Source of the DNA: Streptacidiphilus jiangxiensis
GTDB lineage: Bacteria > Actinomycetota > Actinomycetes > Streptomycetales > Streptomycetaceae
Reading direction: 5' to 3'
NCBI RefSeq assembly: GCF_900109465.1
Contig: NZ_FOAZ01000013.1
Coordinates: 1-64,000, forward strand
DNA: 64,000 nt
In this document: in pieces, positions 1 through 64,000 of the stretch
Layout: the number at the start of each line of letters is the position of its first letter
How positions within the stretch are numbered: the stretch's first letter is position 1
The notes under the pieces: generated by a model
Seen by the model: only the letters and a program-made list of their open reading frames with translations
Databases searched by the model: none
Told to the model about the DNA's origin: nothing
Position numbers and translations under genes: made by a program

Positions 1-558
1 GGCCCCCTCGACGGCGAAGGCAGCTACGGGACCACCGACTCCGGCGACGACAACGAACGCGTCCTGCGCTACATCGCCAAACTGACGATCAACCCCGCCA
101 TCGCCCACGGCCTCGCCCACGAGATCGGCTCCATCGAGGTCGGCAAACTCGCCGACATCGTCCTCTGGCGCCCCGACCACTTCGGCGCCAAACCCCAACT
201 CGTCCTCAAGTCCGGGTTCCCCGCCTACGGCGTCACCGGCGACCCCAACGCCTCCACCGACCGCTGCGAACCCCTCGTCCTCGGCCCCCAGTTCGGCGCC
301 CACGGCGCCACCGCCGCCGACATCTCCGTCGCCTTCGTCGCCCGCGCCGCCGTCTCAGGCGGCGACCAACTCCCCACCCGCCGCCGCCGCGTCGCCGTCC
401 AACACACCCGCGGCATCGGCCCCAAGGACATGCTCCGCAACCACCGCCTCGGCGCCGTCGACGTCAACCCCACCACCGGCCTGGTCACCCTCGACGGAGA
501 CCCCCTCCAGTCCGAGCCGGCGGACTCGGTCGCGCTCAGTCGGCTCTACTTCCTCTAG
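1..558 (+). CDS. ureC: Urease subunit alpha, C-terminal part (5' end outside window)
   Basis: This is the last 185 residues of the nickel urease catalytic subunit, which hydrolyses urea to ammonia and carbamate in the cytoplasm. Frame 1 is open from base 1 to TAG at 556-558. Seen: the family block [15 protein letters not shown], then [16 protein letters not shown], the KPQLVLKSG strand and the C-terminal ending SRLYFL. The family is about 570 residues, so the carbamylated Lys and most metal ligands lie upstream of the window. The usual MFGAFG-type motif reads QFGAHG, a divergent form; Streptomyces often carry a second, divergent urease and this may be that copy, which is inference. A hairpin follows immediately, so this is probably the last gene of its operon. 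Confidence 0.95.
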
Positions 559-560
559 AC

Positions 561-632
561 GACGAGAATGGCTGCGGCGAGGGTGTCCTCATCGCTCGTC
601 ACAAGACGAGCTTGGACACCCTCGTTCTCGTC
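561..632. terminator. Nested inverted repeat after ureC
   Basis: Three nested arms: GACGAGAA (561-568) with TTCTCGTC (625-632), GAGGGTGTCC (579-588) with GGACACCCTC (614-623), and CTCGTC (595-600) with GACGAG (605-610). The left side carries an extra 10 nt (569-578). It starts 2 nt after the ureC stop, which fits a terminator; there is no U tract, as is common in this group. It also lies in the leader of the next gene, so an RNA regulatory role is possible. Confidence 0.6.
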
Positions 633-672
633 TCCGCAGGCCCCCCTTGGACCACACCATCAGGAGGAACCG

Positions 673-1059
673 GTGTCATACCCGCCACCGCTCACCCCCG
701 AGGAGAAGCTCGCCGACGCGAAGCAGCTGTTGAGCCTCCCGCGCATCGTCGTGATCTGCGGCTCCACCCGCTTCATGAGCGAGATGACCCAGGCCGACCT
801 GCGCGAGACCAAAGCCGGAAAGATTGTCGTCAAGCCGGGCTTTGACATGAAGTCGCCGCACGAATGGTCCCACCCCGCCGAAGCCGAGGCGCTGAAGGCT
901 CGACTCGACGATCTGCACCGGGCGAAGATCCGGCTCGCCGATGAGGTGCTCGTGGTCGGCGACTACATCGGGGACAGCACCCGAGCCGAAATCGCCTACG
1001 CCCGGTCGCTGGGCAGGCCCGTGCGCTTCACGCACCCCCAGGTCGACCCTGACGCCTGA
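673..1059 (+). CDS. Small nucleoside 2-deoxyribosyltransferase-like protein
   Basis: Encodes 128 residues from GTG at 673, chosen because AGGAGG (662-667) sits just upstream; a longer in-frame start at 568 would run through the hairpin. The N-terminal strand VVICGSTRF resembles the nucleotide-binding loop of the nucleoside 2-deoxyribosyltransferase-like fold (Rossmann-like, with NDT and DUF4406-type relatives). Near the end, DEVLVVGDYIGDSTRAEIAYA carries a Glu in the place of the catalytic Glu of deoxyribosyltransferases. The protein would act on a nucleoside or nucleotide in the cytoplasm, but the substrate cannot be read from the sequence. It stands alone after ureC and is convergent with a LysR gene. 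Confidence 0.65.
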   Translation: MSYPPPLTPEEKLADAKQLLSLPRIVVICGSTRFMSEMTQADLRETKAGKIVVKPGFDMKSPHEWSHPAEAEALKARLDDLHRAKIRLADEVLVVGDYIGDSTRAEIAYARSLGRPVRFTHPQVDPDA

Positions 1060-1152
1060 CCACCCGCTGCCACCTCGACGACCAGGCCGGAGTCCCCGGT
1101 GCCTCCTGGTGAGTGAGCCGCCTCTCCTGCCGAATTGATCGCGACGCCCACG

Positions 1153-2064
1153 TCACTCGATTCGGGCTCCGGCGGTCTGCCTGCGCCAGTGGTCCGTCAC
1201 GGCGTCGGTGAAGGCCCGGGCCAGCGGCGAGAGCGCGTCCCAACTGCGCACCGACCAGCCCACGCTGAGGGCGGGCAGGGCAGGGATGGGGATCAGCCGC
1301 AGGTCCGGGTGATCGGCACCGGACCAGGCCGGGAGAGCGGGGACGACGGCGAGGCCGAGCCCGAGTTCGGCCAGCAGGATCGCGGTGTCCCAGTCGGTGA
1401 CGCTGGTGTCGAACACCGGCCGGATCCCGGCTTCGCCGAGCCAGGCGCCGAGTTGCAGCCGGGAGGTGGAGTTCTGCGGCAACCCGATCAGCCGGGCGTC
1501 CTGAAGGTCCGCCGGTTCGACCCGGTCCTTGGCCGCCAGCGGGCTGGACGCCGAAACGGCCAACGCCCAGGGGACTTCGACCACGGGCCGCTGCTCGACG
1601 GCACGGTCGGTCGGCCCCAGCGTGATCCAGGCGAGGTCGACGCGGCCCGCGGCGAGCGCGTCGAAACAGCCGCGGCTGGAGGTCGCGGTCTCGAACTCCA
1701 GGCTGGCGCGCGGAAAGCGGCGCCGGAAGTCGACGACCGCCGCGGACATGAAGTGGCGGATGGTCGTGGCGCCGGTCGTGACCCGCACCGACCCGCCGTC
1801 CGCGCGCGCGGCCCCCTCGATCCGGCGCAGGGCGTGGTCGATGCCGCCGAGGCCCTCGGTGACCGCCGCGCTGAGCATGCGCCCGGCCGGGGTGGGCACC
1901 ACGCCCCGGGGGTGCCGCTCCACCAGGCTCAGGCCCACCTCCCGCTCCAACCGCTTCACGTGCTGGCTGACCGCGGACTGCGTGCAGGACAGCTCCCGGG
2001 CCGCAGCACTCAGGGAGCCGGCCCGGCAGACGGCGGCGAAGACGCGGAGGTCGTCGAGGGTCAC
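1153..2064 (-). CDS. LysR-family transcriptional regulator
   Basis: Encodes 303 residues from GTG at 2064 (VTLDDLRVF), the usual LysR N-terminus; longer starts would add about 100 residues with no family resemblance. The winged HTH covers about residues 3-62 (RAGSLSAAARELSCTQSAVSQHVKRLE), followed by a two-lobed effector domain (about 88-295) with the typical ELGLGLAVVPALP stretch. It is divergent from the DUF6817 gene at 2258, and repeated CTTGGAT-type half sites lie directly upstream, so it probably represses itself and controls that neighbour. The effector is unknown. Confidence 0.88.
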   Translation of the reverse strand: MTLDDLRVFAAVCRAGSLSAAARELSCTQSAVSQHVKRLEREVGLSLVERHPRGVVPTPAGRMLSAAVTEGLGGIDHALRRIEGAARADGGSVRVTTGATTIRHFMSAAVVDFRRRFPRASLEFETATSSRGCFDALAAGRVDLAWITLGPTDRAVEQRPVVEVPWALAVSASSPLAAKDRVEPADLQDARLIGLPQNSTSRLQLGAWLGEAGIRPVFDTSVTDWDTAILLAELGLGLAVVPALPAWSGADHPDLRLIPIPALPALSVGWSVRSWDALSPLARAFTDAVTDHWRRQTAGARIE

Positions 2065-2068
2065 GGGG

Positions 2069-2120
2069 ATCCAAGATATTGCTTGGGTGGATCGCAGTAA
2101 ATCCGCTGATTGACTTGGAT
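2069..2120. promoter_or_regulatory. Candidate LysR operator with three half sites
   Basis: ATCCAAG (2069-2075) faces CTTGG within CTTGGGTGGAT (2082-2092), forming CCAAG-N6-CTTGG. A further CTTGGAT (2114-2120) repeats the half site. The block lies between the LysR start (2064) and the DUF6817 gene (2258), where LysR recall and activation sites are normally found. Confidence 0.5.
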
Positions 2121-2257
2121 CTCGGGCACGCTTGATCATTGCTTCAGGGCCCAGGGCGGCAACCCGCCTGTCGCTCACCGGATCCGGACGTGGTGCGGCG
2201 AGGGGCAGGCGGGTGTCGACCCGCCCGCGTTCTGACGACCCGAGAGGCGCGACGACG

Positions 2258-2815
2258 ATGGGGCGATCCACACCGGCCGAGGACCTGCTGCGCGCCCGTG
2301 GCGCCGCTGAGACGGAGCATCCGGGCGGCACCCTGCTCGACCACCTGACCCGCGTCACCCGCCTGCTGGCCGGGTGGGGCGCCGGGCCGGACGTGCAGGC
2401 GGCGGGTTTGTGTCATGCCATGTACGGGACGGACGGGTTCGACCACGCCCTGATGGGCCCGGACGAGCGCCCCCTGCTGGCCGAGGCGATCGGCGAGCGT
2501 GCCGAGGCACTCGCCTACCTCTACGCCAGCTGCGACCGGGGTTTCGTGTATCCGCGGCTGGCCGGCGGCGGCCTGCCGGTCGTCTTCCGCGACCGCTTCA
2601 CCGGCCGGGAGCACACCCCGCCGGCACCGGACCTGTGTGCCTTCATGGAGATCACCGCCGCCAACGAACTCGACGTCCTGGCACACAACCCCGCTCTCGC
2701 CGACCGCTACGGCCCTTTCCTGCAGCGGCTGTTCGCGCGGGCGGGCCATCTGCTGACCGTGCCCGCCCAGGAGGCCTGCGAGCAGCGGCTCGGGCGGTAC
2801 GCCGCGCCCGGGTGA
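2258..2815 (+). CDS. DUF6817-like (HD-like) protein
   Basis: Encodes 185 residues; ATG at 2258 is preceded by CGAGAGGCG. The N-terminal part has spaced histidines and the pattern LLDHLTRVTRLLAGWG, then AGLCHAMYGTDGF, matching the DUF6817 family, whose conserved His pattern recalls HD-type metal proteins. H21, H29 and H53 are candidate ligands. The function of the family is not established. No signal peptide or membrane segment is visible, so it should be cytoplasmic. It is divergent from the LysR gene, the likely regulator, and convergent with a TetR gene 24 bp away. Confidence 0.6.
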   Translation: MGRSTPAEDLLRARGAAETEHPGGTLLDHLTRVTRLLAGWGAGPDVQAAGLCHAMYGTDGFDHALMGPDERPLLAEAIGERAEALAYLYASCDRGFVYPRLAGGGLPVVFRDRFTGREHTPPAPDLCAFMEITAANELDVLAHNPALADRYGPFLQRLFARAGHLLTVPAQEACEQRLGRYAAPG

Positions 2816-2839
2816 GCGCCCGCGTCACGCCGGAGCCGG

Positions 2840-3439
2840 TCAGGCCGCCAGGCGGGCCAGCTCCGCGTCGACGGCGCCGACGACGAGGTCGCGGGCGTGG
2901 CGGAGCGGGAGGCTGCCGCTGAGCCAGCGGCTGCTGAGGCCCTCGACCAGGGCCGTGAGGCGCTCCGCGGACATGGCCAGCGCCGCCGCCCCCGCCTGCG
3001 GGTGGACGTGGCCGAGCAGCTCGGCGACGTCCTGGACCCAGACGAGGGTGGACTTGGCCACGTCCTCCTGGAGGTCGGGCTCGAAGACGGCGCAGGCCCG
3101 CAGCTCACCCCAGGCCGTGCTGTTCTCCCGGACCTCCAGGTCGTCCTGGAACTCCAACAGCAGCGTCTCCAGGAGCTCGCCGCGGGCGTCCAGCGGGGGC
3201 GCGTCCGGGTCGCGTTCTCCGGTGTAGCGGTCCGCCCGGTCGTTGATGAACTCCAGCGTGGCGCGGAGGATGCCCATGCGGTTCTTGAAGTGGTAGTAGA
3301 TCAGCGCCGTGGACACACCGGCCTCGGCGGCGAGCTCCTCCACCCGCAGGCCCCGCACGCCGCGACGGGCGATGACCCGCGCGGCGGCCTCCAATAGCAT
3401 CGTCCTGCGGTCGGCCACGCCCCGGCCATCCTCTCGCAT
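2840..3439 (-). CDS. TetR-family transcriptional regulator
   Basis: Encodes 199 residues from ATG at 3439. The HTH lies at about residues 12-55, with recognition helix region AGVSTALIYYHFKNR, followed by an all-helical ligand domain that appears full length. On the minus strand a good -10 (TACAAT, 3477-3482) sits inside a palindrome (3469-3484), consistent with self-repression. Downstream on the same strand there is only the convergent DUF6817 gene, and upstream is the end of the agmatine-deiminase-like gene, so its targets other than itself are not evident. The operator at 4915 has a different sequence. Confidence 0.88.
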   Translation of the reverse strand: MREDGRGVADRRTMLLEAAARVIARRGVRGLRVEELAAEAGVSTALIYYHFKNRMGILRATLEFINDRADRYTGERDPDAPPLDARGELLETLLLEFQDDLEVRENSTAWGELRACAVFEPDLQEDVAKSTLVWVQDVAELLGHVHPQAGAAALAMSAERLTALVEGLSSRWLSGSLPLRHARDLVVGAVDAELARLAA

Positions 3440-3468
3440 GTGGTCCTGGTGGGAGGTCTACTCCTTCT

Positions 3469-3484
3469 GACTGAAATTGTAGTC
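3469..3484. promoter_or_regulatory. Palindrome over TetR promoter
   Basis: GACTGAAATTGTAGTC matches its reverse complement at 12 of 16 positions and overlaps the minus-strand -10 TACAAT, about 40 bp before the TetR start. It is a likely autoregulatory operator. Confidence 0.5.
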
Positions 3485-3573
3485 CGTGTGCGACAGGGAT
3501 CTCCAGGACGTCTCACGAGCCGGGCGGAGGCCGGGTCACTGCGCGGGTTGCCGCGCGGGTTGCCGCGGGCGGG

Positions 3574-4854
3574 CTACGGCGCCGGTTGGGGCTGCGTGAC
3601 GCAGTGGATGCCGCCGCCGCCCAGGCCGATGTAGTCGATGTTGATCTGCTCGATCACCCTGCCGGGGAACATGCCGGCCAGCACCGCCTTGGCGTTCGCG
3701 TCGCTCGTGGTGTCGCCGAACTGCGCGGAGATCACCGCTCCGTTGCAGACGTAGTAGTTGGCATAGGAGTCGACGAAGTTCGTGCTGGTCTGCCGGATGT
3801 AGTTGTAGTCCGGCGCCTGCAGCTTGGTGACCTGCATGGCGGTGCCCTGGGCGTTGGCGGCCGCCGACAGCAGGTTGTACTGCTGCTGCTCGTCGTTGGA
3901 CCAGATGTCCGCGGGGTCGGCCGGGTTGGGTGTCTGGACCAGGGCGGTGCCCGCGCCGACGAAGCGCGAGGTCGCGTCCACGTGGTCGTTGGTGATGTCC
4001 TGGCCGGAGATGCCCGGGAACCAGATGACCTTGGTGGCGCCGTACGCGGCGCACATGGCGCTCTCCAGTTGGGCCTGGGTCATGTTCGGGTTGCGCTTGG
4101 GGTCGACGATGCTGCTCTGTGTCGCCATCAGCGTGCCGAGACCGTCGGCCTCGATGGCGCCGCCCTCGCTGACGAACCCGGCTGCCGTGAACGGCACCCC
4201 GGCGTAGGCGGCGACGAGCTGCGCGACCTTGGCGTCGTTGGTGACCGTCTGCTGGCCGCCCCACCCGTTGAAGTTGAGGCCCACCGCGTCGAGGCCGCCC
4301 GCGCCGTTGGTCCGGAAGACCGGGCCGGAGTCGCGCATCCAGCAGTCGTTGACGGGGATCGAGGTGATCACGGTGACGTTGGGGTTGGTGCAGGCCGCCC
4401 GCGCGGACGAGGCGCTCGCCGGGTTCGCGCACATGATCACGGGCTCGTACTTGGCGATCGTGTTCGCCACCCGGGCGATGTTCGACTGGATCTGGGCGAC
4501 GGAGGGCGACGAGCCGCGCCGGCCCCCGGCGCCGCCGGTCCAGATGGTCGGGTCGTCCGGCCAGGCCATCCAGGTGCGGGTGTGCTTCGCGCTGTCGATC
4601 GGCACCGCGAACGTCCCCGTGCCGCCTCCGGTGGACGTCGGGGTGGGCGTCGGGGTCGGCGACGGCGAGCCGCACGGGTCGGGGACGGTCGCGGCCCGGG
4701 CCTGCTGCGAGCCGCTGTTCGCCGCCCACACCACGCCGACGGTCGTCAGTCCCGCGATCGCCAGAAAGCCACGACGGTCCATCCGTCGACCCTGTCGCGC
4801 CGCCGGCTCCGGCGTCTCCTCGGCGGACTCCACCGGCTCCACGTGATCGGTCAT
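3574..4854 (-). CDS. Tat-exported agmatine deiminase / peptidylarginine deiminase family enzyme
   Basis: Encodes 426 residues. The N-terminus has a twin-arginine signal (MDRRGFLAIAG at about 25-35) and a likely cleavage after QQARA (residue 54), then a Ser/Pro/Thr linker. The catalytic domain carries the family motifs DCWMRDSGP, SEGG, NDHVD and the C-terminal nucleophile block GGGGIHCVTQP with C418. Family members convert agmatine to N-carbamoylputrescine or act on peptidylarginine by hydrolytic deimination. Classical agmatine deiminases are cytoplasmic, so export through Tat is notable and suggests an extracellular guanidino substrate. It is divergent from a TatA-like gene, with a strong palindrome between them. 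Confidence 0.88.
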   Translation of the reverse strand: MTDHVEPVESAEETPEPAARQGRRMDRRGFLAIAGLTTVGVVWAANSGSQQARAATVPDPCGSPSPTPTPTPTSTGGGTGTFAVPIDSAKHTRTWMAWPDDPTIWTGGAGGRRGSSPSVAQIQSNIARVANTIAKYEPVIMCANPASASSARAACTNPNVTVITSIPVNDCWMRDSGPVFRTNGAGGLDAVGLNFNGWGGQQTVTNDAKVAQLVAAYAGVPFTAAGFVSEGGAIEADGLGTLMATQSSIVDPKRNPNMTQAQLESAMCAAYGATKVIWFPGISGQDITNDHVDATSRFVGAGTALVQTPNPADPADIWSNDEQQQYNLLSAAANAQGTAMQVTKLQAPDYNYIRQTSTNFVDSYANYYVCNGAVISAQFGDTTSDANAKAVLAGMFPGRVIEQINIDYIGLGGGGIHCVTQPQPAP

Positions 4855-4914
4855 GTCGTGCCTCCATGTTCGACATCCGACGGGCTTCCCGTCGGCTGCC
4901 GCGAAAGCTATAAC

Positions 4915-4932
4915 TGACCAAGCGCTCGGTCA
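4915..4932. promoter_or_regulatory. TetR-type palindromic operator between deiminase and tatA-like genes
   Basis: TGACCAAGCGCTCGGTCA is an 18-bp palindrome with one mismatched pair, of the kind bound by TetR dimers. It lies 61 bp from the deiminase start and 38 bp from the TatA-like start, so one regulator could control both. The matching regulator is not identified in the window. Confidence 0.65.
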
Positions 4933-4969
4933 ATAGTTGGGACGGGCGGACCGAACGAAAGGGAATCCG

Positions 4970-5167
4970 ATGCTCGAGAACCGCGGGTTGGAGATCGTCG
5001 TCATCGCCGTCGTCGTGCTGCTGCTCTTCAGCGCGAAGCGCCTGCCCGACTCCGCCCGCGCCCTGGGCAGATCACTGCGGATCCTCAAGTCCGAGGTCGG
5101 CGCGATGCGTCCGGGAAGTCCGGAGAGTCCGGAGAGTCTGGAGCAGCACGACCACACGGCTCGATAG
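4970..5167 (+). CDS. TatA/TatE-family twin-arginine translocase component
   Basis: Encodes 65 residues from ATG at 4970, with GAAAGGGA upstream as ribosome site. One short N-terminal membrane helix (about 7-20, [14 protein letters not shown]) is followed by the hinge and amphipathic helix typical of TatA ([22 protein letters not shown]), then a short acidic tail. TatA subunits polymerise to form the protein-conducting element of the Tat translocase. The conserved FG of the hinge is FS here, and the protein is shorter than housekeeping TatA (about 85-100 residues), so it looks like an accessory paralogue. Its divergent neighbour is a Tat substrate under the same palindrome, which suggests a dedicated translocase part; that link is inference. 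Confidence 0.8.
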
Positions 5168-5205
5168 CGCCCGCACGCGCCGGTCAACGCCTCGGTGTGC
5201 GGGCG
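5168..5205. terminator. Bidirectional hairpin between tatA-like and phosphoesterase genes
   Basis: CGCCCGCAC (5168-5176) pairs with GTGCGGGCG (5197-5205) across a 20-nt loop, directly after the TatA-like stop and before the end of the convergent gene. Confidence 0.6.
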
Positions 5206-5260
5206 GAACAAGGAGGGACGCGGGCGCTCACTGCGGCAGCCCGCGCACGCCGACCCCGGG

Positions 5261-6502
5261 CTACTCGCCCGCGCCGGCGCGCAGGGTGAGCAGGGTGATC
5301 TCGCTCGGCGCGAAGACCCGGAAGGGCGGACCCCAGAAGCCGGCGCCCCGGCTGGTGTACAGCTGGGTCCGCTCGCCGTGCCGGCTCAGGCCGTGCACCA
5401 CCGGCTGGTCGATCCGGACCAGGAAGTTGAACGGCCAGATCTGGCCGCCGTGCGTGTGCCCGGAGATCTGCAGGTCGATCCCGGCGGCCGCGGCCTGGGG
5501 CACGAACTTGGGCTGGTGGGCGACGAGCAGCACCGGCGCGGCCGGGTCCGCGCCCGTCAGCGCGCCGTCCAGGTCGGTGCGGTGCCCGTCCAGTCCGGAG
5601 GACTCGGCGGTCACGTCGTCCACCCCCGCGAGCACGAGGGTGTCCCCGCCGCGCTCCACCACGACGTGACGGTTGTGCAGCGCCTCCCAGCCCAGCTCGG
5701 CCATGCGGTCCAGCCAGCCCTGAGCCTCGCTGCCGTACTCGTGGTTGCCGGTCACGTAGACCCTGGCCAGCGTCGACCGGATCGCGCCGAGCGGCGCGGA
5801 CTGCTCCCGGCGCTGGACGGGCGTGCCGTCGGCGATGTCGCCCGCGTGCACCACGACGTCGGCGTCGAGCGCGTTGACGGCCTCGGTGACGCGTGCCGAC
5901 CAGCGCGCCCGGTCGATCGGCCCGTAGTGGGTGTCGGCGAGCACCACGACGCGCGTCCCGTCCAAGCCGCTGCCGAGCCGCGGGAGGTGGACGTCCAGCC
6001 GCTTCACGCGCGGCACGCGCATCGCCTCGTAGTGGCCCCAGCCCAGCAGCACGGCCGCGACCGCGGCGACCGCCACGGCCACCAGCCTGCCGCGGTCGGC
6101 GCCACCGACGCCGAGCCCGGCGAGCACGAGGCCCACCAGGCCGCCCAGCAGCGACCAGGTGAACAGCACCCAGACCACCCCGAGGGAGGTGTCCGCGAAG
6201 CGGGCCGCCCGGTCGTCGCGTCGGCGCCCGTGTCCCCTGACCATCAGGAAGGGGAAGGAGACCATCCACGCGACGAGGACCAGAGTGCCGGCCACGACGA
6301 CCGGGACGGGCCAGCCGGCCCCGGCGACCAGCGTCCACCACGGCGGCAGACACAGCACCACGAGGACGACGACGAGCACGCCGATCCGCCGCCGCAGGCG
6401 CCGAGGGCGCGCGGACGCGGTCGGCTCCGCCTCCGGCCGGGGCCCCGGCCCCGCCTCGGACCCCGCCTCGGACCCCGAGCGGATGGATTGGATGTCTGCC
6501 AC
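5261..6502 (-). CDS. Membrane-anchored metallophosphoesterase (YkuE/YaeI-like)
   Basis: Encodes 413 residues. A charged, Glu/Pro-rich N-terminus is followed by about four hydrophobic segments (roughly 40-58, 64-86, 106-132 and 139-156) and then a calcineurin-like phosphoesterase domain from about 183 to the end. Metal and catalytic motifs are intact: ADTHYGP, AGDIADG, GNHEYGS, then HQPKF and SGHTHGGQIWP. Relatives are di-metal enzymes acting on membrane-linked or lipid phosphates. Codons near the start contain a short repeat encoding GSEAGSEAG. The gene is alone on its strand, facing the TatA-like gene and divergent from the PucR-type regulator. The natural substrate cannot be inferred. Confidence 0.88.
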   Translation of the reverse strand: MADIQSIRSGSEAGSEAGPGPRPEAEPTASARPRRLRRRIGVLVVVLVVLCLPPWWTLVAGAGWPVPVVVAGTLVLVAWMVSFPFLMVRGHGRRRDDRAARFADTSLGVVWVLFTWSLLGGLVGLVLAGLGVGGADRGRLVAVAVAAVAAVLLGWGHYEAMRVPRVKRLDVHLPRLGSGLDGTRVVVLADTHYGPIDRARWSARVTEAVNALDADVVVHAGDIADGTPVQRREQSAPLGAIRSTLARVYVTGNHEYGSEAQGWLDRMAELGWEALHNRHVVVERGGDTLVLAGVDDVTAESSGLDGHRTDLDGALTGADPAAPVLLVAHQPKFVPQAAAAGIDLQISGHTHGGQIWPFNFLVRIDQPVVHGLSRHGERTQLYTSRGAGFWGPPFRVFAPSEITLLTLRAGAGE

Positions 6503-6683
6503 GTCGTCTCCTCACGTCCTGCGCCCGACTCAATCATCCGGCACGCGGGAAAGGAGGGAATCGCCCGGGTGCGGCAAGGGCGTTCAGCAGCAGGTGGCGA
6601 CGCTCGCGGCCCCGGCGGACCCCCGTACCGCCGGGGACATGCGATCGTGTTCCGAACCTAGCCAACGCCGCGCGGCCCGCCCA

Positions 6684-6732
6684 GTTCCACTCTGCACAGG
6701 CAGAGCGGGGCCGGAGGTTCCACTCTGCACAG
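6684..6732 (+). promoter_or_regulatory. Two direct repeats upstream of PucR-type gene
   Basis: GTTCCACTCTGCACAG occurs exactly at 6684-6699 and 6717-6732, 33 bp apart (about three helical turns). The second copy covers the expected -35 region of the downstream promoter, so this looks like a binding site for a cooperative dimer, possibly autoregulation. Confidence 0.6.
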
Positions 6733-6749
6733 TGAGCGGCCTCGACCGG

Positions 6750-6755
6750 TAGCCT
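6750..6755 (+). promoter_or_regulatory. -10 box giving a leaderless transcript
   Basis: TAGCCT at 6750-6755 ends 6 nt before ATG at 6762, and no ribosome binding site is present. Transcription would start at or next to the start codon. Confidence 0.45.
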
Positions 6756-6761
6756 CTCCCC

Positions 6762-8333
6762 ATGCCTCCCCGGTCCGAGCCCGAGCCCGAGTCCGCGTCG
6801 GAACGGGCCTACCGGCGGGCCGAGGACATCCTCGCGATGCAGCGGGCGGCACGCGGTGGCGGCAGCGGATCGGTGCTGAACTGGCTGACGGCCCGCACCC
6901 ACGCCCGGGTACTCCTGGTCGCCCCCGACGGCGACCGGCTCGGTGACGGGGACCGGCAGGGCAGCGACGACCGGCAGGGCGGCGGCGACGAGGGTGTCGT
7001 CCTCGCCCACCGGGCGGCCGGAGAGTTGCGCACCCGCGGCCTGGACTCCCTCGTCCTCGACGAGGGCAACCAGGCGGTCGTGATCATCTCCCTGGGTGGG
7101 GACGACGCACCCGTGCTGGCCGCGGTCGCGTCGCGGCCGCTGCCGGACGGCCTGTCCACCCTGCTCGCGGACGCGTCCTCGGTGCTGGACCTGTGCTGGC
7201 GCACCGAATGCGCCGAGCAGCGGTGGCGGCGCCTGGAGCTCACCGAGGCGAGCAACCGCGAAGCGGTGCTGCACCTGCTGATGAACGGTCACGTCACCAC
7301 GGCCCGGCAGATCGCCGACCTGCTGGAGCCCACGCTGCCGGACGTGATGCGGTTCCATGTCGTGGAGTCACCGCCGCACCTGCGCGACGACGTGACCCGC
7401 CGGTGCGTGGGGCTGGCGCCGGGCGCGTGGGTGGTCCCGTGCCCCGTCTACCACGACCATGTGCTGGTCCTCGCCCCGGCGTCCCTGACCACCTCGGCCT
7501 CGGCCCCGGCCTCGACGCTGGCCTCGACACTGGCGTCGACGCTGGCCGCGGCCCTGGACGACTGCCTGGTGGGCGTCAGCGACTGCGTTCCACTGCGGGA
7601 CACCGCCCTCGGCTACGAGCAGGCGTTCCGCGCCCTGGTCACCGCGCGTGGCCGCGCGGGGCGCTGGGCGACGTTCGCCCACCGACCTGATCCGGTGCTC
7701 GTCATCGGCCCGGAGCTGCGACCCTGGGCCCGGGACCTGCTGGCTCCGCTCCGCTCGCACCGGGCCCGACGCCCGCAGGATCCGGACAGCGCCGAACTGG
7801 CCGTCACGGCCGCGTCCTGGCTTGCCTTCTCGGCGCAGGCCGCCGCCCTGCTCAAGATCCACCGCAACACCGTGTCGGCCCGGCTGCAGCAGGTCGAGGG
7901 CCTGCTCGCGCTCGACCTGGACCGGCTGCCCGACCAGGCCCTGCTCTCCCTGGCGCTGCGCGCCGAGGCGCAGCTCCCCGCTCCACCGGACGACGACGCG
8001 CCGCCCGGCCCGCCCGCCGGGCTCGACGCCCTGCTCACCCGCCCCACCGTGCTGGAGTGGGCCCGAGGCCTCCTGGCCCCCCTTGATGAGGCGGGACTCC
8101 GGCCCACGCTGGACACCTGGCTCCGTCACGACGCCCGGCTCGCCCCGACCGCCGCCGAGCTGGGCCTGTCGACCACCGCGGTGCGCAAACGTCTCGGCCG
8201 GGTCGAGCACCTCCTCGACCGGCCGGTCCTGCGTCCCCCCAGCGACCGGTTCGACCTCTGGCTCGCCCGCCGCGCCCTGCGCCTCGCGGACGCCCCCGCC
8301 CCAGCCGCCGACCTCCGGGAGACGCGCGTGTGA
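6762..8333 (+). CDS. PucR/CdaR-type transcriptional regulator with two C-terminal HTH units
   Basis: Encodes 523 residues. The C-terminal HTH_30 typical of PucR proteins is at about 353-385 (LLKIHRNTVSARLQQVEGLL), and a second HTH-like unit with a similar pattern is at about 460-490 (AAELGLSTTAVRKRLGRVEHLL). The N-terminal half has no clear enzyme motif and probably senses a ligand; PucR relatives respond to purine breakdown, choline or acyl substrates. A 12-nt tandem repeat encodes ASTLASTLASTLA near residue 248. Exact 16-bp direct repeats lie in the promoter. The neighbours deoD and a methyltransferase do not fix the regulon. Confidence 0.8.
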   Translation: MPPRSEPEPESASERAYRRAEDILAMQRAARGGGSGSVLNWLTARTHARVLLVAPDGDRLGDGDRQGSDDRQGGGDEGVVLAHRAAGELRTRGLDSLVLDEGNQAVVIISLGGDDAPVLAAVASRPLPDGLSTLLADASSVLDLCWRTECAEQRWRRLELTEASNREAVLHLLMNGHVTTARQIADLLEPTLPDVMRFHVVESPPHLRDDVTRRCVGLAPGAWVVPCPVYHDHVLVLAPASLTTSASAPASTLASTLASTLAAALDDCLVGVSDCVPLRDTALGYEQAFRALVTARGRAGRWATFAHRPDPVLVIGPELRPWARDLLAPLRSHRARRPQDPDSAELAVTAASWLAFSAQAAALLKIHRNTVSARLQQVEGLLALDLDRLPDQALLSLALRAEAQLPAPPDDDAPPGPPAGLDALLTRPTVLEWARGLLAPLDEAGLRPTLDTWLRHDARLAPTAAELGLSTTAVRKRLGRVEHLLDRPVLRPPSDRFDLWLARRALRLADAPAPAADLRETRV

Positions 8334-8457
8334 ACCCCTCGCCCGCCGCGCGAGCGGCGCGCGAACTGCCGGTTGCCGAGCACTGGTTCCGTCGCGGGCC
8401 GCACGCCGAACGGGAGAGCGGCCGGGTGAGCCGGGGTCAGCGCGGCCCGGCGCAGGA

Positions 8458-9168
8458 TCATCCGACCGGGCGGGCCAGCAGGGCGCGCGCCGCGATGTCG
8501 ACCATGCGCTGGTAGCGGGTCTCGCGCGTGGCCGCGTCCATCGCCTCGCCGGTGCGGATGTGGTCGCTGACGGTGAGCACGGTGAGGGCCTCGCGCTGCT
8601 CGGCGGCGGCGACGGCGTACAGGCCCGCGGCCTCCATCTCGACGGCGAGGGTGCCGAGTGCCGTCAGCCGGTCGATGACCTCGGGACGGTCGAGGTAGAA
8701 GTAGTCGGAGCTCAGCACCGGCCCGACCTGCGCGTCGTCGCCCGCCGCGGCGAGCGCGTCGACGAGGAGCCGCGGGGACGGCGCCAGGGAGAGGGTCACG
8801 CCCGGCACCCGGACCGTGGCCGCGGTCGCGTCGGTGTGCGCGGCCGAGACCACGATCACGTCACCGAGGCTCAGCGACTCCTGCAGGGCACCCGCCGTGC
8901 CGACCCGGATGATGCGCTGCACCCCGTAGAACCGGAAGAGCTCGGTGGCGTAGATGCTCATGGACGGCGCTCCCATACCGGAGGCCATCACGGACATCGG
9001 TTCGCCCCGGTAGGTGCCGGTGAAGCCGAGGATGCCGCGCACGTCCGTCACCTGCCGGGCGTCCGTCAGGAAGTCCTGGGCGATGCGGCGGGCGCGCAGC
9101 GGATCGCCCGGCATCAGCACGCGGGGCGCGAAGTCGGCGGGCCCCGCGGCGATGTGCGGCGTGACCAT
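8458..9168 (-). CDS. deoD: Purine nucleoside phosphorylase DeoD-type
   Basis: Encodes 236 residues, full length for hexameric DeoD enzymes, which split purine (deoxy)ribonucleosides with phosphate in the cytoplasm for salvage. Seen: TPHIAA at the start, phosphate-binding GDPLRA near residue 21, GILGFTGTYRG, RVGTAGAL, the nucleoside-binding EMEAAGLYAVAA and the catalytic Asp in VSDHIRTGE. ATG at 9168 overlaps the TGA of an 11-codon leader ORF, suggesting translational coupling. It is convergent with the PucR-type gene and divergent from a methyltransferase gene. Confidence 0.92.
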   Translation of the reverse strand: MVTPHIAAGPADFAPRVLMPGDPLRARRIAQDFLTDARQVTDVRGILGFTGTYRGEPMSVMASGMGAPSMSIYATELFRFYGVQRIIRVGTAGALQESLSLGDVIVVSAAHTDATAATVRVPGVTLSLAPSPRLLVDALAAAGDDAQVGPVLSSDYFYLDRPEVIDRLTALGTLAVEMEAAGLYAVAAAEQREALTVLTVSDHIRTGEAMDAATRETRYQRMVDIAARALLARPVG

Positions 9169-9203
9169 CAGCCGAGGTCCTTCAGGTCGGGGAGCTTGTC
9201 CAT
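9168..9203 (-). CDS. Possible 11-residue leader peptide coupled to deoD
   Basis: ATG at 9203 follows a GAAGGTGAGG ribosome site and encodes MDKLPDLKDLG. Its TGA (9170-9168) shares bases with the deoD ATG. Such an overlap would allow re-initiation into deoD. Only position and spacing support it; it could also be a relic of a longer deoD N-terminus. Confidence 0.35.
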   Translation of the reverse strand: MDKLPDLKDLG

Positions 9204-9279
9204 CACCTCACCTTCGGTCAGGCGGGTCGACCTCGCAACAGCTCGGCTTGATCCGCGTCCCGATGGACAGGAATCCCGC

Positions 9280-10137
9280 ATGACCGACAGCAGCGGTGAA
9301 CTCACCGTTCCCGAGATGATCCATGCCAACCGGCGCAACTGGGACGCCCGCACGCCCGTGCACACCGCGAGCGCCTTCTACGGCCTCGACGGCAGCCGCC
9401 GACCCGACGACTGGTTCGCCCCGTTCGAGTGGACCGATCTCGGCGAGCTGCGCGGGCGATCGGTGCTGCACCTGCAGTGCCATCTGGGGGCCGAGACCCA
9501 GGCGTTCTCCCTGCGCGGCGCGGCGCCCGTGGTCGGGCTCGACCTGTCCGGGGCCTCGGTCGCGGAGGCCAGGAAGCTGGCCGCCGGGGCGGGGCTGGAC
9601 ACCGGTTTCGTCCAGGCCGACGTGTACGACGCGGTCGCGGCCCTCGACGGGCGGCGCTTCGACGTCGTCTACACCGGCAAGGGCGCGCTGTGCTACCTCC
9701 CGGACCTGGACCGCTGGGCCTCGGTGGTCCGAGAGCTGCTCGCTCCCGGCGGCCTGCTGTACGTCGTGGAGTTCCATCCGCTGCTCAACGCGCTCGGCCC
9801 CGTCCCTGACCCGGACGAGCAGGACGGCGAACTGCGGCTGCGCAACGACTACCTGGGGGGCCGGGGGCCCGAGCGCCACGCGTCCGGCCGCACGTACACC
9901 GACGGACCGTCGCTGGAGCGGGACCAGGTCAGCTACGAGTGGCGGCACGGCATCGGCGACGTCGTCGACGCGCTGGTGGGTGCGGGGCTGCGGCTGGAGT
10001 CGCTGCGGGAGACCGACCTGCTCCCGTGGCCTCGGTTCGCGGCGATGACGCGTGACGAGAGCGGCTGGTGGCGCCTGCCGGGCGACCGTCCGCGCGTGCC
10101 GCTGATGTTCGCCCTGCGGGCCACCCGACCGGCCTGA
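9280..10137 (+). CDS. Class I SAM-dependent methyltransferase
   Basis: Encodes 285 residues. ATG at 9280 has AGGAATCCCGC before it; longer in-frame starts run antisense across deoD and are not credible. The SAM site is visible as VLHLQCHLGAETQAFSLRGA followed by VVGLDLSGASV, with the acidic loop VQADVYDA and the later strand FDVVYTGKGALCYL. The C-terminal half contains aromatic motifs (EFHPLL, WRHGIGDVV) common in actinomycete small-molecule methyltransferases. The substrate is not evident. It is divergent from deoD and followed by a strong hairpin, so it appears monocistronic. Confidence 0.82.
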   Translation: MTDSSGELTVPEMIHANRRNWDARTPVHTASAFYGLDGSRRPDDWFAPFEWTDLGELRGRSVLHLQCHLGAETQAFSLRGAAPVVGLDLSGASVAEARKLAAGAGLDTGFVQADVYDAVAALDGRRFDVVYTGKGALCYLPDLDRWASVVRELLAPGGLLYVVEFHPLLNALGPVPDPDEQDGELRLRNDYLGGRGPERHASGRTYTDGPSLERDQVSYEWRHGIGDVVDALVGAGLRLESLRETDLLPWPRFAAMTRDESGWWRLPGDRPRVPLMFALRATRPA

Positions 10138-10159
10138 GTCGCCCCGCGCCCCGAGCCCC

Positions 10160-10225
10160 GGCCGGTCCGGGAGCCGCGCCCCGCGCCGTCCGCCGGGCCG
10201 TCCCGGGACGGACCCCGGACCGGCC
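10160..10225 (+). terminator. Hairpin after methyltransferase gene
   Basis: GGCCGGTCCGGG (10160-10171) pairs perfectly with CCCGGACCGGCC (10214-10225), and further pairing is possible inside the loop. Confidence 0.6.
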
Positions 10226-10305
10226 CCGACCACGGCACCTGAGGTCGCTACACTCTGCCCGGACGCGGCCCGGCGGCATGCGCACGAGCTGCTCGGGAGA
10301 GCTTC

Positions 10306-13041
10306 ATGAACCTCAGGTCCTCGCAGTGGCCGCTGACCGCGCGCGACGAACAGCTGGCCGACTTCGACGCCGCGTGGGGCACCTGCCGGGGGCTGGTGGT
10401 CTCCGGTCCAGCCGGTGTCGGCAAGACCCGGCTGGCCGAGGAGTTCCTGGCCCGAGCGGTGCGGTCGGGCTTCCGGGGTGGCCGGGCGACGGCGACGGCC
10501 GCGGCCGCGGAGATGCCGTTGGCGGCGATCGCCCACCTGATCCCGCCGGGTGTGGACCTGTCGGATCCGGTGGCGGGCTTCACCGCCGTGGCGCGGCGGC
10601 TGGCCGGCCCGGGCCGGGACCGACGCTGGGCGCTGCTCGTGGACGACCTGCATCTGCTCGACTCGGCCTCCGTGGTGCTGCTGCGCCAGCTGACGGACGC
10701 CGGCGTGGTCCGGCTGCTCGGCACCCTGCGGACCGGACAGCCACTCGGCGCCGCCGTGGTGGCGCTCTGCGGCGATCCCTCGGTGCGCCGGGTGGACGTG
10801 GGCGCCTTCACCCCGCAGCAGACCGACGCCGTGCTGCAGCAGGCCCTGGGCGCGCCGGCGGCGCGGCGCACGTCCTTCGAGCTGCACCGCGTCTCCGGCG
10901 GCAACGTGCTGTTCCTGCGCGAGCTGGTGGAGGGGGCGTCGGCGGCAGGACGGTTGACCTTCGACGGCGAGCTGTGGTCGCTCACCGACGGGGAGCCACA
11001 GGCGACTTCGCGGCTGACCGAGCTGGTCGACGCCCGGTTGGGCGCCGTCCCGGAGCAGGGCCGGGCCGTGCTGGAACTGCTGGCCCTGTGCGCGCCGGTG
11101 CCGCTGGCCGACGCGCAGGCGCTGGCGCCGCTCCCGGTGCTGGCCGATCTGGAGGCGGCCGGTCTCGTCCGTACAACGACGGACCGTCGCCGGACCGAGG
11201 TCTGCCTCGCGCACCCGCTGTACGGGGAACTCCTCCGGGCCGGCCTCGCACCGCTGCGCCGTCGCCACCATCTCCTGGCCCAGATCGAACGCACCACCGC
11301 GGGTGGCGCGCGGCGACGCGACGACCGGCGTCGGCTGGCCGCGTGGCAGCTCGCCGCCACCGGCACCGCCGATCCGGCGCTGCTGCTGGAGGCCGCGTCG
11401 CTGGCCCGCTACGCCCACGACTACCCGCTGGCCGCCAGGCTGCTGCGCGCGGCCGAGGCCGAGGGACGGCAGTCGGTCACCACGCGGCACCTGCTCGGCG
11501 AGGTCCTGTTCGAGCTTGGCGACACCGTCGAGGCGGAGGCGGTGCTCGCCGACGCGGACGCCGCCGCCGTGAGCGAGTCGGACGTGGTGGCGGTGGCGAT
11601 CTCGCGCACCATGAACCTGTTCTGGGCCGCAGGCCGCACCGACGACGCGCTGGCGGTGATCGCGCGGGCCCAGGCCCGGGTCACGGGGGAACCGTGGCTG
11701 CGGATGCTGCGCTACAGCGAGGCGGCGGTCCGCATCCCGGCGGGCCAACCCGAACACGGGCTGGCCCTGTTGGACGACCTGCACCCCGAGCTCGACGCGC
11801 ACCCCGACCTCGACCCGTCGGCCGAGCTGCGGCCCGCGGCCGACGCGCGGCCCGGTCCGGACGGCGGCGCGGACCCGGCCCCATGGCTCGCGGGGGCCAT
11901 GATGAAGGTGGCCGGCCTGGACCTGACCGGTCGCAGTGCCGAGGCCGCCGCGTTCGCCGAAGCCGTCCACCGCAGTCACGAGCGGCTCGACCAGCGGAGC
12001 CTGTATCCGCACCCGGCCTCGCAGCTCATCGGCCTGAGCGCGTCGCTGCGCGGACTGGGTCGACTGGCGGAGTCACGCGAGGTCGGCGAGCGGGCGTTCA
12101 AGCAGCTGACGGAGGCGGACATATCCGTGCCCGCCATCTGGCTCGCCATCAACCTGGGCCTCACCGAGTGGCTGGCCGGGCGGCCGGCCACCGCCCGGCG
12201 CTGGTACGCCGAAGCCGCCGCCCGGGCCCGGACGCAGCGCAGTGCGAACGCCCTGCACGCGGCCCTGCACGGCATCGCGGCCTGCGTCGCCGTCCTCGGC
12301 GACGGCGCGGCCGCCCGCCGCCTCCTGGCCGAGGCGGACGCCGGGACGGGGCTTCCCCTGTACCGCGACACGGCCTATCTGGCCCGGGCGTGGACGGCCG
12401 CGGCCGGTGGCGACCTGGACGGTGCCCGCCGCGTCCTGCGGGTCGGGGCCGCCGAGGCGGCCGCGGCCGGCATACGGACCACCGAGTCGCTGCTGCTGAC
12501 CGAGACGGCCCGCCTGGGCGGCGCCCGCGAGGTCGTCGAGCGGCTGCGCGAGCTGGCCCCGTCGTGCCAGGGGGCCTGGCCCGCCGCCCGGCTGTCCCTG
12601 GCCACCGCCCTGGCGTGTGACGAGCCGGACCAGCTGCTCGCGGCGGCGGTGGAGCTCCAGACCCTGGGCGCCGACCTGACGGCCGCCGAGGCCGCCAACA
12701 GCGCCTCGGTCGCCCTGCGCCGAGCCGGCCGCACCCGTGCCGCCACCGCTGCCGCCCGCCAGGCGGCTTCCTGGGCGGCCCACTGCGAGGGCGCTCGCAC
12801 CCCACTGCTGCTCCCCGCCGAGACCACCACCGCGCTCAGCGGCCGGCAGCGCGAGATCGCCCTGCTCGCCGCCAACGGTGCGACCAACAAGAGGATCGCC
12901 GGAATGCTCTCGCTGTCGGTGCGCACGGTGGAGAACCAACTCCAGCGCGCCTATGTGACGCTGGGCATCGCGGGACGCCAGGAACTCCCCGCGGCGCTGG
13001 GCGTATCGGGCGTCACATCCGCAGGGCGACAACCAGAATGA
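10306..13041 (+). CDS. LuxR-family regulator with N-terminal AAA/STAND ATPase (LAL-like)
   Basis: Encodes 911 residues. The N-terminal ATPase has Walker A GPAGVGKT (about 34-41) and a Walker B-like strand RWALLVDDLHLLD (about 106-118). The long middle part is helical and TPR-like, and the C-terminus holds a LuxR HTH (LSGRQREIALLAANGATNKRIAGMLSLSVRTVENQL, in two stretches, about 845-895). Large ATP-binding LuxR regulators activate secondary-metabolism or catabolic genes. A -10-like TACACT lies at 10250-10255. The 3' end overlaps a small membrane-protein ORF on the other strand. Targets may include the exported-protein gene at 13317, whose promoter carries repeats, but that is inference. Confidence 0.88.
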   Translation: MNLRSSQWPLTARDEQLADFDAAWGTCRGLVVSGPAGVGKTRLAEEFLARAVRSGFRGGRATATAAAAEMPLAAIAHLIPPGVDLSDPVAGFTAVARRLAGPGRDRRWALLVDDLHLLDSASVVLLRQLTDAGVVRLLGTLRTGQPLGAAVVALCGDPSVRRVDVGAFTPQQTDAVLQQALGAPAARRTSFELHRVSGGNVLFLRELVEGASAAGRLTFDGELWSLTDGEPQATSRLTELVDARLGAVPEQGRAVLELLALCAPVPLADAQALAPLPVLADLEAAGLVRTTTDRRRTEVCLAHPLYGELLRAGLAPLRRRHHLLAQIERTTAGGARRRDDRRRLAAWQLAATGTADPALLLEAASLARYAHDYPLAARLLRAAEAEGRQSVTTRHLLGEVLFELGDTVEAEAVLADADAAAVSESDVVAVAISRTMNLFWAAGRTDDALAVIARAQARVTGEPWLRMLRYSEAAVRIPAGQPEHGLALLDDLHPELDAHPDLDPSAELRPAADARPGPDGGADPAPWLAGAMMKVAGLDLTGRSAEAAAFAEAVHRSHERLDQRSLYPHPASQLIGLSASLRGLGRLAESREVGERAFKQLTEADISVPAIWLAINLGLTEWLAGRPATARRWYAEAAARARTQRSANALHAALHGIAACVAVLGDGAAARRLLAEADAGTGLPLYRDTAYLARAWTAAAGGDLDGARRVLRVGAAEAAAAGIRTTESLLLTETARLGGAREVVERLRELAPSCQGAWPAARLSLATALACDEPDQLLAAAVELQTLGADLTAAEAANSASVALRRAGRTRAATAAARQAASWAAHCEGARTPLLLPAETTTALSGRQREIALLAANGATNKRIAGMLSLSVRTVENQLQRAYVTLGIAGRQELPAALGVSGVTSAGRQPE

Positions 13042-13129
13042 TCGCGACGAGCATGGCGCCGACGGCCCAGGCCAGCGTCCGTGCGGATTCGTTGCGCCAC
13101 AGAGTCCTGACGATTTTCTCGCGGAGCAC
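13013..13129 (-). CDS. Small single-helix membrane protein
   Basis: A 38-residue ORF read by hand from GTG at 13129: a basic N-terminus (VLREKIVRTLWRNE) and one hydrophobic helix (about 20-36, AWAVGAMLVAIILVVAL), then RM. CGGAG lies upstream at reasonable spacing, and TTG at 13135 is an alternative start. Codon use is typical of the genome. It overlaps the last 29 bp of the LuxR gene in the opposite direction and is divergent from the exported protein at 13317. Function unknown. Confidence 0.5.
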   Translation of the reverse strand: MLREKIVRTLWRNESARTLAWAVGAMLVAIILVVALRM

Positions 13130-13204
13130 GGACAATCTCCGTTCAAGTATTCAACGGGGCAAGCGGAAGAAGCCTCACGGTAGGTCTCCGGGATGCGGCC
13201 GGGC

Positions 13205-13251
13205 GTGAGTAGTCGGTACTCACAGTTGCCGGTGAAGTAGCAATTACTCAC
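13205..13251. promoter_or_regulatory. Three TACTCAC-type half sites
   Basis: GTGAGTA (13205-13211) and TACTCAC (13217-13223) form a perfect 7-bp inverted repeat with 5 nt between them, and a third TACTCAC is at 13245-13251. They lie between the small membrane ORF and the exported-protein gene at 13317 and probably bind a regulator of one or both. Confidence 0.55.
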
Positions 13252-13316
13252 GCGTGGGCGGATGCGTCCCGCTACTTTTCTCCCGGCAGTTCCTTACTAC
13301 GCGCCCGGAGGCGCTC

Positions 13317-14129
13317 GTGAATGTCAGAAAGACCGGACGGCTGCTGGCGGTCGGCGCTTCGGCGACGGCGCTGGCCCTCGGTTTCACCGGAAGCGCCTGG
13401 GCGGGCGGCGTCCTGCCGAACGGCACCGCGGTCCAGTCGACGGTGGCCCAGGGGTACAACTACGCCACGTCGTACGCCTACTGGTCGGTGTCCGCGGTCC
13501 AGCCGGCCGCGGGCGCGAACGACGGACTCACCCTGCTGAACGCCGGCGGCGGCCTCGCCGGCAGCAGCAACGTGGGCGCGGACCGGACCAACTTCGTCGC
13601 CGTGGACTCCAACGCCGGCACCAGCCCGTTCGGCACCTGGTACCCGCAGGTCGTCCAGCACACCGCCGGTTCCTACTGGGTCGAGGCCCAGTACGGCGCG
13701 AAGATCACCACCATCCCGACGCCCACCCACCACGGGACGACCGGAGCCGGCGACCCGGACATCGCCTTCTCCGTGCTGAACGGCAGTCAGGTGGCGACCG
13801 TCTCCGACATCTACCTGACGGCGGGCGAGTCGTTCTGGGCGTCGTCGCCCACCGCGGCGCAGCAGTTGTACCTGCTGGAGGCGACGCCGGGCCAGGCGTC
13901 GACGTACGTGCAGGGCCGCAGCGCGGCCGCCGCGGGGCAGAGCACCAAGGTCGTCGACAACTGCACTCTCTACACGGCCAAGCAGACCGGGTGGCACGCG
14001 CTGCTGCTGGTCGGGGACTCCCCGCTGACCGGCAGCTCTCAGGCGGGTATCGCGATCGGGATCCACCAGTACGACCCGACCCAGCCGACGTACTGCCCGA
14101 TGGCGGACTTCCCCGGTCCCACCCCCTGA
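13317..14129 (+). CDS. Secreted protein of unknown function
   Basis: Encodes 270 residues from GTG at 13317 with CGGAGG just upstream; an earlier in-frame GTG lacks such a site. A Sec signal peptide is clear: basic VNVRKTGR, a hydrophobic core, and AWA at 27-29 as cleavage site. The mature part is rich in Gly, Ala, Thr and aromatic residues, with a single Cys pair near the C-terminus (DNCTLYTAK and TYCPMAD) that could form a disulphide. No enzyme motif was recognised. It is followed by a strong hairpin and is alone; upstream TACTCAC repeats suggest tight control. Confidence 0.75.
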   Translation: MNVRKTGRLLAVGASATALALGFTGSAWAGGVLPNGTAVQSTVAQGYNYATSYAYWSVSAVQPAAGANDGLTLLNAGGGLAGSSNVGADRTNFVAVDSNAGTSPFGTWYPQVVQHTAGSYWVEAQYGAKITTIPTPTHHGTTGAGDPDIAFSVLNGSQVATVSDIYLTAGESFWASSPTAAQQLYLLEATPGQASTYVQGRSAAAAGQSTKVVDNCTLYTAKQTGWHALLLVGDSPLTGSSQAGIAIGIHQYDPTQPTYCPMADFPGPTP

Positions 14130-14136
14130 TGCTTCA

Positions 14137-14188
14137 GCGCCCGTCCCGGGCCGCCCCGTTCGTTCAGGGCGCGGCCCGGTCCGGGCGC
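14137..14188. terminator. Bidirectional hairpin between two secreted-protein genes
   Basis: GCGCCCG (14137-14143) pairs with CGGGCGC (14182-14188); the inner CCCGGGCCGC and GCGGCCCGG also pair, making a long GC-rich stem between convergent genes. Confidence 0.7.
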
Positions 14189-14207
14189 CACCGCCGGGGG
14201 CGGGTGC

Positions 14208-14534
14208 TCAGCAGACGCAGGAGATCGTCAGCGTGATGCTGGGCGGCGGGGGCGGCGAGTTGAGGTAGGGGCCGATCCAGGCGATGACGCCCGGCTGGCC
14301 GTCCGTGTCCCGCCACGTCCAGCGCTGGTTCGGGCCGAGCGGGGTGCCGTCGCCGTTGGTGATGGTGACGTTGTCGGCCGGGTGCAGCCCCTGGGGGCAC
14401 AGGGCGGTGACGCCGCTCGGGGAGCCGGTGGCGGCCACCGTCTCGGGCAGGTTGTCGGCCTGGGCGGGTCCGGCCAGGGTGGCCGCCAGCGCCACCGCCG
14501 CCAGGCCCGCGCCGACGAGTCGTCCGGGGAGCAT
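14208..14534 (-). CDS. Small secreted protein of unknown function
   Basis: Encodes 108 residues from ATG at 14534 (GAGAGGAC upstream). A signal peptide of about 28 residues ends at AQA (GPAQADN). The mature 80 residues contain ALCPQGLHPADNVTI, a Trp-rich strand (QRWTWRDTDGQPGVIAWIGPY), a run of prolines and a C-terminal SCVC. Three cysteines could pair or anchor. No family was recognised. It is convergent with the secreted-protein gene at 13317 and sits downstream of the broken HxlR gene on the same strand. Confidence 0.65.
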   Translation of the reverse strand: MLPGRLVGAGLAAVALAATLAGPAQADNLPETVAATGSPSGVTALCPQGLHPADNVTITNGDGTPLGPNQRWTWRDTDGQPGVIAWIGPYLNSPPPPPSITLTISCVC

Positions 14535-14694
14535 GGATGTCCTCTCGCTCGACGATCCCTCGGATGGGGACCGCGCGGGCACATCCGTAACCCCGAGCGG
14601 GCATGCACACACCAAAGGCCGAAGGCTCCACTCGTTTGCGGCAGTGGACCGTCAGCGCCTTCCGGGACGGGACCCTGACGGACCCAAAGGGGTG

Positions 14695-15072
14695 AGCGGA
14701 TCTCCAGGGTGACGCCACCGGTCCGCACCGGCACCCCGCAGGTGCGGCAGACCCAGGCCGCGTCGAGGGGGTGGTCCTGGTGGTCCGCAGGGTGGTGCTG
14801 CTGCACCACCGGCGGCTCGGCCGAGAGCTAGCGGTCCCCCCATGCGAGCAGCGACTGAACGAGTGGGACGAGGTCCCGCCCGGCTTCCGTCAGGTGGTAC
14901 TCGTAGCGCGGGGGCCGCTCGCTGTGTCGAAGCGATGGTTGCGGTAGAGCAGTTCACGCACGGCGAGCAGGGCCCACTTCTCGCCGACGATGTGGAGGGC
15001 CTCGGCGACGGAGCAGGGGCGGCCGGGCAGGGGCGCGGCGCCGGCCTTGGAGTCGGGACTCGTCGGGGTCAC
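14695..15072 (-). pseudogene. HxlR-family regulator, inactivated
   Basis: From ATG at 15072 the frame encodes a normal HxlR start (CSVAEALHIVGEKWALLAVRELL, in HTH helix 1-2, then NHRFD). At about 14921-14931 the frame breaks: the next recognisable segment is SERPPRYEYHLTEAGRDLVP in another frame, so about 30 codons holding the recognition helix and wing are missing. That second frame then meets TAG at 14830-14828, exactly where HxlR proteins have the Trp of LLAWGDRW (TGG to TAG), and beyond it reads on into LSAEPPVV and a CRTCG zinc-ribbon-like tail. At least two lesions are therefore present. The intact MFS exporter at 15133 is divergent, the usual arrangement for an HxlR repressor and its target. 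Confidence 0.8.
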
Positions 15073-15132
15073 CGCACCAGCCCCCCATAGAGGGTTGCGT
15101 ATTCAAACTCACTACCGCTAGCGTTTCGCGCC

Positions 15133-16608
15133 ATGGACTCAGTAGGAATATCAAACCTAGTCGCGGAGCCGCCCACCCGGTCCGCGCCGCATCGCCGCGC
15201 GGCGTTCCTGGTCGTCGCGGCCGCGGTCTTCGTCGCCAACCTCGACCTGTTCATCGTCAACGTCGCGCTCCCGGCGATGCAGCAGCACTTCCAGGGCAGC
15301 AGCCTGGCCACGCTGTCCTGGGTGCTCAACGCCTACGCGATCGTCTTCGCCTCGCTCCTGGTCGTCGCCGGACGGCTGGCGGACCGGGTGGGGCACCGGA
15401 CCGTGTTCCTCGCCGGGCTGGCGGTCTTCACGGCCGCCTCCGCGCTCTGCGCCCTCGCTCCGGCGGTAGGCCTGCTCGACGGCGCCCGCGTGCTCCAGGC
15501 CGTCGGGGCGGCCGCGATGATGCCCACCTCGCTGGCTCTCCTGCTCGACTCCACTCCCCCGGCCGAGCGCCCCGGCGCCATCCGGTCCTGGGCCTCCATC
15601 GGCGGGATCGCCGCCGGCCTCGGCCCCGTCCTCGGCGGACTGCTGGTCGAGGCCGACTGGCGCTGGGTCTTCGTCGTCAACGTGCCGGTCGGCGTCCTCG
15701 CCCTCGCCGCCGGCGCCCGCGTGCTGCCCCGGCCGCTCGCCAAGGAGGCCGGGCCGCTACCCGACCTCCTCGGGGCCTTGCTGCTCACCGCCGCCATCGG
15801 CGCCCTCGCGGTGGCGCTCGTCAAGGGCGACGAGTGGGGCTGGACCTCGGCCCGGGTGCTCGGCGGGCTGCTCGCCTCGGCGCTGTTGACCGCCTGGTTC
15901 CTGCGCCGTTCGGCGCACCATCCGGCGCCCGTCGTCGAACTCCCGTTGCTGCGGGTGCCCGCCTTCGCCGCGGCCAACACCGCCGCGCTGCTCTTCACCG
16001 TCGCCTTCGCCGGAATGCTGCTGACCTCGGTGCTCTGGTGCCAACACGCCTGGGGCTACTCGGCGCTGCGCACCGGGCTGGCCATCGCCCCCGGGCCCTT
16101 GCTGGTCCCGCCCGTGGCGCTGGGCAGCGCCGCGCTGGTCCGCAGGCTCGGCGCCGGACGCCTGGCGGCACTCGGCACCCTGCTGTTCGCGGGAGGCGTC
16201 GGCTGGTGGTCGGCCACCGTCGGGCTCCAACCCCACTACGCCACCGAGCTCCTGCCTGGCATGCTGTTCACCGGCCTGGGCGTCGGCCTGGTCCTCCCGA
16301 CGCTGATCGGCGCCGCCGCGGCCTCGCTGCCCCCGACCCGCTTCGCCACCGGCTCCGCCGTGACCACGATGGCCCGTCAGATCGGCGCGGTCCTCGGTGT
16401 CGCCGTGACGGTCAGCCTGCTCGGCACCCCGGGCGGGCCGCAGACCGCCCTGGACGCCTTCCGCCGTGGCTGGGCGGCGGTGATCACGGCGGTCCTGCTG
16501 GCCGGCGCGGCCTCCCTCGCCCTCGCAGCCACCCGCCGCACGCAGCGGATAATGGTCGCGACCGGCGAGCCGGCCGCGCCTGCTGCCGCGGCGGCGCCGA
16601 TCGACTGA
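15133..16608 (+). CDS. MFS drug exporter, EmrB/QacA (DHA2) type
   Basis: Encodes 491 residues with about 14 hydrophobic segments. Family motifs: the motif D1-like LDLFIVNVALPAM in helix 1, motif A GRLADRVGHRTVF between helices 2 and 3, motif C-like GPVLGGLLVEADWRWVFVVNVPVG in helix 5-6. DHA2 pumps use the proton gradient to expel drugs and are often repressed by an HxlR, TetR or MarR neighbour. Here the divergent HxlR gene is broken, so expression may be constitutive; the exported compound is unknown. The C-terminus is Ala/Pro-rich and probably cytoplasmic. Confidence 0.9.
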   Translation: MDSVGISNLVAEPPTRSAPHRRAAFLVVAAAVFVANLDLFIVNVALPAMQQHFQGSSLATLSWVLNAYAIVFASLLVVAGRLADRVGHRTVFLAGLAVFTAASALCALAPAVGLLDGARVLQAVGAAAMMPTSLALLLDSTPPAERPGAIRSWASIGGIAAGLGPVLGGLLVEADWRWVFVVNVPVGVLALAAGARVLPRPLAKEAGPLPDLLGALLLTAAIGALAVALVKGDEWGWTSARVLGGLLASALLTAWFLRRSAHHPAPVVELPLLRVPAFAAANTAALLFTVAFAGMLLTSVLWCQHAWGYSALRTGLAIAPGPLLVPPVALGSAALVRRLGAGRLAALGTLLFAGGVGWWSATVGLQPHYATELLPGMLFTGLGVGLVLPTLIGAAAASLPPTRFATGSAVTTMARQIGAVLGVAVTVSLLGTPGGPQTALDAFRRGWAAVITAVLLAGAASLALAATRRTQRIMVATGEPAAPAAAAAPID

Positions 16609-16636
16609 GCAGGCGATCGAGAAGGGGAGAGAACGG

Positions 16637-17011
16637 ATGACCCTGGAGGAAGGCCGACGCGTCCGGCTGACGCAGGACCTGGCGATCGGTGAGGCGGTCG
16701 CGGACGAGCCCGGGGCCGTCGTCGGGTTCCTCTCGCTGGGCGCGGGGATCGAGGGCACCGTGGAGCGGGTGGACGGGGAACTCCCGGAGAGCGAGGAGGT
16801 CCGCGAGTACCAGCGGCTCAAGGCGCTGTTCGACAGCTACGGGCACACCATGCCGACTGCGAGCCGGGAGCGTCTGGGGGCGGAGATCGCCGCGCTGGAG
16901 CCGGTGTGGACCGCGCACGAGGCGCGAGGTGCCCGGGTCACGGTCCGGGTCCGGCTGGACAACGGCTTCGTCCTCGACGGGGCCCATCAGGACGTCCTCG
17001 CCCCCCTGTGA
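16637..17011 (+). CDS. Conserved hypothetical protein, 124 aa
   Basis: ATG at 16637 is preceded by a good ribosome site (GAAGGGGAGAG), 28 nt after the MFS stop, so it may be co-transcribed. The protein is acidic, with a beta-rich start (GRRVRLTQDLAIGEAV and GAGIEGTVERV, recalling small SH3-like barrels), a central helix (EYQRLKALFDSYGHTM), and a final strand VTVRVRLDNGFVLDGAHQDVL. No family or catalytic motif was recognised, and there is no signal peptide or membrane segment. Confidence 0.6.
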   Translation: MTLEEGRRVRLTQDLAIGEAVADEPGAVVGFLSLGAGIEGTVERVDGELPESEEVREYQRLKALFDSYGHTMPTASRERLGAEIAALEPVWTAHEARGARVTVRVRLDNGFVLDGAHQDVLAPL

Positions 17012-17060
17012 CGGGCCGGGCCGATCCGGGATGACGCCCCCGACGCCCGACCGGCGGGCG

Positions 17061-17066
17061 TATCTT
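17061..17066 (+). promoter_or_regulatory. -10 box giving a leaderless transcript
   Basis: TATCTT at 17061-17066 lies 7 nt before ATG at 17074, and no ribosome binding site is visible, so the mRNA probably begins at the start codon. Confidence 0.45.
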
Positions 17067-17073
17067 CGACGCC

Positions 17074-17826
17074 ATGGGCTTGCTCGACTCCTGGACCGAG
17101 GCCGACCACACAGCCGACGGCGTCACGCATCCGACGTACCGCAAGGGCAGCGGCCCGGCGGTGATCGTCATCCATGAGATCCCGGGGATCACCCCCGCCG
17201 TCGTCGGCTTCGCCGAGGAGGTGGTGGCGCGGGGCTTCACCGTCGTGCTGCCGTCCCTGTTCGGTCGGGACGGGGCCCCGGCCACCACGGGCGAGCTGCT
17301 GCGCAGCATCGCACGCGTCTGTGTCAGCAGTGAGTTCACCATGTTCACCCTCGGGCGGACGACTCCGGTGGCGCCATGGCTCCGCTCCCTGGCCCGCGAG
17401 CTGCACGCCGAGCTCGGTGGGCCCGGACTGGGAGCCATCGGCATGTGCTTCACCGGCGGCTTCGCACTGGCGATGCTCGCCGACGCACCCGTCGCCGCCC
17501 CGGTCCTCGCCCAGCCGGCCTCACCCGCCCCGCTGGGCCGCGCGCGACGAGCCGACCTCGGCCTGAGCCCCGACGACCACGCGGCGGTGCGGGCCAAGGT
17601 CGCGGCCGGCTGCCAGGTGCTGGGCCTGCGCTACGCACAGGATCCGGCCGTCGGCACCCGCTTCGAGACCCTGCGGCGCGAGCTGGGCGAGAACTTCATC
17701 GCCGTGGAGTTCCCCGGCCGCAAGCACTCGACGCTGACCGAGCACCGGCAGCAGGAGGGCGTGGACCGGGTGCTGTCCTTCCTCGACGAGAAGCTGCGCG
17801 TCCCCGAAGGCCCGTCGAACACGTAG
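17074..17826 (+). CDS. Dienelactone hydrolase family protein
   Basis: Encodes 250 residues of an alpha/beta-hydrolase of the dienelactone hydrolase type. Seen: the oxyanion-side motif VIVIHEIPGITP, the nucleophile elbow GMCFTGG with C125 (Cys rather than Ser, as in dienelactone hydrolase), and a C-terminal Asp/His region around KHSTLTEH, where the His is a candidate catalytic residue. Family members hydrolyse lactones or esters in aromatic-ring breakdown and related pathways. There are no ring-cleavage genes nearby, so the substrate is unknown. It appears to be a leaderless single gene. Confidence 0.85.
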   Translation: MGLLDSWTEADHTADGVTHPTYRKGSGPAVIVIHEIPGITPAVVGFAEEVVARGFTVVLPSLFGRDGAPATTGELLRSIARVCVSSEFTMFTLGRTTPVAPWLRSLARELHAELGGPGLGAIGMCFTGGFALAMLADAPVAAPVLAQPASPAPLGRARRADLGLSPDDHAAVRAKVAAGCQVLGLRYAQDPAVGTRFETLRRELGENFIAVEFPGRKHSTLTEHRQQEGVDRVLSFLDEKLRVPEGPSNT

Positions 17827-18201
17827 CGTGAAGGTCGTCCGCACCGCGGTGGCGACGGGCCGCGACGCGCGGCGCCGTGGGGCCTCGCGATGCCCACGGC
17901 TGCTCACCTCCGCCGGCGAGATCGCGGCTCCCTTCGGGTGAAACTCCGGCACCACCACGGGGCGAAGGTCACCGGAACGGCCGACGAGCCGGACGGACGA
18001 CACTTGCATTCGTGTACGTTCTGAGTCGCCCGTCCCGCACGACTCCGGCACCCGGAGGAGCATTCGTGCATTCTCCCCGTCTCCTCATCCGGCGCCCAGG
18101 ACCTGTGCGAAGAGCCGGTGTTGATCGGCATTCAGCGGCCGAGCGACCAGCCGGGACTCACCGTGGGCGACGTGATCCGAAGAACGTACAAGGAGAACAG
18201 C
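17827..18201. other. Intergenic region without a supported gene
   Basis: No ORF here has credible codon structure together with a family match. The stretch holds an exact 9-bp direct repeat GCATTCGTG at 18006-18014 and 18060-18068, 54 bp apart, which may belong to the promoter region of the SGNH hydrolase gene. GGAGGAG at 18055-18061 followed by GTG looks like a start, but the frame runs into the hydrolase gene out of phase. Confidence 0.4.
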
Positions 18202-19023
18202 ATGACCACGATGGACCTGGACAACCCCGACACGGTCGACGTCACCCTGATGATGGTCGGCGACTCCATCAGCCACGGCTCGACGGGTGACTTCACCTGG
18301 CGCTACCGCTTCTGGAAGCACCTGCGCACCCAGGGCATCGAGGTCGATTTCCTCGGCCCGAAGAAGACGCTCGACACCGTCGCGACCGGGCAGATGGGCG
18401 ACGAGGACTTCGAGTACGCCGACCCGGAGTTCGACCGGGACCACGCGTGCCAGTGGGGTCTGACCTACGCCAACGCGCAGAAGGAGATCGGGGATCTGGT
18501 CTCCAGCTACCGCCCGGACTACCTGCTCGTGCTGCTCGGCATCAACGACATCGTGTGGAACGACGTGAAGCCGGACGAGTTCGAGGCCAATCTGCGGGCC
18601 TTCATCGACCACACGCGTGCCGCGCGGCCCGATTCCAACATGATCATCGGCACGGTCCTGGACACCAACCGCGCTCACGACGAAGTCGACTTCAGCCGAC
18701 GGGTCTTCCAGTGCAACGAGGTCATCCGCAACGTCTGCGCGGAGCTGTCCACCGAGGAGAGCCCGATCGCGGTCGCGGACAGCTGCCGCGAGTTCTTCGC
18801 TCCGGACCACACGTGGGACGGCGTGCATCCCAACGGTCGCGGCGAACTGCGCATCGCCGCCGCCTTCGCGGACATGCTGGCGCTGCGCTTCGGCCTGGGA
18901 CAGCCGTACGCGCGACCGCTGCCGCACGTGGAGGACATCAACGCCGAGTTCAAGCGCAACGCGAAGGCGGAGATGCACTTCGAGGCACCGATGGGCGGAC
19001 TCTACCGGGCCACCCCCAACTGA
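18202..19023 (+). CDS. SGNH/GDSL-family hydrolase
   Basis: Encodes 273 residues; ATG at 18202 has AAGGAG at ideal spacing. The four SGNH blocks are present: GDSISHG (catalytic Ser22), a Gly-containing block around GQMGDEDF, GIND (Asn115) and DHTWDGVHPNGRG with the Asp/His pair near the C-terminus. Family members hydrolyse esters of lipids, polysaccharides or acylated small molecules. No signal peptide is visible, so it should be cytoplasmic unless exported by another route. The DUF4239 gene follows after 22 bp and is probably in the same transcript. Confidence 0.88.
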   Translation: MTTMDLDNPDTVDVTLMMVGDSISHGSTGDFTWRYRFWKHLRTQGIEVDFLGPKKTLDTVATGQMGDEDFEYADPEFDRDHACQWGLTYANAQKEIGDLVSSYRPDYLLVLLGINDIVWNDVKPDEFEANLRAFIDHTRAARPDSNMIIGTVLDTNRAHDEVDFSRRVFQCNEVIRNVCAELSTEESPIAVADSCREFFAPDHTWDGVHPNGRGELRIAAAFADMLALRFGLGQPYARPLPHVEDINAEFKRNAKAEMHFEAPMGGLYRATPN

Positions 19024-19045
19024 CCGCGCGAGAGGCCGTCCGCGC

Positions 19046-19852
19046 ATGTCACTGTGGTTGCTCAACCATCTCAGCACCCTCACCCTCGCTCTCGTCACCG
19101 TCGGCGGGACCGTTCTCCTGGCCGTCGTCGGCAGTGTGCTGCTGCGCCGGCGGCACCCGTCGCTGGCGCAGGGCGAGCACAACGACATGGTCGGCGTGAC
19201 GCTGGGGATGTTCGGTGCCATCTACGGGATCATCCTGGCCTTCGTGATCGTCACGTTGTGGACGAATCTGGCCCAGGCCCAGACCGTGGTCGCCACCGAG
19301 GCCACCGACGCAGCGCTGATCACCCGTGACGCGGCCGCGTTCCCGCCACCGGTACGGGCAGGGCTCGACTCCGCGGTCAGCGGCTACGTCCATGCAGTCG
19401 TCCTGAACCAGTGGCCCAGGATGCGTTCGGGGCAGGCCAGTTACGGCGCCACGGAGACGAATCTGCAGAGCGCCTACCAGGTACTGCAGGCGTACGAGCC
19501 GAAGAGCCAGCAGGAGCAGGTCTTCTACCAGCAGACGGTCAACCACCTCGACGACGTGGCCGCCCAGCGGCGCGCCCGCATCACCATGGCCGGGCAGGAA
19601 CTGCCCTGGCTGCTGCAGGCGTTGGCCTTCGGCGGGGCCTTCGTGCTGATCCCGCTCACCTTCCTGTACGGCACGCGCAGACTGCGGGTCCAGGTGTTGT
19701 TCGTCGCCTCCGTCGCCGGACTGATCGGGTTCAGCCTGCTGCTGATCGTCGTCATGGACCGCCCGTTCTCCGGCGACCTCAGCGTCAGTCCCGCGCCTTT
19801 CCAGCAAGGAGCCCTGACCCAGTACTGGCACGCAGCAAGCGCCTTGCGCTAG
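19046..19852 (+). CDS. DUF4239 (bestrophin-like) membrane protein
   Basis: Encodes 268 residues. Hydrophobic segments at about 4-28 and 46-72 (GVTLGMFGAIYGIILAFVIV) begin the protein, a soluble helical region follows (about 80-185, rich in Gln and Ala), then two more membrane helices (about 190-212 and 220-240). The GMFGAIYGIILAF pattern is typical of DUF4239 proteins, some of which are called bestrophin-like, although transport is not shown. The 3' end overlaps the convergent CqsA-like gene by 68 bp, so antisense interference between the two transcripts is likely. Confidence 0.75.
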   Translation: MSLWLLNHLSTLTLALVTVGGTVLLAVVGSVLLRRRHPSLAQGEHNDMVGVTLGMFGAIYGIILAFVIVTLWTNLAQAQTVVATEATDAALITRDAAAFPPPVRAGLDSAVSGYVHAVVLNQWPRMRSGQASYGATETNLQSAYQVLQAYEPKSQQEQVFYQQTVNHLDDVAAQRRARITMAGQELPWLLQALAFGGAFVLIPLTFLYGTRRLRVQVLFVASVAGLIGFSLLLIVVMDRPFSGDLSVSPAPFQQGALTQYWHAASALR

Positions 19853-21026
19853 CCGGTGGGCGCCGGCTCGCGCCCACCACCGCCCGGCAGGCGACCACGA
19901 TGCGTTCGGCGTCGACGTCGGTCAGTGCGGCGTGGAGCGAGAGCCGGACCATGGAGCGCCGTCGCACCGTCGCAGGCGGACAGAAGACCGAACCGAAGAT
20001 CCCCTCGCGCTCCAGGTCGTCCCGGAGTCGCATGACCTCGCGCTCGCCGCCCGCTTCGATGGAGACGATCTGGCTGCGCGAATCCCGAAGATTCAGCCCG
20101 GTGTCGATCAGCCCGCCCCGGACCAGGGCGGCCACCTGGTGCAACCGGTCACGACGCCACTGCTCCGCGCGCACCACGTCCAGGGCCGCGGCCAGACCGG
20201 CCACGTCGTGGGGCAGCAGCGTGGAACTGAAGATCGCAGGATAGGAGGACATTTTGAAGTAACGGGCGAACCGGGGCTCGCCTGCGGCGATGATTCCGGC
20301 GCGCCCGGCGAACGCCTTGGAAAGGCTGGCCGTGATGAAATGAACATTTTCGGAGATTCCGAGCTCCGCGACCATTCCTGCGCCGCGCGGGCCGTGCGTC
20401 CCCAGAGAATGGGATTCGTCCACGACCAGGACGCAGTCGGCGGCGCGGGAGCTCGCGGCGATCTCCGCCAGCGGGCTGACACTGCCGTCGGTGCTGTAGA
20501 CCGAGTCGACCAGCACCACTCCGCGGCCGTGCCGGGCGACGAGGCGGGCCAGGTGTCCGGGGTCGTTGTGCCGGAACGGGTGCACCGTCGCCCCTGCGGA
20601 GCGGGCGCCCGCCCACAGTGACATGTGGGCGAGCACGTCCACGTAGACGGGGGTGTCCGGACCCGCGATCGTCTGGAGCAGTCCGGCATTGGCCGCCCAA
20701 CCGGACTGGCACAGTACGCCGGTGGGGTAGCCGAGGTGGGCCGCGAGGCGCTGCTCGAGCAGCGCCTGGGGATCTCCGTCGGCAAGGAACACCCCGGACA
20801 TGAGAGTGGCGCTGCCGCGGGAGGCAAGGGCTCGGGTCATCGCGCAGGTGATCCGGCGGTCGTGCGCCAGCGCGAGGTAGTCGTTGTTCGTCACGCAGAC
20901 AGAACCCGGCCCGGGGATCGACCCCTCGAAGATCCATCGGCCGTCCCACGCACCCTGCACCCTGGCTGCGTAGAAGTGGTCGATGCGTTCACGGAATCCG
21001 GCCGGCAGGCGCGGGGGACGATTCAT
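19785..21026 (-). CDS. CqsA-like alpha-oxoamine synthase (autoinducer synthase homologue)
   Basis: Encodes 413 residues from ATG at 21026 (AGGAAG upstream). It is a fold-type I PLP enzyme with Lys237 (TASLSKAFAGR) as Schiff-base lysine and VDESHSLGTHG (203-211) as cofactor-binding block. As I recall Vibrio CqsA, the shared signatures are CQSGWAANAGLLQTI, AHMSLWAGAR, VDSVYSTDG, SSYPAIFSSTLLP and GIFGSVFCPPAT; these set it apart from 8-amino-7-oxononanoate or 2-amino-3-ketobutyrate synthases. CqsA condenses an acyl-CoA with SAM or an amino acid to give alpha-aminoketone precursors of CAI-1-type signals. No biotin genes are near. The last 40 residues, Arg/Ala/Ser-rich, look like a lineage-specific tail. 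A receptor kinase is not in the window. Confidence 0.85.
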   Translation of the reverse strand: MNRPPRLPAGFRERIDHFYAARVQGAWDGRWIFEGSIPGPGSVCVTNNDYLALAHDRRITCAMTRALASRGSATLMSGVFLADGDPQALLEQRLAAHLGYPTGVLCQSGWAANAGLLQTIAGPDTPVYVDVLAHMSLWAGARSAGATVHPFRHNDPGHLARLVARHGRGVVLVDSVYSTDGSVSPLAEIAASSRAADCVLVVDESHSLGTHGPRGAGMVAELGISENVHFITASLSKAFAGRAGIIAAGEPRFARYFKMSSYPAIFSSTLLPHDVAGLAAALDVVRAEQWRRDRLHQVAALVRGGLIDTGLNLRDSRSQIVSIEAGGEREVMRLRDDLEREGIFGSVFCPPATVRRRSMVRLSLHAALTDVDAERIVVACRAVVGASRRPPASARRLLRASTGSGLLAGKARD

Positions 21027-21083
21027 GTCTTCCTGTCGTCAACGGGCGGATGGGAGCTTCACTCCTGACACGAACGGAATATA

Positions 21084-21097
21084 GGCGGCCGGCCGCC
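21084..21097. promoter_or_regulatory. 14-bp palindrome between CqsA-like and EF-hand genes
   Basis: GGCGGCCGGCCGCC is a perfect palindrome flanked by GGAATAT and GGAATTC, in the centre of the divergent promoter region (21027-21166). It is possibly an operator, though GC-rich palindromes are common in this DNA. Confidence 0.35.
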
Positions 21098-21166
21098 GGA
21101 ATTCTCCTAGCGTTTTCCGTGCCGCGCCGAACCGGCCGGAGGAAATAGACCCTGAGGTGGATGGCC

Positions 21167-21724
21167 ATGATCACGGTTGACGGAGTCCTGGACCGCAAGC
21201 TCGACCGCGTCTACACGATGCTCGACTCCGACGGGGACGGCGGGCTCGTCGAGACCGACGTCACGGCGCTGGCGGACAACCTGGGCGCCGCCTTCGGGCT
21301 CCCCGCCGACTCCCCCAAGGTCCGGGCCCTGCGCGCCTCCCTCGCCGAACTCTGGAACGCGGACGTCCGGTTCATGGACAGCGACGGCAACGGCGTGGTG
21401 GACCGACAGGAGTTCATCGCCGGCATGCGCCGCTCGGCCGCCGACGACCGGGAGGCCTACCTCGATCGGCTGGACGTGATGGTCGAAGCATGGATGGGCA
21501 TCTGCGACGCCGACGACAACGGCCTCATCGACCAGCACGAGTTCGTCACCATGTACACCCGCACCCTGGGCGCTTCTCCCACCGACCTCGTCCTCGCCTT
21601 CTCCGAGCTCGACCTCGACGGCAACGGCACCCTCGACCGCGAGGAGATCCGCAAGGCCACCGAGGAGTACTACACCAGCGACGACCCGCAGGCGCCGGGC
21701 AACTGGCTCTTCGGCCCCTTCTAG
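21167..21724 (+). CDS. Four-EF-hand calcium-binding protein (calerythrin-like)
   Basis: Encodes 185 residues from ATG at 21167, which has the better spacing to GAGG (21154-21157); ATG at 21161 is the alternative. Four canonical 12-residue loops are seen: DSDGDGGLVETD (20-31), DSDGNGVVDRQE (71-82), DADDNGLIDQHE (114-125) and DLDGNGTLDREE (149-160). The second to fourth end in the usual Glu; the first ends in Asp, which usually weakens or alters calcium binding. Such proteins buffer or sense Ca2+ in the actinomycete cytoplasm. It is divergent from the CqsA-like gene. Confidence 0.9.
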   Translation: MITVDGVLDRKLDRVYTMLDSDGDGGLVETDVTALADNLGAAFGLPADSPKVRALRASLAELWNADVRFMDSDGNGVVDRQEFIAGMRRSAADDREAYLDRLDVMVEAWMGICDADDNGLIDQHEFVTMYTRTLGASPTDLVLAFSELDLDGNGTLDREEIRKATEEYYTSDDPQAPGNWLFGPF

Positions 21725-21803
21725 GTCTTCTCGGCCCCGCGCGCGCCCCCTGGGGACGGGGCGAGATTCTTTGAGAATGTCAACCATGTATGCTCTGCAG
21801 TTC

Positions 21804-22565
21804 ATGAGGTTCAACAGCACCGTCGACCACCGGTCGGCCCTCGCCGCCGAGACCGCCCGGTTCGTCGCCGTCGTGGAGCGCGCCGACCTGTCCACCCCCG
21901 TCCCGACCTGTCCCGACTGGACGCTGAGCGACCTGGTCCGGCATGCCGGCAGCGTCCAGCGCTGGTTCGCCGTGCTGCTGCGCGGACGCATCCAGCAACC
22001 GCCGACCAGCCGTGACGTCGAGCTCAAGCTCCCCGAAGAGGCCGCCGGCTACCCGCAGTGGCTGGCCGACAGCCTCGCCGAGGCCACCGGCGCCATCGAG
22101 GCGGGGAATCTCGACGAACCGATGTGGGCCTGGGGCATCGACCAGCACGCCCGCTTCTGGGTGCGGCGCATGCTCTTCGAGACCCTCGTGCACCGGGCCG
22201 ATGCCGAACTCGCCCTGGGCCTGCCCGTCGAGATCGAGCCGGCGTTGGCCCTGGACGGCGTGGACGAGTTCCTGGTCAACCTGCCGAACGCCTTCTTCTT
22301 CGCGCCGAGGACCTCCGAACTGCGCGCCGAGAACCGCACCATCCGGTTCAGCTGCCCCGACGGCAGCCGACTGGTCCGGCTCCGCCCCGACGGCTTCGGC
22401 CTCGAACCGGACACCGACGCCCCGGCCGACGCCGCCGTCCGCGCCGCCACCGCGGCCGACCTGCTGCTGCTCCTCTACGGCCGTCGCGACCGCAGCACCG
22501 CCGCCTTCGAGCTCTCCGGGGACCACGGCCTGCTCGACCACTGGTTCACCCACTCGCAGTTCTGA
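21804..22565 (+). CDS. Maleylpyruvate isomerase-like (mycothiol-type, DinB-fold) protein
   Basis: Encodes 253 residues from ATG at 21804. The N-terminal four-helix DinB-like domain has LAAETARFVAVVERADL, the hallmark PTCPDWTLSDLVRHAGSVQRW and a second His in MLFETLVHRADAEL, which fits a metal site of two or three His residues; a small C-terminal domain follows (FELSGDHGLLDHW). Members use mycothiol as cofactor for isomerisation or conjugation. TATGCT (21789-21794), 9 nt before the ATG and without a ribosome site, suggests a leaderless mRNA; ATGs at 21771 and 21786 are less likely starts. ATTCT-TTG-AGAAT (21766-21778) is a possible operator. Confidence 0.8.
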   Translation: MRFNSTVDHRSALAAETARFVAVVERADLSTPVPTCPDWTLSDLVRHAGSVQRWFAVLLRGRIQQPPTSRDVELKLPEEAAGYPQWLADSLAEATGAIEAGNLDEPMWAWGIDQHARFWVRRMLFETLVHRADAELALGLPVEIEPALALDGVDEFLVNLPNAFFFAPRTSELRAENRTIRFSCPDGSRLVRLRPDGFGLEPDTDAPADAAVRAATAADLLLLLYGRRDRSTAAFELSGDHGLLDHWFTHSQF

Positions 22566-22676
22566 GGGTGGGCGCAACCTGCCGAGCAGGTTTGGAGAAG
22601 CAGGCCGTCCCAGGGGCGCCCTACGGTGAAACCGCTGCCGGAGACACCGGCGGCGGAACCTTCTGGAGCGTTTTCC

Positions 22677-23027
22677 ATGGCTGACAACTTCACCGCGATC
22701 ATCTACCCCACCAAGAACCTGGAGCAGGCGAAGGCCCTGTTCACGACACTGATCGGCGAGCCGCCGGCCCAGGACACGCCGTACTACGTCGGGTGGACCG
22801 TCGACGGACAGAACATCGGCCTGAACCCGCACGGCTTCGAGCAGGGCATGACCGGCCCGATCCCGTACGTGGACGTCGACGACATCAAGGCGCGCTTCGA
22901 CGCCCTGGTCTCGGCGGGGGCCGCCGTGCTCCAGGAGCCCACCGACGTGGGCGGCGGTGCGCAGATCGCCACGGTCAAGGACGCCGACGGCAACACCATC
23001 GGTCTGCGGAGCGCGCCCGCCGCCTGA
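22677..23027 (+). CDS. VOC/glyoxalase-superfamily protein
   Basis: Encodes 116 residues from ATG at 22677, preceded by TCTGGAGCG. A single vicinal-oxygen-chelate domain of two beta-alpha-beta-beta-beta units is seen: AIIYPTKNLEQAKALFTTLIG and PYYVGWTVDGQNIGLNPHG, then PYVDVDDIKARFDALVSAGA and ATVKDADGNTIGL. Metal ligands typical of enzymes are only partly conserved, so binding or dioxygenase-like roles cannot be told apart. It follows the maleylpyruvate isomerase-like gene by 111 bp and may have its own promoter. Confidence 0.85.
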   Translation: MADNFTAIIYPTKNLEQAKALFTTLIGEPPAQDTPYYVGWTVDGQNIGLNPHGFEQGMTGPIPYVDVDDIKARFDALVSAGAAVLQEPTDVGGGAQIATVKDADGNTIGLRSAPAA

Positions 23028-23063
23028 GCCCCGGCGGCACAGGCCACCCCTGCTGCCTCAGGC
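23022..23063. terminator. Hairpin between convergent VOC and 115-aa protein genes
   Basis: GCCTGAG (23022-23028) pairs with CTCAGGC (23057-23063); each arm includes a stop codon of one of the converging genes. Confidence 0.4.
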
Positions 23064-23405
23064 GTTCGGCACGTCGAAGGGCTCGTCGTGCCAGCGCCAG
23101 CCGGCGGTGCCGTCGTCGTGGATGTGGAGCAGGAACTCCGGGACCGGGTCGCCGTCGGGGAAGGTCATGGTGAGCGCGGCGCGGATCGCGAGCTGGCACT
23201 CGTCGACGCGCTCCCAGTCGTCCGTGTCGGCGGCGCGTTCCTGGTCCGCGAAGAGCGGGGCGAACTCCTCGAAGCCGGGGAAGGCCTCGACGCTCGCGTA
23301 CATCCAGGGCCAATCAGCGTCGATCACCCGCAGGTTGGCGAGCTCCTGCTCGCCGCGGTGCAGCCGCCAGACGCTGCCGGTGGTGGTCGGACGGGAGGCG
23401 GTCAT
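23058..23405 (-). CDS. Conserved hypothetical protein, 115 aa, coupled to propeller gene
   Basis: ATG (23405-23403) overlaps the TGA of the upstream propeller gene (ATGA), so translation is probably coupled. The protein is acidic and aromatic-rich: VWRLHRGEQELANLRVI, then DWPWMYASVEAFPGFEEF, a helical stretch with ERAADTDDWERVDECQL, and a C-terminal strand pair LLHIHDDGTAGWRWHDEPF. No catalytic motif, signal peptide or membrane helix is visible. The pairing suggests a partner or accessory of the beta-propeller protein. Confidence 0.65.
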   Translation of the reverse strand: MTASRPTTTGSVWRLHRGEQELANLRVIDADWPWMYASVEAFPGFEEFAPLFADQERAADTDDWERVDECQLAIRAALTMTFPDGDPVPEFLLHIHDDGTAGWRWHDEPFDVPNA

Positions 23406-24664
23406 GCTCCCTCGGCAAAGAGCTTGTTGACGGCGGCGCGGAGCTGCAGCCAGGTGGGATCCGTCGCATCGGCCTCGGTCACCGTCGAGAGGTCGTCGGC
23501 GATCCAGGTACGGATGCCGTCGGTGAGGACGAGGTCGGAGTCCAGGTCGGCGTCGGCGGGGAGTTCCGAGGTGCCGGCCAGGAACGCGCCGACTGCGGCC
23601 TCGGCGAGCTCGCGGCTGTCCGGGGTGTCCGCCGTCGTCGGCGCGGGGTCGTCGAGCACGGAGAGCAGGAACAGCAGGCCGCCGTCGGTGGCGGTGAGGA
23701 GTTCGCCGGTCGCCGTCACCGCGAGCGCGGTCAGGCGGGAGTCGACCGGAACGTTGTGCTCGGTGGTTTCGCGGGTTTCGACGTCCACTGCGAGCAGGGA
23801 GCCGTCGGGCGTCGCGATCCACAGGACGCCAGGGCGGGCCGCGAAGGCCAGGTTCTGCCTCGACCAGGACTCCATCTGGCTCTGATCGCCCAGGGGCGTG
23901 AACAGGACGCGGCGCAGCGAGGGGAACTCGAAGACCTCCACGTAGTTGCCGTACGCGTTGCCACGGATCGCGAAGTGGCGTCCGTCCGCGCTGAAGACGG
24001 GGGCCTCGTAGCCGTCGCAGTCCAGGATCAGCGCCTGCCGCAGCGGCCGCATCGCGGCAGGCGCGGCGCCCTCGTCGGCCTGGGCGCGGCCCTCGGCTCG
24101 GGCCTCGGCTCGGGCGAAGAGGCAGTGAGTGGCCCCCTGGTCGCTGACCAGGGTGGCCACGAGCCCGCCGCCGGGATGCGTTGCGACCCCGGTGTCCCAC
24201 CCGGGCCCGGCGCCGACAACCCCCGAGCCGAGATCGATCACGTCCGAGCTCTCCCAGTCCTCGCCCTCCTCGTCCGCCGACGGCGAGGCCCACAGGGCCC
24301 GCCCGTCTGGGCTGAACGCCAGAGACCGGTAGGAGGACCCGCCGTCCGCGGCGGACACTCCGTCAGGAGTCCACTGCCGCAGCCCCTCCGCCGTTGCCAC
24401 GACCAGCAGCGGCCGCTGCGGATGCCACGCCGCAGCCGGCGTCAGCTGCATCCGGTCCCACCCGAAGACGTCCCCGTACTCCTCCTCCTCGGCCCCCACG
24501 ACCCCGAGCTCCCGCAGCTGCCCCCCGCCGCAGTCCCAGACACGGACCGCCGGCCGCTCGGAGTCCCAACAGGCCACCAGCGGCAGCCGCGGATGACTCA
24601 CCAGCCGCTCCACCGCACGCCCGTCCCCGACAGATGTCCGTGCCACTACCTTGAGATCAGTCAC
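23402..24664 (-). CDS. WD40/YVTN-type beta-propeller protein
   Basis: Encodes 420 residues. Repeating blade units of about 40-50 residues are visible, with recurrent turns such as HPRLPLVACWDSERPAVRVWD, HPQRPLLVVATAEGLRQW, YRSLAFSPDGRALW, VFSADGRHFAIRGNAY and LAVTATGELLTAT. No signal peptide is seen, so it should be cytoplasmic. The C-terminal about 90 residues (from TADTPDSREL) are helical and not propeller-like. Such proteins act as scaffolds or ligand-binding platforms. It is translationally coupled to the 115-residue protein and divergent from nothing obvious; the upstream gap to the SDR gene is 156 bp. Confidence 0.7.
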   Translation of the reverse strand: MTDLKVVARTSVGDGRAVERLVSHPRLPLVACWDSERPAVRVWDCGGGQLRELGVVGAEEEEYGDVFGWDRMQLTPAAAWHPQRPLLVVATAEGLRQWTPDGVSAADGGSSYRSLAFSPDGRALWASPSADEEGEDWESSDVIDLGSGVVGAGPGWDTGVATHPGGGLVATLVSDQGATHCLFARAEARAEGRAQADEGAAPAAMRPLRQALILDCDGYEAPVFSADGRHFAIRGNAYGNYVEVFEFPSLRRVLFTPLGDQSQMESWSRQNLAFAARPGVLWIATPDGSLLAVDVETRETTEHNVPVDSRLTALAVTATGELLTATDGGLLFLLSVLDDPAPTTADTPDSRELAEAAVGAFLAGTSELPADADLDSDLVLTDGIRTWIADDLSTVTEADATDPTWLQLRAAVNKLFAEGA

Positions 24665-24820
24665 ACCGGCACGGTAGCCAGCGGCACTGACAGCACGGCG
24701 ATCACGGCCTCACCCCGCCTCCTGAGCGACCGCCAGATGATGCACGACCAGCGACGACTGCGGCGACGCGGAACCGCATCCGGGGCGGAGAGCGTCGTCA
24801 GGACGGTTCGTGGCGCGGGT

Positions 24821-25558
24821 CTACCAGGGGATGGTCCCGTTGTCGTCGAAGAAGGACCCGCTCGGGCCGCCGTCCGGCAGGGTGGCGAGCCGGATCGCGG
24901 TGGCCGCGCCCTGCTCGGGGGTGCGGGGCCCGTGGAAGCCCGTGAAGTCGGTCGCGACCAGGCCGGGGCAGGCGGCGTTGATCAGGATGCCCGTGCCGGC
25001 GAGCCGGCGGGCGTACTGCACGGTGACGGCGTTGAGGTACGTCTTGGACGGCGCGTAGGCCGCCATGACCGGGCCGATGTCGATGTTCGGGTCCGCCTGC
25101 AGGGTCAGGGAACCCACCGAGCTGGAGATGTTGACGACACGCGGCGACGCGGAGCGCCGCAGCAGCGGCAGCATCGCGTTGGTCACCTGGATGACGCCGA
25201 GCACGTTGGTCTCCACCACCGCCCGGACCACGTCGAGGTCGAGAGTCGTCGGATCCTGGTCCCACCCCGGCCCCATCTCCCCGGGGACACCGGCGTTGTT
25301 GACCAGGACGTCGAGGCGCCCGGCCTCGGACTCGACCAGTTCGGCAGCCTCGGCGACGCTGCTTCGGCTCGTCACGTCCAGCGCCACGCCGAACGCGTCG
25401 ACCCCGGCGGCGCGCAGCTTCCCGACGGCGTCCTCGCGCCGGGCCTCGTCACGGGCTCCCACGCCCACGCGGTGTCCTCGGGCGCCGAGGCCGGCCGCGA
25501 TCGCGTACCCAATTCCCTTGTTCGCGCCGGTCACCAGCGCGATCCTCGCTTCGTTCAT
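24821..25558 (-). CDS. Short-chain dehydrogenase/reductase
   Basis: Encodes 245 residues, a classical SDR: cofactor motif GANKGIG (about 11-17), NNAG strand, catalytic Ser in ISSSVGSL and YAPSK for the Tyr/Lys pair, with PG(LV) after the active site. The pattern near the start (ALVTGANKGIGYAIAAGL) resembles carbonyl-reductase-like NADPH enzymes. The substrate is unknown. It is divergent from the LysR gene at 25652, with overlapping GGTATC half sites in the short region between them, so the LysR protein is the likely regulator. Confidence 0.9.
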   Translation of the reverse strand: MNEARIALVTGANKGIGYAIAAGLGARGHRVGVGARDEARREDAVGKLRAAGVDAFGVALDVTSRSSVAEAAELVESEAGRLDVLVNNAGVPGEMGPGWDQDPTTLDLDVVRAVVETNVLGVIQVTNAMLPLLRRSASPRVVNISSSVGSLTLQADPNIDIGPVMAAYAPSKTYLNAVTVQYARRLAGTGILINAACPGLVATDFTGFHGPRTPEQGAATAIRLATLPDGGPSGSFFDDNGTIPW

Positions 25559-25605
25559 GTCGACGATGCTCGCCCCCGGCCGAGGAGAGCGTCCAACACC
25601 GAAGC

Positions 25606-25632
25606 GGTATTCTGTGATACCCGCCAGGTATC
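25606..25632. promoter_or_regulatory. Overlapping GGTATC palindromes, LysR operator candidate
   Basis: GGTAT-TCTGTG-ATACC (25606-25621) and GATACC-CGCCA-GGTATC (25616-25632) share the central half site. Three half sites spaced by about one helical turn lie 20-46 bp before the LysR start and 48-74 bp before the divergent SDR start. Confidence 0.65.
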
Positions 25633-25651
25633 AGCCCGGGGAGGGGACGGC

Positions 25652-26539
25652 ATGGACACCTTGGAGACGCGCGAGCTCAGGTACTTCGTGGCCGTCGCCG
25701 AGGAGCTGCACTTCGGCCGCGCCGCCGAACGCCTGGGCATGGCCCAGCCGCCGCTGTCCAGAGCCGTCCAGCAGCTCGAGAGACGCCTCGGGGTCTCTCT
25801 GCTGGAACGCGACCGCCGCGGCGTGCGCCTGACCGGCGCCGGTCAGGTGCTGCTGCACGAGGGCCGCACGGCCCTCGACGCGACCGCCGCCGCGGCTCGA
25901 CGCACCCGCCGCTTCGGCAGCGCAGACCATCCGGACGGGCCCCGAGAACGCCTGGTCATCGGCGTGAAGGCCGCCGCATCCCACGATCTGTTGCAACGGC
26001 TGCTCGACGCCTACGCCGCCGAGCCCGACGCCGCCGAGATCGAGGTGCTGGCCGGCGGTTTCAACGAGCAGGAGCAGATGCTGCGCGACGGTCGCGCCGA
26101 TGTCGCTCTCCTCATCGTGCCGTTCAACTCCCTGGCGGGGTTCGACAGCGAGGAGTTGCTGACCGAAGGGCGGATCGCCGTCCTGCCCGCACGGCACCCG
26201 CTCGCGGCGCGCAAGGTTCTGTCCATGGCCGACATCAGCGACGTCCCCGATCTCCCGATCGCCCGCTGGCCACGGCATGGCAGCTACGAACCCGGTCCAG
26301 GCCCGGAAGTCCGCGACCACACGCAGCTGGCCCAGCTGATCGCCCTTGGACGCACCGTGGCCGTCGTCCCGGAATCAGCCCGCACCTGGCTGTGGCACGA
26401 GCACGCCGCCGTGCCACTGAGCGACGCGCCTCCCGTCTCCACCCACATCGCCTGGCCCGCGCACAGCCGCTCGCTCGCCCTCGCCGGCCTGATCCGCACC
26501 GCGACGCGGCTGATTGCGGACCCCGCGCCGACGCACTGA
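25652..26539 (+). CDS. LysR-family transcriptional regulator
   Basis: Encodes 295 residues from ATG at 25652 with GGGGAGGGG upstream. The winged HTH is at about 5-64 (ELRYFVAVAEELHFGRAAERL, then AQPPLSRAVQQLERRLG). The effector domain starts near 90 (LVIGVKAAASHDLLQRLL) and includes ADVALLIVPFN and VAVVPESART. It is of the BenM/CatR-like length. Placement and the overlapping palindromes indicate control of the divergent SDR gene and of itself. The inducer is unknown. Confidence 0.9.
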   Translation: MDTLETRELRYFVAVAEELHFGRAAERLGMAQPPLSRAVQQLERRLGVSLLERDRRGVRLTGAGQVLLHEGRTALDATAAAARRTRRFGSADHPDGPRERLVIGVKAAASHDLLQRLLDAYAAEPDAAEIEVLAGGFNEQEQMLRDGRADVALLIVPFNSLAGFDSEELLTEGRIAVLPARHPLAARKVLSMADISDVPDLPIARWPRHGSYEPGPGPEVRDHTQLAQLIALGRTVAVVPESARTWLWHEHAAVPLSDAPPVSTHIAWPAHSRSLALAGLIRTATRLIADPAPTH

Positions 26540-26582
26540 ACCGCCGGACCGGACAGGGCTGGCGCCAGGAACAAGCCGGTTC

Positions 26583-26625
26583 CGTCCGGCCGGAGGGCGT
26601 GAGGCCGAGCCCCCGACCGGACGGT
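26583..26625. terminator. Bidirectional hairpin after LysR gene
   Basis: CCGTCCGG (26583-26590) pairs with CCGGACGG (26618-26625) between two convergent genes. Confidence 0.55.
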
Positions 26626-26644
26626 CACGTCAGGCCTCGCCGGC

Positions 26645-28294
26645 TCACCACCTCATGTGGCGCCGGTGCTTGCCGTTGGTGGTGGCGGACGCCGTGGGGA
26701 TGGGAGAGCCGTTGGCGGCCGTGTCCGTCGCAACAGGCGCGGGAGGCGCGACAGCCGTGGCGGAGGTGGCGGACATCGGGGTGGGGCAGGCCGACGCCGG
26801 GGAGGATGCCGCGGGGTTCGCCGGCGTGGACGGGCCGGTCGGCGCGGGGTTCGCCGGCGTCGTCGGGCCGGTCGGCGAGGCGGAAGTGGTGGTCCCTGCG
26901 GCGGGGTTCGGGGAGACGACTGCGCAGGTCGTGGTGGGAGTCGCCGCGCCGACCGCGGGGGCGGGAGGGGTCTGGCCCAGCGGGGTGAACGTCGCGTTGA
27001 CGACGACGCCGTTGCCGTCCGTGGTCAGCGTGATCGGGTTGGCCGCCTTGAGCAGCCCCCCGCAGTTGAGGTTGGTGAAACTCTGGTTGGCGCGCATGGC
27101 CAGGAAGGTGAAGAGGTTGTTCGCCATGGCTGCGTCGACCGAGGGGCCGTTCATGAAGAGGGCCTGGTCCTTGAAGACCCGTTGGATACCCATCGCGTTG
27201 CCGAACAGGTTCTGGCAGTAGGTCGTGCCGTTGCCGTTGTCCGCCGCGCCGATCGGGGTCATGTCGACGCCGGCGCGGTAGAGGTTGACCTTGGTGCGGT
27301 TGGCGTTGTTGTTGTTCAACGTCATCGGGTCGGTCAGCGGGACCAGCGCGATCGGTGCCTGCTGATTCGCGGCCGCGGAGAGCTCGTCGAGGGGCAGCGC
27401 CGCGCTCGCCGTACCGTCGCTGGACTGGTCGGGTCGGGTCCAGGGGGTGCACCCCAGGGCCGGGTCGATGAACTGGGTCAGCAGGAGGTTGTCGCTGCCG
27501 TTGGCCAGGTCCACCAGCTGCTGGTTCTGCAGCGTGGCCTTGTTGGCGGCGTTGTTCTGCGCGGTCCGGCCGTTCGCGGTGGCCAGGTAGTGGGTGACCA
27601 CGTTGTCGCTCTGGTCCTGGTCCACCACGGAGAAGTCACGGGTCGTCGGGCAGGGCAGGCCGTCCTTGGCGGTGCCGGCGGCGGGAATCTGCAGCTGCCC
27701 GGCCGCCACCTGCCGATTCGCGTTGCGGAAGAACGCCGGGGCGTTGCAGTCGGCGAACTGCCCGAAGATCGAGCCTCGCAGGCCGTTCACGCATCGCCCC
27801 TGGCCCAGGGAGTTGGTGCCGTTGGTGCTCTTCAGGGTCAGACTGGTGCCGTTGAAGCCGAACCAGATCCCGACGGTGGAGCCGGCCGGAACGGTCGCGG
27901 GCGCGGTGGGCGCAGCGGGCTGGGTGCCCTGGTCGACCACCAGGGGGTCGTACAACGTCACCTGCCCGCCGGGCGCGACGATCGCGGCCTCGACGAATGC
28001 GGACTGGTTGGCGTTGGCCTCGTTGCACGGACCTGCGGCCGGGTCGGTGGCCACCAGCTGGTACGGAGTGGCGAGGCCCTGCGCGCCGAGCGGGTTCGGC
28101 GGCACCACCAGGGTGCAGTTGGGGTTGGCGGCCGCAGCCGCCTGCTGGTTGTTCGCGGCCAGCGCGCTGGCCAGCCCGCCCGCGATCAGGGGCAGTCCGA
28201 CGAGCAGGGCGATCCAGGTGAACTTCCTCCCACGGCGTCGGCGGCGCCGGTCGGGTGTGAGGCGCGGGCGTCGGGACGTGTCCGAATGGCGCAT
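26645..28294 (-). CDS. Membrane-anchored or exported protein with Pro/Thr-rich tail
   Basis: Encodes 549 residues from ATG at 28294 (GGAG upstream). A very basic N-terminus (RRRRRRGRKF) precedes one hydrophobic segment (about 28-48, WIALLVGLPLIAGGLASALA), which may be an uncleaved anchor or a signal peptide. The ectodomain of about 390 residues is Asn/Gln-rich with several Cys (PNCTLVV, GPCNEAN, GRCVNGL, LPCPTT, LGCTPW, TYCQNL), then a low-complexity Pro/Thr/Ala region with a 33-bp tandem repeat and a basic end GKHRRHMRW. No family was recognised. The gene at 28403 is upstream on the same strand and has the same architecture. Confidence 0.75.
   Translation of the reverse strand: MRHSDTSRRPRLTPDRRRRRRGRKFTWIALLVGLPLIAGGLASALAANNQQAAAAANPNCTLVVPPNPLGAQGLATPYQLVATDPAAGPCNEANANQSAFVEAAIVAPGGQVTLYDPLVVDQGTQPAAPTAPATVPAGSTVGIWFGFNGTSLTLKSTNGTNSLGQGRCVNGLRGSIFGQFADCNAPAFFRNANRQVAAGQLQIPAAGTAKDGLPCPTTRDFSVVDQDQSDNVVTHYLATANGRTAQNNAANKATLQNQQLVDLANGSDNLLLTQFIDPALGCTPWTRPDQSSDGTASAALPLDELSAAANQQAPIALVPLTDPMTLNNNNANRTKVNLYRAGVDMTPIGAADNGNGTTYCQNLFGNAMGIQRVFKDQALFMNGPSVDAAMANNLFTFLAMRANQSFTNLNCGGLLKAANPITLTTDGNGVVVNATFTPLGQTPPAPAVGAATPTTTCAVVSPNPAAGTTTSASPTGPTTPANPAPTGPSTPANPAASSPASACPTPMSATSATAVAPPAPVATDTAANGSPIPTASATTNGKHRRHMRW
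26813..26878 (-). repeat. 33-bp tandem repeat in the Pro/Thr-rich tail
   Basis: Two adjacent copies (26813-26845 and 26846-26878) begin GGGGTTCGCCGGCGT and encode repeats of PTGPTTPANPA type in the exported protein. They differ at a few positions. Confidence 0.7.
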
Positions 28295-28402
28295 GTGCGA
28301 GTCAACTCCAATCCGGCCCGCGGTCGGCGGGCCGCGATCCACCCGGCTCTACGGCCGGAGCCCTGGCCCCCGTGGTTCGGGGGCCAGGGTCGGGCGAGCC
28401 GG

Positions 28403-29893
28403 TCAGAAGTGCGTGCCGACCGCCGTGCTCGGTGCCGTGCTCGGTGCCGCGGGGAGGCTCGGCATCGATGTCGGCATCGAGGTGGGCGTGGGCGTCGTCG
28501 TCGGAGCGGGCGTGGGGAAGGCCGAGCCACCCACGACGAGGCTCACGTGCAGGTGGGCCAGGAAGAGCGAGGTGACGGTCGGCCACCGGTTCATCCGATG
28601 CCCGTAGAGGGGCGTCTGCCGCACGAACGCCCAGACCAGGTCGCCGTTGGCCAGCACGCCGATGGGACCGGAGACGTGCACGCCGAGCACGAGATCCGGA
28701 GTGAGGAACCGGCCGTTGAGGTCGACCAGTCGGAAGTGGGTGCCGGTGAAGACCCCGTTCCGGACGGACTCCCAGCTGACCAGCAAGGCCGTCCTGCCGT
28801 ACGGCGCCAGGTGGACGTTGATGTTCTCGGTCCCGGCCGTAGTGGTCAGGACGACGGAGCGTGCGGTGCGCGAGCCGGTGTCGACGAAGAACAGCACGGT
28901 CCGGTGGCTGCTCCAGCGCGGGGTGATGTCCCAGGTGAGGAGGTTCTTCCGGGAGGAGACCGGCCCGCGCGAGGAGAGCGCCGTCACCCAACTCCCGTTG
29001 CCGGTCCGCACCATGTCGTCGCCGCTGGTCAGCGCCGAACCGGCGGCGGTTCCGTCGTCGTAGCAGGTGTACGCCGCCGACGGGCCCGACCAGCCGAGGG
29101 TGCGCCCGGTGTCGCCCCGGCACCCCCACGCACGCCCTCCGGGCAGGATCCGCCCGGCGTCACTGACGTAGACCATCTTGTCGCCCCAACGGCCGTTCTG
29201 GGCGCCACCCGCTCCGTGCACGGTGAAGACGGCGGCGTAGCGGCCACCGCTCCAGGCGAGTTGACCGTCGAGCATGGGGGCGGTGTCGTGACTGGTGGCG
29301 CCGGTCAGTTTGACGACGAACGCGACACGACCGTCGCGTACGCGGATCAGCGCGGCAGCGGTCTCCCCCCAGCGGTTGTGGTCCGCCACGCGGGTGAGCA
29401 ACGCGAAACCGTCGTCGAAGGCCACCAAGCCGCCGATCTCGCGTGCACCGGTGATCACGGTGTCCGGGCCGGTGCGCCGAAGCCGGCCGTCGACGCGGGT
29501 GACGTGGATTCCGTTCGCAGCCTGCCAGGCCACGTCCACTGTGCCGCCGGGGGCGACCGCGGTGACCGTGCGCGTCCACTGCGGCATCCCGGCGCCGTTG
29601 GGGGAGAGGTAGTTGAAGGCGCTGCTCAGCTTGATGGTGGAGACCGAGATGTTCGCCGCGATGACGCCGGCGTTCATCATCGACGGGGCGTTGACGGCCG
29701 TCCGGCTGGTGACCGCGCCCCAGTTCGTGGGCGTGGCGGCCACCCCGGTGCCGGGAGGGGTTGTCGGGGTGACGTCGGCGAAGGCCAAACCTCCGCCGAC
29801 GACCACCGCCAGGGCCAGGGGTAATCCGAACAGGAGACGGTGCTTGCGCCGCTCCGATCGAGCCCTGACGGCTGTGAGTCGTTTGCCAGGCAT
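28403..29893 (-). CDS. Exported beta-rich protein with Pro/Thr-rich tail
   Basis: Encodes 496 residues from ATG at 29893, with AAAGGAG at good spacing. The basic start (RARSERRKHRLL) and one hydrophobic segment (about 20-38, FGLPLALAVVVGGGLAFA) are followed by an ectodomain with repeated strand patterns such as VDVAWQAANGIHVTRVDG, LVAFDDGFALLTRVAD and LDGQLAWSGGRYAAVFTVHG that look like a beta-propeller, and a short Pro/Thr/Ser tail. No catalytic motif was recognised. It is the first gene before the 549-residue protein (108 bp gap) and shares its layout, so the two may be co-transcribed and work together at the cell surface. Confidence 0.75.
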   Translation of the reverse strand: MPGKRLTAVRARSERRKHRLLFGLPLALAVVVGGGLAFADVTPTTPPGTGVAATPTNWGAVTSRTAVNAPSMMNAGVIAANISVSTIKLSSAFNYLSPNGAGMPQWTRTVTAVAPGGTVDVAWQAANGIHVTRVDGRLRRTGPDTVITGAREIGGLVAFDDGFALLTRVADHNRWGETAAALIRVRDGRVAFVVKLTGATSHDTAPMLDGQLAWSGGRYAAVFTVHGAGGAQNGRWGDKMVYVSDAGRILPGGRAWGCRGDTGRTLGWSGPSAAYTCYDDGTAAGSALTSGDDMVRTGNGSWVTALSSRGPVSSRKNLLTWDITPRWSSHRTVLFFVDTGSRTARSVVLTTTAGTENINVHLAPYGRTALLVSWESVRNGVFTGTHFRLVDLNGRFLTPDLVLGVHVSGPIGVLANGDLVWAFVRQTPLYGHRMNRWPTVTSLFLAHLHVSLVVGGSAFPTPAPTTTPTPTSMPTSMPSLPAAPSTAPSTAVGTHF

Positions 29894-30107
29894 GTCTGCT
29901 CCTTTCCGCTCGGGTGGGGAACAGACTGCCGCCGCGGGGGGTGCGCGGTCTGCGGTGCGCAAGCCGCTGTAAGAGACGTGTAATGCCTTACGTGGTCGGA
30001 GAAACGCAAGGTGCGGATGATGCGTCCCCGAGGCCCGTCGGCGGCGCGCACGCGGCCTGCCTGGGCGTTTGCCGCCCGCGGCGGCACCGGCGGCAACTCC
30101 CTGGGCG

Positions 30108-30263
30108 GGGGCCAATGTCCGCCGAGATTCCGGCTTCCGTCGGCGAGTTCCCCGGCGATGTCGAGGTGCCCGGAGTAGGCGACCGTCTCCTCGATCATGT
30201 GCAGCACGACCCGGCGCACGCCGTCCGGTCGGGCGAAGGCCACGGTGTACTCTGCGGCTCGGC
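30108..30263 (-). pseudogene. Remnant of a DinB/DUF664-like gene
   Basis: The 482-bp gap 29894-30375 holds no intact gene, but the minus strand reads GVRRVVLHMIEETVAYSGH followed by LDIAGELADG, the conserved C-terminal helix of DUF664/DinB-superfamily proteins. There is no start, N-terminal domain or metal-binding first half, and the frame then runs into unrelated sequence, so only about 50 codons of the old gene remain. The rest of the gap shows nothing recognisable beyond promoter space for the flanking divergent genes. Confidence 0.55.
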
Positions 30264-30375
30264 GGTCTCGACGCGGTGCGGTCGTCGCGTGGAGCGTCGC
30301 TGCTTGCCATGAGGCACGCGCATCCCATCAACGCCTGCAGCCGCCCGCCCGTGGCCGGCGCGAGAGGATCTCGGC

Positions 30376-30777
30376 ATGTTCGACAAGCTGCTGCACCACA
30401 AGCTGCTGCACGAGGGTCTCGAGAGCCAGGGAGTGATCACCAAGCAGAAGGTCGAGGGGATGAAGGGCGACAGGGCCTTCTCCGGCTTCTACCTCGGCAT
30501 CGAGGGGCACATGAAGTTCGAGGACGGCACCGAGGGCGCGTTCTCGTCCATGGGCCTCGACACCTCGAAGCTCGGTGACCTCGAGGTCGGGATGATCGTC
30601 CCGGTCCGCTACAGCGCCGACCACAAGCATGTGGTCCTGGACGTGCTGAAGCTGGAAGCCAGGCACAAGGCCTGGAAGCAGTCGGCGGCCGATTTCGACG
30701 AGCAGCGCCGGCAGCAGGAGATCGCCGCTGCCGAAGCCAAGTTGGCCGAGGCGAACAAGCACCGCCACCACGACTGA
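30376..30777 (+). CDS. Conserved hypothetical protein, 133 aa
   Basis: ATG at 30376 follows a purine-rich leader (GAGAGGATC). The N-terminal half looks like a small beta-barrel (VITKQKVEGMKGDRAFSG, then YLGIEGHMKFEDGTEGAF, and LEVGMIVPVRYSADHKHVVLDV), and the C-terminal third is a charged, probably coiled-coil helix (SAADFDEQRRQQEIAAAEAK) ending in a His-rich tail KHRHHD. No signal peptide is visible. Function unknown; codon use is normal and the length is plausible for a real gene. Confidence 0.65.
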   Translation: MFDKLLHHKLLHEGLESQGVITKQKVEGMKGDRAFSGFYLGIEGHMKFEDGTEGAFSSMGLDTSKLGDLEVGMIVPVRYSADHKHVVLDVLKLEARHKAWKQSAADFDEQRRQQEIAAAEAKLAEANKHRHHD

Positions 30778-31001
30778 GTCCTGACCCGGCCTGACCCGGT
30801 GCCACCCCGGCGGGTCGCGGTGGCGGCCCGGCGGTGCCGCCGAGCCACGTCTCGACCGTCGCCATGCACCCTGTGTATTGAAGTGACTGCGGAGAGTAGG
30901 GCGGATCGGGCAAGCTACGTTCGACGCTGGGTCCTCCGTGATCGGCCGACCGTGCGCATCGTCCGACCGCTCCCGCCAGGGTGCGAAAGCGAGGTCCAGT
31001 G

Positions 31002-31925
31002 ATGTCCTTACGCCGAGCAACGCCTGTTCTTGCCCTGCTCGCCGCGCTCGTGACCGCCATAGCCGCTTTGGTGTTCGCCGCTCCGGGCTCAGCGGCCCTG
31101 GACCGGCGGGTGCGCGAGTGAGACAAGCCCGAAGTGCGTGCCCTACTCCTGGGGTGCCGGCCACGGCGTGAAGCCCGGCCCGTCGATGGGTCAGTGCGAA
31201 GCTTGGACCCGGCCCAAGGGCGCCCCGAAGACACTGCTGGCCGGTCCCCGGTGCCAGGCCTCCACGGCCCACCCCATGGGGACGTCCTGGGCAACGGGAA
31301 CAACAACTCGCAGCGGGTCATGCCCCACATGGTCAAGGTGCCCACGGCGCAAGCCATGCCCGGAGATCTGGCGTACTTCGAAGGACACGTCGGGATCCTG
31401 ATCGGCAAGTCCGCAAAGACGGTCCAGATCCTGGCCGCGCCACACGCCTACGACCACGTCCAGCGCACCAACACCTGGACCCTGGCCTATGTCCGCACCA
31501 ACCATGCCGGGCTCTCCACCGTCCAGGGCTTCTACCGTTACGTCCCCCCGACGACCGGGCCGAGCCCGTCGCCCAGCCCGTCCCTGCCCCACTTGGCGGC
31601 GTCGTACAGCGGCACGGTGCACAACATCACCTACAACATCGACTCCACCTTCGGCCTGAGCTCGATCACCGAGGACGCGCAGGGGCACATCGCCGGCCAG
31701 ATGACGGTCGCTCCCCCGCTGTACGGCAGCGGCAGCTTCTCGGGCACCGTCACGGCCACGTCCATCAACTTCACGGTGACCAGCACGACGCCGAATCCTG
31801 CCGGAGCAGTCTCGATCGCGTTCGTCGGAACGATCAGTCCGACATCCATGGCCGGCACCTACACCGTCCAAGCGACGGGTGGCACCCAAACCGGTTCGTG
31901 GCAGCTGAACGGATCCACCGGCTGA
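31002..31925 (+). pseudogene. Secreted NlpC/P60-like cell-wall hydrolase, frameshifted
   Basis: ATG at 31002 opens a normal signal peptide ending near APGSAA, but the frame stops at TGA (31119-31121). The mature start continues in a second frame (ETSPKCVPYSWGAGHGVKPG), and from about 31230 the recognisable protein is in a third frame (DVLGNGNNNSQ, then MPGDLAYFEGHVGILIG and APHAYDHVQRTN), typical of NlpC/P60-like peptidases. The segment between, where the catalytic Cys block (DCSG type) should be, is scrambled and lacks it. The intact C-terminal part is a second, beta-rich domain (SYSGTVHNITYNIDSTFGL onward). At least two frame changes make an active product very unlikely. Confidence 0.75.
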
Positions 31926-31959
31926 CCGCGGACCCGCTTCCCACGCAGTAGAGCCCTCT

Positions 31960-32598
31960 TCACCCTCCGGCGCGGCTCAGGATCCAGACGCCATAGGTGT
32001 CGTTCGCGGGGTGCAGTTCGTAACTGCCCGCCCGCAGGTCGACGCGCAGGCCGACGGAGGCCACGTCCGCCTCGAACTCCGCCGCCGTGTAGACGCGGGC
32101 GTGCGGCGGCGGGTCCTGGAGGTGGAAGCCGACCAGGATGCGACCACGCTCACCGAGCACGTCGCGCATCGCCGCCAGCGCCGTCCGCTCCGTACCCTCG
32201 GCCAGGTAAACGATCACGTTGCCGACGCAGACGACCAGGTCGAATGGACCGTCATCCGGACTGAGATCGAGGATGTTCCGCTCCTCGATGGGCAGTCCGG
32301 GGTACGTCTCCCGGGCCTGCTCGACCAGCGCCCCGTCAGGCTCGATCGCGACCACGTCGTGCTCACGCTGCACGAGCGCCGCGGCCACCCGGCCCATGCC
32401 CGCGCCGGCGTCGAGCACCCGGGCGCCACGGGGCAGGAGCGCGTCGGCGAGCCGAGCCTCGCCGTCGACATCCTTGCCGGCGGCGATGAGCTCAGCGAAC
32501 CGCTTGCCGAAGTTCCCGCTCGCCCCCGCCTCCTGCCAGCGGGTCGGCCGCGCGGTCATCGGCATGCCGCCCGCGCGCGGCGGTGTGACCTTGTCCAT
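31960..32598 (-). CDS. Class I SAM-dependent methyltransferase
   Basis: Encodes 212 residues. SAM-binding motif I is ARVLDAGAGMGRVAAAL, followed by the acidic VVAIEPDGALVEQA, motif ILDLSPDDGPFDLVVCVGNV and a later ILVGFHLQDPP strand. TAGGAT on the minus strand (32609-32604) ends 5 nt before ATG at 32598, which suggests a leaderless transcript; ATG at 32559 is an alternative start. The substrate is unknown. It is convergent with the broken NlpC/P60 gene and transcribed in the same direction as the DUF1963 gene behind it. Confidence 0.85.
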   Translation of the reverse strand: MDKVTPPRAGGMPMTARPTRWQEAGASGNFGKRFAELIAAGKDVDGEARLADALLPRGARVLDAGAGMGRVAAALVQREHDVVAIEPDGALVEQARETYPGLPIEERNILDLSPDDGPFDLVVCVGNVIVYLAEGTERTALAAMRDVLGERGRILVGFHLQDPPPHARVYTAAEFEADVASVGLRVDLRAGSYELHPANDTYGVWILSRAGG

Positions 32599-32706
32599 GT
32601 CCGCATCCTAGGAGCTCGTGACACGATCATGGTGCGGCGGACGGTGACGAGGCCGTCGTGGCGGTCGTGTGGACCACGGCGCCGGTCACCAGTGGATTCC
32701 CGCCCT

Positions 32707-33603
32707 TCAGTGGCAGTCGCTGCGAAAGTCCAGCGGCATCTCCTGGCAGGCGGTGCAGGCGAAGACGTAGAAGCCGCCGTTGTCGCCGAAGCTGACCTCC
32801 AGCGGGTCGCGGTTGGCCCGCGCCTCGGGCCCCTGGTCGGCGGCGCGTTCGATTCCGCCCGCGTAGCCGTTGAGGGCCCACTCCTCGCGCGGTATCCAGT
32901 TCCGGTCGCCTTCCCAGCCGGTGAGCGTGACCAGGTGTTCGGTCTCGCCTCCGCAGCGCCCGCAGATGGGCCAGTCCGGGTCCTGCGTCCAGGAGGGGAA
33001 GCCACCGACCTTGCAGCCGCGGACGATCAGCAGGTCCCACATGCTCCACCCCTGCTCATCCTCGACAAAATGCTCGTCGTGGGCGAAGAGCTGCGCGCGC
33101 AGCTCCTCCGGGGCGTCCGCGTAGGGGTAGTCGGTGACCGGCTCGGGGTCGAGCACACACGGGTGCGGCACCACGTTGTCGTCCGCGTCCGGGTGCAGCG
33201 CGGGCGGGAGTTCGAGCAGGGGGCCGAGCGCGGTCGAGTCTCGCCACAGCAGGAGCGGGCGGTCCAGCGCGTGGAACTCCTCCACCGGGCACCACAGCAC
33301 CTGCAGCAGGTCGGCTCCGGCCGGGTGCGGCAGTGCCGGCACGTCCCGCACGAACAGCTGCAGCACCGGCACCAGCGGCACCGGCCCGGCCACCTCCCGC
33401 CCCCACACGGTCTGGTGCGAGGCTTCCGGGCACACCGGCCAGGACTCACCCGCCGGCCACAGCACCGGGCCGCCGATGGAGCTCTGCTCGACTGTCGGCG
33501 TCCCGCGCCGCGGGTGCAGCCGGGTGGCGTTCCGGGCGAGCGGCGCGAGTGCGGGGAACCGCGCCCCGACATCAAGGGGGCGCGGCGGGGTAGTGCGGGT
33601 CAT
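32707..33603 (-). CDS. DUF1963 (YwqG-like) protein
   Basis: Encodes 298 residues. The N-terminal part has the YwqG/DUF1963 features IGGPVLWPAGESWPVCP and VPVLQLFVRDVPALP, with the expected HQTVWG and LLQVLWCP strands. The C-terminal part contains CGRCGGE and, near the end, CTACQEMP, which could form a zinc site, and the family block GFPSWTQDPDWPICG. No signal peptide is present. The biochemical role of the family is not established. It sits behind the methyltransferase (108 bp apart) and may have its own promoter. Confidence 0.75.
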   Translation of the reverse strand: MTRTTPPRPLDVGARFPALAPLARNATRLHPRRGTPTVEQSSIGGPVLWPAGESWPVCPEASHQTVWGREVAGPVPLVPVLQLFVRDVPALPHPAGADLLQVLWCPVEEFHALDRPLLLWRDSTALGPLLELPPALHPDADDNVVPHPCVLDPEPVTDYPYADAPEELRAQLFAHDEHFVEDEQGWSMWDLLIVRGCKVGGFPSWTQDPDWPICGRCGGETEHLVTLTGWEGDRNWIPREEWALNGYAGGIERAADQGPEARANRDPLEVSFGDNGGFYVFACTACQEMPLDFRSDCH

Positions 33604-33715
33604 GACGGCACTCCTGACAGCGGTTCAACAACTACGCTGATCGTCTCGGCTGGCAGACGGCAGCCTAGATCACTCCGCTGACACACCGGCCGGCCTTGGG
33701 GGCGCGCCCTCGACG

Positions 33716-34327
33716 TCAGAGGCTGGTGGTGCTGCTCCAGCCTGTGGGGAGCACGGTGAAGTACTGGTTGGGCACCTGCCAGGCCGGATCGGGAAGGTTC
33801 GCCAGCCGGGTGCTGTAGGCCTTGAAGATGTCGACGGCCTTGGTCAGGCAGTTGTTGGTCGGCAGGCTGTAGCCGTTGGTCGCCTCATCGGCCGCTTGCT
33901 GGGCGGCGCCGCCCGAATTGTCGTCCGGCGTGGTGTCGCACCGGTAGCGGGTGTAGAAACCCGCACCGTGGCCGGACTCCCCGCTCCGGAACGCGGCGAG
34001 CATCTGATCCCAGCCGCCGTCCCGGGTCCAGCTGCCGGTGACGGCGGGGTCGGAGCTGGGCGGGACGGACCAGGCACCGCCCGGGTTGTCGGTGGAACCG
34101 AACCGCCAGGTGCCGTCGTCGCGGCGGAATCCCCAACCGATGTGCCCCAGGCCGTCAGCGCCCGACGGCGCGCTGAACATGCAGACCTGACCCGCGTTCT
34201 GGGCGTGCGCCACCGGGGCGTTCGCGACGGCCAGGCCCGCGCCGCACAGCAGGGCAGCGGCCACCGCCCTGCCCGCCCGCGCGGGACGAGGGGCGACCAA
34301 GCCGGGGGTACCAGGGCTCGCGGGCAT
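33716..34327 (-). CDS. Small secreted protein of unknown function
   Basis: Encodes 203 residues from ATG at 34327; GTG at 34330 is equally spaced from the GGAGG upstream. The signal peptide has a hydrophobic core (AVAAALLCGAGLAVA) and ends at AHA near residue 42. The mature part starts QNAGQVCMFSAPSGA and has an aromatic/Gly-rich fold (HIGWGFRRDDGTWRFGSTDN), a Cys at DTTPD context (YRCDTT) and NNCLTKAVDIF. Three Cys remain after cleavage. No family was recognised, although the N-terminal mature pattern resembles proteins proposed to have NlpC/P60-like or peptidase-like folds. Confidence 0.65.
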   Translation of the reverse strand: MPASPGTPGLVAPRPARAGRAVAAALLCGAGLAVANAPVAHAQNAGQVCMFSAPSGADGLGHIGWGFRRDDGTWRFGSTDNPGGAWSVPPSSDPAVTGSWTRDGGWDQMLAAFRSGESGHGAGFYTRYRCDTTPDDNSGGAAQQAADEATNGYSLPTNNCLTKAVDIFKAYSTRLANLPDPAWQVPNQYFTVLPTGWSSTTSL

Positions 34328-34501
34328 CACGCAGCGCCTCCAAGGGGTGGGCGTGGGAACTCTGCTCCCAGTCTGTCGCCGACCGGGGCGCCACCCCGGC
34401 TCTGTGGGACGGCGATCGACTCTTTCCACCCGGACGGGCCACCCGGCGCCCGCCAGATCCCGGTGGCCCTCGCATGGAGCGTGTACGCGGAAGGTCTGCC
34501 C

Positions 34502-34540
34502 GGGTGAGGTCTTCCGGGGTGAGGTCTTCCGGGGTGAGGT
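34502..34540. repeat. 15-bp tandem repeat, 2.6 copies
   Basis: GGGTGAGGTCTTCCG at 34502-34516 and 34517-34531, plus 9 bp of a third copy (34532-34540), lies between a secreted-protein gene and the TetR gene, in a stretch without a supported gene. Confidence 0.75.
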
Positions 34541-34564
34541 GCCCTCGGGCAGGCAGCGGGAGGG

Positions 34565-35167
34565 TCAGGTCGAGGCGTCGTAGCCGCTGGCCCAGAAGCG
34601 ACCGTGGACCGCGAGGTCCAGCAGCATCCGGGTGGCCTCCTCGGCCGGCATGGGCGCGGGGTCCTGTTCGAGCCACCAGTGCAGGACGGCGAGCTGTTCG
34701 CCGACCCAGGCGCGGGCGAGCAGCTCGGCAGGGAGCCGGGGTTCGGCGCCCGTGTGCGCGGCGCGCGCCGTGAAGACCTCGGCGACCCGACGCACGGACT
34801 CGTCGTGGAAGGTGCGCAGGGCCTTGCCGTCGCCCTCGCCGCGCAGGATGACGCGGTACAGGTCGCGTTCCTGCTCGGCGTGGCGGAACAGCTCCAGGAG
34901 CGGCTTGCCCGTGAAGCCGATCTCGGTCTCCTCGGCGAGCGGGTGCATCCGCTCGTCGAGTTCCTGGAGCAGCTCGGTGGTGACCCTGGTGAACAGGTCG
35001 TCCTTGTCGCGGTAGTGGCTGTAGAAGGTGGCCCGCGCGACATCGGCACGCTCGGTGATGTCCTCCACGGTCAGGCCTGCGTAGCCGCGCTCCAGGACGA
35101 GCGCGACCAGCCCGTCACGCAGCGAGCGCCTGGTCCGTCGTGTGCGCCTGTCCTCGGCCAACGTCAC
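34565..35167 (-). CDS. TetR-family transcriptional regulator
   Basis: Encodes 200 residues. The N-terminal HTH (about 12-56) has RRSLRDGLVALVLERGYAGL, VEDITERADVARATFY and SHYRDKDDLF. The C-terminal ligand domain is full length and contains a Trp-rich stretch (AWVGEQLAVLHWWLEQ). It is divergent from the acyl-CoA ligase operon at 35313, with a short inverted repeat and TTGACA in the shared promoter, so an acyl-CoA or the free acid is the likely inducer and the operon the target. Confidence 0.9.
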   Translation of the reverse strand: MTLAEDRRTRRTRRSLRDGLVALVLERGYAGLTVEDITERADVARATFYSHYRDKDDLFTRVTTELLQELDERMHPLAEETEIGFTGKPLLELFRHAEQERDLYRVILRGEGDGKALRTFHDESVRRVAEVFTARAAHTGAEPRLPAELLARAWVGEQLAVLHWWLEQDPAPMPAEEATRMLLDLAVHGRFWASGYDAST

Positions 35168-35214
35168 CCTCCGTATTCGGACGTTCTCGTGTCGGATGAC
35201 AGCCTAGCCGACTC

Positions 35215-35246
35215 TTGACAGCAAATACGTTACTGGACACTCTGTC
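35215..35246 (+). promoter_or_regulatory. Promoter with GACA-CTC-TGTC repeat before ligase operon
   Basis: TTGACA (35215-35220) is a consensus -35; CACTCT (35238-35243), 17 nt downstream, is a weak -10. GACA-CTC-TGTC (35236-35246) overlaps that -10 and is a possible TetR site. Confidence 0.35.
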
Positions 35247-35312
35247 TGGAACTGGTCTCTGAGTCGTGTTTCTAGGGAGCCCCATCCGGCTCCCGGTTTC
35301 GGATGGTGTGTC

Positions 35313-36848
35313 GTGAACCTCGGTGTGTACCTGACCCGTAGCGCTCGTTACTGGCCCGACCGGCCGGCCGTGGTCTGTGGCGAACGGAGCTGGACCTTCC
35401 GACAGTTGGAGGAGGACGCGAACCGGCTTGCCGCCGCGCTGCTGGCCCGCGGGCTGGGCGGGGGTGACGCGGTGGCGAGCCTGGCGTGGAACCGCGGTGA
35501 GCTGATCGTGGTCGAGTTCGCGCTCTACAAGGCCGGGTTGATGCGGGCCCCGATCAACGCCCGCCTGGGCCGGGCCGAGATCACGCACCTGCTGGGATAC
35601 GCGCCGGTCAAGGCGCTGCTGTTCGACGCCGCCCATCGTGCGGACGCGCTGGCGGCGATCGACGCGTCCGGCGTGGACTGCCTGCCGGTGGAGTTCGAGT
35701 CCGGCTTCGCCACGCTGCTCGCCGAGGGCGGCACGGCGCCGGTGCGGGTGGAGGTCGGCGAGGACGGCCCGTGCGTCCTCAACTTCACGTCCGGATCGAC
35801 CGGCGCGCTCAAGGCGGCCGTGCAGACCTTCGGCAACCGGCTCGCGAACCTGCGCAAGCAACTGATGACCGAGCCACGCCCGCACGCGGGCTCGCGCTAC
35901 CTGGCCTGCGGGCCGATCACTCACGCCACCGGCATGCCGCTGCTGGCCTGCGTCTTCGCCGGCACGACCATCCATGTCCTGCCCACCTGGGAGCCGGAGG
36001 CGTTCCTCGCCACCGTGGAGCGGGAGCGGATCGACGCCACGTTCCTCGTCCCGGCCATGCTCGCGACCGTGCTGGCGCACCCGGCGCTCGGCCGGTACGA
36101 CACCTCCACCCTCCGGGATCTCCGCGTCGGCGGCGCGCCGATCTCCCCGCAACGGCTGCGCGAGGCGGTCGCCGCCTTCGGGCCGGTGGTCGGCCAGGGC
36201 TACGGGCTCGCCGAGACCACCTCCGTCGTCGCGGGACTCACCGCCGCCGAGATCGCCCGCGGCGTCGCGGAGGACCCGGAGCTGCTGCAGTCCTGCGGAC
36301 GGGCCGGCTACGACACCGAGATCCGCGTCGTCGACGAGCAGGGAGGCGAGGTCGCACCGCGCGAGATCGGCGAGATCGTCGTGCGCGGCCAGGACTGCGT
36401 CACCGCCTACTGGCGCGAGCCGGAACTCAGCGCCGAGACCTTCGAGGAGGGCTGGGTGCACACCGGCGACCTGGCCTGGATGCGGGAGGACGGCTACCTG
36501 TTCATCGTCGACCGCAAGAAGGACATGATCATCTCCGGCGGCTTCAACATCTACTCCACCGAGGTGGAGGCCGCCCTCGACGAGCACCCCGCCGTGCAGG
36601 AGTCCTGCGTGGTCGGCGTCCCGGACGAGCGCTGGGGCGAGGCCGTCCAGGCCGTCGTCGTCCTGCGCGCCGGAACGCAGGCGGACGCCGACGAACTCAT
36701 CGCGTTCTGCGCCGAGCGGCTCGACCGCTTCAAGAAGCCCCGCGCCGTCGACTTCCTCCCCGCACTCCCCCACAACCGCAACGGCAAGCTCGACCGCAAG
36801 GCCGTCCGCGAGTCGTACTGGGCCGGCGTCGCCCGCCGCGTCAACTGA
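35313..36848 (+). CDS. Acyl-CoA synthetase (AMP-forming)
   Basis: Encodes 511 residues from GTG at 35313. ANL-superfamily adenylation motifs are in order: FTSGSTGALKAAV (P-loop), GQGYGLAETT, the hinge YLFIVDRKKDMIISGGFNIY, and NRNGKLDRK with the catalytic Lys. It activates a carboxylic acid with ATP and CoA. The P-loop usually reads TSGTTGxPKG; here Pro is replaced by Leu and Gly by Ala, so kinetics or nucleotide handling may differ. First gene of an operon with an acyl-CoA dehydrogenase (27 bp), an M20 amidohydrolase and an MFS transporter, probably under the divergent TetR. Confidence 0.88.
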   Translation: MNLGVYLTRSARYWPDRPAVVCGERSWTFRQLEEDANRLAAALLARGLGGGDAVASLAWNRGELIVVEFALYKAGLMRAPINARLGRAEITHLLGYAPVKALLFDAAHRADALAAIDASGVDCLPVEFESGFATLLAEGGTAPVRVEVGEDGPCVLNFTSGSTGALKAAVQTFGNRLANLRKQLMTEPRPHAGSRYLACGPITHATGMPLLACVFAGTTIHVLPTWEPEAFLATVERERIDATFLVPAMLATVLAHPALGRYDTSTLRDLRVGGAPISPQRLREAVAAFGPVVGQGYGLAETTSVVAGLTAAEIARGVAEDPELLQSCGRAGYDTEIRVVDEQGGEVAPREIGEIVVRGQDCVTAYWREPELSAETFEEGWVHTGDLAWMREDGYLFIVDRKKDMIISGGFNIYSTEVEAALDEHPAVQESCVVGVPDERWGEAVQAVVVLRAGTQADADELIAFCAERLDRFKKPRAVDFLPALPHNRNGKLDRKAVRESYWAGVARRVN

Positions 36849-36875
36849 CCAGACCCCCCGTCGAAAGGCCGTCCC

Positions 36876-38057
36876 ATGCTCTTCTCGCTGCGCCCCGACT
36901 ACGCCCACGATCCGCTCCTGGCCGACCTGGTGGGCAAGCTCCGCACCTACCTCGACGGTGAACTGGCCGACTACGAGCGCGCGCACGACGTCACCCCGGA
37001 GACCCCGATCACCCGCGCCCTGCTGGAACCGGTCTGGCGCCGCAGCCGCGAGCTGGGCTTCTACGGCATCCACCTGCCCACCGAGCTCGGCGGGCAGGGC
37101 CTGACCTACACCCAACTCGCCGCCCTGAAGGAGGAGCTCGCCGCGAGCGGCCGGGTCCTCGCGCACAGCGTGCTGGGCGAGATGGGCGGCCCGCTGCGCG
37201 TCGGCGACATCCTGGCCGCCGCCACTCCGCACCAACTGGAGCGGTACTTCCTGCCGGTGGTGCGCGGCGAACGCGCCTGCTGCTTCTCCCTCACCGAGAC
37301 CGACGCCGGCTCCGACGTCCGCGCCATGCGGACGGTCGCCGTGCGCGACGGCGACGCCTACCGGCTGACCGGGCACAAGGTGTTCTCCAGCGCCGGGCCG
37401 GTCGCCGACTTCGCCATCGTCATCGCCCGCATGGACGGGACGGAGAAGACCTTCTCGGCGTTCCTCGTCGACCTCGACGCCCCCGGCTGCGAGGTGCTGG
37501 ACGGTGCGACGCCGATGTCGGGCGAGCACATCGAGAGCGACATCGTGCTGACCGACTGCCGTGTCCCGGCCGCCAACCTGCTCGGAGGTGAGGGCGACGG
37601 ACTGCTCCTCGGGCTGGGCCGGGTCAACGTCAACCGGTTGCTGCACTGTCCGAGCGTGCTCGGCCTGGCCCGTCGCGCCCTGGAGCTCACGCTCGAGCGG
37701 GCCCGCACCCGGATCGTCGGCGGCGCGCCCCTGGCCGAACTGCAGTCCGTCCAGCACAAGCTGGCCGACATGGCCACCTCCTACTACGCGGCGCGTGCCA
37801 TGACCTACGCGGCGCTCGCCGCACTGGACACCGGCACGGTGCCCCGGCTGGAGGCGTTCATGTGCAAGCTGAACGTCGCCGAGGCCGCCTTCGAGATCCT
37901 CGACGAGGCCGTGCAGATCCACGGCAAGGAAGGCCTGACCCAGGGCAACGAGGTCGAGTTCCTCTTCCGCAAGGTGCGCATGTTCCGGGTGCTGACCGGC
38001 ACCTCGGAGATCCAGAAGAACGGCATCGCCAAGCTGCTGCTCCGACAGGCGACGTGA
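36876..38057 (+). CDS. Acyl-CoA dehydrogenase
   Basis: Encodes 393 residues. The ACAD fold is complete: CFSLTETDAGSDVRAMRTVA (FAD/substrate loop), TGHKVFSSAGPVADF, VQIHGKEGLTQGNEVEF and the C-terminal LTGTSEIQKNGIAKLLL. The position that holds the catalytic Glu in medium-chain enzymes (IYEGT) is LTGT here, and helix G reads GLGRVNVNRLL rather than ERL, so the usual bases are both absent; this is like the crotonobetainyl/ACAD10-type subgroups, or it works differently. It would oxidise the acyl-CoA made by the upstream ligase. Confidence 0.85.
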   Translation: MLFSLRPDYAHDPLLADLVGKLRTYLDGELADYERAHDVTPETPITRALLEPVWRRSRELGFYGIHLPTELGGQGLTYTQLAALKEELAASGRVLAHSVLGEMGGPLRVGDILAAATPHQLERYFLPVVRGERACCFSLTETDAGSDVRAMRTVAVRDGDAYRLTGHKVFSSAGPVADFAIVIARMDGTEKTFSAFLVDLDAPGCEVLDGATPMSGEHIESDIVLTDCRVPAANLLGGEGDGLLLGLGRVNVNRLLHCPSVLGLARRALELTLERARTRIVGGAPLAELQSVQHKLADMATSYYAARAMTYAALAALDTGTVPRLEAFMCKLNVAEAAFEILDEAVQIHGKEGLTQGNEVEFLFRKVRMFRVLTGTSEIQKNGIAKLLLRQAT

Positions 38058-38117
38058 CGACCGCGCGCAGCAGGCGCAGCTGAGCACACCCCACCCCCAC
38101 CCGAAGGAGTGCCTGTG

Positions 38118-39374
38118 ATGTCCGCCCCCGTCCTGTCGGTCCGGGACCACGCCCGCACACTGGCGCCCGAGCTGACCGCTCTGCGCCGGGAGCTCCACGC
38201 CGAGCCGGAACTCGGCCGCCACCTGCCCCTCACCCAGCAGCGCGTGCTGGACGCCCTCGCCGGAATGCCGCTGGAGATCACCACCGGATCGGCGCTCTCC
38301 TCCGTCACCGCCGTGCTGCGCGGCGCCCGACCAGGGCCGACCGTGCTGCTCCGTGCCGACATGGACGCCCTGCCGCTCACCGAGGACAGCGGCCTGCCCT
38401 ACGCCTCCCGCGTCCCGGGCGTGATGCACGCCTGCGGCCACGACCTCCACACGGCGATGCTCGTGGGCGCGGCCCGGCTGCTGGCCGAGCGGCGGGCGGA
38501 CCTGGCCGGGTCGGTGGTGTTCATGTTCCAGCCCGACGAGGAGGGCACGGACGGCGGCGGCGCCGTTCCGATGCTGGCGGAGGGCCTGCTGCACGCCTCC
38601 GGCGAGAAGCCCGCCGCGGCCTACGCCCTGCACGTGGCATCGAACCGACTCCCGTTCGGGGTCTTCGCCAGTCGCCCCGGAACCGCGGCGGCCGCCTCCG
38701 ACGGGCTGACGGTGACCGTGCGGGGCAAGGGCGGGCACGGCTCCGCCCCGCACAAGGCCGCCGACCCGATCCCGGCGCTGTGCGAGATGGTGACCGCTCT
38801 GCAGACCTTCGTCACCCGCAGCTTCGACATCCACGACCCGGTCGTGCTGGGCGTCGGCGTCATCCGGGGCGGGACCAAGCGCAACGTCATCCCCGACCAC
38901 GCGGGGTTCGAGGCGACCGTGCGCACCTACTCGACGGCCGCACGCGACCGGATGCGCGAGGGCACCCGCAGGCTGCTCACCGGCATCGCCGCCGCGCACG
39001 GGCTCACGGCGGAGGTCGACTACCAGGACGGCTACCCGGCCCTGGTCAACGACCCGGCCGAGACGGCCCTGGCCGCACGCACCGTCACCGACCTCTTCGG
39101 CCCCCGGCGCTACCTCGACGCCTCCGCGCCCACCCCGGGCGCGGAGGACATGGCCTTCGTGCTCGACGAGGTACCCGGCACCTATCTCATGCTCGGCGCC
39201 TGTCCGCCCGGGGGCGACTTCGCCACCGCGCCCTACAACCACTCACCCCAGGCCGTCTTCGACGACTCCGTCCTGCCCGACGGCGCCGCCCTGCTGACCG
39301 AACTGACCCTTCGCCGCCTCGCCCTCGCCCTCGCCCTCGCCCCCGCCGACGGCGACCGGACCACCGTCGGATGA
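38118..39374 (+). CDS. M20-family amidohydrolase
   Basis: Encodes 418 residues from ATG at 38118, eight bases after AAGGAG; GTG at 38109 is an alternative. Di-metal motifs of the M20D type are present: HACGHDLHTAML, QPDEEGTDGGGAV, HVASNRLPFG in place of the more usual His-containing block, and the final APTPGAEDMAF and APYNHSP. Family members cleave N-acyl amino acids, hippurate-like or indole-acetyl conjugates. A short CTCGCC-type repeat encodes LALALALALA near the C-terminus. It may release the carboxylic acid that the ligase then activates. It overlaps the MFS gene by ATGA. Confidence 0.88.
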   Translation: MSAPVLSVRDHARTLAPELTALRRELHAEPELGRHLPLTQQRVLDALAGMPLEITTGSALSSVTAVLRGARPGPTVLLRADMDALPLTEDSGLPYASRVPGVMHACGHDLHTAMLVGAARLLAERRADLAGSVVFMFQPDEEGTDGGGAVPMLAEGLLHASGEKPAAAYALHVASNRLPFGVFASRPGTAAAASDGLTVTVRGKGGHGSAPHKAADPIPALCEMVTALQTFVTRSFDIHDPVVLGVGVIRGGTKRNVIPDHAGFEATVRTYSTAARDRMREGTRRLLTGIAAAHGLTAEVDYQDGYPALVNDPAETALAARTVTDLFGPRRYLDASAPTPGAEDMAFVLDEVPGTYLMLGACPPGGDFATAPYNHSPQAVFDDSVLPDGAALLTELTLRRLALALALAPADGDRTTVG

Positions 39375-40807
39375 GCGCCACGCCCCTCCCGCTGGCCGGG
39401 GCGCGCTCCCGCCCCGGCACCTCCGACGCACGGGAGCTGCGCCGGAGCCTTGCGGTCCTGCTCTTCGTCGAGCTGTTCAGCGGCTTCCAGCAGAGCTACT
39501 TCGTTCCGCTCCTGCACACCGTCGGCGGGCAGTTCCACGTCGGCGTCACCGCGCTGGCCTGGACCGTCACCGGTCCGGCCCTGGCGGCGGCGGTCGCCAC
39601 CCCGCTGCTCACCGCCCTCGGGGACCGGCACGGACACCTACGGCTGCTTCGCGCGACGGTGGCCGTGGTGGCCGTCGGCGCGGTCCTCATCGCGACGGCC
39701 CCCGACTACCCGCTGCTGGTGACCGGGCGAGTCCTGCAGGGCTGCCTCGCCGGCTTCCTGCCGCTGATGTTCGGCTTCGTCCGCCACCGACACGGGATCG
39801 GGCAGACCCGGCGGGCCATCGCCCACCTGTCCGCGGCGCTGATGCTCGGGCTGCTTCTCGGCAGCGCCTGCGCGTCCGCGCTGCTGCGTACCACCGGCAG
39901 CGGCGCCGTGCTGTGGACGCCGGCCGTCGGCACGCTGGTGGGGCTCGGCCTGCTGTGGACCGGCCCGCGCGGCCAAAGCGCCGCGTCGGGTCCCGCGGCT
40001 TCCTGCGGCACCGACCGCATCGACTGGACCGGTGTCGTGCTGCTGTCCTCCGGCCTGGTCCTGCCGGTGCTGGCCCTGCACGAGGGCGCGACCTGGGGCT
40101 GGAGCTCACCCGCGACGCTTCTCTGCTTCGGTGCGGGCGCGCTCCTGCTCGCCGGCTGGGGTGCGAGCCAACTGCGCGCCCCCGCACCGCTGATCGACGT
40201 GCGGCGACTACTGCGCCCGCAGTTGCTGCCGGTCTTCGCGGTCGGCTGCGGTGTCCACTACATCGTCCTCGGCGGGCAGGTGTCGTTCTCGACCTACCTC
40301 ACGTCCCACGACGGACTCGGCCTGCCCGCCTCCGCCGTGGGCCTGGTGCTGCTGCCGGCGTTCTGCGGGATGACCCTCTTCAGCGCCGTCACCAGCAGAC
40401 TCGGACGCATCCTCGGCTACCGCAACGTGACCGTCCTCGGATCCGTCCTCCTTGTTCTGGGCACCGCGGGGCTTCTCCTGCGGCACTCGAGCGCGGCCGA
40501 CTTCGCCCTCACCCTCGCCGTCACCGGCGCCGGGATGGGCTTGATCTCGGGCGCGTCCCGCATCCTCGTGGTCGACCACGTGCGGGCCGAGGAGACCGCG
40601 GCAAGCGAAGGGCTGTTCGAGCTCCTGGTCAGCCTCTCCGCCGCCGTCGGCTCCGCGGGCACCGCGTCCGTCCTCGCGGCCCACGGTGGTGGAACGCACG
40701 CCTACCTGACCGCCTGGGCCATCAGCCTCGGCATCGCCGCGCTGGGCCTGGCCGCCTCGCTGCTGCTGCCACGCCACCGCCCTCCCGTGCGAAGGGACAG
40801 GCCGTGA
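39371..40807 (+). CDS. MFS transporter
   Basis: Encodes 478 residues; ATG at 39371 overlaps the TGA of the amidohydrolase gene. About 12-14 hydrophobic segments are visible, with motif A-like TALGDRHGHLRLLRAT and YPLLVTGRVLQGCLAGFLPL. DHA2-like length. As the last gene of an operon with an amidohydrolase, ligase and dehydrogenase it could import the amide/acid substrate or export a product; direction cannot be read from the sequence. Many frame-shifted, antisense ORFs in the region are shadows of this gene. Confidence 0.85.
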   Translation: MSATPLPLAGARSRPGTSDARELRRSLAVLLFVELFSGFQQSYFVPLLHTVGGQFHVGVTALAWTVTGPALAAAVATPLLTALGDRHGHLRLLRATVAVVAVGAVLIATAPDYPLLVTGRVLQGCLAGFLPLMFGFVRHRHGIGQTRRAIAHLSAALMLGLLLGSACASALLRTTGSGAVLWTPAVGTLVGLGLLWTGPRGQSAASGPAASCGTDRIDWTGVVLLSSGLVLPVLALHEGATWGWSSPATLLCFGAGALLLAGWGASQLRAPAPLIDVRRLLRPQLLPVFAVGCGVHYIVLGGQVSFSTYLTSHDGLGLPASAVGLVLLPAFCGMTLFSAVTSRLGRILGYRNVTVLGSVLLVLGTAGLLLRHSSAADFALTLAVTGAGMGLISGASRILVVDHVRAEETAASEGLFELLVSLSAAVGSAGTASVLAAHGGGTHAYLTAWAISLGIAALGLAASLLLPRHRPPVRRDRP

Positions 40808-40836
40808 TCGATGCAGCACCGAGGCGCCCCCCGCAG

Positions 40837-40852
40837 AGGGCCCGACGGCCCT
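40837..40852. terminator. Short hairpin between MFS and Gfo/Idh genes
   Basis: AGGGCC (40837-40842) pairs with GGCCCT (40847-40852) over a CGAC loop, between two convergent genes. Confidence 0.4.
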
Positions 40853-42038
40853 ACCGCTGCTGCGCACCCGCGAAATAGGCGACCAGGTCCGGGTCCAGCG
40901 GCGGAATGTCGTACGGCCTGCCTCCGTCGCGCAGGGACATCGTCGCCATGTAGCCGGCGGCCACGCTCATCCGCGCCGCGACCGGAGAGGTGTCCGTCGG
41001 GCCGCCCTCGCGGACGAAGCGGGCGAACTCCTCCATGATGGCGACGTCGCTGCCGCCGTGCGTGCCGGAGACGTCGGGCACCAGGTAGGAGATGTCGCAG
41101 TCGGGCCGGTAGCGCGAAGGTCCGGTGTTCCAGACCCGGACCTCCGCGCCGGCCTCGTCACCGAAGTTCTCCAAGCGTCCCTCCGTGCCGATCACGGTGT
41201 AGTTGCGGAAGTAGTCGGGACTGAAGTGACACTGCTGGTAGGCGGCAATGACGCCGTTGTCGAGCCTCATGTTCATCACCGAGACGTCCTCGACGTCGAT
41301 GTGGTGGTGCAGGCCGGTCCGGGCGGTCGGCGGCCACTCGTACTCCTTGAGCCAGTTGTCCGGACGCGGCGTCCCGGGCTCCCGGCGCGGCAGGTCGCCG
41401 TGGAGCATCAACGAGCCGAAGGCGTTGACGCGTTCGGTGTAGCCGCCGGCCAGCCAGTGCACCACGTCGAGGTCGTGGGCGGCCTTCTGCAGCAGCAGGC
41501 CGGTGGTGCGACGGCGGTCGGCGTGCCAGTCCTTGAAGTAGAAGTCACCGCCGTAGGAGACGAAGTGCCGCACCCAGACGGTCTTCGGCTCCCCGATGTC
41601 GCCGCGCGCGATCACCTCCCGCATCTGCCGGACCACACCCATGTGCCGCATGTTGTGGCCGACGTAGAGGCGGGTCCCCGTCTCGTACGCGGCCCGCAGG
41701 ATGGCGTCGCAGCCCTCCACCGTGATGTGCATAGGCTTTTCGAGATAGACGGGCTTGCCCGCGCGCAGGCAGTCGACGGCGATCCGCTCGTGGGTGTCGT
41801 CCGGGGTCACCACCAGGACCGCGTCCAGGTCGTCGCGGGTGAGCAGCTCCCGGTGGTCGGTCACCGCGTCCTGCGGCTTCAGCGAGTCGAACCGCTCCAG
41901 GCCGCGGCGCAGCGCCGCGGGGTCGTTGTCGCAGACGGCCGCGACCACGGTGCCGCGACCGGGACGGTGGGCGGCGGCGGGCAGGGAGATGCGCAGGCCC
42001 AGACCGATGACGCCGAGGCGCACGTCTTCCACGGTCAC
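40851..42038 (-). CDS. Gfo/Idh/MocA-family NAD(P)-dependent oxidoreductase
   Basis: Encodes 395 residues. The Rossmann start LGVIGLGLRISLPAA, the LVVTPDDTH strand and the cofactor motif YLEKPMHITVEGCD (Glu-Lys-Pro) are present, followed by the alpha/beta domain with KAAHDLDVVHWL, where the His/Asp pair matches the active-site region. Members oxidise sugars, inositols or sugar acids at a hydroxyl. Last gene of the minus-strand ABC importer module, 40 bp after the MalG-like gene, so the imported sugar or cyclitol is its likely substrate. Confidence 0.9.
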   Translation of the reverse strand: MTVEDVRLGVIGLGLRISLPAAAHRPGRGTVVAAVCDNDPAALRRGLERFDSLKPQDAVTDHRELLTRDDLDAVLVVTPDDTHERIAVDCLRAGKPVYLEKPMHITVEGCDAILRAAYETGTRLYVGHNMRHMGVVRQMREVIARGDIGEPKTVWVRHFVSYGGDFYFKDWHADRRRTTGLLLQKAAHDLDVVHWLAGGYTERVNAFGSLMLHGDLPRREPGTPRPDNWLKEYEWPPTARTGLHHHIDVEDVSVMNMRLDNGVIAAYQQCHFSPDYFRNYTVIGTEGRLENFGDEAGAEVRVWNTGPSRYRPDCDISYLVPDVSGTHGGSDVAIMEEFARFVREGGPTDTSPVAARMSVAAGYMATMSLRDGGRPYDIPPLDPDLVAYFAGAQQR

Positions 42039-42078
42039 AGAGTTCCTTTCACGAAGGGGTGCCGCTCCGGACGGGGTG

Positions 42079-42951
42079 TCACTTGGAGCCGGTGAAGGCG
42101 ATGCCTTCGGTGATGCGGCGCTGCGCCATGATGAACAGCAGGATCATCGGCAGGCTGGCCAGCAGCGAGCCGGCCATCAGCACGGGGTAGTCGGTGCTGT
42201 GCTCGCCCTGCAGCGTGGCCAGGCCGACCGAGAGCGGCATCTGGTTGGCGTCGTTGGCGACCACCAGCGGCCAGAGCAGGTCGTTCCAGGACCAGAGCAC
42301 GGTCAGCACGCCGAGCGAGATCAGTCCGGGCCTGGCCAGGGGCAGCATCACCGACCAGAAGATCCGCACCGGTCCCGCGCCGTCGAGCCGGGCCGCCTCC
42401 TCCACGTCCAACGGGAGCGAGAGGAAGAACTGCCGCAGCATGAAGGTCCCGAAGGCGCTGAAGAGGCCGGGCAGCACGATGCCGGTGAGGGTGTTGAGCA
42501 GGCCGAGGTGCATCAGGATCTGGTACTGCGGCAGCAGGTAGACCTGGCTGGGCACCATCAGCACGGCGAGCAGCAGCACGAAGATCGTGTTGCGTCCGGG
42601 GAACCGCAGCCGGGCGAAGGCGTAGGCGGCCATCGAGCAGAAGAGCAGTTGCGCCGCGACCCGGACCACGGTGATCAGCACGGTGTTCAGGAACTGCCGC
42701 AGGAACGGCATGCTGGTGAACACCTCGGAGTAGTTGGACCAGCGCCAGCCGGGAACGAAGTCCGGTGGCACGCTGGTCGCCTGGGCGGGCGACTGCAGCG
42801 AGGTCAGCAGCTGCCAGAAGAACGGGGCGATCATGGCCGCCGCGCCGATCGCCAGGACGACGTGGACCGGCCAGAGCCGCTGCCCACCGAGCCGTTGCCC
42901 GCCGAGCCGCCGCCCACCCAGCCGCTGCCCGCTGATCTGCGGACTACTCAT
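42079..42951 (-). CDS. Carbohydrate ABC transporter permease, MalG-like
   Basis: Encodes 290 residues with six predicted membrane helices and the coupling EAA motif EEAARLDGAGPVRIFWSVMLPLARPG (in two stretches). It forms a heterodimer with the upstream MalF-like permease. The cytoplasmic N-terminus contains four copies of a 5-residue unit (QRLGG, RRLGG, QRLGG, QRL), made by a 15-bp repeat at about 42875-42935 and not typical of the family. The start overlaps the end of the upstream permease by 8 bp. Confidence 0.92.
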   Translation of the reverse strand: MSSPQISGQRLGGRRLGGQRLGGQRLWPVHVVLAIGAAAMIAPFFWQLLTSLQSPAQATSVPPDFVPGWRWSNYSEVFTSMPFLRQFLNTVLITVVRVAAQLLFCSMAAYAFARLRFPGRNTIFVLLLAVLMVPSQVYLLPQYQILMHLGLLNTLTGIVLPGLFSAFGTFMLRQFFLSLPLDVEEAARLDGAGPVRIFWSVMLPLARPGLISLGVLTVLWSWNDLLWPLVVANDANQMPLSVGLATLQGEHSTDYPVLMAGSLLASLPMILLFIMAQRRITEGIAFTGSK

Positions 42952-43924
42952 AGTGCACCCACTTCTTCTGCAGTCGGAACTGGACGGCGGTGAGCACCAG
43001 CAGCACCGCCATCAGCACGACCGCGATCGCACAGCCCATCCCCTGCCGGTTGTCGAGGAAGACGTCCTCGTAGAAGAGGTAGGCGATGGTCTTGCTGCCG
43101 GCCAGGGCCGGGTTGGCCCGGCCGAGCATCATCAGCACGGTGTCGAACATCTGCAGCCCGCCGATGACGGTGAGCACCGAGACGAAGAAGATGCTCGGAC
43201 TGAGCAGCGGCAGCGTGATGGAGAAGAACTGTCGGACCCGGCCCGCGCCGTCGAGCTCCGCCGCCTCGTAGTAGTGGCGCGGGATGCCCTTGAGACCCGC
43301 CGAGAAAATGATCATGTTGTAGCCGAGGCTGGACCAGATGCCGACCACGGCCATCGCGTACACGGTGAACCTGGGGTCCGAGACCCAGTGCGGGCCGTGG
43401 ACGCCCACCAGCGACAGCAGGTAGTTGATCAGGCCGTAGTCGCCGTTGTAGAGCCAACGCCAGACCATGGCCACCGCGGCGGGCATGCTGACCACCGGCA
43501 GGAAGTAGAGCGTCCGGTAGAGCCCGACATGCCGGCCCCGCAGTTGGTTGAGCAGAGCCGCGAGGACGATCGAGAACGGGATCGCCAGCAGCATCAGCAG
43601 CGAGTAGAGCACCGTGTTCCAGGCCGCCTTGGGCAGCTGCGGATCGCTCAGGAAGGCACGGTAGTTGGCAAGGCCGACCCACTGCTGACCGCCGAAGACG
43701 CCCCAGGTGGTGAAGCTGTAGTAGCAGGACTGGGCGATGGGCCAGAGATAGAAGCAGGCGAGCCCGGCGACCAGCGGCAGGATCATCAGGTAGCCCCAGA
43801 TCCATTCGCGCGGGTGCCCGTTCTGCTCGCCCACCCGCACGCCGAGCCTGCGGCGAGGCCCCGTGGCCGCAGCCGCGGGAACGGCGGCGGGGGCGGAGGG
43901 TGCTTTGGCGAGGGCCACGGTCAC
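42944..43924 (-). CDS. Carbohydrate ABC transporter permease, MalF-like
   Basis: Encodes 326 residues, six predicted helices, with the EAA loop YYEAAELDGAGRVRQFFSITLPLL. An Ala/Pro-rich N-terminal extension precedes a first helix (EWIWGYLMILPLVAGLACFY). It pairs with the MalG-like subunit. Its stop is within the MalG-like gene (8-bp overlap), and its ATG overlaps the end of the binding-protein gene by 4 bp, so all three are translationally coupled. No ATPase gene is present; in Streptomyces such importers are typically powered by the shared MsiK ATPase. Confidence 0.93.
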   Translation of the reverse strand: MTVALAKAPSAPAAVPAAAATGPRRRLGVRVGEQNGHPREWIWGYLMILPLVAGLACFYLWPIAQSCYYSFTTWGVFGGQQWVGLANYRAFLSDPQLPKAAWNTVLYSLLMLLAIPFSIVLAALLNQLRGRHVGLYRTLYFLPVVSMPAAVAMVWRWLYNGDYGLINYLLSLVGVHGPHWVSDPRFTVYAMAVVGIWSSLGYNMIIFSAGLKGIPRHYYEAAELDGAGRVRQFFSITLPLLSPSIFFVSVLTVIGGLQMFDTVLMMLGRANPALAGSKTIAYLFYEDVFLDNRQGMGCAIAVVLMAVLLVLTAVQFRLQKKWVHYE

Positions 43925-45189
43925 CCCTTCGCCAGGTCGGCGTTCATCGTGGAGGTCAGCTGCTGCGCGCCCGCGCTCAGGCTGAGCTTGCCGCCCCAGA
44001 TCTGGTCGAGCAGGGCCTGGTTGTCGGTGATCCAGGGGCCGCTGTTCGCCGAGACCGGGTACGGCACCGCGTACTTCAGCTCGTCGACGAAGGTCTGCAG
44101 GTGGAACTGGGGGACGGCCTTCACCCAGCCGTCGGAGAGGCCCTGGTAGGCCGGGATGACCGCGCCGCTGGCCGCCTGGATCCGGTTGGCCTGCTCGCTG
44201 CCGAGGAACTTGACGAACTGCCAGGCAGCGGCGGCATGCGGGGTCTTGGCGTAGATGACGTTCGCCAGGCCGTTGATCACGGTGGCCCGGCCGGCGGGCC
44301 CGGCGGGCAGCGGCGCGACGTCGGCGTCGAGACCCGGTGCGTTCTTGTAGGTCAGCGTGTCCCAGTCGCCGTCGGTGAACATGGCCACCTTGCCGGAGGC
44401 GAACAGCTGGGAGGGGTCCGTGTCGGTCATCTGCTGGGCGGTGGGCGAGGTCTTGTACTTGGTGATGAAGTCCAGGGCGTACTGGAGCCCGGCGAGGGTC
44501 TTGGCATCGCCGAAGCCGGCGGACTTCTTGTCGGCGGAGATGACGTTTCCGCCCGCCTGGTAGATGTCGTTGTACAGGTTCTCCTGGGTCCAGTCAGGAG
44601 AGGCGATGCCCCAGACACCCTTGGCCGGACTGGTCAGCTTCTGGGAGGCGTCGATGACGTCCTGCCAGGTCCAGGAGGCCGTGGGGTACTTCACCCCGGC
44701 GGCGTCGAAGAGCTTCTTGTTGTACCAGAGCCCGATGGTGTCGAAGTCCTTCGGCATGCCGTACTGCTTGCCGCCGACGGTGTAGATCGAGTTCAGCGAG
44801 GCCGGGAAGGGCTTGTTGTCGAAGCCCGACTCGTCCGAGAGCGGCAGCAGTTGGCCCTGGCCGGCGTAGAGACCGATCCGGGTGGTGCTCATCCAGAAGA
44901 CGTCCGGGGCGGTGCCGGAGGCGGCCTCCGTCTGCAGCTTGGTCCAGTAGTCCGCGTTCGGCGTCAGCTCGACGTCGACGGTGATGTTCGGGTGCAGCTT
45001 CTCGAAGGCGTGGGCGATCTGCTGCATCGCGGGCTTCTGGTTGGGGTCCCAGATGCCGTAGGTGAGGGTGACCGGACCGTTGGCGTCGCTGCCGGATCCC
45101 GCGCCGGCCGACGAGCAGCCGGAGGCGGCGGCCACGAGCACGGCGGCGCAGAGCAGCGCCGGCACGGTTCTGGTGATCTTCGATCCCAT
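43921..45189 (-). CDS. Sugar-binding lipoprotein of ABC importer
   Basis: Encodes 422 residues. Lipoprotein signal: MGSKITRTVPALL, hydrophobic core, lipobox AASGC with Cys25, so it should be anchored to the outer face of the membrane. The mature part is a family-1 extracellular solute-binding protein (VTLTYGIWDPNQKPAM, LYAGQGQLLPLSDESG, VGGKQYGMPKDFDTIGLWYNK, VAMFTDGDWDT). It captures the sugar for the two permeases. The promoter contains AGCAT-TT-ATGCT between likely -35 and -10 elements, and further AAAGT repeats lie upstream. Confidence 0.93.
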   Translation of the reverse strand: MGSKITRTVPALLCAAVLVAAASGCSSAGAGSGSDANGPVTLTYGIWDPNQKPAMQQIAHAFEKLHPNITVDVELTPNADYWTKLQTEAASGTAPDVFWMSTTRIGLYAGQGQLLPLSDESGFDNKPFPASLNSIYTVGGKQYGMPKDFDTIGLWYNKKLFDAAGVKYPTASWTWQDVIDASQKLTSPAKGVWGIASPDWTQENLYNDIYQAGGNVISADKKSAGFGDAKTLAGLQYALDFITKYKTSPTAQQMTDTDPSQLFASGKVAMFTDGDWDTLTYKNAPGLDADVAPLPAGPAGRATVINGLANVIYAKTPHAAAAWQFVKFLGSEQANRIQAASGAVIPAYQGLSDGWVKAVPQFHLQTFVDELKYAVPYPVSANSGPWITDNQALLDQIWGGKLSLSAGAQQLTSTMNADLAKG

Positions 45190-45230
45190 GGTTCGGTCCC
45201 ATCGGTCGTTGCGGTGAGGGCGTGACCGGG

Positions 45231-45252
45231 ACAGTAGCCGAGCATTTATGCT
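45231..45252 (-). promoter_or_regulatory. -10 and palindrome before binding-protein gene
   Basis: On the minus strand TACTGT (45236-45231) is a likely -10. AGCAT-TT-ATGCT (45241-45252), a perfect 5-bp inverted repeat, occupies the spacer upstream of it, a standard place for a repressor. Confidence 0.5.
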
Positions 45253-45325
45253 GAGAACTAGCGTTAATTGAGCAAGAGTGCGCAGCCGAGACCTCGTCGA
45301 GACATTTTCGTGACCCTACCGCCTG

Positions 45326-45353
45326 GTTAATATCAAAGTTATTGACGAAAGTA
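45326..45353. promoter_or_regulatory. AAAGT direct repeats, candidate ROK operator
   Basis: Imperfect direct repeats end in AAAGT at 45335-45339 and 45348-45352, 13 bp apart, in an AT-rich stretch between the end of the ROK gene and the ABC operon. ROK regulators bind AT-rich repeated motifs. The distance to the binding-protein start (about 140 bp) is rather long. Confidence 0.4.
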
Positions 45354-45371
45354 CGCAAGCGGTCGAGCGTC

Positions 45372-46508
45372 TCAGGACGCGAAGAGCCGCCGTTCGGCCT
45401 CGTTGAGCCCGTGTCGGACCGCACCGAGGCAGACGGCGTCCGCGCCGAGCTCCGAGACCACGACCTCCGGCGGATAGAGGCAGACCGCGCTCAGGTGGTC
45501 GCCGACCGGCCCGGTGATCCACTCCCCCGCCTGGGCCAGCACGCCGCCGATCACCACCAGCTCCGGATCGAGCGGCGTCACCAGCGTGACCAGGGCCTCG
45601 GCCAGGTCCTTCGCCAAGGCCCCGAGAGCCCGCGCCGCCTCCGCGTCGCCCTGCTCGGCCCGGGTGAGGGCGAAGAGCGCCGCCTGCGCGGGAGCCCGCA
45701 GCTCCCCCGGGTCGACGGCCAGCGCGTACTCCATGACGTGCTGGAACGCCCGCCACTTGCCGTCGGGGTGCCCGCCCAGCTCGCCCGCCGCCGCGTTCGA
45801 GCCCCGGTACGGGACGCCGCCGAGCAGCAGCCCGAGCCCGATCCGACTGCCGGTGTGCAGGTAGAGCACCTCCGACCGGCCACGCGCGGCGCCGAGCCAG
45901 TGCTCCGCCAGCACCGCCAGCCGCATGTCGTTCTCGACCAGCACCGGCACCGCCAGCCGCCGGGCCAGCTCGGCCTGGAGCGCCACCCCGGTCCAGTCGG
46001 CCAGCACCACGCTCTTGACCACCCGGCCCTCGCCGTCGATCACCCCGGTGGTGCCGACACCGACCACGGTCAGCTGCCCGAGACCGATCCCGGCCTCCGC
46101 ACAGGCCTCGGCGACCAGCCGCGCCACCGCGTCCAACCGATCCGCCGCCGGAAGGTCCCGAGGAACGCCGACGCTGCCGCGGGCCGTGACCCGCCCGCGC
46201 AGATCGGAGACCATCACGGTCAGGTGCGCCGCGCCGATCCCCACGCCCGCGACGTGACCCACCCCCGCCCGGAAGGCGAACCGCCGGGCAGGGCGGCCGC
46301 GCAGCCCTTCCGCCGCGCCGGCCGCGAACTCCTCGGCCTGCCCCTCCCGCAGCAGCGTCTCCATGACCGCCTCGGCGGTGGCCCGGGAGACCTGTGCCGA
46401 CCGGGCCAGCTCGGCCATCGTGGCGCTCTCGGTCTCGTGCAGGGCGCGCAGGATCGCCACCTGGTTCAACCGGCGCAGGAAACTCGCGTCACCGCTCTCC
46501 CGTGCCAC
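45372..46508 (-). CDS. ROK-family transcriptional regulator
   Basis: Encodes 378 residues. The N-terminal winged HTH (about 8-60) has LRRLNQVAILRALHE, MAELARSAQVSRATAEAVM. The C-terminal ROK sugar-binding domain begins VAGVGIGAAHLTVMV and contains VVGVGTTGVIDGEG, VENDMRLAVLAEHWLG and LGLLLGGVPYRG. The CxCGxxGC zinc motif of ROK kinases and NagC-type proteins is absent (the region reads GELGGHPDGKWRAFQH), so it is a regulator, not a kinase, and may be zinc-free. It precedes the ABC module in the same direction and is its likely repressor. Confidence 0.9.
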   Translation of the reverse strand: MARESGDASFLRRLNQVAILRALHETESATMAELARSAQVSRATAEAVMETLLREGQAEEFAAGAAEGLRGRPARRFAFRAGVGHVAGVGIGAAHLTVMVSDLRGRVTARGSVGVPRDLPAADRLDAVARLVAEACAEAGIGLGQLTVVGVGTTGVIDGEGRVVKSVVLADWTGVALQAELARRLAVPVLVENDMRLAVLAEHWLGAARGRSEVLYLHTGSRIGLGLLLGGVPYRGSNAAAGELGGHPDGKWRAFQHVMEYALAVDPGELRAPAQAALFALTRAEQGDAEAARALGALAKDLAEALVTLVTPLDPELVVIGGVLAQAGEWITGPVGDHLSAVCLYPPEVVVSELGADAVCLGAVRHGLNEAERRLFAS

Positions 46509-46665
46509 GAACCCTCCCGCTGCCTCGCCCGGCTCGCGCCGCTCCCGGCCGCGACTGTTGATCCTAAACGCAGCTCGGCACCGCGAGGCCCACCGATGAC
46601 GTTCCGCGAGTGGCGCGAGGAGCGCCGGCGCCCGGTCCTGTTCGGCGGCGCACCACCGATCGGGC

Positions 46666-48369
46666 TCAGCTGTCGTCCGTCAGCCGCCTCCGCAGTTCGG
46701 TCTTGAGGACCTTTCCGGCCGGTGAGAGCGGGAACGCGTCCAGGAACTCCACAGCCCTGATGCGCTGGTAGGGCGCGACCCGTTCGGCGACGTAGGACAT
46801 CAGCTCCTGTGCCAGGGCCGAGGTGGCCGCGCCGGCCTCGGACTTGAGGACGACGAACGCGACCGGGACCTCTCCCGCGTCCGCGTCCGGCCGGCCGACG
46901 ACCGAGGCCTGGGCCACCGCGGGGTGGGCGCGCAGGATGTTCTCCAGCGGGCCCGGATAGACGTTGTAGCCCTTGTAGATGAGCATGTCCTTGGCTCGGC
47001 CCACCAGGGAGAGCCAGCCCTCCTCGTCGACCGTGCCGAGGTCGCCGGTGCGCAGCCAGCCGTCGGCGTACTGCCCCGCGGTGAGCTCCGGGTGGCCGTG
47101 GTAGCCGCCGGTCGTCTGCGGCCCGCGCACCCACACCTCCCCCTGCGCGCCGCTCGGCACGGGAGCCGCGCCGTCGACCGAACGGATCTCGATCTCGGTG
47201 TCGAAGATCGGCAGTCCGGTGCTGCCCGGCGGACGGGGCTGCGCGCTGTCCAGCGGGCTGATCGCCACGCCCATGGTGGCCTCGGTCAGCCCGTAGCCGT
47301 CGCTGATGACGGCGTTGGGCAGGATCTCGCGCAGCTCGTCGAGCACCGCCGGACTGATCGGCGCCGAGCCCGTGGTGACCAGACGGACGCAGGACAGGTC
47401 GCGCTCGCGGACGCCGGGGACCGCCAGCAGGGCGTGGCACAGGGCGGGCGCCCCGTTGATGGCGTGGACCCGGTGGCGCTCGACCGCGTCCAGGTAGCGG
47501 ACCGGGTCGAACCGGCCGAACACCACCACGGTGACGCCGACGGCGGCGAAGCAGGACTGGGTCACCATGCCCATGCCGTGGAACAGCGGCGAGACCGAGA
47601 TGCCGGTGGCGCCGCCGACCGGGATGTGGTGCTCGGTGACGGCCTCGGGCACGGGGCGCAGGTGGATCCGGCCCTCGGGGTCGGCGTGCGGGGTGGCGGC
47701 GCTGCGCCAGCAGGCGACCTGCAGCACGTTGGTGATGAGGTTGCGGTGCAGCACCCGCACAGCTTTCGGCACGCCGGTGGTGCCGCCGGTGAAGGCCAGG
47801 TGCGCGACGGAATCACCGTCCAGCTCCGCCGGGGGCATCGGCTCGGACTCCAGGAGTTCCGCGAGGGAGACCGCGGAGCCGGGGAACCGCGGCACCTCCC
47901 GGAGTGAGGGGCCGGGCGCCGCCTCGGTGGTCGGGGCCACCACCGCCAGGCGCACCGCAGGCAGGTCGGCCACGGCCGCGACCAACTGCGCCGCGACCGC
48001 CGGGTGGGTGACGGCGGCGACGGCGCCGGAGTCCTGGAGTTGTTGCCGGACCGCCGACGGTGGCTGCGTCGGGTTGACCGGCACCACAACCGCACCGGCG
48101 AACAGGACGCCGTAGTAGGAGACGGTGAACCAGAGTGAGTTGGGCAGGTGGACGGCGACGGCCTCGCCGGGGCGCACTCCCCTCTCCCTGAGCCCCTGCG
48201 CGACCCGCAGGGCACGGTCGTACAGCTCGGAGTAGGTGAGCTGCTCCGCACCGTCGATCAGCGCGATGCGGTCGGAATAGCGGTGCGCGCTGCCGGCGAG
48301 CAGGTCGGCGACCGTGCCCGCCGGATAGTCGAGGCTGCGCGGCAGGCCCTTGGGCCAGGCGGTGCTCAT
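46666..48369 (-). CDS. Acyl-CoA synthetase (AMP-forming), FadD-like
   Basis: Encodes 567 residues from ATG at 48369 with AGGGAG at good spacing. ANL motifs: AFTGGTTGVPKAV (P-loop; GGTTG instead of SGTTG), DGYGLTEATMG, LSLVGRAKDMLIYKGYNVYP and SPAGKVLKTEL with the catalytic Lys. The N-terminal 20 residues are typical of fatty-acid ligases. It activates a carboxylic acid for the cluster. Last gene of the minus-strand operon, 16 bp after the enoyl-CoA hydratase gene, and convergent with nothing: a 157-bp gap with the ROK promoter (minus-strand TAGGAT at about 46568-46563) follows. Confidence 0.9.
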   Translation of the reverse strand: MSTAWPKGLPRSLDYPAGTVADLLAGSAHRYSDRIALIDGAEQLTYSELYDRALRVAQGLRERGVRPGEAVAVHLPNSLWFTVSYYGVLFAGAVVVPVNPTQPPSAVRQQLQDSGAVAAVTHPAVAAQLVAAVADLPAVRLAVVAPTTEAAPGPSLREVPRFPGSAVSLAELLESEPMPPAELDGDSVAHLAFTGGTTGVPKAVRVLHRNLITNVLQVACWRSAATPHADPEGRIHLRPVPEAVTEHHIPVGGATGISVSPLFHGMGMVTQSCFAAVGVTVVVFGRFDPVRYLDAVERHRVHAINGAPALCHALLAVPGVRERDLSCVRLVTTGSAPISPAVLDELREILPNAVISDGYGLTEATMGVAISPLDSAQPRPPGSTGLPIFDTEIEIRSVDGAAPVPSGAQGEVWVRGPQTTGGYHGHPELTAGQYADGWLRTGDLGTVDEEGWLSLVGRAKDMLIYKGYNVYPGPLENILRAHPAVAQASVVGRPDADAGEVPVAFVVLKSEAGAATSALAQELMSYVAERVAPYQRIRAVEFLDAFPLSPAGKVLKTELRRRLTDDS

Positions 48370-48385
48370 GGTCGGAACTCCCTGG

Positions 48386-49150
48386 TCAGTTGCTGCTCCA
48401 GCGGGGGGCACGCTTCTCGGCGAACGCGAGGGCGCCCTCCTTGGCGTCCGGTGAGGCGAAGACCTCGGCGCAGGCGGCGGTGTTGCGGGCCCACACCTCC
48501 TCGGCCGGCCAGTCGCCGGACGAGGCGAGGATCGCCTTGCTGACCCGCACCGCCAGCGGGCCGTTGGCGGCGATCTGCCGCGCGAGCGCGAGCGCGCCGT
48601 CCAACGCCTCGCCCGTTGAGGTGAGTTCGTTGACCATGCCGAGCTCGTACGCGCGCCGGGCAGGCATGAAGTCGCCGGTCAGGGCGTACTGCATGGCCAC
48701 CGCGTAGGGAATGCGCCGGGGCAGTCGGACCAGGCCGCCACCGGCGGCGACCAGCCCGCGCTTGGTCTCCGGCAGGCCGAAGACCGCACTCTCGGCGGCG
48801 ACGATCAAGTCGCAGGCGAGCGCCAGCTCGCTGCCGCCGCCCAGGGCGTAGCCCTCGACCGCGGCGATCAGCGGCTTGACCGGCGGGGTCTCGGTGACGC
48901 CGCAGAAGCCCCGGCCCGGGATGCCCGAACGCTCGCCCGCCGCCAGCGCCTTGAGGTCCGCGCCGGCGCAGAACGAGCCGCCCGCGCCGGTGATCACGCC
49001 GACGACGAGGTCGTCCCGGGCGTCCAGCTCGTCGACGGCGGCGGCGACCGCCTCGGCCACGGCGCGGTTGACGGCGTTGCGCGCCTCGGGGCGGTTGATG
49101 GTGATGACGGCGACGCCGTCCTCGAACGACGTCAGAACCGGATCCGACAT
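48386..49150 (-). CDS. Enoyl-CoA hydratase/isomerase family protein
   Basis: Encodes 254 residues of the crotonase fold: VAVITINRPEARNAVN, GAGGSFCAGADLKALA (oxyanion hole), then EGYALGGGSELALACD with a Glu at the first catalytic position, FGLPETKRGLVAAGGG around the second, and C-terminal FAEKRAPRW. It would hydrate a 2-enoyl-CoA in beta-oxidation. Second gene of the minus-strand operon, 63 bp after the thiolase gene. Confidence 0.92.
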   Translation of the reverse strand: MSDPVLTSFEDGVAVITINRPEARNAVNRAVAEAVAAAVDELDARDDLVVGVITGAGGSFCAGADLKALAAGERSGIPGRGFCGVTETPPVKPLIAAVEGYALGGGSELALACDLIVAAESAVFGLPETKRGLVAAGGGLVRLPRRIPYAVAMQYALTGDFMPARRAYELGMVNELTSTGEALDGALALARQIAANGPLAVRVSKAILASSGDWPAEEVWARNTAACAEVFASPDAKEGALAFAEKRAPRWSSN

Positions 49151-49213
49151 GGGTACCTCTTCGATCTCACGTGAGCGGGTGGTCAGTTGGTGCGGGCAGA
49201 GCTTCTGGTGCGG

Positions 49214-50389
49214 TCAGAGCAGTTCGAGGATGGTGGCGTTGGCCATGCCGCCCGCCTCGCACATCGCCTGCAGCCCGTAGCGGATGCCGTTGTCACGCAT
49301 GTGGTGGACCAGGGTCGTCATCAGCCGGGCACCGGAGCCGCCGAGCGGGTGGCCGAGGGCCATCGCGCCACCGAGCGGGTTCATCCGCTCGTAGTCGGCG
49401 CCGGTCTCCTTGAGCCAGGCGAGCGTGACCGGGGCGAAGGCTTCGTTGATCTCGAACGCGCCGATGTCGCCGATCGACAGGCCGGACCGCTTGAGGGCCT
49501 TGGCGGTGGCCGGTGCCGGGCCGAGCGCCATGGTGACCGGGTCGCAGCCGGCGAGGACCGCGGTGTGGACCCGGACGATCGGGGTCCAGCCGTTCTGCCG
49601 TGCGATCTCGGGAGTGGTGATCAGCAGGGCGGCGGCGCCGTCGGAGATCTGCGAGGAGTTCCCGGCACTGACCAGGCCGTCCTGCTTGAAGGGGGTCTTC
49701 AGGGAGCCGAGCTTCTCCAGGGTCGACCCGCGCCGGACACCCTCGTCGGTGTCGAAGACGTGGGCGCTGCCGTCCTCGCGGGTGACGGTGACCGGGGTGA
49801 TCTGGGCGGTGAAGCGGCCCTCGTCGATGGCGCGGGCGGCGCGCTCGTGCGAGTCCAGGGCGTGCTGGTCCAACTGGGTGCGGGTCAGACCGTACCGTTC
49901 GGCGATCAGCTCGGCGCCGATGCCCTGGTCGAACGTGCCCGTCCCGTCGGGGAAGTACCGGCCGAGCACGGTCGGGCCGTAGGCCTCTCCGGCACCGGGG
50001 ACGCTGCGGGACGCGCCCATCGGCACCCGGGTCATCGACTCGACGCCACCCGCGATCGCGATGTCGTACTGGCCCGCGGTGACCAACCCGGCCGCGAAGT
50101 GCACGGACTGCTGGGAGGAGCCGCAGGCCCGGTTGACCGACACACCCGGCACCGACTCAGGCCATCCGGCGGCCAGCACCGCGTACCGGCCGACGACGCC
50201 GGCCTGCTCGCCGACCTGCGAGACCGTCCCCCAGACCACGTCGTCGACGGTGGCCGGGTCCAGGTCGTTGCGCTCGGCCAGCGCCGTCAGGACGTGGGCG
50301 GAGAGATCCACCGGGTGGATGCCGGAGAGGGAACCGCCGCGCTTTCCGATCGGGGTCCGGACGGCGTCGACGATGACTGCGTCACGCAT
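49214..50389 (-). CDS. Acetyl-CoA C-acyltransferase (thiolase)
   Basis: Encodes 391 residues from ATG at 50389 (GGAGCAC upstream). Catalytic residues: the acylated Cys in VNRACGSSQQ, His in GGAMALGHPLGGSGAR, and Cys in AMCEAGGMANA. Thiolases cleave 3-ketoacyl-CoA with CoA in the last step of beta-oxidation. The usual CxGGGxG reads CEAGGMA, which is seen in the FadA5/SCP2-like and degradative subgroup. First gene of the minus-strand operon; a GTTAA..CTAAC operator lies 40 bp before its start. A close paralogue begins at 63084. Confidence 0.92.
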   Translation of the reverse strand: MRDAVIVDAVRTPIGKRGGSLSGIHPVDLSAHVLTALAERNDLDPATVDDVVWGTVSQVGEQAGVVGRYAVLAAGWPESVPGVSVNRACGSSQQSVHFAAGLVTAGQYDIAIAGGVESMTRVPMGASRSVPGAGEAYGPTVLGRYFPDGTGTFDQGIGAELIAERYGLTRTQLDQHALDSHERAARAIDEGRFTAQITPVTVTREDGSAHVFDTDEGVRRGSTLEKLGSLKTPFKQDGLVSAGNSSQISDGAAALLITTPEIARQNGWTPIVRVHTAVLAGCDPVTMALGPAPATAKALKRSGLSIGDIGAFEINEAFAPVTLAWLKETGADYERMNPLGGAMALGHPLGGSGARLMTTLVHHMRDNGIRYGLQAMCEAGGMANATILELL

Positions 50390-50428
50390 GGGGTGCTCCT
50401 TGGAGCAGTAGGGCCAGGGCAGCAATAA

Positions 50429-50444
50429 GTTAAGTCAAGCTAAC
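50429..50444. promoter_or_regulatory. 16-bp operator A, before the thiolase operon
   Basis: GTTAAGTCAAGCTAAC, a GTTA-N8-TAAC palindrome 40 bp before the thiolase start. It fits the consensus GTKAAGYMRMRCTAAC shared with sites B and C (10 of 16 positions invariant). Confidence 0.6.
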
Positions 50445-50496
50445 CTTGCTGTCCAGGGCCCATTCACCATTGACAGAGCAGCACAGGCGCGCAAAA

Positions 50497-50512
50497 GTGA
50501 AGCCACACTAAC
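50497..50512. promoter_or_regulatory. 16-bp operator B, before the SDR operon
   Basis: GTGAAGCCACACTAAC, 32 bp before the SDR start, matching site A at 50429 and site C at 57966. It probably binds the same TetR-type repressor, which may lie outside the window. Confidence 0.6.
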
Positions 50513-50543
50513 TGTTGCAGAACTTCACAAAGGAGCGGCACCC

Positions 50544-51308
50544 ATGCAGATCAGCGGAGTCTCCGCCGTCGTCACCGGTGGCGCCTCGGGCCTGGGTCTG
50601 GCCACCGCGACCCGGCTGGTCGAGCGCGGCGCGCACGTCGTCGTCCTGGACCTGCCCACCTCGAACGGCGAGGCGGTCGCCAAGGAGCTCGGCGAGCGAG
50701 CGCACTTCGTCGCCGGAGACGTGCGCAGCGCCGACGACGCCGCGCGCGCCGTGGCCACCGCGGCCGCGCAGGCGCCGCTGCGCATCGCGGTCAACTGCGC
50801 CGGTCTCGGCAAGGGCGGCCGCACCGTCGGGCGCGACGGAACGCCCTACGCACTGGAGGACTTCGAGTTCGTCATCGGCGTCAACCTGGTTGGCACCTTC
50901 AACGTGCTGCGCCTCGCGGCCGCCGAGATGGCGAGGACCGAGGAGGTCGACGGCGAGCGCGGCGTCATCATCAACACCGCCTCCGCCGCCGCCTACGAGG
51001 GCCAGATCGGCCAGTGCGCCTACTCGGCCTCCAAGGCCGGCATCGTCGGGATGACCCTGCCGATCGCCCGCGACCTGGCCGCCGCCAAGATCCGCGTGAT
51101 GACCATCGCCCCGGGCCTGTTCTCCACCCCGCTGCTGAACCGCAAGCCGCAGGAGTTCCTGGACGCCCTCGGCGCCCAGGTGCCGCACCCCTCGCGCCTC
51201 GGCGACCCGACCGAGTACGCCCACCTGGCGCTCGCCATCGTCGAGAACCCGATGCTCAACGGCGAGACCATCCGCCTGGACGGCGCCATCCGGATGTCCC
51301 CCAAGTAG
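50544..51308 (+). CDS. SDR family 3-hydroxyacyl-CoA dehydrogenase (HSD17B10-like)
   Basis: Encodes 254 residues. Cofactor motif [11 protein letters not shown] near the start, NCAG strand, catalytic Ser/Tyr/Lys in [20 protein letters not shown], and [10 protein letters not shown] after it, a pattern typical of type-2 3-hydroxyacyl-CoA dehydrogenases (NAD-dependent). It would oxidise 3-hydroxyacyl-CoA. First gene of a plus-strand operon with an enoyl-CoA hydratase (32 bp), a split acyl-CoA dehydrogenase pair and a third dehydrogenase; site B lies in its promoter. Confidence 0.9.
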
Positions 51309-51340
51309 AGCCAGTGGCAACCACGTCGAAAGGAACGGCC

Positions 51341-52123
51341 ATGGCCGACCTCGAGTACACGGTGCGCGACGGGATCGCGACCATCCTGCTCAACCGCCCC
51401 GAGCGCAAGAACGCCTTCACCATGGCGGTGGTCAACGCCTGGGCGGACGCCCTGCTCCAGGCCGATCAGGACCCGGAGGTCCGGGTCGTCGTGGTCACCG
51501 GCGCCGGCGGCTCCTTCTGCTCCGGCGTGGACCTGTCCGAGTTCAAGGGCGAAGAGCGCACCCCGCTGGCCGAGAAGCAGCTGCTCACCCGGAACGTGCA
51601 CCGGGTGGCGCTCGCCCTGGAGGGGCTCGACAAGCCGGTCATCGCCGCCGTCACCGGCCCGGCCGTGGGCGCGGGGATGGACATGGCGCTGCTGTGCGAC
51701 CTGCGTTTCGCCGGGCGCAGCGCCCGCTTCTCCGAGGGGTACATCAAGGTCGGCCTCGTCCCCGGTGACGGCGGCTGCTGGCTGCTGCCCCGGGTCGTCG
51801 GGACGTCGACAGCGCTGCGGCTGCTGTGGACCGGCGACTTCGTCGGCGCCGACGAGGCGCTGCGGATCGGCCTGGTGGACGAGGTCCACGAGGACGAGGA
51901 CCTGATGGACGCCGTCCACGCCTACGCCGCACGGCTCGCCGAGCGCCCGCCGGTCGCCGTTCAGACGATCAAGCGCGCGGTCCGCCAGGGGGCCCGGCAC
52001 GACCTGCGCACGCACCTGGACCTGATCTCCTCCCACCTGGCCGTGATCACCGCGACCGAGGACTCGAAGGAGGCCTTCGCGGCCTTCCAGGAGAAGCGCC
52101 CCGGCGTCTTCACCGGTCGCTGA
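51341..52123 (+). CDS. Enoyl-CoA hydratase/isomerase family protein
   Basis: Encodes 260 residues (GAAAGGA upstream). Crotonase fold: IATILLNRPERKNAFT, GAGGSFCSGVDLSEF, ITGPAVGAGMDMALLCD. The usual catalytic Glu region reads GAGMDM and the second SEGYIKVGLVPGDGG, with Asp in place of one Glu, so the reaction may be isomerisation or a modified hydration. Second gene of the plus-strand operon, between the SDR and the acyl-CoA dehydrogenase pair. Confidence 0.88.
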   Translation: MADLEYTVRDGIATILLNRPERKNAFTMAVVNAWADALLQADQDPEVRVVVVTGAGGSFCSGVDLSEFKGEERTPLAEKQLLTRNVHRVALALEGLDKPVIAAVTGPAVGAGMDMALLCDLRFAGRSARFSEGYIKVGLVPGDGGCWLLPRVVGTSTALRLLWTGDFVGADEALRIGLVDEVHEDEDLMDAVHAYAARLAERPPVAVQTIKRAVRQGARHDLRTHLDLISSHLAVITATEDSKEAFAAFQEKRPGVFTGR

Positions 52124-52178
52124 ACCCGACCCCCCGTTCCACCGCCCAACCGCACCACCGATCGAGAGGCCCGCTGCT

Positions 52179-53300
52179 GTGCCCCACTCCCCCGGCCCGG
52201 ACTCCTGCGCCGAACTGCGCACCCAGGTCCGGCAGCTGACCGCCGAGTGGCGGTCGGCCGGACGCTACGTCCCGCGCAGCGACTCCTGGCTGCGCTCCTT
52301 CGACCTGGAGTTCAGCAAGGAGCTCGCCGCGCGCGGACTGATCGCCATGACCTACCCGGTCGAGTTCGGCGGCGCCGCCCGCACCCACGTCGAACGCCTG
52401 GCCGTCACCGAGGAGTTGCTGCGCGCCGGCGCTCCGGTCGCCGCCCACTGGATCGGCGACCGGCAGATCGGCCCGGCGATCCTGCGACACGGCACGCGCG
52501 AGCTCCAGGAGGAGATCGTCCCGGCGATCGCCTCCGGCAAAGCCGTCTTCTGCCTGGGCATGAGCGAGCCCGAGGCGGGTTCCGACCTCGCCTCCGTGCG
52601 TACCTCGGCCGAGGCCGTGGCCGGAGGCTGGCGGATCAACGGCCACAAGATCTGGACCACCCAGGCCCACCACGCCACCCACGCCTACCTGCTGGCCCGA
52701 ACCGAGCGCACCGGCCGCAAGCACGAGGGACTCACCGAGTTCGTCGTCGACATGCACGCCGAGGGCGTGACGGTCACCCCGATCGTCGACCTGAGCGGCG
52801 AGCACCACTTCAACGAGGTGCGCTTCGACAACGTCCTGGTCCCCGCCCACCGGGTGATCGGCGAGGTCGGCGGCGGCTGGCGGCAGATCGTCGAACAGCT
52901 CTCCTTCGAGCGCGGCGGCGCCGAGCGGGTGCTCTCCAGCTACCCCGTGCTGGTCGAGTTGATCGCCGAGACGGCGCGCCAGGCCGGCGACCGCGAGCTG
53001 CGGGCGCTGCTCGGCTCCCTGGTCGCCCGGCTCGCGGTCCTGCGCCGGCTCTGCTTCGAGGTCGCCCAGGCGATGGACGACGGCCAGGCGCCCGTCCAGC
53101 AGGCCGCCGCCCTCAAGTACCTCGGCAACGCCTTCGAGCACGACGTCATCGAGGCGCTGCGCCTCACCGACCTGTGCCAGGACCCCGCCTTCGACAGCAC
53201 CTTCGGCCAGGCCTTGCTGGCCTCGCCCGCCTTCAGCCTGCGCGGGGGCGCGGCGGAGGTCCTGCTCTCCCTCATCGCCCGCCAGGAGGCCCGCTCATGA
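52179..53300 (+). CDS. Acyl-CoA dehydrogenase, subunit of a split pair
   Basis: Encodes 373 residues from GTG at 52179. N-terminal and middle ACAD domains are present (ITYP context MTYPVEFGGAARTHVE, CLGMSEPEAGSDLASVRTSA, INGHKIWTTQAHHATH), helix G reads EQLSFERGGAERV with a Glu, and the C-terminus SLRGGAAEVLLSLIA matches the GT/GGxSE region. The QxHGG FAD-contact block is not in its usual place. The next gene, starting within its stop codon (ATGA), carries HGAMGITEEYPLH instead. Such complementary halves form alpha2-beta2 acyl-CoA dehydrogenases used on bulky substrates. Confidence 0.85.
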   Translation: MPHSPGPDSCAELRTQVRQLTAEWRSAGRYVPRSDSWLRSFDLEFSKELAARGLIAMTYPVEFGGAARTHVERLAVTEELLRAGAPVAAHWIGDRQIGPAILRHGTRELQEEIVPAIASGKAVFCLGMSEPEAGSDLASVRTSAEAVAGGWRINGHKIWTTQAHHATHAYLLARTERTGRKHEGLTEFVVDMHAEGVTVTPIVDLSGEHHFNEVRFDNVLVPAHRVIGEVGGGWRQIVEQLSFERGGAERVLSSYPVLVELIAETARQAGDRELRALLGSLVARLAVLRRLCFEVAQAMDDGQAPVQQAAALKYLGNAFEHDVIEALRLTDLCQDPAFDSTFGQALLASPAFSLRGGAAEVLLSLIARQEARS

Positions 53301-54295
53301 GCCAGATCGCCGACGAGCTGCGGAGCCTGGTGGACGAACTCGCCTCGCGCGACGACAGCAGCACGAGCGCGGTGGACGGCCTGTGGGCCCAGCTCCGCGA
53401 GCTCGGTCTCCCCCGGGTGGGCATCCGCGAGGAGCGCGGCGGCTCCGGCGGCAGCCTCGACGACCTGCTCGTCCTGGTCCAGTCACTGGCCACGCACGGC
53501 AAGGGCGTCCCCCTCGTCGAGTCCGCCACCGCCGACTGGGCGCTCGCCCACGTCCAGGACCTCGACGAGAGCCTGACCACGGTCCTCCTGCTGGAACACG
53601 CCCTCGACGCGAGCGACGGCACCGTCACCGCCGAGCTGACGGCCGTGCCATGGGCCCGCGACGCGGACCGACTGCTGCTCTGCGCCCCGGGCACCGCACC
53701 CCTGCTGGTGGACCTGCGCCACCCGTCCGTGCGCGTGCTGCCCGGCGAGAACCTGGCCGGGGAGCCGCGCGACACGGTGGTCCTCACCGCCAGCCCGGCG
53801 GCGCGGCTCGCCGCAGCTCCTGACCACGACGCCGTCCGGGAGCGGCTGGCGCTGCTGTGGTCGGCGGCCGTGCTCGGTGCCGCGCACGGCGCCTACCGGC
53901 TGACGAGGACCTACGTCTCCGAGCGGCGCCAGTTCGACGCCCCGCTGGTGAAGATCCCGGCGGTCGCCGGGAACCTGGCCCTGATGCGCGTGCAGCTCGT
54001 CCAGGCCGACGCGGCCCTCGCCCTCGCCCGCGAGGCCGACGCGTTGAGCGGCGCCGTCGACATCGCCCGGATCACCACCGCTGCCGCAGCCACCGAGATC
54101 GCCCGGATCGCCCACCAACTGCACGGCGCCATGGGCATCACCGAGGAGTACCCGCTGCACCGCCTCACCCGCCGCCTCTGGTCCTGGCGCGACGCCGTCG
54201 CGACCGAGCGCCACTGGGCCGAGAACCTGGGCCGCCGCGCGGCCGAGGCCGGCGAGAACGGCGTCTGGACCCGCCTCACCGCCACCGGCTCATAG
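53297..54295 (+). CDS. Acyl-CoA dehydrogenase, partner subunit of a split pair
   Basis: Encodes 332 residues, shorter than normal (about 380). The N-terminal helical domain is divergent and lacks the TEPxAGSD loop, the middle beta domain is reduced (VTAELTAVPWARDADRLLLC), and the C-terminal helices retain RTYVSERRQFDAPLVKIPAVAGNLA and QLHGAMGITEEYPLHRLTRRLW, the FAD-contact block missing from the partner. Inference: it supplies the FAD site to the 52179 product in a hetero-oligomer. ATG overlaps the upstream stop. Confidence 0.82.
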   Translation: MSQIADELRSLVDELASRDDSSTSAVDGLWAQLRELGLPRVGIREERGGSGGSLDDLLVLVQSLATHGKGVPLVESATADWALAHVQDLDESLTTVLLLEHALDASDGTVTAELTAVPWARDADRLLLCAPGTAPLLVDLRHPSVRVLPGENLAGEPRDTVVLTASPAARLAAAPDHDAVRERLALLWSAAVLGAAHGAYRLTRTYVSERRQFDAPLVKIPAVAGNLALMRVQLVQADAALALAREADALSGAVDIARITTAAAATEIARIAHQLHGAMGITEEYPLHRLTRRLWSWRDAVATERHWAENLGRRAAEAGENGVWTRLTATGS

Positions 54296-54342
54296 CCCCG
54301 CCGACCACTCACATCCCGCACACCCAAGGCAAGGACGCCCGT

Positions 54343-55500
54343 ATGAAGCGCACCCTCTACACGGAGGAACACGAGGACTTCCGGATGATGATCCGGGACT
54401 TCATCGCCAAGGAGGTGACGCCGCACTTCTCCGAGTGGGAGACCGCGCGGCGCACCCCGCGCGAGCTGTTCCACAAGCTCGGCGCCCTCGGCGTGATGGG
54501 CTTCGACATCCCGGAGGAGTACGGCGGGCCGGGCGAGACCAGCTTCAAGTACCAGGCGATCATCACCGAGGAGTGCGCGGCAGCCGCGGTCTCCTTCGCC
54601 CACTACTCGGTCACCACCAGCATCGTGCTGCCCTACCTGCTGAAGCTGGCGTCCGAGGAGCAGAAGCAGCGCTGGCTGCCCGGGATCGCCTCCGGCGCGA
54701 TCGCGCTCTGCATCGCGATGACCGAGCCGGGCACCGGCTCGGACCTGGCCGGCATCCGCACCACCGCCAGACTCTCCGAGGACGGCACCCACTACGTCCT
54801 CAACGGCGCCAAGACCTTCATCACCGGCGCCCTCAACTCCGAGCTCTGCGTCGTCGTCGCCCGCACCTCCCCCGCCACCGACGAGGACCGCCGCGCGGGC
54901 CTGACCCTGCTGGTCGTGCCCACCGACAGCGAGGGCTTCGCCTTCGGCCGTCAGCTGGAGAAGCTCGGGCTGCATGCCCGCGACACCTCCGAGCTGTCCT
55001 TCACCGACGTGCGCGTGCCCGTCGCGAACGTCCTCGGCGAGGTCGGCCGGGGCTTCTCCTACCTGGGCCAGAACCTGCCCCGGGAGCGGCTCTCGATCGG
55101 GGTCACGGCCGTGGCCTCCGCAGCGGCCGCGATCGAGTTCGCCAAGGCCTACGTGAAGGACCGCCAGGTGTTCGGCAAGCCGGTCGCCGCGTTCCAGAAC
55201 ACCAAGTTCGTGCTGGCCGAGTGCGCCGCCGAGGTCGAGGCCGCGCAGGCGATGACCGACAAGGCCATCGAACTGGACGACTCCCGCGAGCTGAGCGCCG
55301 CCGACGCCGCGCGGATCAAGCTGTTCTGCACCGAGGTCGCCGGCCGCGTCATCGACAAGTGCCTCCAACTGCACGGCGGCTACGGCTACATGACCGAGTA
55401 CCCGATCGCGCGCCTGTACGGCGACATCCGCGTCGCGCGCATCTACGGCGGCACCAGCGAGGTCATGAAGACCATCATCGCCAAGGACATGGGTCTGTAG
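54343..55500 (+). CDS. Acyl-CoA dehydrogenase (long-chain/isovaleryl type)
   Basis: Encodes 385 residues. Complete ACAD: CIAMTEPGTGSDLAGIRTTA, NGAKTFITGALNSELCVVVA, QLHGGYGYMTEYPIARLYGD and RIYGGTSEVMKTIIAKDMGL. The IYEGT Glu is Gly, while helix G has NLPRERLSIG with a Glu, the arrangement of long-chain and isovaleryl-CoA dehydrogenases. It is a close paralogue of the gene at 59713 (same start MKRTLYxEEHE, same end). Last gene of the first plus-strand operon; a strong hairpin follows. Confidence 0.92.
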   Translation: MKRTLYTEEHEDFRMMIRDFIAKEVTPHFSEWETARRTPRELFHKLGALGVMGFDIPEEYGGPGETSFKYQAIITEECAAAAVSFAHYSVTTSIVLPYLLKLASEEQKQRWLPGIASGAIALCIAMTEPGTGSDLAGIRTTARLSEDGTHYVLNGAKTFITGALNSELCVVVARTSPATDEDRRAGLTLLVVPTDSEGFAFGRQLEKLGLHARDTSELSFTDVRVPVANVLGEVGRGFSYLGQNLPRERLSIGVTAVASAAAAIEFAKAYVKDRQVFGKPVAAFQNTKFVLAECAAEVEAAQAMTDKAIELDDSRELSAADAARIKLFCTEVAGRVIDKCLQLHGGYGYMTEYPIARLYGDIRVARIYGGTSEVMKTIIAKDMGL

Positions 55501-55504
55501 AGCA

Positions 55505-55906
55505 TTGGAGAGACAGCAAGGAACCCGGGTCGGCATCGACCCGGGTTCTCCGTTCTGCCGGCTCATCGACGCGGCGATCGAGGCCTGCCGTGACTCCCGC
55601 GAGTCGTTGGCCCAACTGGAACAGGGCCTCGTCGAGTTGCGGGACGATCGGTTGGGCGGCGCGGCGCCGCGACCCCTCGGCGGACCCGAGCGAAAGCTGC
55701 ACTGGCAGCACTTCTACCGCACCGCCCAGGTGCTCAAGAGGGCGCTCGCGGACGCGCGGGCCGAGGCCTACCGCGCCGCCGTCGACGAGCAGGGATTCAC
55801 CATCACCGGGCTGACCACGTACGCGGGGAACTCCCGACAACATGTCAGCCGCATGGTCGCCAAGGGCCGGGAGGCACTGGAAGCGCTGGAGGCCCACACG
55901 GAATGA
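55505..55906 (+). CDS. Possible small HTH-type protein
   Basis: The open frame 55505-55906 (133 codons) starts only at a TTG and overlaps the hairpin after the dehydrogenase gene, so the true start is uncertain. The C-terminal part looks HTH-like (FTITGLTTYAGNSRQHVSRMVAKGREAL), after a charged helical N-terminal region (SLAQLEQGLVELRDD, HFYRTAQVLKRALAD). It ends 2 nt before a strong bidirectional terminator, which supports a real gene. Translation may begin internally at an unusual codon or a leaderless transcript. Confidence 0.45.
   Translation: MERQQGTRVGIDPGSPFCRLIDAAIEACRDSRESLAQLEQGLVELRDDRLGGAAPRPLGGPERKLHWQHFYRTAQVLKRALADARAEAYRAAVDEQGFTITGLTTYAGNSRQHVSRMVAKGREALEALEAHTE
55521..55548 (+). 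terminator. Hairpin after first acyl-CoA dehydrogenase operon
   Basis: GAACCCGGGTC (55521-55531) pairs perfectly with GACCCGGGTTC (55538-55548) around GGCATC, 20 nt after the dehydrogenase stop. Confidence 0.75.
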
Positions 55907-55908
55907 CG

Positions 55909-55942
55909 TCGGCCCTCCTGCCCCGCCGGGCAGGAGGGCCGA
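55909..55942. terminator. Bidirectional terminator between convergent genes
   Basis: TCGGCCCTCCTGCCC (55909-55923) pairs with GGGCAGGAGGGCCGA (55928-55942) around a CGCC loop; the flanking CACGGA and TCCGTG extend the stem. Confidence 0.85.
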
Positions 55943-55954
55943 TCCGTGGGTGCG

Positions 55955-57817
55955 TCAGCCGGCCACCGCGGCGCCGGCGAAGGCGGCCTTGGCCGCGTCG
56001 GCGGGGAGACCGGTGAACAGCGGCGGGCGCATCGCGCCCGGGGTCAGCCGGTCGAGCACCCAGCCGCCGCGGTTCACGGTCGACGAGTCCAGGTTGTAGG
56101 CGCTCGCCAGACCGGCGTACAGCTCACCCTTGTCCTCGAAGGGCAGGAAGACGCGGACGCCGTGCTCCGAGCTGTCGCCGAACCCGTTCAGCGTCTCCGC
56201 GACGGCCGGCTGGTTCGGGTCGTCCATCCGCCACACGTCGCCGCCACCGAGCGTGGCCTTCAGGGAGGGGCCGACGACGTTCTGCAGCAGCTGCTCGGTC
56301 GTGCTCGTGAAGCCGATGTCGGTCTTGGTGAACGGAGCCGAGGGGCTGATCAGGCCCGTCTCGTCGAAGGTCGCCATGTAGAGCTTGTTCTGGAAGACGG
56401 TGAAGGTCCAGGCGTAGGCGTTGCCCGGGTTGCCGTTGAAGCCGGACGGGCCGAACTTGGGAGTCTGGCCCAGCAGGTTGGGCTTGTTGCCCCAGGTCTT
56501 GGTGGTCGGGTCGTAGACCGGCAGCGTCTTCTCGCCGTAGAGCAGGGTCGTCGTCTGCTGCGCGGTGCCCGGGGCGTGGATCCGGAAGATCGTGACGGCG
56601 CGGTTGGCACCGGTCATGTCGCGCATCTTGGCGACGTCACCGCTGGGCTGGCCGTAGGTCTTCCACAGCGTCTCGACGGCGCCCAGCGCGGCCGGGTTGT
56701 AGCTGCCGACGTAGAGGTCGCCGTTCCACTCCTGGATGCCGCCGAAGTCGATGCCCTTGGCAACGGCCGGGTCCGGGTCGTACTGGTCCCAGGAGAAGAT
56801 CGAGTTCCAGGAGCCCGCGTCGGCCGTGGTGAGACCCGTGGACGGGATCGCCGGGCTCATCCAGATCTTGGACGGGCCGCCGACGACGGCGCCGTTCTGA
56901 CCGGCCGGCTGGGTGCCCCAGCCGGAGACCACCAGGTGGTTGCCGAACGTGGCCAGGTAGCCGGCGTCGTTGGGCAGGGTGCCGACCGTGTCGAACTGGA
57001 ACGGGTTGGTCTTGTTGCCGGTCCACTTGAGCACCTCGCCGCCGAGCCCGCCGGCCTGGCGCGCCGCGACGTAGAGGTTGCCGTCGGAGGCGACCACGCC
57101 GTTGCGGGCGCTCACGATGTTCGAGAAGGCGTGCGAGCCCAGGAACTTCCCGGTGCTGCCCTCGAAGGCGAACGCGGCCAGCCCGCTGTTGAGGTTCTGG
57201 CTGGTGTCACCGACCAGCTGGCCGAAGAAGAGCACCACGTCGTTGTTGGACGCGGCGGCGCGCAGGCCGAGGGTGCGCTGGAGGATCGGGTCGCCGGTCG
57301 GGGTGATGTCCTCGACCTTCTGCGTGTCCGCGTTGACCCGCAGGACGCGGGGAATCCGGGTGTCGCCGTACTCGGCGCCCAGGGTCGAGGCGGCCGGGCC
57401 CTTGCCGAACTCGCAGACCTGCGCGCCCGGGACCGTCTCCGGCGTCGTGTCGCCGTCCCAGAAGGAGGCGCCGCAGGTGAGGTTGGAGAGCGTGCCGTAG
57501 TAGCCGTAGTCACCGGAGCGGGCAGCGCTCCAGACGTAGTTTCCGTCGATCTTCGGCTGGTACCCGGTCGGGCAGGTGCCGTTGGCGGACGGCACGGGGT
57601 GAGCGCCGCCGATCGAGGCGAAGCAGTCGTCGACCGGAGCCTGGGCGACCTTCTGCACGTTCAGGATGGGCCCGGGGGCACTGGAGCCCGAGGCCGGAGT
57701 GGCGGCGACAGAGGCCGTGGCGGCAGGACCGATCAGGGCTGCGGCCGAGGCCACTCCTGCGGCGATCCACGCGTTGCGGCGGGCGCGGCTCTTCCTGGCG
57801 GTGGTTCGGACGTTCAT
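55955..57817 (-). CDS. Secreted beta-rich protein of unknown function
   Basis: Encodes 620 residues from ATG at 57817 (GAAGGG upstream). The signal peptide is basic at the start (MNVRTTARKSRARRNAW) with a hydrophobic core and a cleavage near SVAATP. The mature part is large, Gly/Asn/Thr-rich and probably beta-propeller-like, with repeated turns GDYGYYGTLSNL, LYVAARQAGGLGGEVLKW, HLVVSGWGTQPAG, WNGDLYVGSYNPAAL and KLYMATFDETGL. Several Cys occur early (DDCFAS, TCPTGY, LTCGASF, QVCEFG). No catalytic motif was recognised. It interrupts two acyl-CoA operons, and its leader can fold over the ribosome site (57830-57877). Confidence 0.75.
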   Translation of the reverse strand: MNVRTTARKSRARRNAWIAAGVASAAALIGPAATASVAATPASGSSAPGPILNVQKVAQAPVDDCFASIGGAHPVPSANGTCPTGYQPKIDGNYVWSAARSGDYGYYGTLSNLTCGASFWDGDTTPETVPGAQVCEFGKGPAASTLGAEYGDTRIPRVLRVNADTQKVEDITPTGDPILQRTLGLRAAASNNDVVLFFGQLVGDTSQNLNSGLAAFAFEGSTGKFLGSHAFSNIVSARNGVVASDGNLYVAARQAGGLGGEVLKWTGNKTNPFQFDTVGTLPNDAGYLATFGNHLVVSGWGTQPAGQNGAVVGGPSKIWMSPAIPSTGLTTADAGSWNSIFSWDQYDPDPAVAKGIDFGGIQEWNGDLYVGSYNPAALGAVETLWKTYGQPSGDVAKMRDMTGANRAVTIFRIHAPGTAQQTTTLLYGEKTLPVYDPTTKTWGNKPNLLGQTPKFGPSGFNGNPGNAYAWTFTVFQNKLYMATFDETGLISPSAPFTKTDIGFTSTTEQLLQNVVGPSLKATLGGGDVWRMDDPNQPAVAETLNGFGDSSEHGVRVFLPFEDKGELYAGLASAYNLDSSTVNRGGWVLDRLTPGAMRPPLFTGLPADAAKAAFAGAAVAG

Positions 57818-57829
57818 GGGATCTGCACC

Positions 57830-57877
57830 CTTCAGGTCGGATCCCGCCCTTGCGGCGGGGTGAGCCAGATCCTGAAG
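57830..57877 (-). promoter_or_regulatory. Structured 5' leader that can hide the ribosome site
   Basis: On the minus strand CTTCAGG (57877-57871) pairs with CCTGAAG (57836-57830), and CCCGCC/GGCGGG (57843-57848 with 57854-57859) forms an inner hairpin. The outer stem includes the CCTGAAGG that holds the ribosome binding site (GAAGGG) of the exported-protein gene, so translation could be controlled by RNA folding. Confidence 0.5.
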
Positions 57878-57965
57878 GCGCACGGGGGAGGTGCGGCAAG
57901 TGCTGTTGCGGAAACTTTTGATGGTCGGCATCAGGCGCTTGACAGTGGGCCTAAAGCACTAGAAA

Positions 57966-57981
57966 GTGAAGCAGCGCTAAC
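57966..57981. promoter_or_regulatory. 16-bp operator C, before the MaoC/SDR operon
   Basis: GTGAAGCAGCGCTAAC, 38 bp before the GTG at 58019, matches sites A and B (consensus GTKAAGYMRMRCTAAC). Confidence 0.6.
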
Positions 57982-58018
57982 CTGCGCCGTGGCCCTTTTC
58001 AAGAAGGTGTGCTGAACC

Positions 58019-58474
58019 GTGCCCATCGACCCTGCCGTCATCGGCAGCCGCTCGCCGCAGCACAGCCAGGAGGTCGAGCGCGGACGCCTGCGCTTCTTCG
58101 CCCACGCGACCGGCCAAGCCGACCCCGTCCACACGGACCTGGAGGCCGCGAAGGCCGCCGGGCACCGGGACCTGCCGGTGCCGCCGACGTTCCTGTTCTG
58201 CCTCGACATGGACAACCCGCGCCGTGGCGACTTCCTGGCCGGCCTGGGCGTCGACGTCCGCACGGTGCTGCACGGCGGCCAGAAGTTCGAGTACCACGCC
58301 CAGGCGTACGCCGGGGACACCCTCACCTTCGCCACCGAGGTCGTCGACGTCTACGCCAAGAGGGGCGGCGCGCTGGAGTTCATCGTCCGCGCCACCGAGG
58401 TGACCCGCGACGGCGAGCTGATCGCCACCCTGACCGGCACCATCGTGGTGCGCGACCCGAAGGCGGCAGCGTGA
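58019..58474 (+). CDS. MaoC-like N-terminal hydratase subunit
   Basis: Encodes 151 residues from GTG at 58019. It has the hot-dog fold of MaoC N-terminal (FAS1-dehydratase-like) domains: RLRFFAHATGQADPVHTD, then VPPTFLFCLDMDN, LHGGQKFEYHAQAYAGDTL and TIVVRDP. The HATGQADPVHTD segment is the counterpart of the catalytic SGDxNPxH of MaoC. In actinomycetes such half-proteins pair with a second MaoC subunit (HadAB/HadBC, or ChsH1-type). Its stop overlaps the next start by one base. Confidence 0.85.
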   Translation: MPIDPAVIGSRSPQHSQEVERGRLRFFAHATGQADPVHTDLEAAKAAGHRDLPVPPTFLFCLDMDNPRRGDFLAGLGVDVRTVLHGGQKFEYHAQAYAGDTLTFATEVVDVYAKRGGALEFIVRATEVTRDGELIATLTGTIVVRDPKAAA

Positions 58475-58854
58475 TGAAGACAGGCGACACGCTCACCCTC
58501 GACGCCCCCGAGATCACCCGCACCGTGCTCGCCCTCTACGCGGGCGCGTCCGGGGACCACAACCCGGTGCACATCGACAGCGACGCCTGCCGCGAGGTCG
58601 GCATCCCGGACGTCTTCGCGCACGGGATGCTCTCGATGGCCTACCTGGGCCGCCTGCTGACGGACTGGGTGCCCCAGCGACGCATCCGCTCCTACGAGGT
58701 GCGCTTCTCCGCCATCACGCCCGTGCACGCCAAGCCTCGCTGCACCGGAACCGTCAGCCGCGTCGAGGACGGATTGGCCCACCTCGACCTCACCATCTCC
58801 CTCCCCGACGGCACCGTGACCCTCGTCGGGTCCGCCGTCGTGCTCGCCAACTGA
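58474..58854 (+). CDS. MaoC-like dehydratase/hydratase
   Basis: Encodes 126 residues from ATG at 58474. Single hot-dog domain with the MaoC catalytic block GASGDHNPVHID (Asp/His) and PDVFAHGMLSMAYLG. It probably acts as the catalytic partner of the upstream subunit in hydrating a 2-enoyl-CoA. The C-terminal strand AHLDLTISLPDGTVTLVGSAVVLA completes the fold. Third gene is an SDR, 24 bp away. Confidence 0.88.
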   Translation: MKTGDTLTLDAPEITRTVLALYAGASGDHNPVHIDSDACREVGIPDVFAHGMLSMAYLGRLLTDWVPQRRIRSYEVRFSAITPVHAKPRCTGTVSRVEDGLAHLDLTISLPDGTVTLVGSAVVLAN

Positions 58855-58878
58855 CATATCAGACAAGGACACCACGCA

Positions 58879-59682
58879 ATGGGCACTCTCGACGGCAAGG
58901 TCGCCATCGTCTCCGGCTCCGGTCGCGGCATCGGCCGTGAGGTCGCGCTCAAGCTCGCCTCCGAGGGCGCGGCGGTCGTCATCAACGACCTCGACAAGGA
59001 CCCGGCCGAGGAGACCGTCGCCGACATCGTCGCCACCGGCGGCCGTGCGGTGGCCTGCGTCGGCTCCGTGGTCGACGAGGACTTCGCCGAGCGCTTCGTG
59101 AACACCGCGATCGAGTCCTTCGGCGGCCTGGACATCATCGTCAACAGCGCCGGCTACACCTGGGACACCGTCATCCAGAAGATGACCGACGAGCAGTGGG
59201 ACGCCATCCTCGACGTCCACCTCAAGGCCCCCTTCCGGATCCTGCGCGCCGCGCAGCCGTACATCAAGGCCAACCCGACCGACTACCACCGCAAGGTCGT
59301 CAACGTCTCCTCGGTCTCCGGCCTCTTCGGCAACGCGGGCCAGGCCAACTACTCCTCCGCCAAGGCGGGCGTCATCGGCCTGACCAAGACCATGGCCAAG
59401 GAGTGGGGCCGATACAAGGTCAACGTCAACGCCGTCGCCTTCGGCTGGATCCTCACCCGGATGACCGAGGCCACCGCCGACGACGACTCCTTCATCGAGA
59501 TCGAGGGCCGCAAGATCAAGGCCGGTCTCAACGCCGACCTGGCCAAGCACGCGGCCGCCCGCATCCCGCTGGGCCGCCCGGGCACCCCGGCCGAGGCCGC
59601 CGGCGCGATCTACCTGCTCTGCACCCAGGAGGCGAACTACGTGTCCGGCCAGTGCCTGACCGTGGACGCCGCAGGACGCTAA
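58879..59682 (+). CDS. SDR family oxidoreductase (FabG/3-hydroxyacyl-CoA dehydrogenase-like)
   Basis: Encodes 267 residues. GSGRGIGREVA cofactor motif, NSAG strand, VSSVSGLFGNAGQANYSSAK (Ser/Tyr/Lys), and VNAVAFGWILTRM after it. A family-specific stretch of about 20 residues (TEATADDDSFIEIEGRKIKAG) precedes the C-terminal RIPLGRPGTPAEAAGAIYLL. It follows the MaoC pair, consistent with oxidation of the hydrated acyl-CoA; it is a different SDR subgroup from that at 50544. Confidence 0.88.
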   Translation: MGTLDGKVAIVSGSGRGIGREVALKLASEGAAVVINDLDKDPAEETVADIVATGGRAVACVGSVVDEDFAERFVNTAIESFGGLDIIVNSAGYTWDTVIQKMTDEQWDAILDVHLKAPFRILRAAQPYIKANPTDYHRKVVNVSSVSGLFGNAGQANYSSAKAGVIGLTKTMAKEWGRYKVNVNAVAFGWILTRMTEATADDDSFIEIEGRKIKAGLNADLAKHAAARIPLGRPGTPAEAAGAIYLLCTQEANYVSGQCLTVDAAGR

Positions 59683-59712
59683 CCCCCACAACACCGACCA
59701 CAGGGACCAGAG

Positions 59713-60870
<1,158 letters not shown>

Positions 60871-60882
60871 GCCGATGTTCCT

Positions 60883-60928
60883 CCGTCGGGGCCGGCTCAG
60901 TGGTGGGGACCGCAGCCGGCCCCGACGG
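60883..60928 (+). terminator. 15-bp-stem hairpin after the dehydrogenase gene
   Basis: CCGTCGGGGCCGGCT (60883-60897) pairs perfectly with AGCCGGCCCCGACGG (60914-60928) over a 16-nt loop. It may attenuate rather than end transcription, since the racemase gene follows on the same strand. Confidence 0.7.
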
Positions 60929-60972
60929 CCATTCCGCACACCGAAGCAATCGCCAGGGAAGGCAGCACAGTT

Positions 60973-62124
60973 GTGAGCACGGACCGCACCACGTCCCGCA
61001 CCGGGCCCTTGGCCGGGCTGCGGGTGGTCGAGCTCGGTGGCATCGGCCCCGGCCCCTTCGCCGGGATGCTGCTGGCCGACCAGGGCGCCGACGTCATCCG
61101 GATCGACCGACCTGCGGAGGCGGGTCGGGCCTCCGCCCACCCGATCCTGCACCGGGGCCGGCGCTCGGTCACCCTCGACCTCAAGGACCCGGCGAGCGTC
61201 GAGGCCGTACTGCGGATCATCGACACCGCCGACGCGCTGATCGAGGGTTTCCGGCCCGGCGTCACCGAGCGCCTGGGCCTCGGGCCCGAGGCCTGCCTCG
61301 CCCGCAACCCCAGGCTCGTCTACGGCCGGATGACCGGCTGGGGCCAGGACGGCCCGCTCGCGCAGGCCCCCGGCCACGACATCAACTACATCGCCGTCGC
61401 CGGCGCGCTGGGGGCGATGGGCGCGGGCGACGAGAACCCGCCCGTCCCGCTGAACCTGGTCGGTGACATGGGCGGTGGCGGCATGCTGCTCGCACTCGGC
61501 ATCACCACCGCGTTGGTGCACGCTCAGCGCACCGGCGAGGGCCAGGTCGTGGACGCGGCGATGACCGACGGTACGGCCGTCCAACTCGCGCTGATCCATG
61601 GCCTGCTGGCGACCGGCCGGTGGACCGACGAGCGCGGCGTGAACCTCTTCGACGGTGGGGCGCCCTTCTACCGCACCTACCGCACCTCCGACGGCGGCTT
61701 CATGGCCGTGGGCAGCGTCGAGTCGCAGTTCTACGCCGTGCTGCTGGGGGTGCTGGGCCTGACCGACGAGGCGCTCTTCGCCAAGCAGCACGACCGCGAC
61801 GCCTGGCCGGCGATGGCGCGGCGGCTGGCCGAGGTCTTCGCCTCCCGGACCCGCGCCGAGTGGACGGCGGCCTTCGACGGCACGGAGTCCTGCGTCACCC
61901 CGGTCCACGGACTGACCGAGGCCGCCACCGACCCGCACAACCTCGCCCGCGGCACGTACTACACCGAGGGCGACGTGCTCCAGCCCGCCCCGGCCCCGCG
62001 CTACCAGGGCACCCCGGCCGCCACCCCGCAGCCCGCCCCGCTCACGGGAGCCCACACGCGTGAGGTGCTGGTCGAGATCGGCCTCGACGCGGACGTGGTG
62101 GACGCCCTGGCGCCGCAGCTCTGA
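60973..62124 (+). CDS. Alpha-methylacyl-CoA racemase (CoA-transferase family III)
   Basis: Encodes 383 residues from GTG at 60973. Family III start [32 protein letters not shown]; the active-site His is in [13 protein letters not shown] and the Asp in [12 protein letters not shown], as in the mycobacterial racemase. The enzyme inverts the alpha-methyl centre of branched acyl-CoAs so that the S-form can enter beta-oxidation. It supports branched or isoprenoid-like acids as substrates of the cluster. Distinct from formyl-CoA transferases, which lack the GHDINY/GDxGGG pairing. Confidence 0.88.
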
Positions 62125-62133
62125 GACGCCGTC

Positions 62134-62174
62134 ATGCCGAAGGCCCGATCCCTGTGGGATCGGGCCTTCGGCAT
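62134..62174. terminator. Bidirectional terminator, 18-bp stem
   Basis: ATGCCGAAGGCCCGATCC (62134-62151) pairs perfectly with GGATCGGGCCTTCGGCAT (62157-62174) over CTGTG, between the convergent racemase and thioesterase genes. Confidence 0.9.
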
Positions 62175-62187
62175 ATCGGGCCTGGCG

Positions 62188-63087
62188 TCAGGGCGTCGCC
62201 GCCCGCAACTGCCGCAGCACCGACTCCTGCACCACGCTGGCCACCAACTGGCCCTCACCGGACCAGACGTCGGCGAAGGCGAGGGAGCGGCCGTCGGCGG
62301 CGGTGGGGCTGCGCTGGGCGAAGAGCAGCCAGTCGTCGGCGCGGAAGGGTCGGTGGTACCAGACCGCGTGGTCCAGCGAGGTGACGTACACCGAGGAGGG
62401 CTCGGTCCGCAGCGCGCGGGGGCGCTCCACGTCCAGGGCGCCGGTGGGGGCGAGGAAGAGGTCCGAGGCGTAGGCCAGGGCGCAGGCGTGCAGCATGGGA
62501 TCGTCGGGCAGCGTGCCGGCGGCCCGGATCCAGAGCTTCTGCTCGGTCAGGCCGGGGGTGCCCTGCCCCGGCGGCACCTCGATATGACGCAGCTCCAGGG
62601 CCTCGGCGTAGCAGACCTGTTGCAGGTCGCCCGGGGCCGAATCCGACCAGAGCCCGAAGAGGTCGGGCAGCTCCTCGGGGCCGGACGCGGTCGGCATCGC
62701 GATCTGACGGTCCCAGCCGTCCTCGGCCGCCTTGAAGGAGGCCGAGAGCGTGAAGACGATCTGCCCGTCCTGCGAGGCGGAGACCTGGCGGGCGAGGTAG
62801 GAGCCGCCGTCGCGCACCCGCTGCACGGCGTAGTCGAGCGGGCGGCGCGTGTCGCCCGCCCGGAGGAAGTAGCCGTGCAGGGAGTGCACGGTGCGTCCCT
62901 CCGGCACGGTGCGCCCGGCCGCCGTCAGCGCCTGGGCGGCGACCTGGCCGCCGAAGGCCCGCAACGGCAGGCCGGCGTGGCACCAGCCACGGAAGAGGTC
63001 GTCCCCGAGCTCCTCCAGGCTGAGGAACCCGAGCAGGCCGGAGGCACGACCGGGGACGGTGTCCAGCACGGCTTCCCCCGGGGTCAC
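62188..63087 (-). CDS. Acyl-CoA thioesterase II (TesB-type)
   Basis: Encodes 299 residues from GTG at 63087, which overlaps the thiolase TGA (GTGA). Double hot-dog fold: RGWCHAGLPLRAFGGQVAAQAL and TVHSLHGYFLRAGD in the first half, YVTSLDHAVWYHRPFRADDWLLF (Asp at the catalytic position) and a C-terminal SVVQESVLRQL (Gln) in the second. It hydrolyses acyl-CoA and may free CoA or release an end product of the pathway. Confidence 0.9.
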   Translation of the reverse strand: MTPGEAVLDTVPGRASGLLGFLSLEELGDDLFRGWCHAGLPLRAFGGQVAAQALTAAGRTVPEGRTVHSLHGYFLRAGDTRRPLDYAVQRVRDGGSYLARQVSASQDGQIVFTLSASFKAAEDGWDRQIAMPTASGPEELPDLFGLWSDSAPGDLQQVCYAEALELRHIEVPPGQGTPGLTEQKLWIRAAGTLPDDPMLHACALAYASDLFLAPTGALDVERPRALRTEPSSVYVTSLDHAVWYHRPFRADDWLLFAQRSPTAADGRSLAFADVWSGEGQLVASVVQESVLRQLRAATP

Positions 63088-64000
63088 AGGAGTTCGAGAA
63101 CGGTCGCGTTGGCCATGCCGCCGCCCTCGCACATGGACTGCAGGCCGTAGCGGATGCCGTTGTCGCGCATGTGGTGGACCAGCGTGGTCATCAGGCGGGC
63201 GCCGGAGCCGCCGATGGGGTGGCCGATGGCCATCGCGCCACCGAGCGGGTTCATCCGGGCGTAGTCGGCTCCGGTCTCGCGCAGCCAGGCCAGCGAGACC
63301 GACGCGAAGGCCTCGTTGATCTCGAAGGCGCCGATGTCGTCGACGGACAGGCCGGACTTCGCCAACGCCTTTGCCGTGGCCGGGATCGGGCCCTTGAGCA
63401 TGGTGACCGGGTCGGTGCCCGTGACGACGGCGGTGTGGATCCGGGCCATCGGGGTCCAGCCCTGGGACCGGGCGAACTCGCTGGTGGTGACGAGCAGCGC
63501 GCCGGTGCCGTCGGAGACCTGGGAGGCGTTGCCCGCGGTGATCGAGCCGTCCTCGCGGAAGGCGGGCTTGAGTCCGCCCAGGGTCTCCAGGGTGGAGCCG
63601 CGGCGGATGCCCTCGTCGGTGTCGAAGACGCGCGTCGTGCCGTCCTCGTCGGTGACGGTGATCGGCGCAATCTGGCCCTTGAACCGGCCCTCGTCGACCG
63701 CGCGGGCGGCGCGGGCGTGGGAGTCCAGGCCGTGCTGGTCCATCTCGGTGCGGGTGATGCCGTACTGGTCGGCGATCAACTGCGCGCCCATGCCCTGGTG
63801 GAATCGGACCCCGCCGTAGCGGGCCCAGACGTCCGGGCCGAAGGGCTCGCCGAAGCGGCCGTCGCCGCGGGTGCTGCCCAGCGGCACGGTGCTCATGATC
63901 TCCACGCCACCGGCGACGGCGACGGCGTACTGGCCGGAGATGACGCCGGCCGCCGCCTGGTGCACGGCCTGCTGCGAGGAGCCGCACTGGCGGTCCACGG
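63084..64000 (-). CDS. Thiolase, 5' end beyond the window
   Basis: The last 305 residues of a second thiolase. Nucleophile Cys in RQCGSSQQAV, His in GGAMAIGHPIGGSGAR and Cys in SMCEGGGMANATVLELL. It is a close paralogue of the thiolase at 49214 and is translationally coupled to the thioesterase. About 85-90 N-terminal residues lie outside. The promoter and any fourth operator of the regulon would also be beyond base 64000. Confidence 0.92.
   Translation of the reverse strand, partial: VDRQCGSSQQAVHQAAAGVISGQYAVAVAGGVEIMSTVPLGSTRGDGRFGEPFGPDVWARYGGVRFHQGMGAQLIADQYGITRTEMDQHGLDSHARAARAVDEGRFKGQIAPITVTDEDGTTRVFDTDEGIRRGSTLETLGGLKPAFREDGSITAGNASQVSDGTGALLVTTSEFARSQGWTPMARIHTAVVTGTDPVTMLKGPIPATAKALAKSGLSVDDIGAFEINEAFASVSLAWLRETGADYARMNPLGGAMAIGHPIGGSGARLMTTLVHHMRDNGIRYGLQSMCEGGGMANATVLELL

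What the first reader, a model, noticed from the sequence alone, without database searches (positions are those of the whole stretch)
14695..15072. HxlR repressor broken by deletion and amber codon beside an intact MFS pump
The HxlR gene loses about 30 codons of its DNA-binding domain with a frame change, and the conserved Trp codon of LLAWGDRW is TAG. The HTH start and the zinc-ribbon-like tail are still readable, so the decay is recent. The divergent DHA2 exporter is intact and would be released from repression.
Basis: partly seen in the sequence, partly recalled or inferred. Interest (0 to 1): 0.5.

Follow-up and report, generated by a model that had tools for sequence, protein, structure and literature searches.

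The report
Broken regulator beside an intact exporter
A soil-type actinobacterium has lost the gene-control protein that normally sits next to a drug-type export pump while keeping the pump, an ordinary kind of gene loss that a few related bacteria seem to have repeated.

Summary
The minus-strand HxlR gene (GTG at 15072) lost 91 nt of its winged-helix region at 14926/14925, shifting the frame, and an in-frame TAG (14828-14830) stands where all 13 orthologues examined have Trp. All 13 are intact and lie divergent to a homologue of the same MFS exporter. The remnants still carry the mark of purifying selection (omega about 0.10; omega = 1 rejected), so the break is late relative to this lineage's length. 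The pair is a two-gene module whose surroundings differ from those of the three same-genus copies.

Two dyads of the AGTTGGaaattCAAAC type, one intergenic and one over the first exporter codons, recur across nearly all exporter loci read and lie upstream of 10 of 19 other HxlR genes. They are the likely operators. In the window one is kept and one has a changed half-site.

Regulator loss is not unique: among 31 exporter loci HxlR is intact and adjacent in 18, broken or gone in 4, not adjacent in 9.

"Released from repression" is plausible but unproven: another HxlR gene of this genome has the same dyad upstream and could act in trans, and some HxlR proteins are activators (recalled). Ordinary regulator decay, of modest interest.

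The parts
14926..15072 (-). 5' remnant of the HxlR gene (GTG start, 49 codons, ends ...NHRFD)
   Evidence: aligned to 13 orthologues
14925..14926 (-). junction of the 91-nt deletion that removes winged-helix codons and shifts the frame
14669..14925 (-). 3' remnant of the HxlR gene (SERPPRYEY... to ...RSPLWVRQGP), out of frame with the 5' part
14828..14830 (-). in-frame TAG at the Trp position of WGDRW
   Evidence: TGG in 13 of 13 orthologues
15094..15108 (.). operator O1 candidate, GTTGCGTATTCAAAC, intergenic; the same 15-mer stands in five other exporter loci (L093, L095, L097, L098, L100)
15141..15156 (.). operator O2 candidate over exporter codons 3-8; AGTAGG half-site where 27 of 29 other loci read AGTTGG
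15119..15124 (+). TAGCGT, a possible -10 box of a leaderless exporter promoter, between O1 and the ATG (inference from sequence; no promoter scan was run)
   Evidence: conservation seen by eye
15133..16608 (+). intact DHA2/EmrB-like MFS exporter, 491 aa
   Evidence: omega 0.088 on its branch

Best explanation
The feature is a recently formed pseudogene of the local HxlR regulator in a two-gene HxlR/MFS-exporter module. Shown: a frame-shifting 91-nt deletion and an amber codon, each enough to abolish the normal protein; 13 intact orthologues; an open exporter. Inferred: in the intact module an HxlR dimer binds two dyads (O1 in the gap, O2 over the first exporter codons) that flank the exporter's promoter and represses it until an unknown ligand or redox signal appears. 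In this genome local control is gone, and the exporter is either constitutively expressed or controlled only in trans by another HxlR that reads the same dyad.
For: Deletion and TAG. 13 of 13 orthologues open, with a divergent exporter homologue beside them. Remnants: omega 0.098 on the window branch (background 0.13; 2dlnL against omega = 1 is 27.9), exporter 0.088. The window departs at 4 of 58 otherwise invariant residues of the remnants against 4 of 222 in its exporter, a hint of relaxation. Dyads recur across exporter loci, and like sites lie just upstream of 10 of 19 other HxlR genes, 18 of which have no such exporter in the stretch held.
Against: No expression or binding data. One genome per species is held, so the allele's spread is unknown; reads could not be inspected. 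The synonymous branch is long (t about 3.6 neutral units, 1.9 for the exporter), so the dating is only relative. The residue count is not decisive: an intact gene (L073) departs at 8 of 62. O2 drift is a single change, L095 with an intact HxlR also departs at O2, and two loci that lost HxlR (G194, G223) keep both dyads. No shuffled control was run for the dyad search. The direction of regulation is inferred.
Confidence: 0.82

Rival explanations
1. The exporter is still regulated in trans: another HxlR of the same genome binds the surviving dyad(s), so loss of the neighbour has little effect.
For: In the own genome the pattern GTTGNNNNTNCAAACNCACT has two mismatch-free sites: the window's O1, from which it was drawn, and one in the divergent gap beside the HxlR gene at G000:C60:293188-293207. 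A second paralogue (L009, about 50% identical) has a nearly identical stretch, GAPRDxLTARLR. In nine exporter loci HxlR is not adjacent but the dyads persist, and seven of those nine genomes hold an HxlR 69-78% identical elsewhere.
Against: L008 is only 44% identical to the module's HxlR over 116 residues; the dyad near L009 departs (2 mismatches); with up to 2 mismatches the pattern is hardly commoner than its reversed control (6+3 against 3+4); binding is untested.
Confidence: 0.4
2. Assembly or sequencing error: the gene is intact in the real genome.
For: The assembly is a 93-contig draft and reads are not available.
Against: Two independent lesions of different kinds, 4 changes at otherwise invariant residues, and a leader that reads GGGGGG where 10 of 13 orthologues read GGCAGG, all in one gene, with the neighbouring exporter open.
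Confidence: 0.04
3. The 60-aa frame-shifted product of the 5' part, or the 3' part, is a functional short protein.
For: An ORF of 60 aa exists (14890-15072).
Against: It lacks the deleted winged-helix segment, hits no Pfam family, and none of the 13 orthologues has this form.
Confidence: 0.02

Closest known systems
HxlR family (PF01638) transcriptional regulators
   Same: An intact orthologue scores 83.2 bits over 1-89 of 91 model positions; small winged-helix protein, divergent to the gene presumably controlled.
   Different: The window copy lacks a central 91 nt and is interrupted by TAG; it is a pseudogene, not a working member.
DHA2/EmrB-type MFS exporters (TIGR00711, NCBIfam)
   Same: Best NCBIfam match, 208.4 bits over residues 25-429; MFS_1 in Pfam.
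   Different: Below the curated TIGR00711 cut-off of 230.2, so not formally assigned; substrate unknown.
Loss of a local repressor beside an efflux pump (well known in general; recalled, not tested here)
   Same: Regulator broken, pump and promoter kept.
   Different: No phenotype known; a paralogous HxlR with a like dyad is present in the genome.

Membership tests
HxlR regulator (PF01638) | complete winged-helix domain matching the profile | tested here: not met
   only profile positions 55-89 of 91 match (29.9 bits, above the cut-off), with one TAG inside; the orthologue matches 1-89
HxlR regulator (PF01638) | descent from HxlR genes | tested here: met
   both remnants align to 13 orthologues
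HxlR regulator (PF01638) | binds an operator by its divergent promoter | not testable with these tools
   recurrent dyads found, binding not assayed
DHA2 (EmrB) MFS exporter | match to the MFS family over the transporter's length | tested here: met
   PF07690 143.6 bits over 29-422
DHA2 (EmrB) MFS exporter | curated TIGR00711 cut-off | tested here: not met
   208.4 bits against 230.2
DHA2 (EmrB) MFS exporter | drug export | not testable with these tools
   no assay

The most novel reading that the evidence does not exclude
This exporter family repeatedly sheds its adjacent HxlR repressor while keeping promoter and operators: an open exporter with a broken or missing HxlR in three loci (window, G194, G223), a head-to-head fusion deletion in a fourth (G128), and relocation in a group of seven loci from the genus that holds Kitasatospora. 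That would mean either repeated selection for constitutive export or hand-over of the operator to a trans-acting HxlR, so that local regulator loss is a recurring regulatory switch and not random decay.
Probability: 0.25. Interest if true: 0.4.

Novelty: new member of a known kind. Interest (0 to 1): 0.2.

Why it matters
As a single pseudogene it matters little beyond annotation. Its value is as one of several natural losses of the regulator beside the same exporter, with conserved candidate operators. That gives a ready comparative set for testing whether loss of a local regulator leads to constitutive export or to take-over by a paralogue.

Tried and rejected
In the DNA alignment the G001 row is in the wrong orientation; it was not used for counts. 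A plasmid search gave only short partial hits (3 records, best 21% of the query). An exact two-operator pattern over 391 genomes of the order found 3, the own one among them; it is too strict to measure how widespread the module is. A symmetric dyad pattern with up to 1 mismatch in the own genome gives fewer hits than its reversed control (16+16 against 20+20), so it is uninformative. The stricter O1 pattern with up to 2 mismatches is near its control (6+3 against 3+4); only its two mismatch-free sites are argued from, and the control's mismatch-free count was not shown. Five paper searches (listings and starts of abstracts only, no paper opened) listed 1, 0, 1, 2 and 10 (of 410) papers; none looked like a study of an HxlR regulator of an MFS pump in Streptomyces. 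I do not claim that none exists. Rejected: assembly error (two lesions of different kinds), functional short protein (none of 13 orthologues has a short form), and old decay (omega = 1 rejected on the remnants). Rows dropped: 18 of the 48 exporter matches were not examined (the lowest-scoring; no locus came with them). Exporter loci were read with about 1.5 kb on each side, so 'not adjacent' means not within that. One of the nine 'not adjacent' loci (L113, G234) does hold a distant HxlR-like stretch (32% identical, E 2e-9) some 0.7 kb upstream of the exporter, which I did not count as the module's HxlR.

Full report
What is there. On the minus strand from GTG at 15072 the window encodes VTPTSPDSKAGAAPLPGRPCSVAEALHIVGEKWALLAVRELLYRNHRFD, then the frame shifts and SERPPRYEYHLTEAGRDLVPLVQSLLAWGDR*LSAEPPVV... 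continues in another frame. In three of the 14 same-genus genomes searched (own included) the homologous DNA matches in pieces that abut at the same query base, with exactly 91 extra bases between them. In 13 of 13 orthologues 31 codons separate the two motifs and the WGDRW tryptophan codon is TGG; the window has 2 nt and TAG at 14828-14830. All 13 orthologues are open from start to stop, and each lies divergent to a homologue of the window's exporter. The exporter (15133-16608, 491 aa) hits MFS_1 over 29-422; its best NCBIfam match is TIGR00711 (EmrB, DHA2), below that model's cut-off.

Where it comes from. Named orthologues sit in records called Kitasatospora, Streptomyces and Actinomadura hibisca. 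Of seven window proteins around the locus, only the exporter finds a match (E up to 1e-6) in the three same-genus loci or in five named loci. The exporter trees do not place the window with its genus-mates. The pair therefore looks like a two-gene module that has moved, by horizontal transfer or old duplication; the route was not resolved.

Age of the break. Omega = 1 is rejected (2dlnL 27.9) and omega = 0.2 lies near the 95% limit (3.97). The exporter gives 0.088 (first run). The 13 other HxlR branches, each tested alone, range from 0.02 to 0.27. The branch is long (t about 3.6, against 1.9 for the exporter), so no absolute date is possible. Signs of relaxation are small: 4 of 58 otherwise invariant residues changed in the remnants against 4 of 222 in the exporter, and third-position GC is 0.89 against 0.94 in the exporter. 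But an intact gene (L073) departs at 8 of 62, and intact HxlR genes range from 0.86 to 0.98 in third-position GC, so neither is decisive.

Operators. The gap and the first exporter codons hold two dyads: O1 at 15094-15108 (GTTGCGTATTCAAAC) and O2 at 15141-15156 (AGTAGGAATATCAAAC). Among the 29 other exporter loci read, O2 is of the AGTTGG type in 27, AGTTCC in L095 (read from the same locus), and deleted in L108; the window alone reads AGTAGG. The O1 15-mer of the window stands unchanged in five others. The script's O1 call for L091 picked up O2 instead; its gap reads GGTTGTGTTCTCGGACTC, so O1 there is divergent. Dyads of the same kind lie just upstream of 10 of 19 other HxlR genes fetched, and the same expressions hit nowhere else in those roughly 3.5-kb loci (no shuffled control). 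18 of those 19 have no such exporter in the stretch held, and the 19th has a 36% identical MFS. This supports the reading that the dyads are HxlR operators.

Other losses. Of 31 exporter loci placed on a tree (30 of the 48 matches, plus L079), HxlR is intact and adjacent in 18, broken or gone in 4, and not adjacent in 9 (13 of the 18 read in full, the other five judged from unbroken matches). The four are: the window; G194, where the leader and GTG start remain but no HxlR follows; G128, where the front parts of both genes and the gap are missing, most simply by one deletion; and G223, where about 77 bp of HxlR remain. They lie on separate branches. G194 and G223 keep both dyads. In the nine 'not adjacent' loci the dyads also persist. 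Of those nine genomes, seven have an HxlR 69-78% identical elsewhere, and two (G078, G234) only 52% and 48%; G194 too has one (79%) elsewhere.

What follows for function. Local control of the exporter is lost in this genome. Whether the exporter is constitutive is open. The own genome has 13 PF01638 matches including the broken one. One intact HxlR at G000:C60 (L008/L147) lies divergent to a short-chain-dehydrogenase-like ORF (named from its N-terminal sequence, no family search), and the gap between them holds GTTGGAAATCCAAACTCACT. This and the window's O1 are the only mismatch-free matches of the O1 pattern in the 9.5-Mb assembly. That HxlR proteins include activators as well as repressors is recalled, not from a call.

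Literature. Five searches, listings and starts of abstracts only; none of the listed papers looked like a study of this module.

Verdict. It is an ordinary regulator pseudogene, with mild added interest from the recurrence.

Noticed in passing
L108 and L150 (G128), around L150 4996: In a same-family genome the N-terminal parts of both HxlR and exporter and the shared promoter are missing, so that the two genes are fused head to head.
   Followed up: partly
L096/L149 (G194) and L119/L151 (G223): HxlR is gone (leader and GTG kept) or reduced to about 77 bp beside an exporter gene with both dyads kept.
   Followed up: partly
L147 4187-4203 (G000:C60:293187-293203): The own genome has an intact HxlR divergent to an SDR-like gene with a GGTTGGAAATCCAAACT dyad, the same kind as the exporter's operators.
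   Followed up: partly
L069 (G160), HxlR gene: The orthologue carries a long His/Asp/Gly/Pro-rich insertion before the CxxC tail; this linker varies greatly in length among orthologues.
   Followed up: no
window 15119-15133: TAGCGT 8 bp before the exporter ATG, kept in many orthologues, suggests a leaderless exporter transcript.
   Followed up: no
G000:C90:39736-40281 (L010, L012): One ORF of 281 aa holds two weak HxlR-like domains in tandem.
   Followed up: no

Follow-up and report, generated by a model that had tools for sequence, protein, structure and literature searches.

A CqsA-type synthase gene accompanied by a calcium-binding EF-hand gene in Streptacidiphilus jiangxiensis and other actinomycetes

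The presence of a gene resembling those of CqsA autoinducer synthases in the soil actinomycete Streptacidiphilus jiangxiensis raises the question of what such an enzyme does in this host and with which partner it works. We analysed a stretch of 64,000 nucleotides of this genome (contig NZ_FOAZ01000013.1, positions 1–64,000), referred to here as the window. CqsA-type signals, which pass between cells of Vibrio and Legionella, have been described from Gram-negative bacteria, in which the synthase works with a CqsS or LqsS kinase (PMC3376566 and PMC5289986). The violacein phenotype of the Janthinobacterium jqsA deletion strain HH02 is reported to be rescued in part by cqsA and lqsA (PMC3566124). 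In its section on distribution, the review PMC5289986 lists cqsA homologues from five Gram-negative families (Legionellaceae, Vibrionaceae, Burkholderiaceae, Chlorobiaceae and Oxalobacteraceae) and from no actinomycete. Our literature search, which left most subscription journals outside its coverage, returned no paper that describes CqsA in an actinomycete or its pairing with an EF-hand protein. One paper retrieved for CqsA and Streptomyces (PMC12838073) was judged unrelated because the word “autoinducer” is absent from it.

The gene spans positions 19785–21026 on the reverse strand, starts with ATG and encodes a PLP enzyme of 413 residues that was identified as a CqsA-type alpha-oxoamine (alpha-aminoketone) synthase from its score against NCBIfam NF005526, its best PDB match and its position in the synthase tree. 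Against NF005526, which represents alpha-hydroxyketone-type autoinducer synthases, the protein scored 517 bits (E 2e-155; cutoff 428), and a genome-wide profile search gave 519.5 bits for the same ORF. The alpha-oxoamine synthase fold and the PLP lysine are common to BioF, Kbl, SPT and ALAS as well, and one may therefore ask whether the gene is truly one of these with a chance resemblance to CqsA. The curated models of these four enzymes scored at least 290 bits under the CqsA model and far under their own cutoffs (BioF, 225 bits against 426; Kbl, 171 against 460; SPT, 206 against 500; and ALAS, 142 against 339). Among solved structures, the closest was V. cholerae CqsA (PDB 2wk8/3hqt, E 5e-105), with the next structural family, serine palmitoyltransferase, far behind (E 1.5e-35). 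The genome also contains one other oxoamine synthase-like gene by family model, located on contig C59, for which bioF is the best model (384.7 bits, under the bioF cutoff of 426).

A maximum-likelihood tree was built from 47 proteins; in it, the outgroup of two BioF/SPT-like sequences split from the CqsA family, including the window synthase, with 100/100 support. Legionella LqsA, which the locus search did not return, and broad sets of BioF, Kbl and SPT sequences are absent from this tree, and the HMM scores therefore carry as much weight as the tree in the placement in the CqsA family. On this evidence, a BioF, Kbl, SPT or ALAS identity is extremely improbable, and the assignment of the enzyme as CqsA/LqsA-type can be made with high confidence. 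An earlier note on this DNA had proposed a CqsA-like rather than a BioF/Kbl-like enzyme and had named a position inside BioF/Kbl as the outcome that would count against it; the model scores, the tree and the separate best-bioF gene all place the protein outside these families.

The motifs and the PLP lysine agree with this assignment. Each of the four motifs that had been read as CqsA signatures was found and has its counterpart in the aligned V. cholerae CqsA: CQSGWAANAGLLQTI of the window synthase corresponds to LSQSGWNANVGLLQTI, AHMSLWAGAR to AHMSLWEGAR, SSYPAIFSSTLLP to ISYPAIFSSTLLP, and GIFGSVFCPPAT to GVFGSVFCRPAT. The PLP lysine is intact, as had also been claimed: alignment and site comparison match K237 (codon at 20316–20318, reverse strand) with K236 of V. 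cholerae CqsA, which serves as the PLP lysine in that enzyme (PMC3376566). R241 of CqsA is likewise conserved. The hydrophobic acyl-tail pocket of CqsA includes H30, V32, F79, F257, I263, F264, C346, P348 and A349 (PMC3285556). Six of these nine residues are identical in the window synthase, and the remaining three positions carry the changes H30W, V32F and F257M. The bulkier tryptophan and phenylalanine may shift the chain-length preference of the enzyme and, with three of the nine pocket residues changed, its acyl chain may be other than C8–C12. The last ~28 residues form a C-terminal extension that is missing from the S. natalensis orthologue (385 residues). It is within this extension that the 3′ end of cqsA overlaps that of a convergent gene on the opposite strand by 68 bp (19785–19852); this gene encodes a Bestrophin-like protein.

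Within the tree, the window synthase is sister to the S. natalensis protein (75% identity, support 100/99) and belongs to an actinobacterial group that joins the synthases of Cupriavidus, Pseudomonas and Oxalobacteraceae, and then CqsA of Vibrio and Chlorobium. A second, separate actinobacterial clade of CqsA-like proteins contains those of Actinomadura, S. spiroverticillatus, Kutzneria and two further genomes (G109 and G258).

With a genuine CqsA-family synthase in place, a Vibrio-type Cqs quorum-sensing circuit would be expected to include a sensor kinase, either at the locus or relocated elsewhere in the genome. When cqsA loci were searched with a profile built on the sensor region of CqsS, such a kinase was detected next to the synthase gene at 39 of 51 non-actinobacterial loci (several of the remaining 12 are incomplete) and at none of the actinobacterial loci examined. 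In whole-genome searches with this profile, no match at E ≤ 1 was obtained for the window's genome or for four others that carry the gene pair described below (G000, G147, G300, G369 and G103), whereas the positive controls from Vibrio and Cupriavidus scored about 1e-68. The absence of CqsS that had been noticed in the window thus extends to all five genomes, and a circuit with a relocated kinase is largely refuted and very improbable. Because there is no CqsS/LqsS kinase at the locus or in the genome, the locus is not a Cqs/Lqs quorum-sensing system, which is characterised by its cognate kinase, even though the enzyme is in the CqsA family. Some proteobacterial cqsA loci with full flanks, six in number and including those of Pseudomonas and Tistrella, were also found without a neighbouring CqsS-type kinase.

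Compared with the alpha-hydroxyketone systems CqsA/CqsS of Vibrio, LqsA/LqsS of Legionella and JqsA/JqsS of Janthinobacterium, the window synthase therefore represents the same enzyme family (equivalog score, PLP lysine and tree position), and differs in its actinomycete host, its three tail-pocket substitutions and its genome, which has no sensor kinase and instead has a conserved EF-hand partner gene. The latter (21161–21724, forward strand) lies divergently to cqsA and encodes a protein of 187 residues that was assigned to the calexcitin/sarcoplasmic calcium-binding protein (SCP) class and carries a C-terminal YYTSDDPQAPGNWLFG motif; this description draws on Pfam EF-hand matches, the linkage, an AlphaFold2 model and Foldseek comparisons. 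Four EF loops can be delineated, all on the forward strand. Loop 1 (D22–D33, DSDGDGGLVETD, 21224–21259) was recognised from the sequence and alignment and is degenerate in some orthologues. Loop 2 (D73–E84, DSDGNGVVDRQE, 21377–21412), loop 3 (D116–E127, DADDNGLIDQHE, 21506–21541) and loop 4 (D151–E162, DLDGNGTLDREE, 21611–21646) correspond to invariant alignment columns. Based on these loop residues, the protein is predicted to bind calcium. The 134 bp between the two genes (21027–21160) presumably contain the promoter region of both; alignment of the intergenic regions identified no motif shared across all loci, and loose similarity just between G300 and G147.

An orthologue of the EF-hand gene adjoins cqsA in eight species, namely seven Streptomycetaceae and Nocardia transvalensis. 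The pair is adjacent and divergent in the former (the window's species, S. natalensis, S. iconiensis, S. piniterrae, S. ochraceiscleroticus, G300 and G147). The linked EF-hand proteins share 76% (S. natalensis), 64% (G300), 61% (G147), 59% (S. iconiensis) and 59% (N. transvalensis) identity with that of the window. When 395 genomes of the family were searched with the EF-hand protein, the top five matches were all located directly beside cqsA.

Besides the EF-hand gene, no neighbour within about 8 kb on either side is common to the linked loci. The earlier note had regarded none of the genes flanking the synthase as a known partner and had suggested a survey of their conservation. Its view was sustained for the SGNH hydrolase and DUF4239 genes, which are conserved near no other cqsA and were rejected as partners, and not for the EF-hand gene, the one conserved neighbour. 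The DUF4239 protein matches Pfam PF14023 (Bestrophin-like) and has relatives of only ~30% identity in the genus. Short-chain dehydrogenase genes, which we considered for the role of a dedicated reductase, occur at positions 24821–25558 and 58879–59682 of the window and near some other actinobacterial cqsA genes, and are too common to be assigned. The cqsA-EF-hand pair has no dedicated reductase gene as a conserved neighbour.

The EF-hand gene could also be a passenger, adjacent to cqsA through shared recent descent and with no functional tie to it. Some of the linked loci could stem from few transfers, and SCP-type EF-hand proteins are frequent in Streptomycetaceae (matches at E ≤ 1e-25 in 54 of the 395 genomes). 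Against this, identity to the window's CqsA falls to about 45–58% among the linked loci, whose CqsA proteins are spread over two clades, with no other neighbour kept. In N. transvalensis, moreover, the EF-hand gene is upstream of cqsA and codirectional with it, and the CqsA protein groups with the other actinobacterial clade; one recent transfer therefore does not simply explain the pairing. In the EF-hand tree the linked proteins group together, with three unlinked ones (G184, G342 and G226) among them. We consider the passenger explanation unlikely and a functional link of the EF-hand protein to cqsA probable.

The gene for the synthase is rare. It was identified in one of 14 genomes of the genus, in nine of 395 genomes of Streptomycetaceae and, in an even sample of 396 genomes of the phylum, in the window's genome only. 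The G+C content is about 65–69% at positions 18000–22000 against 70–76% on both sides, which is consistent with acquired DNA. Horizontal spread is compatible with this patchy occurrence, with the tree and with the reduced G+C at 18–22 kb. A clean insertion site was sought in close relatives and not obtained, as a mycothiol-dependent isomerase gene alone is shared and its surroundings differ. The search for plasmid carriage returned matches on Gram-negative megaplasmids only.

The AlphaFold2 model of the EF-hand protein has a mean pLDDT of 89.8. Foldseek matched this model with S. coelicolor CasA, silkworm juvenile hormone diol kinase, calexcitin and Nereis SCP, with TM-scores of about 0.7–0.8 for CasA, calexcitin and the kinase, as well as with Renilla coelenterazine-binding protein and photoproteins including obelin. 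By sequence, juvenile hormone diol kinase comes first among the solved relatives (E 3.5e-18), followed by CasA and calerythrin. The correspondence in sequence and fold with CasA (PDB 3akb), calerythrin (PDB 1nya), calexcitin (PDB 2ccm), juvenile hormone diol kinase (PDB 7pjd) and coelenterazine-binding protein (PDB 2hps) covers nearly the whole chain. We know of no solved member of the calexcitin/SCP/photoprotein class with a genetic link to an oxoamine synthase. Several EF-hand proteins of this compact class, such as aequorin/obelin and coelenterazine-binding protein, hold small hydrophobic molecules, and by analogy it is plausible that the EF-hand partner controls the synthase in a calcium-dependent manner or binds its hydrophobic product.

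The reading that we favour, at a probability of roughly 60%, is that cqsA and the divergent EF-hand gene constitute a horizontally spread two-gene module, in which an alpha-aminoketone/alpha-hydroxyketone synthase is combined with a calcium-binding protein that either regulates it or binds the compound it makes. The CqsA-family enzyme would condense an acyl-CoA and a nucleophile derived from an amino acid (SAM or 2-aminobutyrate, the ones used in Vibrio), and the alpha-aminoketone so formed might then be converted to an alpha-hydroxyketone; the compact EF-hand protein would act with the synthase in response to calcium. With no sensing kinase, and with a calcium-binding gene accompanying cqsA across distantly related actinomycetes, the gene arrangement suggests a calcium-linked pathway, for a signal or a metabolite, that is as yet undescribed. 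A signalling role for the module is possible but less likely than not. More specifically, CqsS might be replaced in a kinase-free, horizontally spread alpha-hydroxyketone signalling module by the EF-hand protein, acting as a soluble, calcium-gated carrier or receptor of what CqsA makes. This proposal derives from analogy with the coelenterazine-binding and juvenile-hormone-diol proteins, which share its fold and have small hydrophobic ligands; we regard it as speculative and rather unlikely. Since many genomes of the family encode SCP-type EF-hand proteins, some of them beside flavin oxidoreductases, the partner may be a general enzyme-associated calcium protein and not a ligand receptor.

Alternatively, the locus may belong to specialised metabolism rather than to signalling, with the synthase providing an aminoketone (building block or volatile) for a natural product and the EF-hand partner serving as an accessory or regulatory subunit. 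The second actinobacterial clade bears on this. In its eight loci, genes for an acyl carrier protein and/or a ketosynthase directly adjoin the synthase gene; these loci look like an uncharacterised biosynthetic cluster, and their enzymes may use acyl-ACP. The lack of a CqsS receptor in the whole-genome profile searches and the rarity and patchiness of cqsA, which are typical of specialised metabolism genes, point in the same direction. The CqsA-like genes of Actinomadura and S. spiroverticillatus differ from the window's in having these biosynthetic neighbours and no EF-hand gene. Against specialised metabolism, the EF-hand-linked loci have no acyl carrier protein, ketosynthase, export or tailoring genes in common. 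We view specialised metabolism as a tentative alternative to the two-gene module with a calcium-binding partner.

With a kinase-less CqsA that is tied to a calcium-binding protein, actinomycetes would add to the range of this enzyme class a phylum in which it is seemingly undescribed, and the pair would offer a concrete two-gene test of bacterial coupling of calcium to small-molecule production or sensing. If the carrier or receptor proposal were true, calcium would be joined to chemical signalling in actinomycetes. Streptomyces natalensis, which has the closest copy of the pair that we found, is a cultured strain in which deletion of the pair is possible.

Several variants of these loci were also observed. 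In G345, a much diverged EF-hand gene occupies the same divergent position by cqsA (L075, 617–1159, reverse strand; L117, 6982–7524, reverse strand); its product apparently retains two usable loops, the other two of four being seemingly lost. In G147, an apparent second, weaker EF-hand gene adjoins the cqsA-linked one (L116, 6282–7649, reverse strand). Seven loci of the Nocardia nova group encode a more divergent CqsA-like protein without an EF-hand gene, one of which (L060) scored 357 bits, below the cutoff of 428; several of these loci feature genes for a MerR-type regulator and an ordinary histidine kinase within the surrounding kilobases. Four other SCP-type EF-hand genes of Streptomycetaceae adjoin flavin-dependent oxidoreductases (FMO-like or Pyr_redox), and pairing with single metabolic enzymes may be a general habit of this EF-hand class.
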